Below are positions 1-50,063 of a stretch of 50,063 nt of DNA, one piece after another. Below the pieces are notes generated by a model that made no database searches, was not told the origin of the DNA, and saw only the letters and a list, made by a program, of their open reading frames with translations. Every line of letters begins with the position of its first letter. Positions within the stretch are counted from its first letter, which is position 1. The DNA is from a virus. The DNA lies in the IMG/VR virus record IMGVR_UViG_3300030102_004216, positions 1 to 50,063 of that record; one strand, given 5' to 3'. The position numbers and the translations under genes were made by a program.

Positions 1-54
1 AAAATTAATAAAATAATCTAATCTTTTTATATTAACAACAAGAGAGGTTTTAAT

Positions 55-927
55 ATGTCTATATATAAAAAGTTTAAAGAATTTAAAGAACAAGGAAAGC
101 TTGATTCCAGGTATTATCATTATTTTGATAAGTTTCCTAAAAAATTATTTGGGGTCAATACTAATACTAAAATAATTAAAAATTCAAAACTAGGATTTTT
201 AACGGCTGTGATACATATGCAACCAGCCGACATTTCCGGGTATACAGTATGTACTCACTATGAACAGGCTGGATGCAAAGAACCTTGCCTGGTTTCAGTT
301 GGGCGTGGTGTAATGGGTCCGGTTAAAATGTCCAGGTTGGCCAAAACTTGGTTTTGGATGGAATACCCCAAAGAGTTCGAGGCACAACTAAGGAAAGAAT
401 TGGACTCGCTTGTAAGAATTGCAGACCGTGACGGATTGATCCCCCTGGTTCGCTTGAATGTAACATCTGATATTGTATGGGAGCGTAAACTCCCGGAAAT
501 ATTTTCTGACTATCCCAATGTAATATTTTATGATTACACCAAATCAGGTTCCAGGTTGGGCAAGACTCCTAGTAATTATGATCTTACTTTCTCTTACAGT
601 GCTAAGCTTGGTTACCAGGGCGAGGTCATCAAAGCTATTAATAGTGGTTCAAGGATGGCTTTAGTCTTTAAGAACCAAACCCAGGTCGATTACGTTTTGA
701 ATGTAAAGAAAGGTTTATATATTCATGACAAATGGTATCCCCTGGTCAGCGGCGATGATTCCGACGTTCGTCATCTTGATGGTGAAGGAGTCGCTGTTGC
801 TCTATATTTTAAAGGTTCTAAGAAGCTTTTAAAAGAAGGACTCGAGTCAAAATTTGTTATCGATATCGGCAAGATGCACGAGTATCCAGGCCTAAAGTTT
901 TTTAATACTTTCAAATTAGCTGTATAA
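55..927 (+). CDS. GP88-family phage protein (gene product 88-like)
   Basis: This 290-residue protein resembles the phage 'gene product 88' family, whose role is unknown. Visible marks are a cysteine cluster (C66, C74, C78) followed by a conserved GRG, an Arg-x-x-Lys-Thr segment near residue 95, and the signature RLNVTSDIVWE at 133-143. The start has a good AGAGAGG ribosome site ten bases upstream, and the gene ends just before a strong terminator, so it can be a single-gene unit. Its DNA is richer in G+C and in CCWGG sites than its neighbours, which suggests a different origin or special selection. Family assignment is from recalled motifs, not a search. Confidence 0.7.
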   Translation: MSIYKKFKEFKEQGKLDSRYYHYFDKFPKKLFGVNTNTKIIKNSKLGFLTAVIHMQPADISGYTVCTHYEQAGCKEPCLVSVGRGVMGPVKMSRLAKTWFWMEYPKEFEAQLRKELDSLVRIADRDGLIPLVRLNVTSDIVWERKLPEIFSDYPNVIFYDYTKSGSRLGKTPSNYDLTFSYSAKLGYQGEVIKAINSGSRMALVFKNQTQVDYVLNVKKGLYIHDKWYPLVSGDDSDVRHLDGEGVAVALYFKGSKKLLKEGLESKFVIDIGKMHEYPGLKFFNTFKLAV

Positions 928-940
928 GTTAAACCTCGGG

Positions 941-973
941 AGGTCCGGTCTGTAACCAGGTCGGGCCTTTTTT
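941..973 (+). terminator. Rho-independent terminator after the GP88-like gene
   Basis: AGGTCCGG at 941-948 pairs with TCGGGCCT at 961-968 (eight pairs including two G-U wobbles) around a 12-base loop, and is followed by a T run to 973. It lies 14 bases after the stop codon of the upstream gene and should end that transcript. Confidence 0.8.
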
Positions 974-1019
974 GTTGCCCGGAATCCGGGTCGGGCCAGT
1001 CGGGTCGGGATGAGTCGGG
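960..1019. repeat. Five copies of GTCGGG in a GC-rich spacer
   Basis: GTCGGG occurs at 960-965, 990-995, 999-1004, 1004-1009 and 1014-1019, all on the same strand. A small CCCGG-aat-CCGGG dyad lies at 978-990. The first copy overlaps the terminator stem. This GC island sits in a 286-base spacer (928-1213) that is otherwise very AT-rich. Iteron-like clustering could mark a protein binding site, an origin or a packaging site, but nothing in the sequence decides between these. Confidence 0.55.
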
Positions 1020-1155
1020 ATCACGTATAAAGACCGGTATTACCCTGGTATAAGAGGCCTTATATATAATATGATTTATTGATTGTTTTAATTTTAATGA
1101 TTTTTAATCTTGTTTTATTGTTAATTTAAAAGATAAATTATTTTACTTAATAAGG

Positions 1156-1184
1156 TTTACAATAGGTAACTTCTAGGTAATAAT
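1156..1184 (+). promoter_or_regulatory. Sigma70-like promoter for the 1214-1946 genes
   Basis: TTTACA at 1156-1161 and AATAAT at 1179-1184 are each one base from the -35 and -10 consensus and are separated by exactly 17 bases. A direct repeat TAGGTAA (1163-1169 and 1174-1180) lies between and over them and could be an operator. A GTTTACA element overlaps the -35 box, as at other promoters in this window. The rest of the spacer upstream (1020-1155) is AT-rich, with a small TATAAG/CTTATA dyad near 1050. Confidence 0.55.
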
Positions 1185-1213
1185 AAAACTTTAACAACTA
1201 AGAGAGGTTTATT

Positions 1214-1636
1214 ATGAACATTTTGAAAACTAAAATAACAACGAATAAAGGCATGGCGAGAGTGTGGCTACAAGAGAGTGCCGACTCTTTTCTCACTAAT
1301 AACGGCTTTTTTGCTAATGCTATTTATTATCGATTTTTGAGAGGTGATTCAATTATGCTTGAATCGGCAGAAAAAAAGATTCGAGAGGGTCAACGACTCG
1401 ACAAAGACTACCGACTCAAGCATGGACTCAACAAGTACAAAACATGCGTTAAAGTATCGAAAACGAGTCGAGGTGCTACAATCGATATATTATCGAAGCC
1501 AACAAGCAATTTTATACTTGATAAACTTGATTGTAATCTTAGCGATCTAGAAAAGAATGATATCTTTATTAATTGCAAGGCAACTACATCAGATAATCAC
1601 AAAGCTTTAAAACTTCAGATTAAAGAGGTGTCATAA
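1214..1636 (+). CDS. Hypothetical phage protein, 140 aa
   Basis: I do not recognise this basic 140-residue protein. It has no membrane segment, signal peptide or metal motif. The start is supported by AGAGAGG upstream within a leader that closely copies the leader of the first gene (31-57). The stop overlaps the next start as TAATG, so the downstream gene is probably translationally coupled. The DNA is unusually rich in GANTC sites. Its position between promoter and terminator as the first of three small genes suggests an early or accessory function, which is inference. Confidence 0.7.
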   Translation: MNILKTKITTNKGMARVWLQESADSFLTNNGFFANAIYYRFLRGDSIMLESAEKKIREGQRLDKDYRLKHGLNKYKTCVKVSKTSRGATIDILSKPTSNFILDKLDCNLSDLEKNDIFINCKATTSDNHKALKLQIKEVS

Positions 1637-1860
1637 TGAGTGATAGAAAATTACCCTTTGAATGTGTCGTATGTGATTCTGACCCCGTCAAGGTAAGGAA
1701 TCGATTTAGTGGTGAGTCGATAGTGATTCCACCAGATGCCGTTGCTGTTTATGATTCCATCATTGGTTCTGAATATATGGGCGATTGGGACAAAGTACGC
1801 AAAGGCTTAGATTGGTTTAGAAAACATGAGCCAGACGCTTACATGGTGCTGTTAGATTAA
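1636..1860 (+). CDS. Small acidic hypothetical protein with one CxxC pair
   Basis: This 74-residue protein starts at the ATG of a TAATG overlap with the preceding gene, preceded by AGAGGTG. It has a single Cys-x-x-Cys (residues 10-13), a hydrophobic IVIPPDAVAVYDSIIG stretch, and a Trp-rich acidic C-terminal half. One CxxC pair is not enough to claim a zinc site. It is coupled on both sides by TAATG junctions, so it belongs to a three-gene translational unit. Function unknown. Confidence 0.65.
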   Translation: MSDRKLPFECVVCDSDPVKVRNRFSGESIVIPPDAVAVYDSIIGSEYMGDWDKVRKGLDWFRKHEPDAYMVLLD

Positions 1861-1946
1861 TGGATAACGTACCCTTAACAAGTAAAATTAGCTTAGCTAT
1901 TGCGATTCCGTTTATTATCTTTTATTTCATAAGTAAATTTTTCTAA
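1860..1946 (+). CDS. 28-residue single-span membrane protein
   Basis: An ATG at 1860 overlaps the previous stop as TAATG and opens a 28-codon frame. After about ten polar residues it encodes a continuous hydrophobic stretch (ISLAIAIPFIIFYFI) ending in SKFF. It stops 20 bases before a strong terminator. Length is short, so the case rests on the coupling and on the membrane-like sequence. No function can be assigned. Confidence 0.45.
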   Translation: MDNVPLTSKISLAIAIPFIIFYFISKFF

Positions 1947-1966
1947 ACGAATCAAATAATTAAATT

Positions 1967-1998
1967 AAAGCTCTAGTGTAAAAACTAGGGCTTTTTTT
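1967..1998 (+). terminator. Rho-independent terminator after the three-gene unit
   Basis: AAAGCTCTAGT (1967-1977) pairs with ACTAGGGCTTT (1984-1994) around a six-base loop, with one G-U pair, and runs into seven T residues. It is one of the best terminators in the window and closes the 1214-1946 unit. Confidence 0.88.
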
Positions 1999-2072
1999 GT
2001 GCCATAGGTACCCTACGACTCGAATCTCATTTATCTATTTTTTATTGTTGCGAGGGGGGAGAGGCATATCGG

Positions 2073-2101
2073 CCCCTATCTTTTTATATACTGTATAGGG
2101 G
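2073..2101. promoter_or_regulatory. Inverted repeat CCCCTAT/ATAGGGG before the 2142 gene
   Basis: CCCCTAT (2073-2079) and ATAGGGG (2095-2101) form a perfect 7-bp dyad around 15 AT-rich bases containing TATATACTGTATA. It lies between a terminator and the next gene, where a promoter is required, so an operator or promoter-associated hairpin is plausible. No T run follows, so it is not a terminator. The remainder of 1999-2141 shows a purine-rich GAGGGGGGAGAGG tract and nothing else I can name. Confidence 0.35.
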
Positions 2102-2141
2102 TAGTAGTATTTTGCCAAATAATCACCACACAAAAAAATAA

Positions 2142-3479
2142 TTGGTGTTTTTAAGTAATGATGATATAGATAAATTTATGGAAGAGATTGTAGTAACAGG
2201 AAGAAGAGAAAATTATCCTAGTTTTGATAGCTATACCAGAGACGCTTTACTGTCTGGCTCATCAGGAAATGCCTCTGTAAATAGAGGAGATTCTTCTGAT
2301 CTAGAGGTATTAAGGTCAATATTAGATGGTCGTCAATTTCAACAACACATGTTAGACCTTCCAGAGCCTGATCCCGTTAGATACGAAGGTCAAACTCGAG
2401 ATGAATTAATGCAAGATATTAAAGACTTTGCTGCTAAAACTGGTAAGACTTTGTATGATACTGCCGCCTCAACAAGCAAAGGTATAGCTAAGCTTCCAGT
2501 TGCTGGCATTGCATATCAAAACGCTGTAGCTGGGGCTAATCCCGGTGCGTTTCTTGCTGGTAAAACATTTGCTCCTAGCGTTATGTCTGACTTTGGCTTT
2601 GCTAAAGGTGGTGAGGTTGATGAAACTAGACCAAGAATAGCAGAAAGATCGCCTTACTTTAGGGTCCCTGATAGGGAAACTGGAGAATATGACGACATAA
2701 GACTAGGAAGATTAAGGAATGTGTTTACTAGACTTTTAAGGGATCCAACTGATCAAGATAGTATAGGAACAAAATTAGGTCTTTTAGCTGCAGAAGTAGG
2801 TCTTTCACCATTTAAAGTTGCTGATATGTTTTTAGAATTTGCTACAGGTGCTACGCCTATTGATTCTTATAATCTTTACATGGATAGACCAGAAAGAGTT
2901 TTTAGAGATAGTTACGCAGTAAGCAAAAATTCTCCATACAATGTAGAAAGAAAAGATTACACAGAAGAATTTAGCCCAGATGAATTTAGACAATACCGTC
3001 CTAACGATAGGGGGCCAAGACCAACTTTAATTCCTGGATTTAAAGAAGGAGGCGAAGCCAAAAGTTTTCCAGATTTAAACAATGACGGTGAAGTAACATA
3101 TGCAGATATATTAAAAGGTAGAGGTGTGGAAATGAATGAAGGCGGTAGCGTAAAAGATCCGTATTATAATCCTTATTTTGGAAGAGCTAATCCAGAAGAA
3201 GTAGATAGAATAATGAAAGAAAACCCCGGAATATCTCTTCAAGATGCTATCAGTATTGCATTAGGTATAGACACTGCTGATAAAACAACAAGACAGGGAT
3301 ACGCTAATGGTGGTCAGGTTAGAAGACGTGTACCAGATGTGTATTTTGATCAATACAATATGGGTGGTCAAGTATCTAAAACACCAATGCAAATGCCTAA
3401 TCCTATGATGCAAGATCCTCGTTTTTATAATGCCCCACCTAATCCTATGGGTCCCTTGGTCGGTGGAATAGGCTTTTAG
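2142..3479 (+). CDS. Probable virion-associated protein with a dockerin-like calcium loop
   Basis: This 445-residue, largely polar protein has Gly-Gly hairpin motifs of the type AKGGE, KEGGE, NEGGS and ANGGQ spread through its second half. Such motifs are common in structural proteins of marine phages. Residues 311-323 (DLNNDGEVTYADI) fit a dockerin/EF-hand calcium-binding loop. The C-terminus is rich in Met, Pro and Asn. The longest frame begins at a TTG (2142) without a clear ribosome site; the ATG at 2178 is an alternative. It lies between two terminators' territory, just ahead of lysis-like genes and terminase. A virion role is inference from style and location. Confidence 0.6.
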   Translation: MVFLSNDDIDKFMEEIVVTGRRENYPSFDSYTRDALLSGSSGNASVNRGDSSDLEVLRSILDGRQFQQHMLDLPEPDPVRYEGQTRDELMQDIKDFAAKTGKTLYDTAASTSKGIAKLPVAGIAYQNAVAGANPGAFLAGKTFAPSVMSDFGFAKGGEVDETRPRIAERSPYFRVPDRETGEYDDIRLGRLRNVFTRLLRDPTDQDSIGTKLGLLAAEVGLSPFKVADMFLEFATGATPIDSYNLYMDRPERVFRDSYAVSKNSPYNVERKDYTEEFSPDEFRQYRPNDRGPRPTLIPGFKEGGEAKSFPDLNNDGEVTYADILKGRGVEMNEGGSVKDPYYNPYFGRANPEEVDRIMKENPGISLQDAISIALGIDTADKTTRQGYANGGQVRRRVPDVYFDQYNMGGQVSKTPMQMPNPMMQDPRFYNAPPNPMGPLVGGIGF

Positions 3480-3505
3480 GGGGGTCTAATCAAAACAATA
3501 ATAGC

Positions 3506-3607
3506 ATGAATAATAATTTAAAAATTTCATACAACCCAAACCCTACATCAAAAGAACAAAGACGTGTTTTCTCTAATGTTTTAGAGAGTACTCGACCCAT
3601 TGTATAA
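3506..3607 (+). CDS. 33-residue hypothetical protein
   Basis: An ATG at 3506 opens 33 codons ending at TAA 3605-3607, just upstream of a terminator. The product is polar (two Asn-Pro pairs, KEQRRVFSNVLEST) and has no membrane segment. No strong ribosome site is visible. It fills the space between the 2142 gene and the terminator and has coding-like codon choice, but the call is tentative. Confidence 0.35.
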   Translation: MNNNLKISYNPNPTSKEQRRVFSNVLESTRPIV

Positions 3608-3632
3608 AATCTTCCTGTCTAAATGAAGATAT

Positions 3633-3669
3633 GGGGTAGTCGCCACCCTCCCGGATCTACCCCTTTTTT
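3633..3669 (+). terminator. Rho-independent terminator
   Basis: GGGGTAG (3633-3639) pairs perfectly with CTACCCC (3657-3663) and is followed by six T residues. The 17-base loop is longer than usual. It separates the 2142 transcript from the lysis-like and packaging genes; a new promoter is therefore expected at 3670-3719, where only weak AT-rich boxes are seen. Confidence 0.72.
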
Positions 3670-3719
3670 CTTGCACTTGTTTAAATACTAATTTAAAACA
3701 ACAATATAGGAGAAAAACA

Positions 3720-3860
3720 ATGAAACATATTATTGCTATATTTGTTGTGGGTGTGTTTTGTATCTCTTGTTCTTCCAGTAATATTTCAATTAATGCAAAT
3801 ATTCCAGAATCACAAGAAGTTGATATACAAATTAAAACAAAAAATAAAACAACAAGCTAG
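3720..3860 (+). CDS. Small lipoprotein, possible outer-membrane spanin
   Basis: The product is 46 residues. It has a Lys-containing N-terminus, a hydrophobic core (IIAIFVVGVF), and a lipobox-like CISC at 14-17 followed by serines, so Cys17 is the likely lipidation site. The mature part is a short polar tail. AGGAG eight bases upstream sets the start. It precedes a small membrane protein and a holin, so an Rz1-like spanin role in host lysis is reasonable but is inferred from context only. The Cys at the -3 position is not the usual Leu. Confidence 0.6.
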   Translation: MKHIIAIFVVGVFCISCSSSNISINANIPESQEVDIQIKTKNKTTS

Positions 3861-3869
3861 GAGAGGGCT

Positions 3870-3983
3870 ATGGAAAAATTAAAAACAATTATTAATTATG
3901 TAAAAAAACATAATTGGAATTATATCGATGCCGCATCAGGTATTATTATTGGTTTGCTTTTATTTATAATAATAGTTGGTTAA
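3870..3983 (+). CDS. 37-residue single-span membrane protein
   Basis: A GAGAGGG ribosome site precedes ATG 3870. The product has a basic, Asn-rich N-terminal half and a C-terminal transmembrane helix (GIIIGLLLFIIIVG). It ends three bases before the holin gene. It could be an antiholin, holin partner or inner-membrane lysis factor; the sequence alone does not tell. The gene contains a short hairpin-forming palindrome (AATTATGT at 3894-3901 and ACATAATT at 3908-3915). Confidence 0.55.
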   Translation: MEKLKTIINYVKKHNWNYIDAASGIIIGLLLFIIIVG

Positions 3984-3986
3984 GAT

Positions 3987-4457
3987 ATGCTATCATTGCT
4001 TGGATCTGCATTAGGCTTTGGCACAAGTTTTTTGCCGAATATCCTTGGATTTTTAGAACAAGGGCAGAAGAATCGTCATCAATTAAAATTATTGGAAGCC
4101 CAAGCAAAGCACGCTGAAGTTCTTAGTAAATTAAAAGTAGAGGAACTTGACGCGCAAGCTGATATATCTGAAGCTGAAAGTATATATAAACACGCATCTG
4201 AATTAGCTAAAGCTAATAAATCATCTTTTGTATCTGCATTACAAGCATCTGTTAGACCTGTAATTACTTATTTCTTTTTTATAGTATTTGGTTTTATTAA
4301 AGGATTGGCTGTCTATGTTGCAATACAAGAAGGAGATGATGCTTATCAAGCCATTATAAATAGTTGGGATGAAGAATCAAAAATTTTATTTTCAACCATC
4401 ATTTCATTTTGGTTTGGTGGCCGGGCCATGAAACAAATAAGAGGAAGTAAAAAATGA
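3987..4457 (+). CDS. Three-TM holin family protein
   Basis: The 156-residue protein has an N-terminal hydrophobic segment (about 3-22), a charged coiled-coil-like stretch (25-80), then two membrane segments at about 91-112 and 133-146. It carries the family-like features SVRPVITYFFF and FWFGGRAMKQ. This layout fits the three-transmembrane phage holin family (Holin_3TMs), which forms lesions in the inner membrane to release or trigger endolysin. The last four bases overlap the next gene as ATGA. No endolysin gene is recognisable nearby. Confidence 0.72.
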   Translation: MLSLLGSALGFGTSFLPNILGFLEQGQKNRHQLKLLEAQAKHAEVLSKLKVEELDAQADISEAESIYKHASELAKANKSSFVSALQASVRPVITYFFFIVFGFIKGLAVYVAIQEGDDAYQAIINSWDEESKILFSTIISFWFGGRAMKQIRGSKK

Positions 4458-4645
4458 ATAAAAAATTAAAAAAAATTAAACCTAAAGTAAGAAAACGTGC
4501 GCGAACAAAAAAAGGTAGATTTGTTGCCGATAATCCCGATACTCCACACAATGAAGCGTGGGGAGAAATACCTTCAATGAAAAAATATGTAGGTATTGGT
4601 ATTGGTATATTTTTATTAGTCTTATTATTTTTAACGCAGAGTTAA
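4454..4645 (+). CDS. Small basic protein with C-terminal membrane anchor
   Basis: This 63-residue protein has a very basic N-terminal third, a conserved-looking middle (KKGRFVADNPDTPHNEAW) and a C-terminal transmembrane helix (about 44-61). It starts inside an ATGA overlap with the holin gene and is three bases from the terminase gene, so it is co-translated with both. I recall similar small proteins beside terminases in marine phages, without known function. Confidence 0.6.
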   Translation: MNKKLKKIKPKVRKRARTKKGRFVADNPDTPHNEAWGEIPSMKKYVGIGIGIFLLVLLFLTQS

Positions 4646-4648
4646 AAA

Positions 4649-6136
4649 ATGTCTCAAATTAACTGGGACAAGATTGCTGATAGTCTTACAGATGATGAGG
4701 CTAAATACGCTTTACAGTTAAAACGTAGGCTAAATAAATTAAACTATCAAACAGAAGCTCAGAAAAAGTTTATAACATTTGTTAAACATATGTGGCCTGA
4801 TTTTATAGAAGGTGAACATCATAAAGTATTTGCTAAACAACTAGAAAATGTAGCAACAGGCAAATCAAAACGCCTTATTGTAAACATGCCACCTCGACAC
4901 ACGAAGTCTGAGTTTGCTAGTGTTTTCTTTCCAGCATGGATGATGGGACTTAATTCTAAATTAAAAATAATTCAAGCAACGCATACAACAGAACTAGCAA
5001 CAGGTTTTGGTCGTAAATGTAAGGCTTTGGTACACAGTCCTCAGTTTAGAGAGATATTTCCTGAAGTAAAGATATCACCAGAAAGTCAAGCGGCTGGTCG
5101 TTGGAATACAGTAGAAGGTGGTGAGTATTTTGCTGCTGGTGTTGGTGCAGCGATAACAGGACGTGGTGCAGATCTGTTGATTATTGACGATCCACACTCT
5201 GAGCAAGATGCTTTGTCATCAACATCTTTTGAAGCTTGTTATGAGTGGTACACTTCTGGTCCACGACAAAGATTACAGCCAGGTGGTTCTATTGTTATTG
5301 TTATGACACGTTGGTCTACAAAAGATTTGACGGCAGAAGTTTTAAAGATGCAGTCTCGAAAAGGTGCAGATCAATGGGAAGTTATAGAGTTTCCTGCTAT
5401 ATTTGAAGACGATAATGTATTGTGGCCAGGTTTCTGGTCTCGTGAGGAACTTGAAGGTGTTAAGTCTTCGCTTCCTGTATCAAAATGGAATGCTCAATGG
5501 TTACAAAAACCAACAAGCGATGCAGCGTCAATCTTAAAAAGAGAATGGTGGCAGAAATGGGAAGATGATGATCCTCCTTATTGTGATTATATTATACAAT
5601 CCTACGATACAGCATTTCTTAAATCAGAAAGAGCTGACTATAGTGCTATAACGACATGGGGAATATTTACGCCTAATGAAGATGATTCGCAGTGCATATG
5701 TTTGTTAAACAGTGAAAAAGGTCGATGGGAGTTTCCTACATTAAAGAAAAAAGCCTATGAAAGTTATATGGAGTATGATCCTGATATGGTTCTTATCGAA
5801 GCTAAGGCTAGTGGTCTTCCTTTAACACAAGAGCTACGAACAATGGGTATACCAGTTATTAATTTTACCCCTGGTGGTAGACGTGCTGGACAAGACAAAA
5901 TAGCTCGTGCCAATGCCTGCGCACCGTTGTTTGAATCAGGAAAAGTATATGCACCTGACACAGATTGGGCTGAAGAATTAATTGAAGAATGTGCATCATT
6001 TCCAAATGGTGATAATGATGACTTGGTAGATTCAACAACCCAGGCTATACTACGATTTCGTGAAGGTGGATTTATTGTTCATCCAGAAGATTATTTAGAT
6101 GAAGAAATAACACCGAGGCAGTTTAAATATTATTAA
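4649..6136 (+). CDS. terL: Terminase large subunit
   Basis: The ATPase and nuclease of the DNA packaging motor, 495 residues. The ATPase domain shows a Walker A-like MPPRHTKSE (80-88) and Walker B LLIIDDP (176-182), followed by a coupling-type segment TRW (220-222). The C-terminal RNase H-fold nuclease domain shows acidic residues D320 (YDTA), E384 (LIEAKASG) and D457/D458 (NGDNDDLVD). Length is normal for the family. No small terminase subunit is recognisable beside it; one of the small basic upstream genes could serve, but there is no evidence. It is followed closely by portal-linked genes. Confidence 0.93.
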   Translation: MSQINWDKIADSLTDDEAKYALQLKRRLNKLNYQTEAQKKFITFVKHMWPDFIEGEHHKVFAKQLENVATGKSKRLIVNMPPRHTKSEFASVFFPAWMMGLNSKLKIIQATHTTELATGFGRKCKALVHSPQFREIFPEVKISPESQAAGRWNTVEGGEYFAAGVGAAITGRGADLLIIDDPHSEQDALSSTSFEACYEWYTSGPRQRLQPGGSIVIVMTRWSTKDLTAEVLKMQSRKGADQWEVIEFPAIFEDDNVLWPGFWSREELEGVKSSLPVSKWNAQWLQKPTSDAASILKREWWQKWEDDDPPYCDYIIQSYDTAFLKSERADYSAITTWGIFTPNEDDSQCICLLNSEKGRWEFPTLKKKAYESYMEYDPDMVLIEAKASGLPLTQELRTMGIPVINFTPGGRRAGQDKIARANACAPLFESGKVYAPDTDWAEELIEECASFPNGDNDDLVDSTTQAILRFREGGFIVHPEDYLDEEITPRQFKYY

Positions 6137-6146
6137 GGAGAAGGAA

Positions 6147-6317
6147 ATGTCAAAGAGCATGAAGTCAAAAGAAAAATCAAAAAAAGAAAATTTTTCTGAA
6201 GATGGTCCTATTTATACTGAGCCTACAGAAGTAGCTATTCCAACAGGGAATGGTGCTGGTACGGCTAGGGGTATGGGCGCAGCTACTAAAGGTGGTAAAT
6301 TTTCTGGAGTATTCTAG
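6147..6317 (+). CDS. Small conserved phage protein with a GAATKGG motif
   Basis: A strong AGGAGAAGG precedes ATG 6147. The 56-residue product has a basic N-terminus, an acidic/Pro middle and a glycine-rich C-terminus (GTARGMGAATKGGKFSG). I recall this short Gly-rich motif in small genes between terminase and portal in marine phages. Role unknown; it may be a minor virion or head-assembly factor. Confidence 0.6.
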   Translation: MSKSMKSKEKSKKENFSEDGPIYTEPTEVAIPTGNGAGTARGMGAATKGGKFSGVF

Positions 6318-6320
6318 AAA

Positions 6321-6401
6321 ATGGACATGGCAGATTTTTTAGACTATAACACAATAACGCTAGAAGAGTATATTAGTTTTATTTGGTCGGAGATTAATTA
6401 A
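6321..6401 (+). CDS. 26-residue hypothetical protein coupled to portal
   Basis: A short acidic reading frame that starts three bases after the previous stop and ends in a TAATG overlap with the portal start. The exact coupling to portal is the main support; it may work mostly as a leader that feeds ribosomes to the portal gene, which has no strong ribosome site of its own. Confidence 0.4.
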   Translation: MDMADFLDYNTITLEEYISFIWSEIN

Positions 6402-8851
6402 TGGCTACTCCAGAAAATCCTTTTGGTCCAGGAGGACCCGAGCAAGAAGAAATAATTGTAGAGGGCAATCCGCTTGATGAACTAAAGGTAGATTCAGATA
6501 TTTTAGATTTAGTTCAAAACACAGAAGGTGTCGAACTTGATGATGGTTCCATTGAATTTACAATGGAAGAAAGTTTATTAGAAAAAGAACAAATACCTTT
6601 TGATGCAAATATTGCAGAGTATGTAGACGATAGTATTTTACATGAGCTATCAAATGATATTCTGTCATATATTGAAGAAGACAAAAGCTCAAGAAGTGAA
6701 TGGGAGGACGCTTATCGTAGAGGCCTAGAATTATTAGGCATTAATAACGATGAAAGATCAGAACCTTTTCAAGGAGCATCAGGTGTTACTCATCCTATGC
6801 TTGCAGAAAGCGCCACTAAGTTTCAAGCAATGGCTTATAAAGAATTGTTACCAGCAGGTGGTCCCGTTCGCACAATGATTCTTGGCACTAAGAATGCTGA
6901 AACAGAGGCACAAGCAGAAAGAGTAAAAGAATTTATGAACTATCAAATAACCTGTGAAATGGAAGAGTATGATCCAGAAACAGATCAATTGTTATTTTAT
7001 TTACCTTTATCAGGATCTGCCTTTAAAAAAGTTTATTATGACCCGTCTATGAACAGACCTTGTGCAAGATTTGTACATGCTGAAAAGTTAATTGTTCCCT
7101 ACAACACTACTGATTTAATATCAGCTCAAAGAATTGCTCAACAATTTACTATAGCTGGTAACGAATTAAGAAAATTACAATTATCCGGTTTTTATAAAGA
7201 TGTTGATGTAAAAGGTGGTTTTGTTTCACAAAGCGATGTTGAAAAAGAAATAGATAAGTTATCAGGTATAGAAGAAGTTAACTACGATGATGATGTGTTT
7301 GAGTTATATGAAGTTCACACTTTTTTAGATATTGAGGGCTTTGAAGATATTGACGAAAGCAATGAGCCAACAGGAATAAAACTTCCTTATATTGTAACCC
7401 TCGATGCCGTTAATGGTAATGTTCTTTCTATTAGAAGAAATTATTATGAAGGCGATCCATTAAAAAAACCTATTCAATATTTTGTTCATTATAAATTTTT
7501 ACCAGGTTTAGGTTTTTATGGGTTTGGATTACCTCATATCATTGGTGGTATGGCAACATCTGCTACATCTATTCTGCGTCAACTAATAGATGCTGGTACA
7601 TTAGCAAACTTACCAGCTGGGTTTAAAGCTAGAGGTATACGTATTAGAGATGATGATGTACCTTTGCAACCGGGTGAATTTAGAGATGTAGACGCACCAG
7701 GCGGATCACTACAAAATTCTTTAATACCTTTACCTTTTAAAGAGCCTTCTCAAACATTATTTGGTTTATTAAAAACTTTAGAAGAAAATGGCAGAGGATT
7801 TGCTGCTATTGCCGACTTCCCGTACAAAGAAGTAGATAAAAATGCTCCTGTTGGCACCACAATTGCTAATTTAGAACAAGGAACGAGGGTAATGTCAGCT
7901 ATTCATAAGCGTTTACATTATGCTCAAAAAACAGAATTTAAGCTATTAGCACGTCTATTTAGCGAATATTTACCACCAAGTTACCCTTATATGACAGCAA
8001 ATGGTGATCAATCAGTAAAACAAGCAGATTTTGATGAAAGAGTAGATATTATACCTGTAAGTGACCCAAATATTTTTTCTATGGCTCAACGTATTGCTTT
8101 AGCTCAAACAGAATTACAATTAGTACAGTCAAATCCAGCTATTCATGGGCCAAATGGCTTGTATGAATCATACAGAAGGATGTATTCTTCCTTGGGTTTA
8201 CAAAATATTGATGAAATACTGCCTAGACCTACTAAACCTCAGCCATTAGACCCGGCAAAAGAGAATGCTATTGCCATGAGAGGTGGAAAACTTACTGCTT
8301 TTCCAGAACAAGATCACGATGCTCACATAAAAGCACATATGTCTTTATTAGGTAATCCAGCTTTAAATGCAAATTTAGACTTAGTAGCTAATCTTACTGC
8401 TCATATCTATGATCATATGTCATTTAAAGCAAAAGATATGGTTATGCAAAAGATGCAACCAGAAATACAAGCCCTACAACAACAATATCAAGGTCAAATT
8501 CCACCAGAAGTTCAAGCACAGCTGCAAGCTAAAATTGAAGAGTATACTGCTCAAGAAATTGCTGGTTTAAGTGAATTATTTACTCAATCTATAGAGCCTG
8601 TAGAAGGAGTAGATCCTTTAGTAGCTCTTCGTCAGCAGGAAATAAACTTAAAAGAAGCTGATATGGAAAGAAAAAATCAAGAATTTCAACAAAGACTTCA
8701 GCATGATATTATATCTGACGAAGCAAATGCTCGAGTTGCTATGGACAGGGTTGATGTTCAAGAAAAAGCAATTGAAGAAAGAACACGAGTTGCTGAAGAA
8801 AGGATTGATGCTCAAAGAGAAAAGATGTATTTAGATAAAAATAAAAAATAA
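6401..8851 (+). CDS. Portal protein, P22-like
   Basis: This 816-residue protein has the size and character of P22-type portals, which form the dodecameric DNA channel at the capsid vertex. Typical elements are the early SEWEDAYRRGLELLGI helix, FQGASGVTHPMLAESATKFQ, KELLPAGGPVRT, and a central barrel region rich in Asp/Tyr/Phe. The last ~150 residues are Gln- and Glu-rich and predicted helical (QEINLKEADMERKNQEFQQR and onward), like the helical barrel of long portals. It follows terminase directly. The stop is followed by a 66-base spacer before an exported-protein gene, breaking the usual portal-to-head order. Confidence 0.9.
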   Translation: MATPENPFGPGGPEQEEIIVEGNPLDELKVDSDILDLVQNTEGVELDDGSIEFTMEESLLEKEQIPFDANIAEYVDDSILHELSNDILSYIEEDKSSRSEWEDAYRRGLELLGINNDERSEPFQGASGVTHPMLAESATKFQAMAYKELLPAGGPVRTMILGTKNAETEAQAERVKEFMNYQITCEMEEYDPETDQLLFYLPLSGSAFKKVYYDPSMNRPCARFVHAEKLIVPYNTTDLISAQRIAQQFTIAGNELRKLQLSGFYKDVDVKGGFVSQSDVEKEIDKLSGIEEVNYDDDVFELYEVHTFLDIEGFEDIDESNEPTGIKLPYIVTLDAVNGNVLSIRRNYYEGDPLKKPIQYFVHYKFLPGLGFYGFGLPHIIGGMATSATSILRQLIDAGTLANLPAGFKARGIRIRDDDVPLQPGEFRDVDAPGGSLQNSLIPLPFKEPSQTLFGLLKTLEENGRGFAAIADFPYKEVDKNAPVGTTIANLEQGTRVMSAIHKRLHYAQKTEFKLLARLFSEYLPPSYPYMTANGDQSVKQADFDERVDIIPVSDPNIFSMAQRIALAQTELQLVQSNPAIHGPNGLYESYRRMYSSLGLQNIDEILPRPTKPQPLDPAKENAIAMRGGKLTAFPEQDHDAHIKAHMSLLGNPALNANLDLVANLTAHIYDHMSFKAKDMVMQKMQPEIQALQQQYQGQIPPEVQAQLQAKIEEYTAQEIAGLSELFTQSIEPVEGVDPLVALRQQEINLKEADMERKNQEFQQRLQHDIISDEANARVAMDRVDVQEKAIEERTRVAEERIDAQREKMYLDKNKK

Positions 8852-8917
8852 TACATTATATTCGTGGCTGTTTAAAATTTTACAATAAATATAAGAGAGA
8901 CTGGAGATGAAACAATT

Positions 8918-9859
8918 ATGTTGTCATACATTCATAAACACGCACCATCTTTTGTGGTTGCTTTTATATTTTTATTAGCTTCTCTTTCTTTATGGGCTGA
9001 GGATAGCAACATAACGAATACAACTACGACTACATCGACTGTTACTAGTAATAACACCAACACGAACACTAATTATAATCAAAATACTAATGTTTCTAAT
9101 AACACCAATACTAATAATACGACAATTAACTCAACAACTAATTCAACCGCAACAAATACTAACAATAATACTTCTGTTGTAACAAGCACTGTTAATCAAA
9201 CACAAAATGTTAACAACACTTCTTTGATAACTAACAACTCTACATCAGAAAATACCAACTTAAATACCAATAATTCAACAAGTGTTTCGACAAACAATAA
9301 CAACAATGTTTCGACATCAAGTTCTGACGTTACAACAAACAATCAAAATTTTAATACTAACAACAACACTTCACAGAATGTAAATACAAACACATCAACA
9401 AGCAATAGTTCACAAAAGGTAACACAAAGAGTTAAATCTCCACCTCCGAGCGCCGTGGCTCCTTCTATAATGTCATATAGTCAGGACCTATGCACATCAG
9501 GATCTAGTTCAGCAGTTCAAACTCAATTCTTTGGTGTATCAACAGGTAGAAGTGTGCGAGACGAAAACTGCGAAAGACTAAAGCTTAGTAAAGGTCTTTA
9601 TGATATGGGAATGAAGGTTGCAGCTGTTGCATTACTCTGTGAGGATCCGCGCGTGTGGCGTTCGATGATGCAAGCCGGAAGTCCCTGTCCGTATAAAGGT
9701 AAGATAGGTGAAGAAGCTCGTATAGCATGGGAGCAAAATCCAGAAGACAGACCTGACTGGGATGAAATAAAAAAAGAATTAAGTGGTTACGAAATAAAAG
9801 CATATCGTAAAGGCGACTTCTGTAAAAAATATCCTAAGCACAAGATATGTTCAGGCTAG
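8918..9859 (+). CDS. Exported Asn/Thr-rich protein with Cys-containing C-terminal domain
   Basis: The 313-residue product begins with a signal-peptide-like helix (VVAFIFLLASLSLWA, cleavage near 27). About 135 residues (30-165) then consist almost only of Asn, Thr and Ser. A compact C-terminal domain follows, with six cysteines and a conserved-looking SVRDENCERLKLSKGLYDM / MKVAAVALLCEDPRV segment. I recall this C-terminal domain in marine phage genomes without a known role. The Asn/Thr tract should be disordered and could be a surface spacer. The gene overlaps the next exported-protein gene by 13 bases, which suggests joint function at the cell envelope or virion surface. Confidence 0.72.
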   Translation: MLSYIHKHAPSFVVAFIFLLASLSLWAEDSNITNTTTTTSTVTSNNTNTNTNYNQNTNVSNNTNTNNTTINSTTNSTATNTNNNTSVVTSTVNQTQNVNNTSLITNNSTSENTNLNTNNSTSVSTNNNNNVSTSSSDVTTNNQNFNTNNNTSQNVNTNTSTSNSSQKVTQRVKSPPPSAVAPSIMSYSQDLCTSGSSSAVQTQFFGVSTGRSVRDENCERLKLSKGLYDMGMKVAAVALLCEDPRVWRSMMQAGSPCPYKGKIGEEARIAWEQNPEDRPDWDEIKKELSGYEIKAYRKGDFCKKYPKHKICSG

Positions 9860-11769
9860 TAACACTATTATTTTTAACAACATCTGCATGGGCAACAGAC
9901 CCTACGTTTACTGTTGGTACAGAAAGTATAATAAATATACAAAACTCAGGCACAGCTCTTAATCTTGGAGATGATTCGATGAGTGGTATGAAAGATATTG
10001 GTTTTGATTTTACTTTTTATGATCAAACATTTGACCAGGTAAATATATCTATGAACGGTTTCTTTACGTTTCAGTCAAACTTTAATGTATCAAGACAAAG
10101 AAATTACTTGTCCGAAACGCTACCAGCAAGTTCGTTTAATTACAGTGTCTTTCCAATGTGGACGGATTTAATTAACAGAGACGGTACTCAAAATCCTTAT
10201 ATTCAGACATTTGGTAATACATCTGATGCAGACCAGTATTTTGTCATAGGGTGGTACAACGCAAAAGAATACAGCAATCAATTACAAAATACCTTTGAAG
10301 CTATTTTATACGAAGGCACAAATACAATCGAATTTCGCTACGATAAAATACAGGTTCGATCACATAATTTCACAATAGGCGTTCAAGGAAATAACGAAGC
10401 AACAACTTATTTACGTTATTTAGATAACAATAATACTACATATATTGAAACAGATGACTTTAGTCTTACTACAGCAGAAGTTATAGACGAATCATTTAGT
10501 AATCTTTCTTCTGAGTGTTTAGTCAATTCTTCTTACTCAGAGCTTTGTGACGTCTATGATTTAACAAATGACTCTAACGATGATAACTTTCTTTATGGAA
10601 TAGATGAGGATATAATATTTGGATATGATGAAGATGAAACAATATTTGGGTTTAGCACAGATGAAGACGAACAGTTTTTTTCTTTTTCAGTGGGCCTTGA
10701 AGATAATAACGATTGGAACGATGATGGTAGTAACATTGATACTATTTTTATTCTTAGCGACACTGAACCTGATCAGGGATTTAATTTAGAAGATGACTCA
10801 TTACTTATACATATTGATAGCGAGTACGATATTGAGTTTGTGGATGCTCTTCCGGATTTGGAAGAAGAGTTTTTAGAAATAGTAGATATAGAAACAGAAG
10901 AAGTAGTTCAATTCTTTGAAGAAGTTCAAGAAAGAGTTGAAGAAGACTTTCTTGTGTTTGTAGAAGAAGAGGTTATTGAAGAAGAGATTGCCGAGGTTAT
11001 AGAAGAATTGTTTGATGAAGAAGAGGCAATCGAGGAAGAAGAAGAATTACTTGACGAATCAATTGATGAAATAAGTCCAGAAGAAATAGAAGAAGAAGTA
11101 GAAGAGAATCAATTTAAAAGAAGAAATATATCAACAACAAGAAATACTATCTCAAACCTTGTTACAAGCGTTGTAAGAGGAAGTTATGCATCTTCAGGTA
11201 GTAGCAGTTCAAATAACAATAACGGCTCTGTAAATGTTTCTGGTACAACATTAGGAAGCGTTAATTCGCCTACCGTGTCGAATCAGGTCGCTGCCGATCA
11301 AGTACAAACTAATAATGTGTTACAATCTATTACTATAATGCCTATGCCTGGCGTTGATAATACACCTTCTGTTGCTATGGCTGAAGTTCAAATAACAACT
11401 ATGGAAAATCAAATAGAAAACGTTACATCTTCTGTTATGACTGCATCAGAAGCAGATCAAGTAGCAGATCAAATTGTAGCTCAAAATATACAGGCTCAAC
11501 AAGAGGCTAATGAAAGAAATCAAAATGAATCTGGAGAATACAGCATGCAAGGACAAGCTAATTTGTTAGCATATATGGGCTACTCACCCGGATTTAATGA
11601 TTATCAAAACATGAACATACCAGATGGAGCTAATTGGTACGAATCAAAAACTATATATGCAAATATAGATTTAGGTGATAATATAAATGGATACAATAGT
11701 TTAGTGGGAACTAATTTAAACCAACAATCAGGTTTAATACAAACCCAGAATATGGAGATTTTTAGATAA
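9847..11769 (+). CDS. Exported protein with nidogen-like domain and long acidic segment
   Basis: The 640-residue protein has a signal peptide (1-16, SAWA then TDP). An N-terminal beta domain (about 20-205) contains MNGFFTFQ, FPMWTDLI, FVIGWYNA and FEAILYEGTNTIEFRY, a pattern resembling NIDO-type extracellular domains. Residues 235-335 are Asp-rich with FGY/FGF repeats. Residues 336-420 are extremely Glu-rich and likely helical, and the C-terminal part (about 430-640) is Asn/Ser/Gln-rich. It begins inside the previous exported gene and ends in a TAATG overlap with a membrane protein gene. Adhesion or surface display is inference; no enzymatic motif is visible. Confidence 0.68.
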   Translation: MFRLVTLLFLTTSAWATDPTFTVGTESIINIQNSGTALNLGDDSMSGMKDIGFDFTFYDQTFDQVNISMNGFFTFQSNFNVSRQRNYLSETLPASSFNYSVFPMWTDLINRDGTQNPYIQTFGNTSDADQYFVIGWYNAKEYSNQLQNTFEAILYEGTNTIEFRYDKIQVRSHNFTIGVQGNNEATTYLRYLDNNNTTYIETDDFSLTTAEVIDESFSNLSSECLVNSSYSELCDVYDLTNDSNDDNFLYGIDEDIIFGYDEDETIFGFSTDEDEQFFSFSVGLEDNNDWNDDGSNIDTIFILSDTEPDQGFNLEDDSLLIHIDSEYDIEFVDALPDLEEEFLEIVDIETEEVVQFFEEVQERVEEDFLVFVEEEVIEEEIAEVIEELFDEEEAIEEEEELLDESIDEISPEEIEEEVEENQFKRRNISTTRNTISNLVTSVVRGSYASSGSSSSNNNNGSVNVSGTTLGSVNSPTVSNQVAADQVQTNNVLQSITIMPMPGVDNTPSVAMAEVQITTMENQIENVTSSVMTASEADQVADQIVAQNIQAQQEANERNQNESGEYSMQGQANLLAYMGYSPGFNDYQNMNIPDGANWYESKTIYANIDLGDNINGYNSLVGTNLNQQSGLIQTQNMEIFR

Positions 11770-12008
11770 TGTCTGAAGATATTAAAATAGTCGAAGTAGA
11801 AAGAAAGTCTTGGTATAATAATCCAGAGGGTTTTGATAAATGGAGAGTTTTTCCACGCATATTGATAACATTGTATGGTGTTATGTTTTACAAGACTTGC
11901 GATTGGTTTATGACATTACCTGATCCAACTAACTCACAGTCTGCATTTGTATCTGTTATTGTAGGTGCAGGTGCAGCTTGGTTTGGTTTATACATTGGTA
12001 AAAAATAG
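11769..12008 (+). CDS. Small conserved membrane protein
   Basis: The 79-residue protein has a charged N-terminus (IKIVEVERKSWYNNPEGFDKW) and two hydrophobic segments (about 28-45 and 57-76, ending SVIVGAGAAWFGLYIGKK). It starts at a TAATG junction with the exported-protein gene. I recall similar two-span proteins in marine phages; a holin-like role is possible but unproven. Confidence 0.62.
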   Translation: MSEDIKIVEVERKSWYNNPEGFDKWRVFPRILITLYGVMFYKTCDWFMTLPDPTNSQSAFVSVIVGAGAAWFGLYIGKK

Positions 12009-12017
12009 GAGATAGTT

Positions 12018-12284
12018 ATGAAAAATATATTACCTAAACTTCAACAGTACATAACCATAGTGGGGGTAATTACAGCTATAGGAGGAGGATTCTACACTTG
12101 GGGCCAGTTTAATTTACGTCTTGATAATATAGAAAAGAAAAAAATTAAGTCAGTAAATATTGTGCCGTTGCAAGAATCTATTGCTGAGTTAACAACAAAG
12201 GTTGATAATTTAGAAAAAAGATTAGATAGAAATGAAAATAGGATTGACAAGCTTGGCAATAATGACAATCCTTTAGCTATGTAG
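12018..12284 (+). CDS. Membrane-anchored coiled-coil protein, possible inner-membrane spanin
   Basis: AGGAGA precedes the start. The 88-residue product has one N-terminal transmembrane helix (about 11-28, ITIVGVITAIGGGFYTWG) and then a charged heptad-like region (SIAELTTKVDNLEKRLDRNENRIDKL) predicted to form a coiled coil facing the periplasm. This is the general plan of inner-membrane spanins, though the family is not certain and the lipoprotein candidate at 3720 is far away. Confidence 0.58.
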   Translation: MKNILPKLQQYITIVGVITAIGGGFYTWGQFNLRLDNIEKKKIKSVNIVPLQESIAELTTKVDNLEKRLDRNENRIDKLGNNDNPLAM

Positions 12285-12296
12285 TAAAAGAAAACA

Positions 12297-12593
12297 ATGG
12301 CTAGAAAAAAAGAAAACCCTATTAGAAGAACCACAGGTAAAGGTGGTAATTACAGACCAACTAAATCTGGTGCTGGTATGACAAAAAAGGGTGTTGCCGC
12401 TTATCGTAAAAAAAATCCCGGATCTAAATTAAAAACAGCAGTTACTGGCAAAGTTAAAAAAGGTAGTAAGGCTGCAAAAAGAAGGAAGTCTTATTGTGCA
12501 AGATCATTAGGACAACTAAAGAGAAGTTCGGCAAAAACAAGAAACAATCCAAACTCTCGTATTAGACAAGCAAGAAGAAGGTGGAAATGTTAA
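12297..12593 (+). CDS. Very basic protein, DUF6321-like
   Basis: The 98-residue protein is about one third Lys and Arg with a single acidic residue. It contains GAGMTKKGVAAYRKKNPGS, LKTAVTGKVKKGSKAAKRRKS, and a C-terminal RQARRRWKC. These match my recollection of DUF6321, found in phages and some large algal viruses. Nucleic-acid binding is likely from charge. It is the first of five consecutive tiny basic genes and is directly followed by the next (TAA then ATG). Confidence 0.65.
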   Translation: MARKKENPIRRTTGKGGNYRPTKSGAGMTKKGVAAYRKKNPGSKLKTAVTGKVKKGSKAAKRRKSYCARSLGQLKRSSAKTRNNPNSRIRQARRRWKC

Positions 12594-12902
12594 ATGGTTA
12601 AATCAACAAAAAATAAAAAAACTGTTAAAAAAGTTGTCAAAGGTTTAAAAAAAGCAAGTAAATTACACGCTAAACAAGCAAAGTCATTGTCAGCTCTTAA
12701 ATTAAAAAAGGGTGGTGGAGTAAAGAAAAAAAGTAAATCTCGTGTTAATGAAGCAGGTAATTATACAAAACCAAGCATGAGAAAAAATTTGTTTAATAAA
12801 ATAAAAGCAGGAAGCAAAGGTGGTAGGCCGGGTCAATGGTCTGCTAGAAAAGCACAAATGCTAGCTAAAGAATATAAAGCAAAAGGTGGCGGTTATAAAT
12901 AA
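12594..12902 (+). CDS. Very basic small protein, conserved in marine phages
   Basis: A 102-residue protein, Lys-rich, with a low-complexity N-terminal half and a conserved-looking C-terminal half (VNEAGNYTKPSMRKNLF, GGRPGQWSARKAQMLAKEYK, KGGGYK). The C-terminal half looks folded and is the part I recall from other marine viruses. It starts immediately after the previous stop and ends in a TAATG overlap with the next gene. Nucleic-acid binding is inferred from charge; the function is unknown. Confidence 0.65.
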   Translation: MVKSTKNKKTVKKVVKGLKKASKLHAKQAKSLSALKLKKGGGVKKKSKSRVNEAGNYTKPSMRKNLFNKIKAGSKGGRPGQWSARKAQMLAKEYKAKGGGYK

Positions 12903-13144
12903 TGGCTCTTAAAAAGACACAAAAATCTTTAAAAAGATGGGGCAAACAAAAATGGAGAACGCCTAGCGGTAAAAAATCATCTGCAACTGGTGAGGTATAT
13001 GCTCCTTCTGCTACAATTAAAAAATTAAAATCTACATCAAAAGGTAGAGCAAAACTAGCTAGAGCTAATAAGAAAAAGAGAGCAGCAACAGCAAAAGGTA
13101 AACAACATGCTAGACATGGTTTACATAAAGGTAAAAAAAGGTAA
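12902..13144 (+). CDS. Very basic small protein with KQKWRTPSGKKS motif
   Basis: The 80-residue protein has the motif SLKRWGKQKWRTPSGKKSS followed by TGEVYAP and a Lys/Ala/Arg-rich histone-tail-like C-terminus. Only one acidic residue is present. I recall the N-terminal motif from small proteins of marine phages and giant algal viruses. It is translationally coupled to the gene before it (TAATG). Likely DNA- or RNA-binding. Confidence 0.65.
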   Translation: MALKKTQKSLKRWGKQKWRTPSGKKSSATGEVYAPSATIKKLKSTSKGRAKLARANKKKRAATAKGKQHARHGLHKGKKR

Positions 13145-13155
13145 AGATAAACATT

Positions 13156-13332
13156 ATGGCTACAAGAAAAAAAAGTTCTGGGAAAAGACCAGGTTTATAT
13201 GCTAACATTCATGCGAAAAGAAAAAGAGGCGAACGCATGAGAAAAAAAGGAGCAAAGGGCGCTCCTACTGCAGCAAACTTTAAAAGAGCTGCACAAACAG
13301 CTAAAAAAAGAACAACTAAAAAAAGGAGATAG
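13156..13332 (+). CDS. 58-residue basic protein with GLYANIHAKRKR motif
   Basis: ATG 13156 to TAG 13330-13332 encodes a protein with the motif GLYANIHAKRKRGERMRKKG, then GAPTAANFKRAAQTAKKR. I recall this motif as widely shared by marine phages and large DNA viruses of algae. It has a single Glu and no Asp. The gene lies in the middle of the basic-protein cluster, two bases before the next start. The role is unknown; nucleic-acid binding is inferred. Confidence 0.65.
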   Translation: MATRKKSSGKRPGLYANIHAKRKRGERMRKKGAKGAPTAANFKRAAQTAKKRTTKKRR

Positions 13333-13334
13333 AT

Positions 13335-13523
13335 ATGTTCAAAAACAGTAAGGGCGGCATGCGAATGAGAAGTGGCGGAGCCGTTAAAAAAGCAAAAGGA
13401 ATGAAAAGAGGAGGGGCTGCTAAAAAAGCAAAAGGTTACAAAAAAGGTGGTAAAGTAGCTAAAGGCTATAAAAGAGGCGGCAAAGTTTCTAAAGGTAGAA
13501 AAAGAGGCGGCAAAAAAAAATAA
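13335..13523 (+). CDS. Lys/Gly-repeat polycationic protein
   Basis: The 62-residue product has no Asp or Glu and consists of imperfect repeats of the form (K)KAKG-x-K-(R/K)-GG, about ten residues long, repeated about five times. GGAG precedes the start. Composition is like histone H1 tails or protamines, so DNA or RNA compaction is a natural guess. It ends the basic cluster, 20 bases before the first head-region gene with its own strong ribosome site. Confidence 0.65.
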   Translation: MFKNSKGGMRMRSGGAVKKAKGMKRGGAAKKAKGYKKGGKVAKGYKRGGKVSKGRKRGGKKK

Positions 13524-13543
13524 AATAAGATAAGGAGGAGAGG

Positions 13544-14212
13544 ATGTCTTATTTAATATCTAATGTACCCTACTTTAAGGTATGGGTAAGAAAAGAATTT
13601 ACTGCGGGTCACGAAAAATATCATGGTGAGTTTTTACACGCTTTAGCGTTTGCAGTTAACTGTATTCCCGATAGATCATTATCATTTCAAGTTGTTTTTA
13701 CTGGCTGTGAAGCTGAAGGTGATGAGCCTAATGTACATGGAGGTGCTATGTGGGCTAGAATGCCTATACAAGCCTTAATGGCAGATATACCCGTAGATGA
13801 ATGGCCAGAAAGAATGGAAAATCATCTGTGTCAACCTTGGGATTGTATGTCTCACCATCATTCAGTAATAGTTATGGACAGAACATCATCATCACCCTGG
13901 TATGCAAAAATAGATGGTGAATTTTATTTAGCTAAATACATTTTTACAGTTGATTACACAGAACATGAAATTGCTGATAGTCCAGATCAACATAAACAAA
14001 GTCATTTATTGTATCTTCTTGAAGGAAAATGGAAAGGAAATTTAGTAGCTTTACCAAATAATAGGGTAAGAGTTACAAATCCAGCATTATGGGCAACAGG
14101 AGAAGGCGCTCCTGATTTTAAACCAAGTCAAGAATTACATAGTAGCGAAGAACATGAAAGTTACACTGACCCAAATATAACTTTTGATAATTTATATAAT
14201 AAATCAAAATAG
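13544..14212 (+). CDS. Conserved marine phage protein, head region
   Basis: AAGGAGGAGAGG directly precedes the start, one of the strongest ribosome sites here. The 222-residue acidic protein has no membrane segment. Notable stretches are YFKVWVRKEFTAGHEKYHGEFLHALAFAV, HGGAMWARMP, CQPWDCMSHHHSV and a C-terminal NRVRVTNPALWATGEGAPDFKP. I recall the family from pelagic phages without a known role. Cys/His residues near 117-126 could bind metal. Its strong translation and position before co-chaperonin and scaffold suggest a virion or morphogenesis role. Confidence 0.6.
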   Translation: MSYLISNVPYFKVWVRKEFTAGHEKYHGEFLHALAFAVNCIPDRSLSFQVVFTGCEAEGDEPNVHGGAMWARMPIQALMADIPVDEWPERMENHLCQPWDCMSHHHSVIVMDRTSSSPWYAKIDGEFYLAKYIFTVDYTEHEIADSPDQHKQSHLLYLLEGKWKGNLVALPNNRVRVTNPALWATGEGAPDFKPSQELHSSEEHESYTDPNITFDNLYNKSK

Positions 14213-14248
14213 TTTACATTTATTATTTTTTGGTTGACAACTGTAAAC
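14212..14248. promoter_or_regulatory. GTTTACA...TGTAAAC dyad with TTGACA box
   Basis: GTTTACA (14212-14218) and TGTAAAC (14242-14248) are inverted copies 23 bases apart, and a perfect TTGACA lies between them at 14234-14239. The -10 partner is weak (TACATA at 14256-14261, 16-base spacing). It lies in the only real gap of the head operon. The half-site is the same as in the palindrome at 47818-47837, which suggests a common regulator. Confidence 0.42.
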
Positions 14249-14269
14249 AAATATATACATAAATATGTT

Positions 14270-14467
14270 ATGTTTGATTATGAGATTTTACAACATGTTC
14301 TTGAAAAAGTAAGAGAGAGACAAGAAGATTTAAAATCACAAGCAGAAACTGGTTCAGTTGAGAACTGGTCAATGTATCAAAACATAGTAGGACAGTTGCA
14401 GTCTTTGGCTTATGTAGAATCTGAAATCCAGTCACTTTTAAAAAGATTGGATAGGGATAATGAATAA
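14270..14467 (+). CDS. Small coiled-coil protein before co-chaperonin
   Basis: Starting at ATG 14270 the product is 65 residues beginning MFDYEILQHVLEKVRERQ and is probably two helices with a short linker. The frame can be extended to a TTG at 14234, but that would place the start on a TTGACA promoter box. The 14270 start gives the family-like opening I recall. The end overlaps the co-chaperonin gene by eight bases. Function unknown; a minor head protein or assembly factor is possible. Confidence 0.58.
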   Translation: MFDYEILQHVLEKVRERQEDLKSQAETGSVENWSMYQNIVGQLQSLAYVESEIQSLLKRLDRDNE

Positions 14468-14930
14468 AAAACTTTTAGTACCTGATTCTTATGTAGGTAC
14501 AAAAAATAAAAAAAACCTGAATAAATCAGGTTTCGAATCAGTTTGGGTAAAAGAGGAAGACAGGTATCTTGATCCTACAAAAATTAATTTAACATTAAAA
14601 GAGAAGCTTCCTAATCCTACGGGATGGAGATTATTAGTTGTGCCTTATCAAGGCAAACAAAAAACTGACGGTGGCATTCATATACCAGATCAAATAAGGG
14701 AAAGAGAAGCCTTGGCTACCTCTACTGGATATGTATTAAAAACTGGACCTAACTGTTATAAAGACAAAAACAAATTTCCTGAAGGACCTTATTGTAAAGA
14801 GGGTGACTGGGTTTTAATTGCTCGTTATGCAGGAACCAGAGTTAAACTAGAAGATTTTGAAGTTCGTATTTTAAATGATGATGAAATTTTAGCAACAGTA
14901 GCAGATCCTGCTGATGTAAAAAACTTTTAG
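14460..14930 (+). CDS. GroES-like co-chaperonin
   Basis: The 156-residue protein matches the Cpn10 plan: GWRLLVVPYQGKQKTDGGIHIPD with the mobile-loop region at about 70-85, then ALATSTGYVLKTGP, GDWVLIARYAGTRVKLEDFEVRI and LNDDEILATV at the end. About 50 extra N-terminal residues and an insert after TGP (CYKDKNKFPEGPYCKEG) distinguish it from bacterial GroES. It should cap host GroEL, as T4 gp31 does, to help the capsid protein fold. The position just before the scaffold and capsid genes supports this. Confidence 0.82.
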   Translation: MNKKLLVPDSYVGTKNKKNLNKSGFESVWVKEEDRYLDPTKINLTLKEKLPNPTGWRLLVVPYQGKQKTDGGIHIPDQIREREALATSTGYVLKTGPNCYKDKNKFPEGPYCKEGDWVLIARYAGTRVKLEDFEVRILNDDEILATVADPADVKNF

Positions 14931-14939
14931 GAGATAATA

Positions 14940-15872
14940 ATGGAAGAAAATCAACAAGAAGAAAATAAAGAAAACCAAGAAATACAAGAAACAGAGGTAG
15001 AGGTTAATATGGAATCTTTATCTACTGAAGATACAGCAGTTGAAGATAAAGAGGAGTTTGCTTCTGAAGAAAAATCTTTATCTGAAAAAGAATTAGATAA
15101 TAGAAAGAATAGCGCTCAAGAAAGAATAAACACTTTAACAAGAAAAAGAAGAGAGGCAGAAGAAAGAGAGGCTGCCGCTCTTCAATATGCAGAGGCTATG
15201 AAGAAAAAAGCCGAAGACCTTGAACAAAGAAGCACTCAGGTTAATCAAGGTTATGCAACTGAATTTGAAGGAAGAGTAGCTAGTCAAGAAGATCAAGCAA
15301 AAAAAGCTTTAGCGGATGCAACTGAAATAAATGATCCAATAAAAATAGCTGAAGCTACCTCTGCTCTTGCAAAAGTAGAAATTGAAAAAGAAAGGCTTAG
15401 GGTTTACAAAAACAAAGCTAAAACAAAACCTCGTAAGGAAGAGTATATTACTCCTAATGTTAATCCTCAGGCCAATACACAACCAGCACCTCCACCTGAT
15501 CCAAAGGCTACAAGCTGGGCTGAAAAAAATACTTGGTTTGGTGAGGATAAAAATTTAACAGCGGTGGCTTTTAATATTCACAATGATTTAATAGAACAGG
15601 GTTTTGATGGCTCAACAGATGGGTATTACGAGGAATTAAACTCAAAACTTAAACCTTGGTTAAGTGCTGCAGGTTTTAATACTGAAGAAGAAGAAGAAGT
15701 TGTTTCTAAAAAGACTTCTAATGTAGCTCCAGTTAATTCTGGAAGAGGAGTTGCAAAAAAACCAAAATCTGTTAAATTAACAAGGTCCCAGGTAGAAATA
15801 GCAAAAAGACTTGGTGTACCAAACGATAAGTACGCAGAAGAACTTTTAAAATTACAAGGGACAAGGAAATAA
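14940..15872 (+). CDS. Scaffold protein
   Basis: The 310-residue protein has a strongly acidic N-terminus, a long charged helical stretch (about 50-160), a Pro-rich linker (near 175-185), then TSWAEKNTWFGEDKNLTAVAF and a basic C-terminus. This plan and its place two genes before the capsid protein identify a phage assembly scaffold, which directs capsid assembly and then leaves. AGGAG precedes the start. Confidence 0.75.
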   Translation: MEENQQEENKENQEIQETEVEVNMESLSTEDTAVEDKEEFASEEKSLSEKELDNRKNSAQERINTLTRKRREAEEREAAALQYAEAMKKKAEDLEQRSTQVNQGYATEFEGRVASQEDQAKKALADATEINDPIKIAEATSALAKVEIEKERLRVYKNKAKTKPRKEEYITPNVNPQANTQPAPPPDPKATSWAEKNTWFGEDKNLTAVAFNIHNDLIEQGFDGSTDGYYEELNSKLKPWLSAAGFNTEEEEEVVSKKTSNVAPVNSGRGVAKKPKSVKLTRSQVEIAKRLGVPNDKYAEELLKLQGTRK

Positions 15873-15873
15873 A

Positions 15874-16380
15874 ATGACTGATAAAAAACAGACAGAAATA
15901 ATCGATGAGCCTGTAGAAAATGAAGCAGCAGACAGAAACTCACGGAATAAAGACACAAGAAAAGCTTCAACTCGCCCTGTACAATGGCGGCCAGCTAATA
16001 AATTGTACGCCCCGGATGCTCCAGACGGATTTGTTCATCGTTGGATTCGAGCGGAAACACTAGGACAAGAAGATAAATCTAATGTCCATCGCCGAATGCA
16101 AGAAGGATTTGAACTAGTAAGAGCGGATGAGTATCCAGATTCTGATTTACCGGTAGCAGATGGTAAGCACTCAGGAGTTATAGGACTTGGAGGTTTGTTG
16201 TTAGCAAGATTCCCAGAGGAATTGAGAGAACAGAGAAATAAATATTATAGAGATAGATCTGGACAACAAATGGAAGCAGTTGATAACGACTGGATGAAGG
16301 ATAATAATCCTTTGATGCCTAAAGATGCACCGGAAAGAAGATCACAAGTATCATTTGGTCAACCCCGAAACAATAAGTAA
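15874..16380 (+). CDS. Conserved head-region protein
   Basis: The 168-residue protein begins one base after the scaffold stop. After a disordered charged N-terminus it has VQWRPANKLYAPDAPDGFVHRWIRAETLGQEDKSNV, a VIGLGGLLLARFPEELREQRNKYY segment and EAVDNDWMKDNNPLMP near the end. I recall this family next to capsid genes of marine phages. It may be a minor capsid or scaffold-associated protein; no mechanism is visible. Confidence 0.62.
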   Translation: MTDKKQTEIIDEPVENEAADRNSRNKDTRKASTRPVQWRPANKLYAPDAPDGFVHRWIRAETLGQEDKSNVHRRMQEGFELVRADEYPDSDLPVADGKHSGVIGLGGLLLARFPEELREQRNKYYRDRSGQQMEAVDNDWMKDNNPLMPKDAPERRSQVSFGQPRNNK

Positions 16381-16410
16381 TTTTTGTTTCATAACTAAAA
16401 GGAAAAAAAT

Positions 16411-16995
16411 ATGGCAAATCAAGATGCCCCCTTTGGTTTACGTCCAGTTAAAATGGTAGGCGGCGGTGATTTCACTGGCGGTCAAGATAGATTTAGTCTT
16501 GCAAGTAGTTATAATACCAACATCTTTCAAGGGGATCTCGTAGAACCTCTTGCTGCGGGAGTAGTTGGAAGAGTACCTGCTGGTCAAACAAATCGTGTTC
16601 TTGGCGTGTTTAATGGTGTTCATTATACTGATCCAACCACAGGCACACCTACTTGGGCGAATACCTATCAACAACCTGTAGCAGCATCAGACATAGAAGT
16701 CTTTGTTATTACAGACCCAAACGTTGTATATGAAGTACAAGCTGATGCAGCATTCCCAGTAACAGGATTATTTGCAAATTATGATATTGTAGATAATAAC
16801 CCTGTTGGAAGTGCTACTGCTGGTATATCACATGTAGAACTTGACGTAGGAACCGGCGCGACAACAGCAGGACTGCCTTTAAAAGCACTGCAAATTAGTA
16901 CAGACCCAGAAAATGACGATCCGTCATCTGCTAATACTAATGTTCGCGTTATTATTAACAATTCAGTGTATTCCGCTGGAACAACTGGCGTATAG
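16411..16995 (+). CDS. Putative capsid decoration / structural protein
   Basis: The 194-residue protein starts MANQDAPFGLRPVKMVGGGDF, an opening I recall for small structural proteins upstream of marine phage capsid genes. It is beta-rich with few charged residues in its core (FQGDLVEPLAAGVVGRVPAG, VLGVFNGVHYTDP) and no Cys. It sits immediately before the major capsid gene and is probably expressed at a similar level. Decoration of the capsid surface is the likely role. Confidence 0.65.
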   Translation: MANQDAPFGLRPVKMVGGGDFTGGQDRFSLASSYNTNIFQGDLVEPLAAGVVGRVPAGQTNRVLGVFNGVHYTDPTTGTPTWANTYQQPVAASDIEVFVITDPNVVYEVQADAAFPVTGLFANYDIVDNNPVGSATAGISHVELDVGTGATTAGLPLKALQISTDPENDDPSSANTNVRVIINNSVYSAGTTGV

Positions 16996-17004
16996 GAGGT
17001 TTAA

Positions 17005-17913
17005 ATGGCTATATCACGCGCACAACTCGCAAAAGAACTAGAACCAGGCCTCAACGCTCTATTTGGACTTGAATATGCCAGATACGGTGATGAATCCGCA
17101 GAGATTTTTGAAACAGAATCTTCTGACAGAGCATTCGAAGAAGAAGTAATGCTTGTAGGATTCGGCAATGCTGCTGAAAAAGCTGAAGGCGCAGGCGTAC
17201 AATACGACTCTGCTTCAGAAGCTTATACCTCAAGGTATACTCACGAAACAATCGCACTTGCGTTTGCATTAACTGAGGAAGCCGTAGAAGACAATCTTTA
17301 TGATCGTCTTGCAAACAGGTACACCAAAGCATTAGCTAGGTCTATGAATCACACAAAACAAGTTAAAGCGGCTAACGTTTTAAATAACGCATTTAACAAT
17401 GCATTTACTGGAGGCGATGGTGTTGAACTTTGCTCAACAGCTCACCCACTTTCATATGGCGGTACATTCGCTAATGAGCCAGTTACAAATGCTGACTTAA
17501 ATGAAACTTCTCTTGAAAACGCACTAATTGATATTAGTAATTTCGTTGACGAAAGAAACATGATTATCGCTTTAAATGGTACAAAACTTGTTATTCCATC
17601 ACAACTAAGATTTGTTGCTGACAGAATATTAGAGTCTACTATGCGTCCAGGAACTGCTGATAATGACATCAATGCGATGAGAAATACCAGCGCTTTACCT
17701 GGTGGTTATGTAGTTAACCATTTCTTAACAGACCCAGATGCATTCTTTATATTAACTGATGCACCTAATGGTCTTAAACACTTCGAAAGAAGTCCGTTAA
17801 GAACAGCTATGGAAGGTGATTTTAATACAGGAAACATGAGATATAAAGCTAGGGAGCGTTACAGCTTCGGATATTCAGATCCTCGTGGGATCTATGGCTC
17901 TCAAGGTGTTTAA
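17005..17913 (+). CDS. Major capsid protein
   Basis: The 302-residue protein resembles HK97-fold capsid proteins of the Mu gpT-like type: ELEPGLNALFGLEYARYGDE at the start, the central ALTEEAVEDNLYDRLANRYTKALARSMNHTKQVKAANVLNNAF, CSTAHPLSYGG, and a C-terminal FNTGNMRYKARERYSFGYSDPRGIYGS. It has GGAGG just before the start and a strong terminator just after, as expected for the most abundant virion protein. Confidence 0.87.
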   Translation: MAISRAQLAKELEPGLNALFGLEYARYGDESAEIFETESSDRAFEEEVMLVGFGNAAEKAEGAGVQYDSASEAYTSRYTHETIALAFALTEEAVEDNLYDRLANRYTKALARSMNHTKQVKAANVLNNAFNNAFTGGDGVELCSTAHPLSYGGTFANEPVTNADLNETSLENALIDISNFVDERNMIIALNGTKLVIPSQLRFVADRILESTMRPGTADNDINAMRNTSALPGGYVVNHFLTDPDAFFILTDAPNGLKHFERSPLRTAMEGDFNTGNMRYKARERYSFGYSDPRGIYGSQGV

Positions 17914-17933
17914 TTAACACTTAGTTTTTCGAG

Positions 17934-17964
17934 AAAAAGGGTAGTTTAGGCTACCCTTTTTTTT
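17934..17964 (+). terminator. Rho-independent terminator after the capsid gene
   Basis: AAAAAGGGTAG (17934-17944) pairs with CTACCCTTTTT (17951-17961) around a six-base loop and continues into T residues to 17964. It is perfect and strong. It probably lets the capsid unit accumulate more transcript than the neck and fibre genes that follow. Confidence 0.92.
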
Positions 17965-17986
17965 GTCTTGTATTCCAGGTTGATAT

Positions 17987-18033
17987 TGTTTACTATAAAC
18001 ATACTTTGACAATCATTTTGATTGACAGATACT
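17987..18033 (+). promoter_or_regulatory. Promoter with TGTTTA/TAAACA palindrome
   Basis: A palindrome TGTTTA-cta-TAAACA (17987-18001) is followed by TTGACA (18006-18011) and GATACT (18028-18033) at 16-base spacing. A second TTGACA lies at 18022-18027. It follows the capsid terminator and precedes the next gene with its AAAGGAG site. It should drive the neck/tail block. The palindrome has the same GTTTA core as the elements at 14212 and 47818. Confidence 0.6.
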
Positions 18034-18055
18034 CAACTGACAAAGGAGATATAAA

Positions 18056-18541
18056 ATGAGTAAAACAACTTTTTCAGGTCCTATTAAATCAGGTCCTGTA
18101 CAATCAACAACAGGTACTAACGTACAAAGCAATATGGCCGATGTAGGTTTTACAGTAGTTTCACAATCTGCTGCTGTAACTCAAACTGCTACAGACCCAG
18201 CAACAACTATCATTATTCCTGCTTTTAGTAGAATTTTATCAATTCAATTATTTGTAACAACAGCTTGGAATGGAGCTGCTTCAACAGCAGGTCTTGGATG
18301 GGATAATGGCACAGTCGTAGAAGCAACAGCTTTAACAACAGCAACTTCTGTTGCTGGCGGTACAGTTGGAATGGATACTGATAATATTGAGCCAGGAGCA
18401 AGTGCTGCTAGAACAAACAATTGGTTAAACACTGGTACAGATAAAAAGAGAATTAGACTTTTAAGCTCTAATGCTGGTGCAGGTGTAGGAACTCTTGTAG
18501 TAAATTACGTTCAAGCACAAAGTAAAGTATTTACTGTTTAG
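18056..18541 (+). CDS. Putative structural protein after capsid
   Basis: This 161-residue Ser/Thr/Ala-rich beta-type protein begins TTFSGPIKSGPVQSTTGTNV, an opening I recall in small virion proteins of pelagic phages. A hydrophobic strand-rich core (TIIIPAFSRILSIQLFVTTAWNG) and a C-terminal GVGTLVVNYVQA suggest a compact beta domain. AAAGGAG sets the start. First gene after the terminator/promoter; a head-surface or decoration role is likely but unproven. Confidence 0.6.
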   Translation: MSKTTFSGPIKSGPVQSTTGTNVQSNMADVGFTVVSQSAAVTQTATDPATTIIIPAFSRILSIQLFVTTAWNGAASTAGLGWDNGTVVEATALTTATSVAGGTVGMDTDNIEPGASAARTNNWLNTGTDKKRIRLLSSNAGAGVGTLVVNYVQAQSKVFTV

Positions 18542-18550
18542 GAGGCTTAA

Positions 18551-18886
18551 ATGGCTGGACCAACTAATGTTGCAAACTTAGGAGCAAATGCTACTGAAGT
18601 TTTAGTTAATCCAAAATCTGCGACTCCCAATATTAAAAATATTGGGGGTCCAAGCACTTTTGCTTATTTCAAGGGTGCTTATTTTGAGGCTGGTGCTGGA
18701 GGTGAAGGCACTCTAAAAATACAAACTCAAGTAAATGGCACATGGACTACTAAAACTGAATATGCTTTAGCAGCAAATGCAGATGACTCTGTATATGTTC
18801 CCGGAACACTAGGAATACGTTTAAAAGACGGGCTAAGAGTTTTAACTAACGCTAATATTGCAAACGCTCAAATATTTTTTACTTAG
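18551..18886 (+). CDS. Small structural-like protein, 111 aa
   Basis: AGGAGG precedes the start. The beta-rich product has VANLGANATEVLVNPKSATPNI at the N-terminus and a middle resembling jelly-roll decoration proteins (FAYFKGAYFEAGAGGEGTLKIQTQVNGTW). The gene contains a 13-bp hairpin (18622-18650). It is transcribed with the previous structural gene. Function inferred from neighbours only. Confidence 0.55.
   Translation: MAGPTNVANLGANATEVLVNPKSATPNIKNIGGPSTFAYFKGAYFEAGAGGEGTLKIQTQVNGTWTTKTEYALAANADDSVYVPGTLGIRLKDGLRVLTNANIANAQIFFT
18622..18650 (+). other. 13-bp hairpin inside a coding region
   Basis: GACTCCCAATATT (18622-18634) and AATATTGGGGGTC (18638-18650) pair over 13 positions with a single T-G wobble and a three-base loop. 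There is no T run after it. In RNA this would be a very stable stem near codons 25-33 of the 18551 gene. It could be an RNA processing or stability element; coincidence is unlikely at this length but possible. Confidence 0.55.
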
Positions 18887-18900
18887 TTTAGGGGTCTATA

Positions 18901-19026
18901 GTGGCTATTGGTCGTTCTCAGTTTCCTAAACTTACCAGTACTTATTCTGGTAGATTTAAACGTAAAAAAAATAAAGGGTGTGGGAAGATTATACCCAGCA
19001 AAAGAAAGGCAACAAGGTATACATAA
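18901..19026 (+). CDS. 41-residue basic protein with GTG start
   Basis: AGGGG precedes GTG 18901. The frame encodes a basic 41-residue product (AIGRSQFPKLTSTYSGRFKRKKNKG near the start) and ends in a TAATG overlap with the neck gene. The RSQFPKL opening looks like a conserved small phage protein. Coupling and ribosome site support it; its function is unknown. Confidence 0.48.
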   Translation: MAIGRSQFPKLTSTYSGRFKRKKNKGCGKIIPSKRKATRYT

Positions 19027-19706
19027 TGACATTAAGCGGATCAAAAAACTTTGAACTAAATGTAACAGAATACATTGAGGAAGCCTACGAAAGATGTGGC
19101 TTGGAGTTGCGAAGTGGTTATGATTTAGAAACCGCTAAAAGATCTATGAACTTGTTATTTGCTGATTGGGCTAATAGAGGTCTTAATCAATGGACTGTGC
19201 AACAAACCATTACAACATTAACACAAGGTACTAATTTTATATCTCCGGGATCAGATACTATTGATATTTTAGATGCAGTTTTAAGAAGAACTGTTAATGG
19301 AAAAACTAGTGATATGTCTATGAATATGATAAGTCGTGCAGAATTTTTAAATATTCCCGATAAAGAAAATCAAGCCAGACCGAATCAATATTTTTTAGAT
19401 AAACAAATTAATCCTAAGTTATTTTTATGGCCAACACCAGAAAACAGCACAGATCAAATTGTTTTTAATAGATTAGTTCGTATGGATGATGCTGATTCAC
19501 CCACAAATACTGTTGATATGCCTTTTCGTTTTTACCCGTGTCTTGCCAGTGGTTTGGCTTACATGTTGTCTGTCAAAAAAGCTCCTGAAAGAATGCAAAT
19601 GTTAAAAGCAGCTTATGAAGATGATATGAGAAGGGCTATTGATCAGGACGAATCTAGAGCTTCTTTTAATGTAGCTCCAGATATGAGAAGTTATAGGTTA
19701 AGATAA
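19026..19706 (+). CDS. Neck / tail accessory protein (P22 gp4-like position)
   Basis: The start at ATG 19026 is chosen because it forms a TAATG junction with the small gene before it; a GTG 48 bases earlier is possible but lies inside that gene. The 226-residue protein is helical at the N-terminus (FELNVTEYIEEAYERCGLELRSGYDLETAKRSMNLLF) and carries GADW-like FADWANRGLNQWTV, then PTPENSTDQIVFNR. I recall it as a conserved head-tail connector protein of marine podovirus-like phages. It should attach below the portal. Confidence 0.65.
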   Translation: MTLSGSKNFELNVTEYIEEAYERCGLELRSGYDLETAKRSMNLLFADWANRGLNQWTVQQTITTLTQGTNFISPGSDTIDILDAVLRRTVNGKTSDMSMNMISRAEFLNIPDKENQARPNQYFLDKQINPKLFLWPTPENSTDQIVFNRLVRMDDADSPTNTVDMPFRFYPCLASGLAYMLSVKKAPERMQMLKAAYEDDMRRAIDQDESRASFNVAPDMRSYRLR

Positions 19707-20038
19707 TGTCTTATGCGTTAGGAAAATTTGCTATTGCTCTTTGTGATATTTGCGGGCAACAGTACAAATTAAGTGAATTAAAAAAACAATGGAATAATTG
19801 GAAAGCTTGTCCTGAATGTTATTCACCCAAACAACCTCAATTAGAAATACCTACAAACACTGTTGATCCTGAAGCCTTATACGAGCCAAGACCAAATATG
19901 GACGTAGAAGCTGGAGATGGTGTTGTCAAAACTGAAAATCCAGGATTTGTCAACGCAGAAGAAAATGTGATAGGATCAAGCTTTAGATTTAATTCTATGA
20001 ATGCAGATATTGGAACGGTAATAGTAACAACTACATGA
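19706..20038 (+). CDS. Zinc-ribbon protein
   Basis: The 110-residue protein has two Cys-x-x-Cys pairs (CDIC at 13-16 and CPEC at 35-38) separated by 18 residues containing QYKLSELKKQWNNWKA, a classic four-cysteine zinc ribbon. A Pro-rich spacer (PKQPQLEIP, DPEALYEPRPNMD) and a short beta tail follow. It sits between two connector genes, coupled by TAATG to the one before, so it is probably a minor neck component. Zinc binding is predicted, not shown. Confidence 0.68.
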   Translation: MSYALGKFAIALCDICGQQYKLSELKKQWNNWKACPECYSPKQPQLEIPTNTVDPEALYEPRPNMDVEAGDGVVKTENPGFVNAEENVIGSSFRFNSMNADIGTVIVTTT

Positions 20039-20045
20039 GTAATAA

Positions 20046-20690
20046 ATGGCTTATACATACACAACATTAAAAACAGCTATACAAGATTTTGTAGAAGATT
20101 CTGGATCAACATTTATTGCTAACTTAGATAACTTTATTCAAAACGCAGAACAAAGAATTTTTTCTGAAGTAGATCTTCCTTTGGATAGAAGAAACTCTAC
20201 AGGTAATTTAACCACTGCAAACAAATACTTAGCGACTCCAGAAGATTTTTTATCAACATATAGTTTAAGCGTTATATCAAACAATACTCATCATTTTTTA
20301 TTGAATAAAGATGTTAATTTTGTTCAAACATATAATCCAGATCCTAGTGTAACAGGTCTTCCAAAATATTATTCTTTGTGGGATGATAATACATTTATTG
20401 TAGGACCCACTCCTGATCAAGCTTATGAAGTAGAGCTTCATTATTATTATAAACCTGAGTCTATAACAACATCAGCTACAGGTAATTCTTGGTTAGGAAC
20501 AAATGCACAAAACGCTCTTCTTTATGGATCATTAGTAGAAGCTTATACTTTTTTAAAAGGTGAGCCAGATCTCATTAGCCTTTACAATGATAGATATAGA
20601 GAAGCAATATCTAGGTTAAAAAATCTTGGTGAAGGACGTAATCGTACTGATGAATATCGTTCCACCATTGTAAGGCAGAGGGTAACATAA
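20046..20690 (+). CDS. Head-tail adaptor, SU10-like
   Basis: The 214-residue protein has the look of phage SU10-type adaptors: an N-terminal helix pair (LKTAIQDFVEDSG, FIQNAEQRIFSEVDLP), then LATPEDFLSTYSLSVI, LPKYYSLWDDNTFIVGPTPDQAYEVELHYYYKPE, and a C-terminal helix-rich part (LYGSLVEAYTFLKGEPDLISLYNDRYREAISRLK). Such adaptors bind the portal and join it to the tail nozzle. It is coupled to the next gene by TAATG. Confidence 0.75.
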   Translation: MAYTYTTLKTAIQDFVEDSGSTFIANLDNFIQNAEQRIFSEVDLPLDRRNSTGNLTTANKYLATPEDFLSTYSLSVISNNTHHFLLNKDVNFVQTYNPDPSVTGLPKYYSLWDDNTFIVGPTPDQAYEVELHYYYKPESITTSATGNSWLGTNAQNALLYGSLVEAYTFLKGEPDLISLYNDRYREAISRLKNLGEGRNRTDEYRSTIVRQRVT

Positions 20691-20980
20691 TGTTTTCACA
20701 AAAAGTAGAAATGACAGCAGGTGATGTCAAGGTCATAACAACGAAAGATAGAGGTAAAACTCCAGAAGAAGTCGCTGAAATGGCAATGGAAAGAATAATT
20801 CATGTAAGCGGTGAAGCACCTGATATTATAAAACAACAAATTAACGCTTACCAACAACAGCTTTTTCATGTATTAGTATATTATATGAAAGAAATGGTTC
20901 AAAGCGATCGAACTAATGTCATTAATCTTCTTGAAAAAGAAGGTCATAGTTCGTTAGCTGACTTAATAAGGAGAATGTAA
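20690..20980 (+). CDS. Small helical conserved phage protein
   Basis: A 96-residue mostly helical protein with TPEEVAEMAMERIIHVSGEAPDIIKQQINAYQ and a C-terminal NVINLLEKEGHSSLADLIRRM. It begins in a TAATG overlap with the adaptor gene and ends two bases before the next gene. I recall it in the same position in marine phages, without function. Confidence 0.55.
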   Translation: MFSQKVEMTAGDVKVITTKDRGKTPEEVAEMAMERIIHVSGEAPDIIKQQINAYQQQLFHVLVYYMKEMVQSDRTNVINLLEKEGHSSLADLIRRM

Positions 20981-20982
20981 GA

Positions 20983-21453
20983 ATGGCAATAACTCAAGCA
21001 ATGTGTAGTTCTTTTAAACAAGAACTGTTACAAGGTCTTCACAACTTCACTAACGGAAGTGGTGGTGGCACTACAACAACAACTGGCACTGGTAATACTT
21101 ATTACTGTGCGTTGTACACTAGTTCAGCAAATTTAGGAGCTACTACAACAGCGTATACTACTTCTAATGAGACTACTAATACTGCTGGATCAGCATATAA
21201 TGCTGGTGGACAAGGTTTAACTAACGTAACACCTTCTTTAGATGGTACTACAGCTATTACTGATTTTGGTAATGTAACTTGGTCTGCAAGCTCATTAACA
21301 GCTAGAGGAGCTTTAATATATAATTTTAGTCAATCTGGCAATAATGCAGTATGTGTATTAGACTTTGGGAGTGATAAAACAAGCTCTGCTGGTGATTTTA
21401 CAATTAATTTCCCGGCTCCAGCCGCGTCTACTGCGTTAATTAGAATAGCTTAA
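20983..21453 (+). CDS. Putative tail structural protein
   Basis: The 156-residue protein matches a common phage family: CSSFKQELLQGLHNFT, then YCALYTSSANLGATTTAYTTSNE, SAYNAGGQGLTNVTP, and the C-terminal LTARGALIYNF, AVCVLDFGSDKTSSAGDFTINFP. It is a beta-rich virion protein usually found next to tail fibres. Precise place in the particle is unknown. Confidence 0.65.
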   Translation: MAITQAMCSSFKQELLQGLHNFTNGSGGGTTTTTGTGNTYYCALYTSSANLGATTTAYTTSNETTNTAGSAYNAGGQGLTNVTPSLDGTTAITDFGNVTWSASSLTARGALIYNFSQSGNNAVCVLDFGSDKTSSAGDFTINFPAPAASTALIRIA

Positions 21454-21473
21454 TTAAATAAAAGGAAAGGCTA

Positions 21474-23120
21474 ATGGCTCTCAAATTTTTTGATAGAACC
21501 AAACAAGATGCCACAACTACTGGAACTGGCACTTTTACCCTTTCTAACACAGCATCTGACGGTGGTTTTAGAACATTTGCCTCTGTTCATGCTAGTGGTG
21601 ATGAAGTATTTTATTGTGCTGTTGATAGTTCTAACAGTGCTTTTGAGGTTGGCCAAGGAACTCTTACATCCGGGGGCAACTGGACTTTAACTCGTGACAT
21701 AGTTAAAAGTTCAACTAACTCAAATAACAAAGTTAATTTTGCTTCAGCACCAGAAATATTTTCCACATATCCAGCTGAAAACGCTGCTTTTTCTGATACA
21801 ACTCTTTCAAATAATGTTGTTGAAACAGACGCTGTTTTTGACGAAACATTAACATCTAACAAAGCTCTTAGTGGTCAATTTAAAGGTACTCTTCAATTTA
21901 ACAAAGCCTTCTTTACTATTTCTAATTATGAAGTTGCATCAGGTCAAACATTAACTGTTACTGATAGTGCTGATTTATACGCTGTTGATATAGCTGCTGG
22001 AACAGTTATGGATAGAACAGCAGATTTTACCGATGATATAACTATTTCTTCTAATACTATGTTTTCACCAGGTATTAATGCTTACGCTACTGTTACAATA
22101 GCAAATGGCGTAAAAGCTACTGTTTCTCCTGTAGGAACAACTTTTGTAAATAATGGTGCAGGTATAACAACAGGTGGCCCAACATCATGGAAATTACCAC
22201 CAGCAGATGGAGCCGCTAACACAGAAATTGTTACAGATGGTAAAGGTGGTCTTATAGTTAAAGGAGCTGGTGGACCAGGTGCAACTACTCCTAGTCCAGC
22301 AACTCAAGTTCATATTGCAACTTTTGATTATAACTCTTACAGTCCAACAGAACCTATACAGTCATTAGAATGTATGGTTCCAACTAGCATTGCAGCTACA
22401 CCTGATTTAATAGAAAACTTTACAATTAAATTTTATTTTTTAAATTTTGGTCAATCAAACCAAGCAAATTCATCTTCAGCACAAATGACATGGTGGGTAG
22501 CACCTTTATTGGTGGCCGGTGGTAATCCTATACTTAGCAGTCCTTCTGCTACATATAATGGATCATTTCGTTGGTGGAACGGTAACAATGATAGTTGGAA
22601 TGTAAGGCAGCCTCTTGGAAATAGCGCAAAGGGTGCAAGTTTATCTGTTTACCAAGGATCATATGATTGTGACACTTATGGTTTAAATATATTTGGTTAT
22701 CAAGGGCAACCTCAACTATCTTCTTTAGGTCAAAGCACTTCTCATGGACCTACTGTAGATAACAATCCTTTTAGCGCAGGAACTGCTAACTCAACGCATC
22801 ATAGAACTGATGTATGTGGTGAAATGAATCTTTTTAATACTATAAATTCTTTAGACACCTCTTATAATTTAAGGTGGAGTGGTTATGCATCTACCTATAC
22901 TCAAGATCAATACACTGTAACTGGTTTTACAAGAACATTTGGAGCAAGTGGTAATGCCTTAAACGCTACTACTACTGGTCATGCTCAAGGCTTTAGATTA
23001 AATTTTCTTCCATATGATTATAGTAAATTTACTGGATCTGGTAAAACAGGAATGGTTGGTGGAAGAGTAGAAGTTTTTGCACAACTTAAACAATCTGCTG
23101 CGGAAATAACAGTAGCATGA
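21474..23120 (+). CDS. Tail fibre protein
   Basis: The 548-residue protein has a typical phage fibre N-terminal domain (FFDRTKQDATTTGTGTFTLS, then DEVFYCAVDSSNSAFEVGQGTLTSGGNW and EIFSTYPAENA). A stretch of beta-helix-like repeats (about 110-230, NKAFFTISNYEVASGQTLTV through TIANGVKATVSPVG) follows, and then a large C-terminal domain rich in Trp, Tyr and Asn that is the probable receptor-binding part. The N-terminal domain should bind the tail. It heads a row of fibre-type genes. Confidence 0.75.
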   Translation: MALKFFDRTKQDATTTGTGTFTLSNTASDGGFRTFASVHASGDEVFYCAVDSSNSAFEVGQGTLTSGGNWTLTRDIVKSSTNSNNKVNFASAPEIFSTYPAENAAFSDTTLSNNVVETDAVFDETLTSNKALSGQFKGTLQFNKAFFTISNYEVASGQTLTVTDSADLYAVDIAAGTVMDRTADFTDDITISSNTMFSPGINAYATVTIANGVKATVSPVGTTFVNNGAGITTGGPTSWKLPPADGAANTEIVTDGKGGLIVKGAGGPGATTPSPATQVHIATFDYNSYSPTEPIQSLECMVPTSIAATPDLIENFTIKFYFLNFGQSNQANSSSAQMTWWVAPLLVAGGNPILSSPSATYNGSFRWWNGNNDSWNVRQPLGNSAKGASLSVYQGSYDCDTYGLNIFGYQGQPQLSSLGQSTSHGPTVDNNPFSAGTANSTHHRTDVCGEMNLFNTINSLDTSYNLRWSGYASTYTQDQYTVTGFTRTFGASGNALNATTTGHAQGFRLNFLPYDYSKFTGSGKTGMVGGRVEVFAQLKQSAAEITVA

Positions 23121-23162
23121 TAATTTGCAATACAATAAAATATAAGGTAAAAAGGTAATATT

Positions 23163-24029
23163 ATGGCATCGTTAATAAAAACAAATAAAATAAGTACACC
23201 TGGCGGAGAAGAGTTTACATTACCTACAACATTGCCTTCATCAGCGTCTAACTTAACATCTACTTCTGGAGGTCAATTAGGTTATGGTGCTTTAGGTTTT
23301 TCATCTGATAGACTTGAAACTACAACAGGAAAAATATCAAGAGTTTTTGTTGATAAAGTAAGATGTAATAATGCTTCGTCTACTTTATCTAACTTTACTT
23401 TAGACTGTGTTCCTTCAGGAGTAACAGATTTAGATACAATTCAAACTGTTTATTTTAATGTTTCAGGAGTTTGTGCAACTGGTACTTTTTATCCTGCAAT
23501 ACAAATATTAGACTCAAGTAATAATAATCTCATAGATAACAGTAACTCTGGTCAAATGAGATGGAGACTTAATTCAAGAGGTGCTGGTCTTAGCACTCAA
23601 ACAGGCAATACAAGTAATGCTTCTTGGGGATATCATAAACTTACGGAAGACAGTTATCCTCCTACTGGAGCTTCAGCTACTGGAGAAATTTTTACAAAAA
23701 CTACTCCTGCCGACTGGAATGATAGGGCTAGATTTTCTGGAGAAATGAGAATAACACAAATAAGCTCTAATCTTGGAACATTTGCCTCATCAGGATCAGG
23801 CATGACTTCTGGTGGCAGAATTATGATTGAAGCTAGAATGGGATATAGAAGAGGCTCTGTTTCTAGCACAAGCACTGGTTCTTTTGTTTCTGTTTATACT
23901 GCAAGTTTATGGCTTAGAACATCTCAAGCTCCAATGGCAAAAATTAAATTATATGATTACAATGGAAGCGCTTCTTTTAACGAAGGTTTGTGTTGGACGG
24001 AAACAACTCTTAACAGCTTAAAAACATAG
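23163..24029 (+). CDS. Tail fibre-tip-like protein, paralogue 1
   Basis: The first of three tandem relatives of about 300 residues. Its N-terminus (LIKTNKISTPGGEEFTLPTT, LPSSASNL) shares a T-x-K-(I/L)...LPT-x-LPSS-x-x-N pattern with the next two. The remainder is a beta-rich domain with RFSGEMRITQ and GGRIMIEARMGYRRG. Likely a fibre tip or interchangeable receptor-binding subunit. It follows the long fibre gene, with AAAAGG weakly marking the start. Confidence 0.6.
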   Translation: MASLIKTNKISTPGGEEFTLPTTLPSSASNLTSTSGGQLGYGALGFSSDRLETTTGKISRVFVDKVRCNNASSTLSNFTLDCVPSGVTDLDTIQTVYFNVSGVCATGTFYPAIQILDSSNNNLIDNSNSGQMRWRLNSRGAGLSTQTGNTSNASWGYHKLTEDSYPPTGASATGEIFTKTTPADWNDRARFSGEMRITQISSNLGTFASSGSGMTSGGRIMIEARMGYRRGSVSSTSTGSFVSVYTASLWLRTSQAPMAKIKLYDYNGSASFNEGLCWTETTLNSLKT

Positions 24030-24041
24030 AGGTTTATAAAA

Positions 24042-24932
24042 ATGACAGTTAGAACAGATAAAATACAAGCATTAACAGGTTCAGCTCCTTTAACATTACC
24101 TACTTCACTTCCTAGTTCTTCTAAAAATATACAGGTAAGCACCAGTGGAGTTTTAAGCACTCCTGATGTAGCAAATTCATTAAGTAATTTAACTAATGCT
24201 GGTAACTCTGGTTATGTTTTGTTAGATCATCAAGAGATTGATGAAGATCAAAATTTTGTTCATCTTAAAATGGATGGAACTGATTATACAGCAACCGATA
24301 TTTATGCTTTTGAAGTGATATTTGATGCTATAATGTTGAATACTGGTGGTAATGGATCAACACAGCCAGTATATATAAGTCCTATGAATGGAGATACAGG
24401 TATAGCTCTAGGACAATCTGGGGGTCAATATTATGTTGGAAAAGCTGAGCAATATTCAAGGACCAGCACTTGGTTTGACGGTACAGGCAACGCTCAAGAA
24501 TATGGCAACAGTGGTCAACTACTTGATGCAAGTGGTAATACTATTGGATATGAAATGCAATTTAGTCAAGTGGTAGTAGGTACGGGTTGGAATAGCTCTT
24601 ATAGTAAAAGTTTTTCTGATGATCCTTATTATGGATCAAATATGGAAGGAAGAGAGGGGGCAGGTTTTTTTGGAACTTTTAGATATTTTAATGGTTTTTG
24701 TGGAAGAGGATTTAATCCTGACTTAGATGGATTTAATCCATATTCAGATACAAGCGTAAATGATGGAATGTATCAGTATAAAACACACTTTACGGCTTCT
24801 ACTACCTCACAAGGATCTTATCCTTCAAATATGCAAAATGCAGCCGATGGTTTTTTAATCGGAACAAGTAGTACAAGTAGAAGTTTTCAAGGTAACTTTA
24901 TGCTGTTTGGTATTCCAAAAGCAACAACATAA
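24042..24932 (+). CDS. Tail fibre-tip-like protein, paralogue 2
   Basis: The 296-residue product opens TVRTDKIQALTGSAPLTLPT and LPSSSKN, the shared module of the array. Its C-terminal domain is different from its neighbours, rich in Tyr, Phe, Gly and Asn (GFFGTFRYFNGFCGRGFNPD). Shared stem with divergent end is what is expected of receptor-binding variants. Function inferred. Confidence 0.6.
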   Translation: MTVRTDKIQALTGSAPLTLPTSLPSSSKNIQVSTSGVLSTPDVANSLSNLTNAGNSGYVLLDHQEIDEDQNFVHLKMDGTDYTATDIYAFEVIFDAIMLNTGGNGSTQPVYISPMNGDTGIALGQSGGQYYVGKAEQYSRTSTWFDGTGNAQEYGNSGQLLDASGNTIGYEMQFSQVVVGTGWNSSYSKSFSDDPYYGSNMEGREGAGFFGTFRYFNGFCGRGFNPDLDGFNPYSDTSVNDGMYQYKTHFTASTTSQGSYPSNMQNAADGFLIGTSSTSRSFQGNFMLFGIPKATT

Positions 24933-24945
24933 AAGGAATAACATT

Positions 24946-25857
24946 ATGTCAACACTAGCAACAAATAAATTAGGAACACTAGCTGGTACAGCCGATATGT
25001 CTTTACCTAAAACAAGACCTTCTTCTACTTTAAATGCTCAATTAGATTCTTCAGGAAATCTTTCTTTTGCTGCTGATACAGCAACTGTTAATTTTTTTGC
25101 TGCTGAAGATGATGGAAAAGTTGGAATGGTTTTAGTAGACAGTCAAAGCTTTGGCAAAGATGGACTTACCACTCAATTTACACAACCTAATCAAACTGTA
25201 TGGAAAACATATTATGGAATAAATGTAGGTTATTTTAATGCTCCAGCATCTGTTCAAACAAATTATCTTTTTCCCGGCAATGTAAGATATTATATTTATG
25301 AAGGTTCTTTTATCAACATGGGAGATGGACAGGCTAGTCTTAGATATGGTGATTTAACCAGAGATGCAGAAAATCTTTTTGGAAATAATGGAAATGCTGA
25401 TCCAAGTAGTCAGATTCGAGCTTATGTTTATGGGCCTTCAGGATATAACAATGCTAATGGATCTGGTGGTCAAAATAACAGTGGAGGTTTTGCCCGAAAT
25501 TATCCTCAAAAAGAAATTGGATATCAAGCAAGTACAGGTCCAGCAAGTATTTCACAGTTTAAACTAATTCAAAAAGTTGCAAGAAATGCTGGTTATTGTA
25601 CCTCAGGAGTTCAAAGCTACATGCCTAATGACGATAGTAGTTCTTATGCTCCTGTTAGAGGAGCGTGGCAATGGAGAACACGATCAAGCTCTACCACCAG
25701 CACCAGTAATTTTGATGCTTATGGTTATCCTGGTTCAAGTAATGAGCCAGGAGGAATTAGTTTTGGTCAAGATAATGTAAACGAAGGCAATAGGTTTGCT
25801 TATTTTAATGTTCAGTGTTATGCAGTTATTAAACCGACACCTGTGGTAGCTGAGTAG
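24946..25857 (+). CDS. Tail fibre-tip-like protein, paralogue 3
   Basis: The start is placed at ATG 24946, which has AAAAGGAA nearby and gives the shared opening STLATNKLGTLAGTADMSLP then RPSSTLN; the frame could extend upstream into the previous gene but without support. The 303-residue product has a third distinct C-terminal domain (RNYPQKEIGYQAS, YAPVRGAWQWRTRSSS). It precedes the chaperone-like gene, which may serve this or the other fibres. Confidence 0.6.
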   Translation: MSTLATNKLGTLAGTADMSLPKTRPSSTLNAQLDSSGNLSFAADTATVNFFAAEDDGKVGMVLVDSQSFGKDGLTTQFTQPNQTVWKTYYGINVGYFNAPASVQTNYLFPGNVRYYIYEGSFINMGDGQASLRYGDLTRDAENLFGNNGNADPSSQIRAYVYGPSGYNNANGSGGQNNSGGFARNYPQKEIGYQASTGPASISQFKLIQKVARNAGYCTSGVQSYMPNDDSSSYAPVRGAWQWRTRSSSTTSTSNFDAYGYPGSSNEPGGISFGQDNVNEGNRFAYFNVQCYAVIKPTPVVAE

Positions 25858-25865
25858 GAGGCAAA

Positions 25866-26288
25866 ATGGCAATTCCAAAAAAAATGAAATTAGAAAGATC
25901 TGGAACTATAAGCTTAAACCATGAAACGGGAAAACATGAAACTCGAGAAGAAACAGACGAACAATTAGCTGAACGTCAAAAAATGTACGATGATTTTGTA
26001 GAAAATTTTTTTATTATAAGGGCAAGAGATATACAAAATGTTGCTGACAGCATATTACCTGCAACTGATTGGACTCAGTTGTTAGACAGTAATTTAACAG
26101 ATAAATCTCTTGCTGAATTTACTGCTTACAGAAAAAAATTAAAAGAAATGTCAAAAAGTTTAATGAAAGCAGATGGAGTCACTCCTAAAAATAAAAAAAA
26201 TTCAATTTGGGATCCTGATTTATCTTTAGATGAATATTTTCCAGAACCACCGGAACCAGAATACAAACCAGAAGAAGAAGAGGAGTAA
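25866..26288 (+). CDS. Tail fibre assembly chaperone-like protein
   Basis: The 140-residue acidic protein contains RARDIQNVADSILPATDWTQ and KSLAEFTAYRKKLKEM, the R...L..TDWT...YR..L pattern of phage tail assembly chaperones (Phage_tail_APC-like). The C-terminus is a Glu/Pro tail. AGGAGG precedes the start. Directly after the three fibre-tip genes, it probably helps them fold or trimerise. Confidence 0.62.
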   Translation: MAIPKKMKLERSGTISLNHETGKHETREETDEQLAERQKMYDDFVENFFIIRARDIQNVADSILPATDWTQLLDSNLTDKSLAEFTAYRKKLKEMSKSLMKADGVTPKNKKNSIWDPDLSLDEYFPEPPEPEYKPEEEEE

Positions 26289-26333
26289 AATCAAATACTC
26301 GTATTTTCTTAAAGAATAGGATAATATAAAAAA

Positions 26334-27356
26334 ATGTTTGGTTTTAGCGCATACGCACAAGACACTTTTTCATCTTCAGGATCTGGACCTGTTAGTGTCA
26401 CCGTTGATGCGACTGGAGTTGTTGGCACACTTACACTAGGAAATGAAACAACATCATTTGATATGGTGTTTGATGTTACAGGATTTAATTTACAAACATC
26501 ATTAGGAACTCCTCTTGTATTTGAAGGTACCACTGCAACTATTACACCTTTAAATGCCCTACAATCTTCTCTTGGAAACATTACTGTCTTTACAGGAATG
26601 TTTGTTAATGTAAACAACACAAACCTTTTAATGACAGCAGAACTTGGTAATGTTGAAGCTAATTTACCTGTTCTTATAAATGCTACGTCACCAGCCGCTT
26701 TATCAGCTAGTTTAGGCCAAGAAACAGTTATTGCTGGTAATGTTGTAGTAACACCAAGACAAAGCGAAGAATACAATGTAACAGTAGCTAATAACGGTAG
26801 CGGTAATGTATTCTATATTGACAACTTTATGCAAAGAACTCCAGAAAGTTTGCATCCACCGTTTACATATAGATTTGATCAATCTGACTCTAGCAATAGC
26901 AATCATCCTTTAAGATTTTCCACAACACCAAATGGTACTCATGGTGGAGGTACAGAATATACAACAGGAGTTGTTAAAAACGGCGTGCCGGGAAATCCTG
27001 GTGCTTATGTAGAGATAACATTAGCAGATGATACACCACAGCTGTATGTATATTGTCAAAATCATAGTGGAATGGGCTTTAAGCTTGATCAACAATATAA
27101 TGCTGAAATTATTGGAAGAACTCAATTAAATGGTGTAATAATACAATCATCAGTATTTATTCAAGTTACAAATGCTGGTTTAGATACGTTTGCTGAATTA
27201 GCAGATGCGTCAACAATAATAGTTTCTGGCTCGGCCTTTGTAAGTCCAACAGGTGTATCGGCTGTAGGATTTATTTCTTCGAGTAACCCAGCTGTTAATG
27301 TTTGGGCCGTTATAAATGATTCACAAACGCCTGGATGGAAGGAGATAGCAGCATAA
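26334..27356 (+). CDS. Virion protein with beta repeats and a cupredoxin-like domain
   Basis: The 340-residue protein opens FGFSAYAQDTFSSSGSG. Residues 28-140 hold about four imperfect beta repeats with an L-x-x-SLG core. Residues 150-250 look like a cupredoxin (plastocyanin-type) domain: H191 (NSNHPLRF), then C241, H244 and M247 in YVYCQNHSGMGF. The Cys-x-x-His spacing equals plastocyanin, and the gap from the first His to Cys (50) is close to it. A short C-terminal beta domain ends in PGWKEIAA. It lies among fibre genes and couples by TAATG to the next fibre. Copper binding is predicted only from these ligands. Confidence 0.68.
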   Translation: MFGFSAYAQDTFSSSGSGPVSVTVDATGVVGTLTLGNETTSFDMVFDVTGFNLQTSLGTPLVFEGTTATITPLNALQSSLGNITVFTGMFVNVNNTNLLMTAELGNVEANLPVLINATSPAALSASLGQETVIAGNVVVTPRQSEEYNVTVANNGSGNVFYIDNFMQRTPESLHPPFTYRFDQSDSSNSNHPLRFSTTPNGTHGGGTEYTTGVVKNGVPGNPGAYVEITLADDTPQLYVYCQNHSGMGFKLDQQYNAEIIGRTQLNGVIIQSSVFIQVTNAGLDTFAELADASTIIVSGSAFVSPTGVSAVGFISSSNPAVNVWAVINDSQTPGWKEIAA

Positions 27357-28801
27357 TGGCAAGTACATATTCAAATTCTTTACGATTAGAGCTTATGGCA
27401 ACCGGAGAACAAGCTGGTACTTGGGGTTCAACTACTAATAGAAATTTAGGAACTTTATTAGAACAAGCAATTTCTGGTGTAGAAACAATAACAATTACTG
27501 GAGATACAACTCTTTCAACCAATAACGGACAAGTAGATCAATCAAGAAATGCAGTTTTAGAATTTAATGGGTCAATAGGCTCTGCTGCTTCTATATTTAT
27601 TCCTGCTCAAGAAAAAATATATATTGTTAAAAATTCTACAACAGGTGGTCATAATATAAACGTACAGATTACTGGGCCTACAGGAACTGCTGTAGCTATT
27701 CCTAATGGAAAAACAGGTATTGTTTATAGTACAGGGTCAAATGTTAATTTAGCTTCTAATTTTGCAGATACTTTTGATATGGGTAATATACGCATTACAG
27801 GAAATACAATTAGTTCTACTAATACAAATGGTAATATTGCTATCGAGCCTAATGGCAATGGCACCGTAAATGTAAGCAAAGATTTAAATGCTGCAAGTAA
27901 TTTTACAGTTACAGGAGTAACAACTCTTAATGGAAATACAACAATTGGTGATAATACATCTGATGTAACAACAATTAATAGTAACACCATAACTACCCCT
28001 AATGGTTTAAATTTTGACACAAACACTCTTGTCTTAAATCAAACAAATAATCGTATAGGTATAGGTCAACAAAATCCTTCATCTTCATTGCATGTTTCTG
28101 GCAGAACTATAACGGATGACTTAACTATTGGTGGCACTGGCGGTTATCAATTACCAAGCACCTCAGGATCAACTAGTCAAATTTTACAAATGAATAGCTC
28201 TGGTAATATGCAGTTTGTTGATATTGGTAGTATTGGTGCATGGTCTACTGTAGGAACAGCTACCAGCGCTGGTGCAAACTCTATGACAGTTTTTAGTGCT
28301 ACAAGTTATGATATTTATTGGGCTGTATTTAGATTACTTTATGACACTGCTATTGCTACTGATTTTAGAGTTGGTTTAGTAGATTCTGGAGGAACGAGAG
28401 TTTCTGCTAGTAATATATTTAATAATAGTTATATCTTTCAAGATGTATCTAGTGCTGGAACTGTTAGTTCTACAGCTGTTAAAGTTTCTGGTGTTGCTGA
28501 TGCTATTATTGCTTCATCACCCGCTCCAAGCACAAGCACAGAGGTTGTTGTCGAAGGTACAGTGTATCTAGTGCGTGCGCCAGGATATAGCACTGGTCAA
28601 AATTATTATGGAAATGCTCAAGCAACTTCTACAAAAGACGGTGGTGCTTCTGGCAATATAGATCAAACAACTCAGAGTTATTTTAAAGAAGCATCTGCAA
28701 ACTCTACTGCTGTTTTTGGTTTAATATTTACACAACAAGGTGGCAATACTTTAAAATCAGGATCTCGTGTAGATGTTTATGGTGCATCTTTCCCATCATA
28801 A
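27356..28801 (+). CDS. Tail fibre protein with GTWG N-terminal module
   Basis: Start at ATG 27356 in a TAATG overlap with the preceding gene. The 481-residue protein begins with the common phage fibre element LELMATGEQAGTWG, TTNRNLGTLLEQAI, then a repeated beta region (NITITGNTISSTNTNGNI type), a GIGQQNPSSSLHVSG element common in fibres, and a C-terminal domain from about 300 (SIGAWSTVGTATSAGANSM). It is followed nine bases later by the stabilisation protein gene. Probably a second adsorption fibre. Confidence 0.72.
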   Translation: MASTYSNSLRLELMATGEQAGTWGSTTNRNLGTLLEQAISGVETITITGDTTLSTNNGQVDQSRNAVLEFNGSIGSAASIFIPAQEKIYIVKNSTTGGHNINVQITGPTGTAVAIPNGKTGIVYSTGSNVNLASNFADTFDMGNIRITGNTISSTNTNGNIAIEPNGNGTVNVSKDLNAASNFTVTGVTTLNGNTTIGDNTSDVTTINSNTITTPNGLNFDTNTLVLNQTNNRIGIGQQNPSSSLHVSGRTITDDLTIGGTGGYQLPSTSGSTSQILQMNSSGNMQFVDIGSIGAWSTVGTATSAGANSMTVFSATSYDIYWAVFRLLYDTAIATDFRVGLVDSGGTRVSASNIFNNSYIFQDVSSAGTVSSTAVKVSGVADAIIASSPAPSTSTEVVVEGTVYLVRAPGYSTGQNYYGNAQATSTKDGGASGNIDQTTQSYFKEASANSTAVFGLIFTQQGGNTLKSGSRVDVYGASFPS

Positions 28802-28809
28802 GGTGACTA

Positions 28810-30894
28810 ATGGCGTTAGAAAATATACAGTTTAAACAAGGTGTTGTGAAAGACGGCACACGTTATACTAATAAAGGTGGTTGGTACGATTCAGATAAAG
28901 TAAGATTTCGTTATGGTTTTCCAGAAAAAATAGGTGGGTGGGAAAAAAGAGGCAACTCAACCTTTCAAGGTATTTGCCGTAGTTTAAATCAATGGGCCGC
29001 TATTGACGGATCACAGTTTATTGGTGTTGGAACTAATTTAAAATTTTATATTTCTGTTGGTGAAGCTTATAATGATATTACACCTATTCGATCAACTGGG
29101 AACATTAACAATCCTTTTACAACAACAAGTGGATCAACCTTAGTAAATGTTACCGATACGGGACATAATGCTCAAGCTAATGACTTTGTTACTTTTTCTG
29201 GATCAAGTGCTGTTGGTGGTATAGCTGCCGCTGATTTTAACAAAGAACAACAAATTGTAACTGTTATTGATAATGATAACTATACAATAAATGTAGATAA
29301 TGCAGCTAGCTCTAACGCTGGACCCGGTGGTGGAACAGTTACAGCAACATATCAAATTAATACAGGATCAGTAGATTATACAGCTGGTGTAGGTTTTGGA
29401 GCTGGTTTTTGGGGTGGAACACAAATAGGTGTTGCCACAACAGTTTCTACAGGAACTACTTCTAACTCTGCATCTACGATAAATGCATCATCTACAACTG
29501 GTTTTACAGCAAATGGAACAATACTTATTGGAGAAGAATTAGTAACTTATACAGGAAAAACATCTACAAGCTTTACAGGATGCACACGGGGTCAGTCTGG
29601 TACCACAGCAACTTCGCATAGCGCAGGAACAACTATACAGCAATCTGATACTTTTATTGGATGGGGTAATGCAGCGACATCATTAACTGATGGTCAACAA
29701 TTACGTTTATGGGGTAAAGATAATTTTGGTGAAGATTTAGTTTTTAACGTGCAAGATGGTGGTGTTTATTACTGGGATAAATCAACTAATGTAACATCAA
29801 GAGCAATACCTTTGTCTACTATACCAGGCGCTGATTCTCAGGCCCCAACAATTGTTACACAAGTTCTTGTAAGCGAATTAGGAAAACATGTTGTTTGTTT
29901 AGGGGCTAATCCTTTTGGTTCAACAACACAAGATCCTATGTTGATTAGATGGTCTGATACAGAAGATCCATCTACATGGGAGGTGCTTAATGGTAATTCT
30001 GCTGGAGATTACAGATTATCTTCTGGAAGTAAAATTATTGGAGCAATAAAAACAAGACAAGAAATTATTATTTGGACCGATACTTCTTTGTATGCCATGT
30101 CTTATACTGGTACTAACTTTGTGTTTAGTTTTAGTTTAATAGCTGAGGGTACCTCTATTATTAGTCCTAATGCCGCTGTCAACGCTAACAATGTTATTTT
30201 CTTTGCTGACAATGAAAACTTTTATGTGTATGACGGCAGTCTTCGTACGCTTCCATGTACTGTAAGAAGTTATGTTTTTGATGATATTAACATATCACAA
30301 CGATACAAAATATTTGCTGGCCGTAATGAAAACTTTAATGAAGTTTCTTGGTATTATCCAAGCGCTAATTCTACTGAAGTAGATCGTTATGTTACCTATA
30401 ATTATGTTGATAACACTTGGGTTATAGGAACTTTAGATAGAACTGCTTGGGATGACGTAGGAACATCAGTGACTAATCCAATTGCTGCTGGTACAAATAA
30501 CTACTTATACAATCAAGAAACAGGTGACGATGATGATGGATCGCCTATGATAGCCTTTATAGAATCAAGTGATGTTGATATAGGCGCTGGTAATCAAATG
30601 ATGTTTATAAGACGTATTTTACCTGATGTATTTTTCTATGGCACAAACACCACTCAATCCTTAGACTTAACAATAAAAGTTAGAGATTTTGGCTCAAGTT
30701 TAAATCAACCAACAACAGATCAAACATTTACTTTTCAAACAAATGCATCTAATTCTGGAGATACCGGAAGTCAAGAACTATATTCTCGCATAAGGAGTAG
30801 ACAGGCTATATTTAAGTTTGAAACAAATACACTAGGACAGCAGTGGAGACTTGGTGGAATACGTTTAGATATGAGAGCGGACGGCAGAAGATGA
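28810..30894 (+). CDS. P22 gp10-like packaged DNA stabilisation / tail hub protein
   Basis: The 694-residue protein has the opening VKDGTRYTNKGGWYDSDKVRFR, GFPEKIGGWEKRG and a beta-propeller-like core (SQFIGVGTNLKFYISVGEAYNDITP; IIWTDTSLYAMSYTG; FFADNENFYVYDGS), typical of Phage_stabilise-type proteins that plug the portal-neck channel. Two extra domains interrupt the core: about 103-180 (TSGSTLVNVTDTGHNAQAND and onward) and about 205-280 (ASSTTGFTANGTILIGEELV). The end overlaps the next gene as ATGA. Confidence 0.75.
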   Translation: MALENIQFKQGVVKDGTRYTNKGGWYDSDKVRFRYGFPEKIGGWEKRGNSTFQGICRSLNQWAAIDGSQFIGVGTNLKFYISVGEAYNDITPIRSTGNINNPFTTTSGSTLVNVTDTGHNAQANDFVTFSGSSAVGGIAAADFNKEQQIVTVIDNDNYTINVDNAASSNAGPGGGTVTATYQINTGSVDYTAGVGFGAGFWGGTQIGVATTVSTGTTSNSASTINASSTTGFTANGTILIGEELVTYTGKTSTSFTGCTRGQSGTTATSHSAGTTIQQSDTFIGWGNAATSLTDGQQLRLWGKDNFGEDLVFNVQDGGVYYWDKSTNVTSRAIPLSTIPGADSQAPTIVTQVLVSELGKHVVCLGANPFGSTTQDPMLIRWSDTEDPSTWEVLNGNSAGDYRLSSGSKIIGAIKTRQEIIIWTDTSLYAMSYTGTNFVFSFSLIAEGTSIISPNAAVNANNVIFFADNENFYVYDGSLRTLPCTVRSYVFDDINISQRYKIFAGRNENFNEVSWYYPSANSTEVDRYVTYNYVDNTWVIGTLDRTAWDDVGTSVTNPIAAGTNNYLYNQETGDDDDGSPMIAFIESSDVDIGAGNQMMFIRRILPDVFFYGTNTTQSLDLTIKVRDFGSSLNQPTTDQTFTFQTNASNSGDTGSQELYSRIRSRQAIFKFETNTLGQQWRLGGIRLDMRADGRR

Positions 30895-31067
30895 CACAAG
30901 TACCTGAACAAGTTCTTACTAAAACAACCTTATCATTACCAGGAGATGCATACGAACAGTCTTATTTTCGTAGATTAGTTGGTGATATTCAAAGAATTTT
31001 TAATAGTATACAAACACCTACAGAGGCAAGAGAATCATCTGAAAGTTTTTCTTGGTTTATTAATTAA
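30891..31067 (+). CDS. 58-residue conserved small protein
   Basis: Start at ATG 30891 inside an ATGA overlap with the stabilisation gene. The product has TTLSLPGDAYEQSYFRRLVGDIQRIFNSIQTPTEA, a helical conserved-looking stretch, and ends ESFSWFIN. The stop overlaps the next start as TAATG. I recall it in this place in marine phages; it may be a minor tail component. Confidence 0.58.
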   Translation: MTQVPEQVLTKTTLSLPGDAYEQSYFRRLVGDIQRIFNSIQTPTEARESSESFSWFIN

Positions 31068-31396
31068 TGGCAAGTGCTTATTTAAACGTTGTTAAAAATG
31101 GTTTAAGCTCTGGTAATAATGATATTTATGTTTGCCCAATTGGTGGACAAGCTATCATTAAAGTAGTAAATATATATAATACCACTGGCGGTGCTGTTAA
31201 TTCTACTGTAAGTGTTTTTGACAGTTCCACAAACATAACAGGTATATGGGATACGAGTTCAGTTGCTGCAACAACGCAAGAAGGAGTTCTTCAAAACGGA
31301 GAGGTTATTAACCTGGAAGCAGGTGATAAATTAATAATTAATGCTGGTACAGGAACAGCTCTAGATGTTATTGTATCATTATTGCAGATAACTTGA
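31067..31396 (+). CDS. Small beta-rich virion-type protein
   Basis: A 109-residue beta-rich protein (YVCPIGGQAIIKVVNIYNTTGGAVNSTVSVFDSS, then GEVINLEAGDKLIINAGTG). No Lys/Arg-rich or membrane segments. It is TAATG-coupled to the previous gene and seven bases from the next. Composition fits a small structural protein exposed on the particle; the family is not known to me. Confidence 0.55.
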   Translation: MASAYLNVVKNGLSSGNNDIYVCPIGGQAIIKVVNIYNTTGGAVNSTVSVFDSSTNITGIWDTSSVAATTQEGVLQNGEVINLEAGDKLIINAGTGTALDVIVSLLQIT

Positions 31397-31403
31397 GGAC
31401 AAT

Positions 31404-32486
31404 ATGGCTTTTTATGATTTCATTAGAGAAGGAATAGCAAACACAGGAAAAGATCTGCTTACTATAGGCAAAAATATTATAAATCCTAGAAATATTGCTC
31501 AAACTGCTCTTTACACAGCGCTTTCTGGTGGTAATAAAGGAGACTATCTTCGTAATGCTGGTATAGGTGGTTTATTAACCAGTTTAAGTGGTGGTCCAAG
31601 AGAACAAAATAGAAGAGCAAAAACAAGACGATCACAAGTACAAACAGTACCAAGAAAACAATTTCAAGGTGGGCCTACGTATAATCCTTCGACTGGTGGA
31701 TATACAATGAATGTTTCTAATCAAGGTATTGGCAGTTTACAAGACGGATTACAAACTGCAGCTTTTACAGAAGGTGAAATGATTAATCCTACACCTACTG
31801 GAGGTTTTTTAGATTTATTTGGCGGACCTACTTTTGAAGGTAGTAACCCTCCAAGATCAGGGGTATTTAATCAAGGTGATTATAGCTATGTAGATAAACC
31901 AGTGCAAAATGCACAAGGAACAATTACGGGTTATATTAGAGATTATAACACTGGCGCTCAAGAAATGTTAGATTTAGATAAAGGTTATTTAAGAACATTA
32001 AGAGAAGGTAGCTCTAACCCAGCTAATTTTGGAATAGGAACCAGAGGCTTAATTGATCAAACATCTGGTAATTTTTTAGATGTAAAATTAAATGAAGCAT
32101 TATTAAAATATTTATATCCAGACTCATTTAGAACACGAAGAGAAGCTCAAGATTTAGCTAATGAGGAGTATGATAGGCAAGTAAAAGGTTTTTCTAAACA
32201 ATTTAATTTACCAGGTTTAAATAGAAAATTTTCTAGAGACATTGCTGCTAGACAGTATAATCAAGGTGGTATCGCTATGTTAAATGCTGGTGGTTTTGTT
32301 AATAGAGATGGGCCTATCAGTGGTCCGGGAACAGGAACATCTGATGATATTCCTGCCATGTTATCTGATGGTGAATTTGTAATGACAGCAGAAGCTGTAA
32401 GAAATATGGGCAACGGTTCAAGAGAAAAAGGTACAAAAAGAATGTATGATCTTATGAATAATTTAGAAAATAAAGGAAGAGCATAA
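31404..32486 (+). CDS. Virion protein with C-terminal GPGTGTSDDIPAML module
   Basis: The 360-residue protein has an N-terminal helical part (YDFIREGIANTGKDLLTIGKN), Gly/Arg-rich middle, then NQGGIAMLNAGGFV and a conserved end module with GPGTGTSDDIPAMLSDGEFV and MTAEAVRNMGNGSREKGTKR. That end module is common on internal or tail-associated proteins of marine phages. It is TAATG-coupled to the next gene. Likely the first of the internal virion protein block. Confidence 0.6.
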   Translation: MAFYDFIREGIANTGKDLLTIGKNIINPRNIAQTALYTALSGGNKGDYLRNAGIGGLLTSLSGGPREQNRRAKTRRSQVQTVPRKQFQGGPTYNPSTGGYTMNVSNQGIGSLQDGLQTAAFTEGEMINPTPTGGFLDLFGGPTFEGSNPPRSGVFNQGDYSYVDKPVQNAQGTITGYIRDYNTGAQEMLDLDKGYLRTLREGSSNPANFGIGTRGLIDQTSGNFLDVKLNEALLKYLYPDSFRTRREAQDLANEEYDRQVKGFSKQFNLPGLNRKFSRDIAARQYNQGGIAMLNAGGFVNRDGPISGPGTGTSDDIPAMLSDGEFVMTAEAVRNMGNGSREKGTKRMYDLMNNLENKGRA

Positions 32487-33520
32487 TGGCAGAACAAGCT
32501 TATAGTTCAATAAGTGCTGTTGAAAACAGATTAGATCCAGCTAAAAAAGCTTTATACGATAGTATAATTGCAAATGCTATTGCTTTAACAACAGGTCAAG
32601 TTCAAACCGGAGTAGATGCTCAAGGAAATCCTATTTATTCAGAAGGATACGCTCCCGGAGAAGGAGCGTTTAGTAGAGATGCATATATGCGAAATATTGC
32701 ACCTCTTACTGGTTTAGAACAAGCAGCTTATTTAGGCGCAGCACAAGGAGTTGGTCAATTTCAACCTTTCTTACAAGACGCTAGAAATTTATATGGTGAA
32801 CAGGCTGCTTTAACAAGAGCAGCACTTCCTTACATACAAGAAGGAATATTAGGTACTCGTTATGGACAAGATTTAATTGATCAAACAACTGGAGTTAATC
32901 CATTTATTGAACAGGTTGCTGATACTTTAACTGATCGTTTACAAGAAAGAGAAGCACAGCAGCTAGTTAATTTAGAAAGAGAAGCCGCAGCGAAAGGTGC
33001 TTTAGGCGGTTCTAGATTTGGTTTAGAAAGATCTAACATTCAGAGAGATACTAGTAGAGCCTTAACAGAAGGATTAGGTCAGTTATACGCTTCTGAGTTT
33101 CAAAACAGAAATCAAAGATTATCAGACGCTGGCAAAAGTTTTGCTACATTAGGAACAGGTATTGCTAATTTAGGAACAACTTATGGAAATTTAGGCAATC
33201 AATTAGGTAACGTTGGAAGTAATGTAGCAACTCTTGGAACAACTGGTCAAGATATGTATCAATCAGATATAGGCACTGCATTAGGGTACGGTCAAAGTTT
33301 AAGGGATTACAATCAGTTAGCTTTAGACACAGCTCAAGAAAATATTTACGCAGAAGAATCTAGACCTTTCCAAGATTTAGGATTTGTAGCAGAACTTGGA
33401 GGTTTAATACCTAGCTCTGGATACGGCGTGCCAACACCTTTCCCAATTGGTACTAGTAGTTCAACTACAGCTGCTATGGGTGTAGCTGGTTACAATCCAT
33501 TTGGAGGTGGCAGTGTATAA
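32486..33520 (+). CDS. Putative internal virion / ejection protein
   Basis: The 344-residue Ala/Gly/Gln-rich helical protein includes TDRLQEREAQQLVNLEREAAAKGALGGSRFGLE, a pattern I recall from phage ejection-type proteins, and repeats of LGTT-YGNLGNQLG type near 230-260. It ends with a Gly/Ser-rich tail. Eight bases overlap the next gene. Delivery with DNA into the host envelope is inferred from the block it sits in. Confidence 0.58.
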   Translation: MAEQAYSSISAVENRLDPAKKALYDSIIANAIALTTGQVQTGVDAQGNPIYSEGYAPGEGAFSRDAYMRNIAPLTGLEQAAYLGAAQGVGQFQPFLQDARNLYGEQAALTRAALPYIQEGILGTRYGQDLIDQTTGVNPFIEQVADTLTDRLQEREAQQLVNLEREAAAKGALGGSRFGLERSNIQRDTSRALTEGLGQLYASEFQNRNQRLSDAGKSFATLGTGIANLGTTYGNLGNQLGNVGSNVATLGTTGQDMYQSDIGTALGYGQSLRDYNQLALDTAQENIYAEESRPFQDLGFVAELGGLIPSSGYGVPTPFPIGTSSSTTAAMGVAGYNPFGGGSV

Positions 33521-35426
33521 TGATCCTTTAAATCGACCTATGTTTCAAAAAAAAGTATCTGGTTATCGTAACGGTGGAGGTATTGCTTACTTAGCTAATG
33601 GTGGAAGACCTAATATACCTGTCAGTGGTGAACGAACAAGAGTGATTCCTAGAGGTAAAAAAATTTCAGGAACAGCGTTAGAAATAATTAAGGGTGAAGG
33701 TCCAAGAACAATTAACCCTGGTCCGCAGAGTAGGCTAGATAGAATAAAAGGTTTAGGAAGACAAAGTTCAAAAGGTATTGCTAATCTTTTACGAGGAGCA
33801 GGACCATTCTTAAAAGGAGTATCAGGACCATTAGCTCTTGCTGGAACAATAGCTTCACAGACAACTAATCCTGAATTAGATCCTTTTAGAAAAGCTACTG
33901 ATATTAGAAAACCTTTTGGAACATTAGGTTTACTAGGACGAGGAGACGAAGACGAAACAATACAGAGATATGTAGCAGGTAAAGAAGGATACGATCCTTC
34001 TATAGTTGCTGGTAATCTTAGAAGGGGATTAGCTTCACTTCCCTTAGTGCCAGAAAGTGCAAAAAAATTATTGACCGGCATGTCTTCTAACCCTAATGCT
34101 TTGAGAGGAGGATTAACTTCTCGACAAGCTTTTGACGAAACAATTGACAGTATAAAATCTCAATTAGGAAAAGGACCTTTAGGAACATTAGGAAGTCTTT
34201 TTTCAAAAACAAAAGCTGGTGAAATAACTACTACTAAAAAAATAGCTAATTGGCTTGATAGTAATTCACAAAAATTATTTGAAATGTCAACTAAAGACGA
34301 AGAAAGCGCTCGTAACTTTATAAATTCTTTAACTAGCCCAGACGGTTTAAAAAATTTAATTAAAAAAGAAGATCCAGAAGCTTTTAATGAAATTTTTGTT
34401 GGAGAAAAAGTTTCTGAAACTACTCCTATTCCTAAAGATTTTGACTTTGATAAAATGACTAAAGAAGCTCAAGAAGGTATGCAAAAAGCTATAGATGAAG
34501 AGAAAAGAAAAGAAGCTTTAAAACAAAGAATAAAAGATAATCAAAGCACAATGGAAACTTTTATTAGAGAAGAAAGAATAAAAGGAAAACCTTTAGATCC
34601 TAAGATAGAAGAAAAAGCTTTAATAGGAGCTATGTATGGAGGAGGCCCAGACGCTACTGCATTTGATTACGTTAAAAATGCTGATGCTACTAGAGTGCTT
34701 GAAGAAGAAAAAGCTGCTAAATTAAGATTAGAACAGAAAAAAGCATTAGGTTCTGGTTATGAAGCTCCTAAAAGTGAAGAAATAGTTGAAGGTACAGGAA
34801 TAAATATTAGTTTCTTCCAACCTAAAAATCCTACTCTTAGAGGCGCACAAGAAATAATAACTGATAATGCTTATACAAATGCTGCTCAACAAATAACATC
34901 TAAGTTAGATGTTTATGCAAAAGCAGATAGTCAACTAGATCAGTTAGCATCTATATTAGAGGCTGGAAATCCTACTAGAATAGGAGAAAGATTAAAACAA
35001 GCTTTTTCTAGAGTAGCCTCTGCTTTAGGAAATGATTTTGAACAACAAACTGATTCTGCTAAATACGACTCTATTCAAAAATTAATTCAAGCAGCGTTTA
35101 CGTCAGAGTTTTTAAATGAAAGCGGAAGAACTATTTCGGACAGAGACAGGCAGTTAGTAAGAGATATATTTGCTGATATTAGTAGGCTGTCTTCTACTGG
35201 TATAAATATTGAAACTTTAAAAATGAAACTAGAAGAAATTAGAGCGGTTATAAATAAGGGTGCAAGAGACTATAATAATGCTTTTACCAGAATTAATTTA
35301 GCTAATCCTAAAATGGCTGCTCAATTTGCTCGATCAGATTTAACATCTGATGAAAGTGCTGAACTAGATGATTTAGACGCAGAAATTAAAGCAATAATGC
35401 AACAAGATGCTAAAAAATATGGTTAA
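33513..35426 (+). CDS. Large putative internal virion protein (GTG start)
   Basis: The start is taken as GTG 33513 because GGAGG lies five bases upstream; a TTG at 33501 and an ATG at 33540 are alternatives. The 637-residue protein opens with YRNGGGIAYLANGG hairpin motifs, has a Gly/Leu-rich segment (about 90-120), then a long charged, largely helical region (about 240-630). No catalytic motif recognised. It lies between two other large helical virion-type proteins. Confidence 0.58.
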   Translation: MYNDPLNRPMFQKKVSGYRNGGGIAYLANGGRPNIPVSGERTRVIPRGKKISGTALEIIKGEGPRTINPGPQSRLDRIKGLGRQSSKGIANLLRGAGPFLKGVSGPLALAGTIASQTTNPELDPFRKATDIRKPFGTLGLLGRGDEDETIQRYVAGKEGYDPSIVAGNLRRGLASLPLVPESAKKLLTGMSSNPNALRGGLTSRQAFDETIDSIKSQLGKGPLGTLGSLFSKTKAGEITTTKKIANWLDSNSQKLFEMSTKDEESARNFINSLTSPDGLKNLIKKEDPEAFNEIFVGEKVSETTPIPKDFDFDKMTKEAQEGMQKAIDEEKRKEALKQRIKDNQSTMETFIREERIKGKPLDPKIEEKALIGAMYGGGPDATAFDYVKNADATRVLEEEKAAKLRLEQKKALGSGYEAPKSEEIVEGTGINISFFQPKNPTLRGAQEIITDNAYTNAAQQITSKLDVYAKADSQLDQLASILEAGNPTRIGERLKQAFSRVASALGNDFEQQTDSAKYDSIQKLIQAAFTSEFLNESGRTISDRDRQLVRDIFADISRLSSTGINIETLKMKLEEIRAVINKGARDYNNAFTRINLANPKMAAQFARSDLTSDESAELDDLDAEIKAIMQQDAKKYG

Positions 35427-38400
35427 TTTAAGTGATAGAGATAGATTAGAATTAAGCAGAGCTTTTAAACAAGGATTGTTTTCTGAAGAAGAAAGGTCTG
35501 AGGTTCTTTCTTTATTAGGTCAACAACCAGATAGAGTTAAATCACCTGTTAGTTTTGGATCAACTGCACCTACACTTTCTAATTTTGGAGAATTATATTT
35601 AGATAAAAAAAGAAAAGAAAATACTGTTAAAGCAAAAGATACTGTAAAATCTTCTCCATCAAAATCTTTTTATGATGATGACGTTGATTATAAAACAGGT
35701 ATACAAGATATTAAGTTTAGAGCTGGATGGGCTAGACGAGATAACGATGCAGAAAAACAAGCTTATCTTTTAGATAAAGTTGGGGAACGAGGAATAGATT
35801 GGAGCCAAGACACTGTTGGTCGTTATGTAATTACTCCAAGAGGTCAAAAAAAATTAGGTCTAAAACCTTTAAAGAAAAAAGTTACTATTGATGAAAAAGG
35901 AACGTCATTAGACGATGTTGTAGAATTTTTTTCAGCTTATGGCGCTCCTATAGCTTTAGGTACAGCTGCCGCTATTGCAGCTCCGGTTACTGGAGGAGCA
36001 TCTCTTGGAACGTTAGGAACGTTAGGTTTGACATCTTTAGGTGCTGCAGCTGGTACAGGTGCTGGTGTTTTAGCTGACGAAGTTATTGAAATGGCTGAAG
36101 GTTATCAAGATGAAAGCGCTACCGATGTTTTTACAAGAGCTGCTTTTGAGGCATTAATAGCTGGCCTTGGTGAAGGTATATTGGGAGGAGCTTTTGTTGC
36201 TGGAACTAGACTTCTTAAAGGTCCAGGAGCCTCTTTAACACCAGGAGTTAAAGGAGCAGAAGGTACACAAAGCAGAGCAATAGAAGCTTTATTAAAAGGT
36301 GATGCAAAATTATTAAGAGATGCTGATGGTAATAAAGTTTTTCAAGGCAATATGTTTGAAAATCTTTTTGATCCAGCAAATCAACAAAAAATAATTAATG
36401 TAGATGGTGAAGATATCGCAATTGGTTCGTTAGCTAAAGACGTACAAAATATGATGCCTAATATTAAAAATATTTCTGATAAAGAAATATTAGCTACAGG
36501 TCAGAAGATTGCGGAAATGGTTTTTCCTAATAAAAAAGCACAACAAAGAAACGCTACAGCTTTTTTAGCAGCAATGAGGCAATTAAAAAATGAAGCTGGT
36601 GTGCCTGATGGCAATAAGATTGTAGAGGCTATTCAAAAAGCTTTTCCAAGTAAAAATAAAGTACAAGCTGACATTGATACAAATACAGAAGCTTTAAGAA
36701 AACTTTTATCTGATAATCTTTCTAAAAAATCCGGAGAACTTGTAGCTCCAGATTTAGATGAGTTAGGTGCTAGAATAATTGCTGGAAGAAATATTTTTAA
36801 TTATCAAACAAATGCTGGATATAAAGCAGTTGATGATTTACTAGAAAAAATAAATCCTAATAAAAGAATAGGTAAGTTACAAGATAAAACAGCAGGTGCT
36901 CAAAGAAATAATGCAGCAGAGGCAGAGTTTTTTATTCCTGACTCACCTCTTGATGCAATTATTAAATCAAGTCTAGGTAAACAAAGTTTTTCAAAGATAG
37001 CTGATCAGTTAGACACAATAGCAGCTTCTAGTATAGATCCTAATTCTTTGAATAAATTTAGTGCTTATTTAAGAAACAAAGAAGGATCAGTAAGTTTAAA
37101 AGAATTAAATACAGTTAGAACAATATTAAGAGAAGTGGCTTATAATGATAAGCTTGTTGATGGAGCGGGTACAGCTACTTTAAAAAAAGGTGAAAGACTT
37201 ATTGATGAAGCTATGACAACTTTTAAAGAAAATTTAGGAGTTCTTGCTGAAAATGCTCCAAAAAAATCAGCTATAAAAAAAGATTTAAACGATGTTCTTG
37301 AAATATTAGGAGCAACAGAAGATTTTATAACAAAAGGAAAAGGAGCGTTTTTAAATAAAGAAATAGATGCTATCGGTCAAAAAGTAAAAAACGGTATTCC
37401 TTTATCTGGAACAGATATTGATGGATTATTTTTTGATGAAGCTAGGTTAGAGGGTTTTTTAAATGTAGTTAATCCATTTAGAAGGGAAGGTGCTGCAAAT
37501 TTACCAGCACAAGGAAGAAGAGGCTCAATAAAACTTAATCAATTGCTTAATAAACAAGATAGTGAGTTTGTTAATTTATTAAAAGCACAAGACCCTGACA
37601 ATCCTTATGTAAAATATTTTGAAAATAAAGCGCAAAGACAAAAAGACATAATAGAAAGCGCTGGAGAAGTAATAGCAACAACTCCTAAAGAGTTTGATGA
37701 TCAAATGACTAATGCTTTGGCCGGTTATCATTGGAGTAAAATGTTTGGAAGAGAATCTTTAGGTGGTCGTGCTTTAGGTAAAGGTCAAGGAACAGTTAGT
37801 GCTGTTGACGATATTACTGATTTTTCTGTTAATCCACAACAAATTATAAAAGAATTTGAAGACAATAGATCTGTTTTAAATAGATTGTATGGCAAGCCTC
37901 AAGTAGATGAAATAATTACCCTAGCTAAACAAATAGATGATGCTGGTCAAAGAATATTACCAGAAGCTTTTGAGATAACAGCAGGTCAAGGTGCTAAAAC
38001 TATTGCTGAAAAATTAAGAACTTTAACAACACAACAAGCAAAATTTAGTGATGATAAGATTCTTAGATCTATTCAAGAAAGTATAAATGAACCCGGAGCA
38101 TTACAATCTCTTGGTAAGCAAGTAATAAAACCAGATATGACAGCAGAAAAAGTTATTGCGTTTAAGCAAGCTTTACCAGCTGGTCAAGCAGATGATGCTT
38201 TTGTTGAAATGACATTAGCCAAAGCATTACCTGATGAATCAGCACTAAGTATTGATGGGTTGTTAGAAGGAAAAGTTACTTCTCATTTAGATGATTTTGT
38301 AGGAGATAAAGCAAAGTACGATAAAGATACTTTAATAGAGCTTTTTGGTGGTGGAGAAGGTGGTAAAAACATTTATGATAACTTAACTGATCTTTGGAGT

Positions 38401-38940
38401 TTATCTAAAATTTTATCTGAAAAATCTACCGCTGGATTGTCTGGCCTTAAAGGTGCAAGTGATAGATCTGCAATAGCAGGACTAGCTTTACTACTAGCTC
38501 CCGGACCTACTATTGCTACAGCTGGTGGTGCTTTTTTAGGTAAACATATTCTTAGGTCAAGAGGTGTTATGAAATACTTAGCTACTCGTCCTACGGGCAA
38601 AACAAATATTGAGGCTCTTACCGAGAAATCTAATGTATTAAAAAGATTGGCTACAAGAGCTGTTACACAACCTATAGGAGCTGCAACTGGAAGAGCTAAT
38701 GTAGCTGCTGGTGATATAATTGATGAAGTATCTGAAGATATATCTCAACAAATTAGTCCACAAGGAACAGAAACTGAAGTAACAGAAACTGTAAGAGAAC
38801 AACCTATAAGACCAACAAGAATTTCTGCTCCTATGCCAGCACCAAACGTAAAAGCTAGTAATATTGAAAGAGATATAGCTTTAGGTGCGGCCGGAGATAG
38901 TCCGTTAAATCAAGCAATGTTAAGAAGTAGAGGTGCATAA
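35407..38940 (+). CDS. Very large putative ejection protein, 1177 aa
   Basis: The longest product of the window. After a charged N-terminus it has a long Ala/Gly/Leu-rich hydrophobic stretch (173-224, IALGTAAAIAAPVTGGASLG and onward) and a second one near 1021-1044 (LALLLAPGPTIATAGGAFLG). Between them are mainly helical, charged repeats. Hydrophobic segments in a huge internal protein fit ejection proteins that insert in the host membrane. It overlaps the previous gene by 20 bases; an in-frame ATG at 35419 is an alternative start. No lytic transglycosylase motif is seen. The stop overlaps the next start (TAATG). Confidence 0.6.
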   Translation: MLKNMVNLSDRDRLELSRAFKQGLFSEEERSEVLSLLGQQPDRVKSPVSFGSTAPTLSNFGELYLDKKRKENTVKAKDTVKSSPSKSFYDDDVDYKTGIQDIKFRAGWARRDNDAEKQAYLLDKVGERGIDWSQDTVGRYVITPRGQKKLGLKPLKKKVTIDEKGTSLDDVVEFFSAYGAPIALGTAAAIAAPVTGGASLGTLGTLGLTSLGAAAGTGAGVLADEVIEMAEGYQDESATDVFTRAAFEALIAGLGEGILGGAFVAGTRLLKGPGASLTPGVKGAEGTQSRAIEALLKGDAKLLRDADGNKVFQGNMFENLFDPANQQKIINVDGEDIAIGSLAKDVQNMMPNIKNISDKEILATGQKIAEMVFPNKKAQQRNATAFLAAMRQLKNEAGVPDGNKIVEAIQKAFPSKNKVQADIDTNTEALRKLLSDNLSKKSGELVAPDLDELGARIIAGRNIFNYQTNAGYKAVDDLLEKINPNKRIGKLQDKTAGAQRNNAAEAEFFIPDSPLDAIIKSSLGKQSFSKIADQLDTIAASSIDPNSLNKFSAYLRNKEGSVSLKELNTVRTILREVAYNDKLVDGAGTATLKKGERLIDEAMTTFKENLGVLAENAPKKSAIKKDLNDVLEILGATEDFITKGKGAFLNKEIDAIGQKVKNGIPLSGTDIDGLFFDEARLEGFLNVVNPFRREGAANLPAQGRRGSIKLNQLLNKQDSEFVNLLKAQDPDNPYVKYFENKAQRQKDIIESAGEVIATTPKEFDDQMTNALAGYHWSKMFGRESLGGRALGKGQGTVSAVDDITDFSVNPQQIIKEFEDNRSVLNRLYGKPQVDEIITLAKQIDDAGQRILPEAFEITAGQGAKTIAEKLRTLTTQQAKFSDDKILRSIQESINEPGALQSLGKQVIKPDMTAEKVIAFKQALPAGQADDAFVEMTLAKALPDESALSIDGLLEGKVTSHLDDFVGDKAKYDKDTLIELFGGGEGGKNIYDNLTDLWSLSKILSEKSTAGLSGLKGASDRSAIAGLALLLAPGPTIATAGGAFLGKHILRSRGVMKYLATRPTGKTNIEALTEKSNVLKRLATRAVTQPIGAATGRANVAAGDIIDEVSEDISQQISPQGTETEVTETVREQPIRPTRISAPMPAPNVKASNIERDIALGAAGDSPLNQAMLRSRGA

Positions 38941-41900
38941 TGGCTGATGATTTAAGTGATTTATTTGGTGGTTTAGGCTCTATGAGTGATATTGGTGAAG
39001 AAAACCTAGTATCAACAGGTCCTACTGCAGGATCTACTGGTGCTATCGACATGTCTGATTTTGCAACAAACTATGCTGGTGTAGAACAGTTTCAAGGAAA
39101 AGAAGCCGCTGATCAATGGGCTTTATCAAATGCATCTGATTATGGTTTAGATTTAGCTTCTGTTAAAACATTTTTAGAAGAAGAAACTTTTAATCCAAGC
39201 GCTATGATTAACATAGAAACAGATTTTACTGTTGGTGGAACAGATACTGATTTAGATAAAGAGGGTTTTCAAGCAAGTAACCCTGGTGAATTAATTGTTA
39301 CAGGAGATATAGATGTTCCAGCAACAATTACATATCCAGACAATGTTGATATATTTGGAGATAGCGCTGGAGCTACCGTTACTGCAGCACAAGAATTTGG
39401 AACTCCTGAATTAGTTATAGGAGAACCTGTATCTGGAACAGGTGGAATTACTGTTCTTAATCCTACTGGAGTAAGTTTCCCTACTACAGGATTTTCTCCA
39501 CTAAATGATGCTTATAATATTTTAGCGGCAAATAGCGCTAATGTTTTTGGAGCTGGTGACGCCGCTAGAGATATAGGTAACGGCATAGATGGAGCAACAT
39601 GGATAAATATGTATGAGGATGTTTTACCTCCAGAATATGTAAAAATGGTAGCCAACGCTTTTGGAATAGAATGGAATCCAAAAGAAGAAGAGGAAGAAGA
39701 AGAGGATACAACAACAATAATTGATGATGGTTCTGGAGGATCAGATATAGTGGTAATTCCTGGTTCTGGTGCAGGAGCCACAAATACTGGAGGAATTACA
39801 ACAGTTGCTGAAGGTCCCGGAGGATCATATCCTAATCTTGGTTATTATACAGACGAAGGTTATGGCCCTTACTTTACACCTGATTCGTCTTTTTCATCTT
39901 TAACTCCTTTTGTTAGCCCTAATACAGGAAAAACTTTAGCTAATCTGTATGATGTAGGTGTTAACCCTAATCAATTCCTTGGAGGTCCACCTACCTCAAC
40001 GACAAATCAACCCTTATCATCTTTTGGATACTCTGAGGACACATTCGCTCCTTCTGTAGGTGGTATTTTTAATCTTGATAATTTTAAAAATTTAAACGTT
40101 AAAGGGTTAACTTTTGCTAATTATCAGCCTATTACAAATACTTCTGTTATTACAGGAGGAGGGGATGGTGGTATAACCAATATTCCAACAGGAACAGGAG
40201 GACCTTTAATAGGCGGTAATACTAACCTTACTGGTGGAACAACGATAAATACCGGAGGAACAAACACAAGTTTAAATCCTGATGTAACTGTAGACTACGA
40301 TAATACTATTGAAGATGACACCGTAGAGTTTGATGATGGCAGCATTACTGGAAATCCTTTAGGAGATTTAGTTTTAGCAGTTGGAGCCGGAAATCTTTTA
40401 GAAAGTGGCTTTAGCGCTTTTGCTAATTATTGGGCAGGAGAGTCAAGCACTGGAGTTGTTACAGGTACACCAGTTCCTTGGGGCGCTGATGTGACGAGTA
40501 GCAATCAAAATTTATTATCAACTTATAGAAAAGAATTTGACACTATTTATAACAATCCAGACGCATATAAAGCTTGGGTGGATGCTGGAAATACAGGAAC
40601 TTTAAAAGAATATAATGATCAAGTTCAACAAGCTTATTTAGATAGAGTCCAAAATGAATTTGGCAATGAAGTTATGGTAGGAGAAGAAACAACCATATCA
40701 CAAAGACAAGCTAACGGCGTGTACAAAGAACCACAAGAAACTGAAACACAAGACAACAATCAAGACGGTGATGCTGATTCTACTAATATTTTTGATGATT
40801 TTAATTATACTGGAGATGCTGGTAGTTTTCTTGCAGGACTTCAAACAATTGGCTTTGATGGATTTACTCCGGGAGGAACAACTGGTGTAGAATTTTTAGA
40901 CGGTCAAACTAAAGTTACAGGAAAAGAAGGTGGGTTTAATACATTAGTTTCAGACATAGTAGATATAAATGAAGGAAATATAGATTTATATCCCGGATCA
41001 AAGATAGGGGATACACTTTATATAGGTACTGACGGCGAAGCCTTAACAGGCATAGCAAAATTAAATGCTCAAGCCTCTCAAGCTTTATCAACTTTAACTC
41101 CTGATTTTGTTGAAAATGCATTTTCTGGTATTACTGAAGCAATACCTGATGGTGTTAAAGAAGGTTTAAAAGTATTTGCACAAATTGGTGGCGGTATAGA
41201 TGCTTACTCTAATCTTGTTAAATTTATAGATGATCCAGAGCCAGAAACTGCATTAAAAACAGCAGCTGGAGTATTGGCTGCAACTGGTAATTTTGCCGCG
41301 GCAATTGTTGTTAAAGGTGTAGCAGAGGTAGTAGATGCTTTATTTAACGGTTATGATCAACAACCTCATAGAACTGTATATAGTAATATAGACTTTGATA
41401 TATTTGATCCTTTATCCTATTCACAAGCTGATTACGACTCAGATAAAGCTGCAAGCGAAGGCGTTAACATGTTTATGGATGGTGTGGGTCAACTTATATC
41501 ACCTGAACTTGAAGCATTAGAAGAAGAATACGGAGTAGATATTAAAGGTGATTTACAATTAGCTTATTCTGATCTTAGTGGATTTTCTTACACTATAGGA
41601 AACGAAGATGTAACAGGATTCTTAGAAAGATTAGACGCAAGAGACGGAGGAAAAGACATTCCACCTTATAATATGTATAGAAGAAACTTAGGAACATTTG
41701 ATTTTGCAAACCCAGAAAACTTAGAAGGTCAATTAATTCAATTTAAAGACACCATTATAAGTGATATTAGAAAAGCTTTAGATGCTGGTTATACTGATTT
41801 TAGTGATTTTCATATGATTATGAAAGATATTAACTTAGGTGAAGAGTGGGAAAGGCAAAAAGCTGCAACAGGTTTAAGTGATAATGAGTTAATGTATTCT

Positions 41901-42038
41901 TTAGTTGGAAGCGTTAATCCAGCTAACCCTGGTTCTAACAGTACAGGAGCGCTTATTAGTTGGGCTATAAGAAATGGAAAAACTTCTGGGTATATTCCTG
42001 GAGAAGCTTTAAGACAAGGTTCTTCCGTTGGATATTAA
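38940..42038 (+). CDS. Large Gly/Asp-rich putative virion protein, 1032 aa
   Basis: The N-terminal 560 residues are rich in Gly, Thr, Asp and Asn with long turn-like repeats (GGPLIGGNTNLTGGTTINTG; an EEEEEE run near 255). The second half is more ordered, with EFDTIYNNPDAYKAWVDAGN, an Ala-rich hydrophobic patch around 775-800 (TAAGVLAATGNFAAAIVVKG), and a helical C-terminus. It is TAATG-coupled to the 1177-residue protein. The gene ends in TTAA, shared with the stop codon of the opposite gene. Probably internal or tail-tip associated; no enzyme motif recognised. Confidence 0.58.
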   Translation: MADDLSDLFGGLGSMSDIGEENLVSTGPTAGSTGAIDMSDFATNYAGVEQFQGKEAADQWALSNASDYGLDLASVKTFLEEETFNPSAMINIETDFTVGGTDTDLDKEGFQASNPGELIVTGDIDVPATITYPDNVDIFGDSAGATVTAAQEFGTPELVIGEPVSGTGGITVLNPTGVSFPTTGFSPLNDAYNILAANSANVFGAGDAARDIGNGIDGATWINMYEDVLPPEYVKMVANAFGIEWNPKEEEEEEEDTTTIIDDGSGGSDIVVIPGSGAGATNTGGITTVAEGPGGSYPNLGYYTDEGYGPYFTPDSSFSSLTPFVSPNTGKTLANLYDVGVNPNQFLGGPPTSTTNQPLSSFGYSEDTFAPSVGGIFNLDNFKNLNVKGLTFANYQPITNTSVITGGGDGGITNIPTGTGGPLIGGNTNLTGGTTINTGGTNTSLNPDVTVDYDNTIEDDTVEFDDGSITGNPLGDLVLAVGAGNLLESGFSAFANYWAGESSTGVVTGTPVPWGADVTSSNQNLLSTYRKEFDTIYNNPDAYKAWVDAGNTGTLKEYNDQVQQAYLDRVQNEFGNEVMVGEETTISQRQANGVYKEPQETETQDNNQDGDADSTNIFDDFNYTGDAGSFLAGLQTIGFDGFTPGGTTGVEFLDGQTKVTGKEGGFNTLVSDIVDINEGNIDLYPGSKIGDTLYIGTDGEALTGIAKLNAQASQALSTLTPDFVENAFSGITEAIPDGVKEGLKVFAQIGGGIDAYSNLVKFIDDPEPETALKTAAGVLAATGNFAAAIVVKGVAEVVDALFNGYDQQPHRTVYSNIDFDIFDPLSYSQADYDSDKAASEGVNMFMDGVGQLISPELEALEEEYGVDIKGDLQLAYSDLSGFSYTIGNEDVTGFLERLDARDGGKDIPPYNMYRRNLGTFDFANPENLEGQLIQFKDTIISDIRKALDAGYTDFSDFHMIMKDINLGEEWERQKAATGLSDNELMYSLVGSVNPANPGSNSTGALISWAIRNGKTSGYIPGEALRQGSSVGY

Positions 42039-44089
42039 GAACCTGTTGTAAACTCACCATCACCTTCAGCAAAAGGACCTCCCGGAACATCTAACCATTT
42101 TTTACTTTTAGATCCTCCGGCCATAGCTTTCACAACTCTTCCTTCGTCAATAAGAGTTTGAACCATATCTTGTAAATTATTTATACCTCTATCATGGAAC
42201 CTATCTGATAGTCTTTCTTTATGATATCCTATGCCGTTTGCCCTTCCTGTTTGAGTAAAAGGTTTTCCATCTTCAGCTGCGTATTTGATACACAGAATTA
42301 ATTCTTGTAGATCTAATTCTGTTCCATGTTTTGCCATGCCTAATTCTCTTGTACATCCCTCTAACAAACCATTGTTAGCATTTCTTATAAATGTTCTAAT
42401 TTCTCTGTTGGCTGGACCATTACTTTTTACAACCGCACCATGAGCAACTTTGTTTCTTTTAAATTCTATATTAAGGTTTTTACATATATATCTTATTTCA
42501 CCCTCAGGAGGTGTCCAGAGAGCCATAGCGAACCTTAAACCGTCTACGATAGCAGATGTACCCCTAATTAAATTACGAGCATGCTCAGGCGTTGTAACTG
42601 GATTTTTAATATCTACCTTAGCCATATGATGAATAAGAAGCCATGTTGCATTTGTTTCTGTGGCAAGACTAGCAAAATATCCTGTAACAAAACTACCCAT
42701 AGCAGGATCTGCATTAACATCAGCATAAATAAATGAACTTAATGGATCTATAACAACTAACAATAAGTCATCAATTTTTTTTATTTGATCGCATATGTTT
42801 TGCCATTCTGGTGTAATAGTTGGCCTACCTTTTTCTACAGTAACAATTGGAACGGTGCCACCATAATTAGGAAAAGGAATTATTTTTAAATTATGTCCTG
42901 TTTCTCTAAACCTATAACCTTCTCTATCTAAAGATTCTACACGTCTATGTATTTCATCAGCCTCATCTTCTGCTGTTAAAATAACAACTGAACCATTTTC
43001 TGTTATATGACTGTCAAATACTTTGTCTTTACCCACAGTTCCGTAAGCTAGTTTTAAACCCATATCTAAGGTCATTAATCCTTTACCCGTATCTCCTGTT
43101 GCTGCTAAAACTCCAGCTACGCCTTTTGGTAAAGTTTCTTCTACCAAATACTGGTAAGGAGGTGATTTTCCTTTTGCATATCGTGAGGCTGCTAAACTAT
43201 TATCTAAAAGATTTATAATCTTTCTATTTGAGTCCTCAATAGATAAAAAACTATTAATATTAAAATTTTCTGCAACTGCATCAGCTACGTCCCAACCTTT
43301 TGGTTTTCCTTTGGGCGGTTGTAAAACTCTTACTGATTTACACACTGGTATAAGATGAGAAGCTAAAGACTCAGAATAATTAAAACCAGGCTCATCATTG
43401 TCAGGCCATATTGTTATTTCTTTTCCTGCTAAAGATGACCAATCTGTTTTTTCTAGTGGTGCGCCTGATCCACCCATTGCTGAAGTAGAAACATATCCCA
43501 TTGTTTTTAAAGCATCTACACACTTTTCACCTTCAACAATTATTACAGTTTCTGAAGAAACAACCTCTGGAAGATTATACAAAGGCCTAACCAAAGGCAT
43601 TTTAAAATCACCACTAGCTAATTTTGGTAAAAAACTTTTACTTCCATCAGCAAATTGTTTTCTTATTACTGTGCAAATTAAATTACCATGTTTATCTGTA
43701 TAACTATGTTCAGCTACAACTTTACCTTTGTCTTTAGGTGTTGATTTTTCTACTTTTGGTGGCAAAGATGTTTCAATTGGATTACCAATAAACTCTCCGA
43801 TATCTTTAACAGCTGTAATAAAGTCTACGTTCTTTTTATATCTCCAAACCTCTATAAAGTCTGAAAACATTTTGTGACCGCCAAGTGAGTTAAACTCACC
43901 TCCTACACCAAGCTTGGAAGAATCTAAGTTAAATGAAACAGAGTCTCCAGGAGAACCGTCTAAATCTCCTACTATAAACTCTTTACCTCTTATTTTACCG
44001 TTAGGAAAAAGATGAAAAAATATTTGAGAGAGACGAGATGAACACTCTCTCTTAAATAATTCTATATCGATATTTTTATTATTCTCCAT
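42035..44089 (-). CDS. TOPRIM primase / RepA-type helicase
   Basis: The 684-residue protein joins a TOPRIM-type region (VIIVEGEKC with E186; WPDNDEPG with D230 and D232) to a RecA-fold helicase of the RepA/AAA_25 type (Walker A ATGDTGKG near 330-337, VVILTAEDEADEI at 368-380, Walker B LLLVVIDP near 442-449, then WLLIHHMAK). No N-terminal zinc finger is evident. It should prime and unwind DNA for replication. It is the last gene of the leftward block, starts inside the nuclease gene (11-base overlap), and its stop shares TTAA with the convergent gene. Confidence 0.82.
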   Translation of the reverse strand: MENNKNIDIELFKRECSSRLSQIFFHLFPNGKIRGKEFIVGDLDGSPGDSVSFNLDSSKLGVGGEFNSLGGHKMFSDFIEVWRYKKNVDFITAVKDIGEFIGNPIETSLPPKVEKSTPKDKGKVVAEHSYTDKHGNLICTVIRKQFADGSKSFLPKLASGDFKMPLVRPLYNLPEVVSSETVIIVEGEKCVDALKTMGYVSTSAMGGSGAPLEKTDWSSLAGKEITIWPDNDEPGFNYSESLASHLIPVCKSVRVLQPPKGKPKGWDVADAVAENFNINSFLSIEDSNRKIINLLDNSLAASRYAKGKSPPYQYLVEETLPKGVAGVLAATGDTGKGLMTLDMGLKLAYGTVGKDKVFDSHITENGSVVILTAEDEADEIHRRVESLDREGYRFRETGHNLKIIPFPNYGGTVPIVTVEKGRPTITPEWQNICDQIKKIDDLLLVVIDPLSSFIYADVNADPAMGSFVTGYFASLATETNATWLLIHHMAKVDIKNPVTTPEHARNLIRGTSAIVDGLRFAMALWTPPEGEIRYICKNLNIEFKRNKVAHGAVVKSNGPANREIRTFIRNANNGLLEGCTRELGMAKHGTELDLQELILCIKYAAEDGKPFTQTGRANGIGYHKERLSDRFHDRGINNLQDMVQTLIDEGRVVKAMAGGSKSKKWLDVPGGPFAEGDGEFTTGS

Positions 44090-44822
44090 CTATTTCCCAA
44101 CAACGAACGTTAAACTCACAAAACCGACAATTAAAATGATCTCTTTCAAAGGCTATACGAGGCATTAATTCTTTATGCTCGGTAGCTTCTATAATTAGCG
44201 CTGCATTATCAGTGCATTGTTGAGCAAACTCAGAATTAAAAGGAACTCTTTCGTGATATATCTCTTGAGTATTTTTATTTACTACAGTAAATAAAGCCGG
44301 AATTTCAGTTAACTGCATGAATAATTGATAAACAATAACCTGTGCGTAATAAATTTTATTAGTTTTTTCTACACCATTTTTTTTAAATTTTTTCCAAGTA
44401 GAATCATTGGCTGATTTACATTCCCAAAGATAAGGATATTTTTCGTTAAGAGGGCTGTTTGTAATAATACCATCTACATGACCTTTTATTTTGTCATCAG
44501 CATGACTAAATCCAAATTGTTTACCATGCCTATCTCTATCTCTTAACTCCCACCCGGCTCTAGTTAACCATCCTACAGCCATTTCTTCGAAAGCATGACC
44601 TGCATGAAAAATTCTTAAAGTTTTACCCTCAAAATTTTTGTCTGGTTCAACAGCTATTAATCTATATTGCAGCTTTCTTTTACAAGGATCGCCAATGCTG
44701 GATCCTCCAATATATTTTCTTCTTTCTTGTTTTTGATTATCTTCTTCTAATTTCTTATCAATATAAGTGTTAATTAAATCAGAAACATCACCATCGTGAG
44801 ACTGTTCATTGAAATTAACCAT
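44079..44822 (-). CDS. Cas4/RecB-like Fe-S nuclease
   Basis: The 247-residue protein shows the PD-(D/E)XK nuclease set: D117 (GHVDGII), E134 and K136 (WECKSAN), Q161 and Y165 (QVIVY). Four cysteines, C47 and C232/C235/C241, have the N-terminal one plus Cx2Cx5C spacing of Cas4 and AddB iron-sulphur nucleases. Such enzymes resect DNA ends for recombination. The start has GAGAGGAG upstream. No CRISPR genes are present, so a phage recombination role beside the Sak4-like and SSB-like proteins is most likely. Confidence 0.8.
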   Translation of the reverse strand: MVNFNEQSHDGDVSDLINTYIDKKLEEDNQKQERRKYIGGSSIGDPCKRKLQYRLIAVEPDKNFEGKTLRIFHAGHAFEEMAVGWLTRAGWELRDRDRHGKQFGFSHADDKIKGHVDGIITNSPLNEKYPYLWECKSANDSTWKKFKKNGVEKTNKIYYAQVIVYQLFMQLTEIPALFTVVNKNTQEIYHERVPFNSEFAQQCTDNAALIIEATEHKELMPRIAFERDHFNCRFCEFNVRCWEIDGE

Positions 44823-44834
44823 GTACTCCTCTCT

Positions 44835-45287
44835 TTAGTCCTCTTTCTCCATCCACGGGATAGGGTCATCTGGCCCCCAGAACTCATCAGCTAATTGATC
44901 CTCAGCTTCTCTAATTGCATCCACTTTGATTCTCTTATTTAAATTATCTCTATATCCCTCTAAAACACAATAGACTAATCTAATTGCATCACTTTTTTCT
45001 ATTTCTTTAAATGATTTATTAAACAATCCCTCATCTTTTAAAAAATTAAATAACTGATTTTTTACAGTTTCTTCTACACAATTCCAAGTTTGAACTTTAT
45101 CTGCTTCTTTAATTTTCATATCTCCTCCTAAAATATTATTTACATAATCTTGTTGTTTTTTTTTACAAACCCAACCGATATTTTTTTTACGATAGTTATC
45201 GTACAGTCCAAAGTGATGATGACCTAAGAAGCCACATAACCCACAAAATCTTTTGCCGTTAATTTCTTTTGAATTAGGTTTCCACAT
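44835..45287 (-). CDS. Zinc-binding-like hypothetical protein with two possible starts
   Basis: The full frame gives 150 residues with Cys15-x-x-Cys18, a His-His-His at 23-25 and Cys41 (GWVCKKKQ), suggestive of a zinc site, followed by an acidic helical part. Its ATG lies directly after the T run of a terminator and has no ribosome site. An internal ATG (position 45119, residue 57) has AGGAGGAGAT in front and would give a 94-residue product without the metal site. Either or both may be made. It lies between the helix-turn-helix gene and the nuclease gene. Function unknown. Confidence 0.5.
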   Translation of the reverse strand: MWKPNSKEINGKRFCGLCGFLGHHHFGLYDNYRKKNIGWVCKKKQQDYVNNILGGDMKIKEADKVQTWNCVEETVKNQLFNFLKDEGLFNKSFKEIEKSDAIRLVYCVLEGYRDNLNKRIKVDAIREAEDQLADEFWGPDDPIPWMEKED

Positions 45288-45288
45288 T

Positions 45289-45333
45289 AAAAAAGCGCCC
45301 AGTAGAAATTGGGATAAAATACCAGGCGCTTTT
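45289..45333 (-). terminator. Leftward rho-independent terminator, long loop
   Basis: On the minus strand AAAAGCGCC pairs perfectly with GGCGCTTTT (plus-strand arms 45325-45333 and 45291-45299) and runs into a T tract. The loop is 25 bases. It follows the helix-turn-helix gene and abuts the start codon of the next gene, so it can reduce transcription of the nuclease and primase genes relative to the recombination genes upstream. Confidence 0.7.
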
Positions 45334-45338
45334 CCATG

Positions 45339-45626
45339 CTAATCTTTCAAGACAGACTTCATTTGACTAATATAAGCTTTAGATTTTCCAGTAATCTTAC
45401 TTACTTCAGTCACCGATTTACCTTCCGTAAAAAGAAGATCTTTAATCTTTTTACGCGCTTCCTCATTAACCTTGCGGCCACGAGTCTCTACATGTGGTAT
45501 CTCGCCTGTAGAAATCTTATCTGAAAGAGAGTTAACGCAATCATTAATCATTACATCAATATCTTTAATCTTTTTTGATATCTTTTGTAATTTTTGAATT
45601 TCTAATTGCGTTTTACTAGCATTCAT
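45339..45626 (-). CDS. Helix-turn-helix DNA-binding protein
   Basis: The 95-residue protein has an N-terminal coiled-coil-like helix (about 5-38), an RGRK AT-hook-like motif at 49-52 and a resolvase-type helix-turn-helix at 56-90 (EEARKKIKDLLFTEGKSVTEVSKITGKSKAYISQMK). It is two bases from the SSB-like gene and directly before a terminator. A regulator or origin-binding role is likely; the target is unknown, and the inverted repeats in this window are candidates. Confidence 0.7.
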   Translation of the reverse strand: MNASKTQLEIQKLQKISKKIKDIDVMINDCVNSLSDKISTGEIPHVETRGRKVNEEARKKIKDLLFTEGKSVTEVSKITGKSKAYISQMKSVLKD

Positions 45627-45628
45627 AA

Positions 45629-46351
45629 TTAACCCCAGTTAGGCATATCAGTGGCAATACTTTGCTTTTCTGATTCTGCTTTATCTGTATCAGGTGAAAA
45701 AGTTGGCTGTGGACTTGGCTGAGAAACAGACTGTTCAGTATTAACTGGTTTATTTTCAAAGAACTCAATAAATTTACTGTAATCTTGACCATCATCTGCA
45801 CGCAAAACACCCCAAGGGGCAACAGCGTTTTTATCTTTGCCCTTAACCATTTCACCAGTTGCCTTATCTTTATACATTTCTCCTTCTCGAAAATCGATTC
45901 GAACAACTGCATTGATGCCTTCAAGCTTAAAGTAATCATTACCGGGTATAAAGTTAGCAAGTATATTTTGAGCTTTCTCAGATTTATCAGTGCTTGATAA
46001 ACCACAATGAGACTGTATTAAACCTTTAATTTTTTGATGGGCAAATTTAATACCTTTTTGTTGGCCATCAGTCATTTCTCCAGAACAAGCGATATTTAGA
46101 TTATCCCAAATAATTCTTTTAAAATACTCACCACCTGTAATTTTGTAGGCTACAGCGATATAATGCATGCCGCCGTTTTGAGATTTTCTTAATAAATTAG
46201 CTGGGTAAGTTTCGCCATTAATAGTAACAGGTTCAGGTATAGTATTGTTTCTATCAATCTCCACTAAAACAGGAACAATAGTCCCGTCTGGAATAAGCGA
46301 AGGTTTATCATTTATTTGTGTATCATCTTCAAATTCATTAAAATTTACCAT
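45629..46351 (-). CDS. DUF669-like, probable single-strand DNA-binding protein
   Basis: The 240-residue protein opens MVNFNEFEDDTQINDKPSLIPDG and has a beta-rich core (TIVPVLVEIDRNNTIPEP, YIAVAYKITGGEYFKRIIWDNLNI, NAVVRIDFREG) followed by a flexible Gln/Ser/Pro tail ending in DMPNWG, similar in style to SSB tails. DUF669-type phage proteins replace or support SSB in recombination. The gene begins in a one-base stop/start overlap with the Sak4-like gene, which supports a joint role. Confidence 0.65.
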   Translation of the reverse strand: MVNFNEFEDDTQINDKPSLIPDGTIVPVLVEIDRNNTIPEPVTINGETYPANLLRKSQNGGMHYIAVAYKITGGEYFKRIIWDNLNIACSGEMTDGQQKGIKFAHQKIKGLIQSHCGLSSTDKSEKAQNILANFIPGNDYFKLEGINAVVRIDFREGEMYKDKATGEMVKGKDKNAVAPWGVLRADDGQDYSKFIEFFENKPVNTEQSVSQPSPQPTFSPDTDKAESEKQSIATDMPNWG

Positions 46352-47181
46352 TATTTATCTCCTTGATTATCATTTGAAAGTTTAGTTAAAAGTGCGTTTA
46401 GATCATTTGGCTCATAACCGTTTTCGTTTATAAGTTTAGAACGGCTTTTTGCCAAAGGATGAACCTCTGATCTACATAAAAATGTTCTTTTTTGAACAAC
46501 ATTACCGTCTTTATCTTGCTCAGGAACAAAATCATAAATAATCATTTGATCAACAATTCCAGGTAATTCTTGAGGTCCTTTTCTACCTTCCATCTGTAAT
46601 TGAAATTGTTCTCGGCCTAAATCATCTTCATATTTTTCTAAAATGCAGCAGAAAATAACATTTTTATCTCTGATGTGTTGCAAGTGAATTAACCATTCCA
46701 TAATCTCTCTACCCATTTGACCGTAAGCACCACGAGTATCTATAGCACCTGTCTTTGTATAATTGGCTGGGTCTTGTTTTGCATGTGTAAAGGCCAATCT
46801 TGATGCAACAGTTATACTATCAATGAATATGGTATCGCATTCTTGTAAAGCTTTATGATGCTCAGGAAACATTTTAACTACTTGCTCATACATTTCAGGT
46901 GAATATGCTTTTATATTATCATTTGATGTTGATTTAATAGCATTGTTTGGACCACCAGCTAAAACTGCAAGAGTTTTACATTCGTTCCAGTTTTCAGGCT
47001 GAAGGGTCAATCCTTTAAATGTTTGAACTGATAAATCTCCGGCCTCTAGGTCAACAAATATTGTTTTCTTTGGATTAAGTTGTAAAAGTAATGATGTCTT
47101 ACCAATACCAGGGGGTCCAGCAACAACTGCCTTGACCCCACTTTTTTGTTCTAGACGTTCTTTTGGTGTAACTAACTTCAT
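46351..47181 (-). CDS. Sak4-like RecA-fold ATPase (AAA_24)
   Basis: The 276-residue protein has Walker A GPPGIGKTS at 22-30, IFVDLEAGDLSVQTF (41-55), Walker B TIFIDSIT with D121, and a later IFCCILEKYEDD strand. This fits AAA_24 / Sak4 phage recombinases, short RecA relatives that promote strand annealing or exchange. Neighbours (SSB-like, Cas4-like nuclease) complete a recombination set. It starts two bases after the preceding gene of the block. Confidence 0.78.
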   Translation of the reverse strand: MKLVTPKERLEQKSGVKAVVAGPPGIGKTSLLLQLNPKKTIFVDLEAGDLSVQTFKGLTLQPENWNECKTLAVLAGGPNNAIKSTSNDNIKAYSPEMYEQVVKMFPEHHKALQECDTIFIDSITVASRLAFTHAKQDPANYTKTGAIDTRGAYGQMGREIMEWLIHLQHIRDKNVIFCCILEKYEDDLGREQFQLQMEGRKGPQELPGIVDQMIIYDFVPEQDKDGNVVQKRTFLCRSEVHPLAKSRSKLINENGYEPNDLNALLTKLSNDNQGDK

Positions 47182-47183
47182 AA

Positions 47184-47660
47184 TTATCCTCTCTTGATTG
47201 TTACGTTATATTTAATGTTTTCCCCGATCTTACGAGTTCTACATTTTTGTAGTTCTTTTTTAATAGTTGGTGATGCATTGTTATATGCAGAGGCTAGGAC
47301 ACTAAACTGAAAAATATTGTTTAGTGTTTCCTCATCAAATTTTTCGGATAATTTTTGATAGCAGTCACGAAGCATATCTTTGTCCCAACTATCAGTTGAT
47401 GTTATTCGAGCTACAACTTTTGTATCCTCATCAGGATTAAAAGTGGCAGACCCAACATCTTTCTTTTTTCCGTATAATTCAGATTGCAGCTGTTGACCAA
47501 TTGTCCTGTCTAAACATCTGTCTACATAATCTTCTACTATATTTGATAATTTCCTAACCTCGCTTAACTGAACTTTTAAATCGAACAGTCTTTCATTAGA
47601 ATAGTTTGTTAAAATCGATTTATTGTCTTTAATAAACAACATATCTTCTGTGTTAATCAT
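47184..47660 (-). CDS. Conserved hypothetical protein, first gene of the leftward block
   Basis: The 158-residue helical protein (SNERLFDLKVQLSEVRKLSNIVEDYVDRCLD in the N-terminal part; KVVARITSTDSWDKDMLRDCYQKLSEKFDEETL later) is not recognised. GGAG stands upstream of the ATG. As the first gene from the divergent promoter region it is probably made early. The gene sits beside the Sak4-like ATPase in an operon, so a DNA-metabolism role is likely. Confidence 0.6.
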   Translation of the reverse strand: MINTEDMLFIKDNKSILTNYSNERLFDLKVQLSEVRKLSNIVEDYVDRCLDRTIGQQLQSELYGKKKDVGSATFNPDEDTKVVARITSTDSWDKDMLRDCYQKLSEKFDEETLNNIFQFSVLASAYNNASPTIKKELQKCRTRKIGENIKYNVTIKRG

Positions 47661-47817
47661 GTTTGAACTCCATAAAAATTGTTTAAATTAATTAAAATAT
47701 ATTTTCTTTTACATCTATTAAGTAAATAATACAAGAGCAAAAGAATTAATTTTTGTTTTTTAAGTTAATAGAATTATATTTCTAATTTAGTTTATACTTT
47801 ACTCAAGATTCAAATTA

Positions 47818-47837
47818 GTTTACATCTGTATGTAAAC
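47818..47837. promoter_or_regulatory. Perfect operator-like palindrome in the divergent region
   Basis: GTTTACAT (47818-47825) and ATGTAAAC (47830-47837) are perfect 8-bp inverted arms around CTGT; flanking ATTA and TAAT extend the symmetry with one inserted base. It lies 18 bases before the start codon of the ribbon-helix-helix-like gene and next to its GAGAGGAG site; TATACT at 47794-47799 is a candidate -10. No T run follows, so an operator or leader hairpin is meant. The rest of 47661-47855 is AT-rich and should also hold the leftward early promoter, for which I see only weak boxes. Confidence 0.68.
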
Positions 47838-47855
47838 CTAATGAGAGGAGTAAAA

Positions 47856-48077
47856 ATGCAAGAAAAATGTTTAAACTATTCTACTGCTAGAATATATACT
47901 CAATCACTAGCTAAACTCAGAGTATTAGCAAAAGATAAAGGTAAATCTCAAATAAAAATGATTGATGAAATTATTAATACTTCTTGGGATCAACTTATGA
48001 AAAGTAAATCAGAAAGCGAAATTGATATCTTAGACAGCTCTCATATAAAAGTAAAAACTGGAATTGAAAGAGTTTAA
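47856..48077 (+). CDS. Ribbon-helix-helix-like small regulator
   Basis: The start is placed at ATG 47856, five bases after the AGAGGAG site; an ATG at 47841 would include the ribosome site itself. The 73-residue product has a strand-like ARIYTQSL followed by two helices (AKLRVLAKDKGKSQIKMIDEIINTSWDQLMK), the plan of Arc/MetJ-type ribbon-helix-helix repressors. It sits directly after a palindrome and one base before the methyltransferase gene, so autoregulation and control of that gene is a plausible inference. Confidence 0.58.
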   Translation: MQEKCLNYSTARIYTQSLAKLRVLAKDKGKSQIKMIDEIINTSWDQLMKSKSESEIDILDSSHIKVKTGIERV

Positions 48078-48078
48078 T

Positions 48079-48594
48079 ATGAGAGGCTTAGAACTATTTG
48101 CTGGTGTTGGAGGAATGTCTCTTGGCATGGAAATAGGTTTTGGCCAAGATTACGAGTGTGCTGCATTTGTGGAGAGAGATCCGTATTGTACAAAAGTTCT
48201 TAAAAAAAATTGGAAAGATGTACCTGTTTACGGTGACATAAAGGAGTTTAATTATGAAAAAGAAAGATCAAAAATCGGAGAAATTGACATTGTTCTTGGA
48301 GGATTCCCCTGTCAGCCTTGGAGTGGAGCAGGAAAGAGAAAGGGATCGGAAGATGACCGAGATCTCTGGCCGGAAATGTTACGAGTTATTAAAAGTCTCA
48401 CGCCCAAGGCTAGATGGATCATTGGAGAAAATGTGCAAGGGTTTGTTAACATGGAGATGGGACTCTCCCGTACGGTTGCTGACTTGGAAGATGCAAACTA
48501 CCAAGTTCAAACTTTCGTATTTGGTGCTGTCTCCGTCAAAGCCCGTCACCAAAGACAACGATGTTTTGTTGTGGCCCACTCCAAGAGCGACTAG
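48079..48594 (+). CDS. Cytosine-5 DNA methyltransferase, catalytic part
   Basis: The 171-residue product carries motif I (LELFAGVGGMSLGME, 4-18), motif IV with the catalytic Cys78 in GGFPCQPWSGAG, motif VI ENV (117-119) and motif VIII (HQRQRCFVVAH, 157-167), then stops. A normal C5 methyltransferase would continue with a target-recognition domain and motifs IX-X. Those appear in the following, out-of-frame gene. The ATG at 48079 is chosen because it starts at the conserved RGLELFAG; a TTG at 48064 is also in frame. Probably a two-polypeptide enzyme; a frameshift-broken gene is the alternative. Confidence 0.78.
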   Translation: MRGLELFAGVGGMSLGMEIGFGQDYECAAFVERDPYCTKVLKKNWKDVPVYGDIKEFNYEKERSKIGEIDIVLGGFPCQPWSGAGKRKGSEDDRDLWPEMLRVIKSLTPKARWIIGENVQGFVNMEMGLSRTVADLEDANYQVQTFVFGAVSVKARHQRQRCFVVAHSKSD

Positions 48595-49879
48595 CCGTAT
48601 GGCATATAGTGAGAAACCCTCTCCTTCTATGTTAAATGGAACACATGGATGGAGCCTTAATGCAGCTGTTACCGATAGTTTAGACGATCAGCCTAATAGA
48701 ATGTGGCCAACTCCTAAAGCAACAGACTACTTTCCTGGTGTAGGGCATTATGTAAAAGAAACAGATACAGGTTACTCTGTTACTAGAAAAAAAACAGGAC
48801 AAAAATTTGGTGCTAAATTAGCTGACGCAGTTTCTTACGAAGAGCATAAAATTTGGAGAACGCCAACCACAATGGATGGTAAGGATGATGCTTTAAAACA
48901 TGCAACTAAATTATTACAGGGAAAAAATAAAAGAGCGTCAGGTGAAATGGTACAGGTTTCTTTGGTTGATCAAGTAATGATTGAAGAAATAAAAAATGAT
49001 CCAGATTTATTAAATAACTTTAAAGATCATATTATGGTTACTAGGAATAAACTTCCTGAGCAGCAAGAGTTTGTAAAATATTTAAGAAGTCAGACATCTG
49101 TAAAAGAATTAAATGACAATACTGATATAAAGAGAACTACTATTGAGCATTGGTTTAGAAAAGATAAGGCTGGTTTTAGTCATCCATCTATAGAAGATTG
49201 GAATAAAATTAAACCATTTTTAAAAGAATTAAAATATGACGAAGAAATTACATCTGTTGAAGAAATAGAATGGACAGGAGAACCAGCTATTTTTCCAACA
49301 CCTAGAGCAAGTAATGGAATGAACGATTCTATGCACTCTGTAGAAGGCCAGTTAGAAAGAAAAGGTTATAAATCAAAATTAGAACAGGCTGTGTGTATGT
49401 TTCCTACTCCAACTGCAAGAGATTGGAAAGGTGCAAGAAAACCGGAAACATTAAAAAAGAAAGGAAGAACTGAGACTAATTCTCTTCCCGACAAAGTAAG
49501 AGCATTGGAAGATAGGCTGCATAAAGAATTATTTCCAACTCCTTCAGCTAACGAAGATCATGCTGGTAAACCAGGAAATAAAACACAAAAAATGTTAGGC
49601 AATGATCCAAGAGTTAGAGGCGAATCACCTAAAACTTTAAATCCAGCTTGGGTTGAATGGTTAATGGGTTTTCCAATTAATCACACAAGCATTGATGAAG
49701 AAGATGAGGTTCATTCAAATGTGTCTTATTGGGACATTGAACCTGATATACCTAGAGTAGCATCAAATGTTAATAATCGTAAGGATAGATTAAAATGTAT
49801 GGGTAATGCTGTTGTACCACAATGCGTAGCAGCTATTGCTGAGTGTATAAAGGAGGTTGAAGATGAAAATAATTTTTAA
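48254..49879 (+). CDS. Out-of-frame overlapping methyltransferase partner with PTP repeats and motif X
   Basis: ATG 48254 lies inside the methyltransferase gene (+1 frame) with AAGGAG seven bases upstream. The 541-residue product overlaps the first gene for 341 bases. Residues 38-110 (SGRKCYELL, DGSLEKMCKGLLTW, RLLTWKMQTTKFKLSYL, LLWPTP) resemble proteins I recall beside phage cytosine methylases. Six (W/F)-(P/R)-TP motifs stand at 107, 151, 201, 347, 383 and 427. A DNA-binding-like insert (NTDIKRTTIEHWFRKDK, 289-305) may read the target. NPAWVEWLMGFP (463-474) and CMGNAVVPQCVAAI (515-528) look like motifs IX-X. A start at 48599 is possible but lacks a good ribosome site. Confidence 0.7.
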   Translation: MKKKDQKSEKLTLFLEDSPVSLGVEQERERDRKMTEISGRKCYELLKVSRPRLDGSLEKMCKGLLTWRWDSPVRLLTWKMQTTKFKLSYLVLSPSKPVTKDNDVLLWPTPRATSRMAYSEKPSPSMLNGTHGWSLNAAVTDSLDDQPNRMWPTPKATDYFPGVGHYVKETDTGYSVTRKKTGQKFGAKLADAVSYEEHKIWRTPTTMDGKDDALKHATKLLQGKNKRASGEMVQVSLVDQVMIEEIKNDPDLLNNFKDHIMVTRNKLPEQQEFVKYLRSQTSVKELNDNTDIKRTTIEHWFRKDKAGFSHPSIEDWNKIKPFLKELKYDEEITSVEEIEWTGEPAIFPTPRASNGMNDSMHSVEGQLERKGYKSKLEQAVCMFPTPTARDWKGARKPETLKKKGRTETNSLPDKVRALEDRLHKELFPTPSANEDHAGKPGNKTQKMLGNDPRVRGESPKTLNPAWVEWLMGFPINHTSIDEEDEVHSNVSYWDIEPDIPRVASNVNNRKDRLKCMGNAVVPQCVAAIAECIKEVEDENNF

Positions 49880-50060
49880 TTTAATTATTTTATTTGTATT
49901 TGTCGGTTTTTTGTCTTTGTTAGTTGGCTGCACAACAACAGAAGATGTAGGTTGTGTTCCAATGTACATAGGCACAGGATATGATGACGAAGGAATGTTA
50001 ATGACAATTAAAGTAGAAGAACCGGGTTGCCCTCGTATTGATACATATGAAGACTATTAA
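49863..50060 (+). CDS. Small lipoprotein
   Basis: ATG 49863 has AGGAGG six bases upstream. The 65-residue product has a long hydrophobic signal (FNLIILFVFVGFLSLL) ending in the lipobox LVGC (Cys23), then TTTEDVGCVPMYIGTG and an acidic tail with two further cysteines. It overlaps the end of the methyltransferase-partner gene by 17 bases. Envelope modification or superinfection exclusion are typical roles for phage lipoproteins but nothing here proves one. Its stop forms TAATG with a new start at 50060 that is cut by the window edge. Confidence 0.65.
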   Translation: MKIIFNLIILFVFVGFLSLLVGCTTTEDVGCVPMYIGTGYDDEGMLMTIKVEEPGCPRIDTYEDY

Positions 50061-50063
50061 TGG

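Follow-up and report, generated by a model that had tools for sequence, protein, structure and literature searches.

The stretch of viral DNA analysed here (the window, 50,063 nucleotides, part of a 57,608-base virus record) carries two overlapping genes on the plus strand, which we call alpha and beta. Alpha runs from an ATG at 48079 to a TAG stop at 48592-48594 and encodes 171 amino acids, and beta, in the +1 frame relative to alpha, runs from an ATG at 48254 to a stop at 49877-49879 and encodes 541 amino acids. The two frames share 341 nucleotides (48254..48594), and an AAGGAG sequence (48241..48246), the putative Shine-Dalgarno (SD) site of beta, lies seven nucleotides 5' of its ATG. The original prediction had described this arrangement, and its coordinates, overlap length, frame and AAGGAG spacing were all correct on re-reading. 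Upstream, a 73-aa open reading frame (47856-48077) with weak family matches only is separated from alpha by a single base (TAA T ATG), a spacing that suggests a single operon. A Sak4-like ATPase (phrog_124, E 1.7e-35) is encoded on the minus strand at 46351-47181.

Alpha resembles the N-terminal part of C5-methyltransferases. It matches the Pfam DNA_methylase profile (PF00145) with an E value of 1.8e-38, covering only positions 1-164 of 324, scores above the cut-off of NCBIfam dcm and matches M.HhaI at E 1.8e-15. Motifs I, IV (PCQ), VI (ENV) and VIII (RxR) are present in the chain; motifs IX and X and the recognition region are absent from it and are located in the beta frame. Motif VI (48427..48435) and the motif VIII region (RHQRQRCFVVA, 48544..48576, placed by alignment A2) lie within the overlap, and so does motif IV (48307..48315), which includes the catalytic cysteine; both PCQ and ENV are invariant in alignment A2. 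From its start to position 49880, the alpha frame contains 65 stops, its own included, indicating that it is no longer kept open beyond motif VIII.

Beta matches PHROG 1008 (phrog_1008) at E 1.1e-36, and its residues 1-115 alone do so at E 2.6e-14; other betas match the same family. The N-domain (residues 22-95, 48317..48538), all of it dual-coded, is predicted by AlphaFold as two helices and a two-stranded hairpin, with a pLDDT of about 90 across most of its length. It is followed by a region of repeated (W/F)PTPxAxD modules (48566..49636), whose PTP is conserved in alignment A3 and which may serve in target recognition. Within this region, a helical insert (residues 237-333, 48962..49252, ..TTIEHWFRKDKAGFSHPSIEDW..) has a pLDDT above 90 in part and gave weak Foldseek matches, several of them to repressors; it is perhaps helix-turn-helix-like. 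The same insert is found in one nested relative (L048). The sequence LNPAWVEWLMGFP (49637..49675), at positions nearly invariant in the beta alignments, is motif-IX-like, and GNAVVP (49802..49819) corresponds to motif X, which nested relatives carry in alpha. Indeed, the end of the Pfam DNA_methylase profile (298-323) aligns with beta residues 508-533 in a sub-threshold match, and at E 0.1 no other Pfam or NCBIfam model was matched by the betas tested. The diverse beta alignment A1 was left out of the pattern searches. The model of the whole protein is of low confidence (pLDDT 61.5, pTM 0.35), its N-domain and helical insert being confident; a compact nested beta gave a pLDDT of 62.5. Foldseek searches of the PDB with both models returned no match at E <= 0.001, and a PDB sequence search with beta no convincing one; against a viral library, the best beta hit had an E value of 3.6e-3 and the second was a phage cytosine methyltransferase (E 0.049). 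The description of beta as a downstream partner of the methyltransferase thus holds, with the addition that beta also carries the missing C-terminal half: a recognition-like region, motif IX and motif X.

We then asked whether this arrangement is found elsewhere. With beta residues 1-115, tblastn retrieved 62 phage records (from phages of Paenibacillus, Lactobacillus and relatives), so that this part of beta, as the original prediction had anticipated, has homologues in phages as well as in PHROG 1008, and these homologues begin inside the overlap and not only after 48594. When all frames of the matching phage records were read, beta was found in the +1 frame within a complete methyltransferase; both frames are annotated in phage Leyra and alpha alone in the nested Lactobacillus phage Lc-Nu. 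Loci were also gathered, mostly by alpha similarity (80 viral, 80 from bacterial genomes and another 80 viral), and in 252 of the 253 with an alpha hit, the +1 frame matched beta at more than 20 bits; the beta HMM had been trained on 15 of the 253. The single exception (L006) has a +1 open reading frame of 834 nt and a beta score of 11 bits. Among the rows listed, open stretches of the +2 frame within the alpha domain measure roughly 50-240 nt. When 398 Bacillota genomes were searched with beta only, four hits came back, each overlapping alpha in +1, and no stand-alone beta was found in these genomes. Of 103 non-redundant loci, 99 have a plausible start candidate close to where beta begins, and in 65 of these 103 relatives an SD-like site of at least four bases precedes the beta start, versus 6 of 103 in a +2-frame control. 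The overlap has a median length of 789 nt and a maximum of 1602 nt across loci; most relatives have a far longer, fully nested overlap than the window. The earlier remark that a long out-of-frame overlap is rare does not apply within the dual-coded clade, where practically every relative examined has one.

Several loci depart from this pattern. In L019 (IMGVR_UViG_3300002242_002363), both alpha and beta are cut short, and beta passes into sequence of the alpha frame (..GLSRTVSDLENENYQVQ..). The pattern resembles an indel that made the two frames cross, in a broken copy or through an assembly error. In L299, an in-frame stop divides alpha in two while a 296-aa beta frame is intact. A distant nested relative in E. 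coli (L258, PCP07014, 1874-2635) is a prophage copy whose alpha is annotated with an internal stop, and its +1 frame has a stop at about the same place. Another relative (L257) had a match in only 4 of 5426 E. coli genomes.

An open second frame could be a by-product of the constraints on the first one. When the codons of the window alpha were permuted synonymously, the +1 frame was stop-free in 39 of 1000 permutations, and with an HMM built without the window's clade the real beta scored 126.7 bits against a mean of 65.8 and a maximum of 101.8 for the 1000 permutations. Among 93 loci outside the HMM training set, there were 86 in which none of 200 synonymous recodings of alpha scored as high as the real beta (medians 95.7 bits for the real beta vs 51.0 bits for the recodings). 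Beta similarity is partly inherited from alpha, since recodings still score about 51 bits; the idea that it is merely a by-product of alpha conservation is true to that extent, yet the real scores are higher. Moreover, 88 nested loci have no +1 stop across a median of 218 codons, and stop-free permutations amounted to 372 of 26,400 (1.4%).

Synonymous change in alpha is reduced across the overlap, which the original prediction had named as a test: synonymous codon identity is 64.7% there versus 49.9% before it, and is higher in the overlap in 93 of 108 disjoint pairs (p = 5.5e-16). Between the window and its nearest relative (L008), dS in alpha is 0.74 before the overlap and drops to 0.29 within it, and dN/dS in beta outside the overlap is 0.089. 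In 72 of 81 nested pairs, the beta frame is more conserved than the alpha frame past motif VIII, so that this tail of alpha has the look of a linker leading to motif X. The earlier count of codons ending in G or C (44 of 97 in the overlap against 14 of 54 before it) was close to our recount (46 of 113 against 16 of 58); this contrast is not significant by itself (Fisher p = 0.097) and was set aside as proof of dual coding. At the codon level, the comparisons show purifying selection on both the alpha and the beta frames.

Two forms of the system can be distinguished by their motif partition. In the nested form (202 loci), a motif X of the GNAVVP type ends alpha and LNPxWVEWLMGFP, which by position and likeness we equate with motif IX, ends beta. 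In the split form (12 loci: the window's clade, L108 and L198), alpha stops after motif VIII and motifs IX and X are both in beta. The other loci are truncated at a contig end or lack a match to one of the two motif patterns used; two of them (L175 and L251) have motif X in beta and no recognised motif IX, and are possible intermediates or frameshift products between the nested and split forms. The window is a rarer variant than the nested form. In a tree of 73 alpha rows, 52 dual-coded rows lie on one side of a branch (support 100/100) and 21 canonical methyltransferases, taken from one phylum sample and a small number of bacterial genomes, on the other. In a survey that labelled rows as dual at 600 nt or more, the +1 frames of the 21 canonical rows stayed open over no more than 315 nt of the alpha reading, and these genes are without a second frame. 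Within the loci sampled, the dual-coded genes form one clade, which spans Bacillota, Bacteroidota, Pseudomonadota, Verrucomicrobiota, Thermodesulfobacteriota and viruses. A single origin of dual coding is likely, not proved, because dual coding of the alpha columns could itself group these rows. Split forms occur at three places in the tree, so that, if the nested form is ancestral, there would have been at least three un-nesting events. The window's form probably goes back to an ancestor that was fully nested and carried motif X in alpha; this motif would have moved to the beta frame, after motif IX, and the alpha tail would have been lost afterwards.

Two-polypeptide C5-methyltransferases provide precedents. 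In M.EcoHK31I, the beta gene lies in another frame of alpha. This naturally split enzyme (accession X82231, named in PMC6174562) recognises YGGCCR and has motifs I-VIII and X in its larger polypeptide and motif IX in the smaller, whereas M.AquI (CYCGRG) has motifs I-VIII and part of the variable region in alpha and the distal variable region and motifs IX-X in beta (PMC3404938). Compared by description only, the partition of M.EcoHK31I is that of the 202 nested relatives and the partition of M.AquI is close to the window's. M.EcoHK31I and the window share, here at the sequence level, two polypeptides with motif IX in the chain that lacks motifs I-VIII; they differ in motif X, which is in alpha in the former and in beta in the window and the 11 other split loci, and in the dual-coded beta N-domain of the window, none being described for M.EcoHK31I in PMC3404938. 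Compared with M.AquI, the window beta starts about 110 residues earlier, inside the catalytic region of alpha. As for the closer relatives, PHROG 1008, the family matched by the window beta, is annotated as DNA methyltransferase, a name silent on dual coding. In the Paenibacillus larvae phage pair Leyra gp61/gp62, both proteins are annotated as cytosine methyltransferases and beta is nested in alpha; unlike the window, Leyra is fully nested with motif X in alpha. A comparative paper on 48 genomes lists both genes and, in the passages retrieved, does not discuss the overlap. Our literature search found no paper describing the dual-coded family; subscription journals and REBASE lay outside this search, and an earlier description is thus possible.

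Altogether, dual coding of alpha and beta is supported by homology, selection tests and phylogeny. We propose, with a probability of roughly 0.8, that a single phage C5-cytosine DNA methyltransferase is made of two subunits, one encoded by each of the overlapping frames. The simplest interpretation is an enzyme of two subunits, given that the recognition region and motifs IX and X are missing from alpha and present in beta. Alpha would be the SAM-binding and catalytic half, with motifs I-VIII, and beta would initiate independently at 48254, opening with a small domain overprinted on the codons of alpha motifs IV-VIII and continuing with the recognition-like region and motifs IX and X. A complete methyltransferase would exist only as the alpha-beta complex, and its role would presumably be to protect the phage DNA against restriction. 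Translation of beta, formation of the complex and methylation activity are what we infer from this arrangement.

Alternatively, ribosomes could shift into the +1 frame towards the end of alpha and thereby fuse motifs I-VIII to the C-terminal half of beta in a single chain, the beta start being unused. The window alpha stop does sit where the +1 recognition-like region begins, and such a fusion would have the canonical motif order. However, beta has its own SD sequence and start, the part of beta that precedes the junction is more conserved than alpha would require, and an informal look near the alpha stop revealed no obvious slippery sequence. Moreover, the 202 nested relatives have motif IX in +1 but motif X in the alpha frame again, so that a single shift would be insufficient for them, and we regard frameshifting as improbable. 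We give equally little credit to the idea that both proteins are made and that beta is a separate regulator or anti-restriction protein overprinted by chance: its N-domain has no known fold match and its helical insert could suit such a function, but beta carries motif IX (and in the window also motif X), which alpha is missing, and alpha alone has no recognition region either. It is very hard to believe that an ordinary gene was broken by a sequencing or assembly frameshift and that the overlap is accidental. Broken copies do exist (L019, L299 and the E. coli prophage copy), but the same split recurs in several contigs of the window's clade and, elsewhere in the tree, in L108 and L198, and for this recurrence in independent contigs and clades we reject a sequencing error; the dN/dS of 0.089 and the synonymous constraint also argue against a broken gene.

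Long same-strand gene overlaps in double-stranded DNA phages and bacteria are thought to be rare, and many are disputed. For the alpha/beta overlap, which covers hundreds of codons in a common enzyme family, the support comes from homologues in both frames, selection at the codon level, start signals and a tree. We are inclined to see here one ancient same-strand overprinting, of up to about 1.6 kb, kept throughout a clade that occurs in phages and in the genomes of bacteria from at least five phyla; its second frame would be an obligate, mostly unannotated recognition subunit, and several lineages, the window's included, would be escaping the overlap by transferring motif X to the second frame. 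The occurrence of nested and split forms side by side opens the relief of an overlap to study. Across this large clade of phage and bacterial genes the double reading is mostly unannotated. Since gene finders often drop the inner frame, the subunit responsible for reading the DNA sequence may be missing from the annotated methyltransferases of the clade, and cloning the annotated protein alone might therefore give an inactive enzyme.
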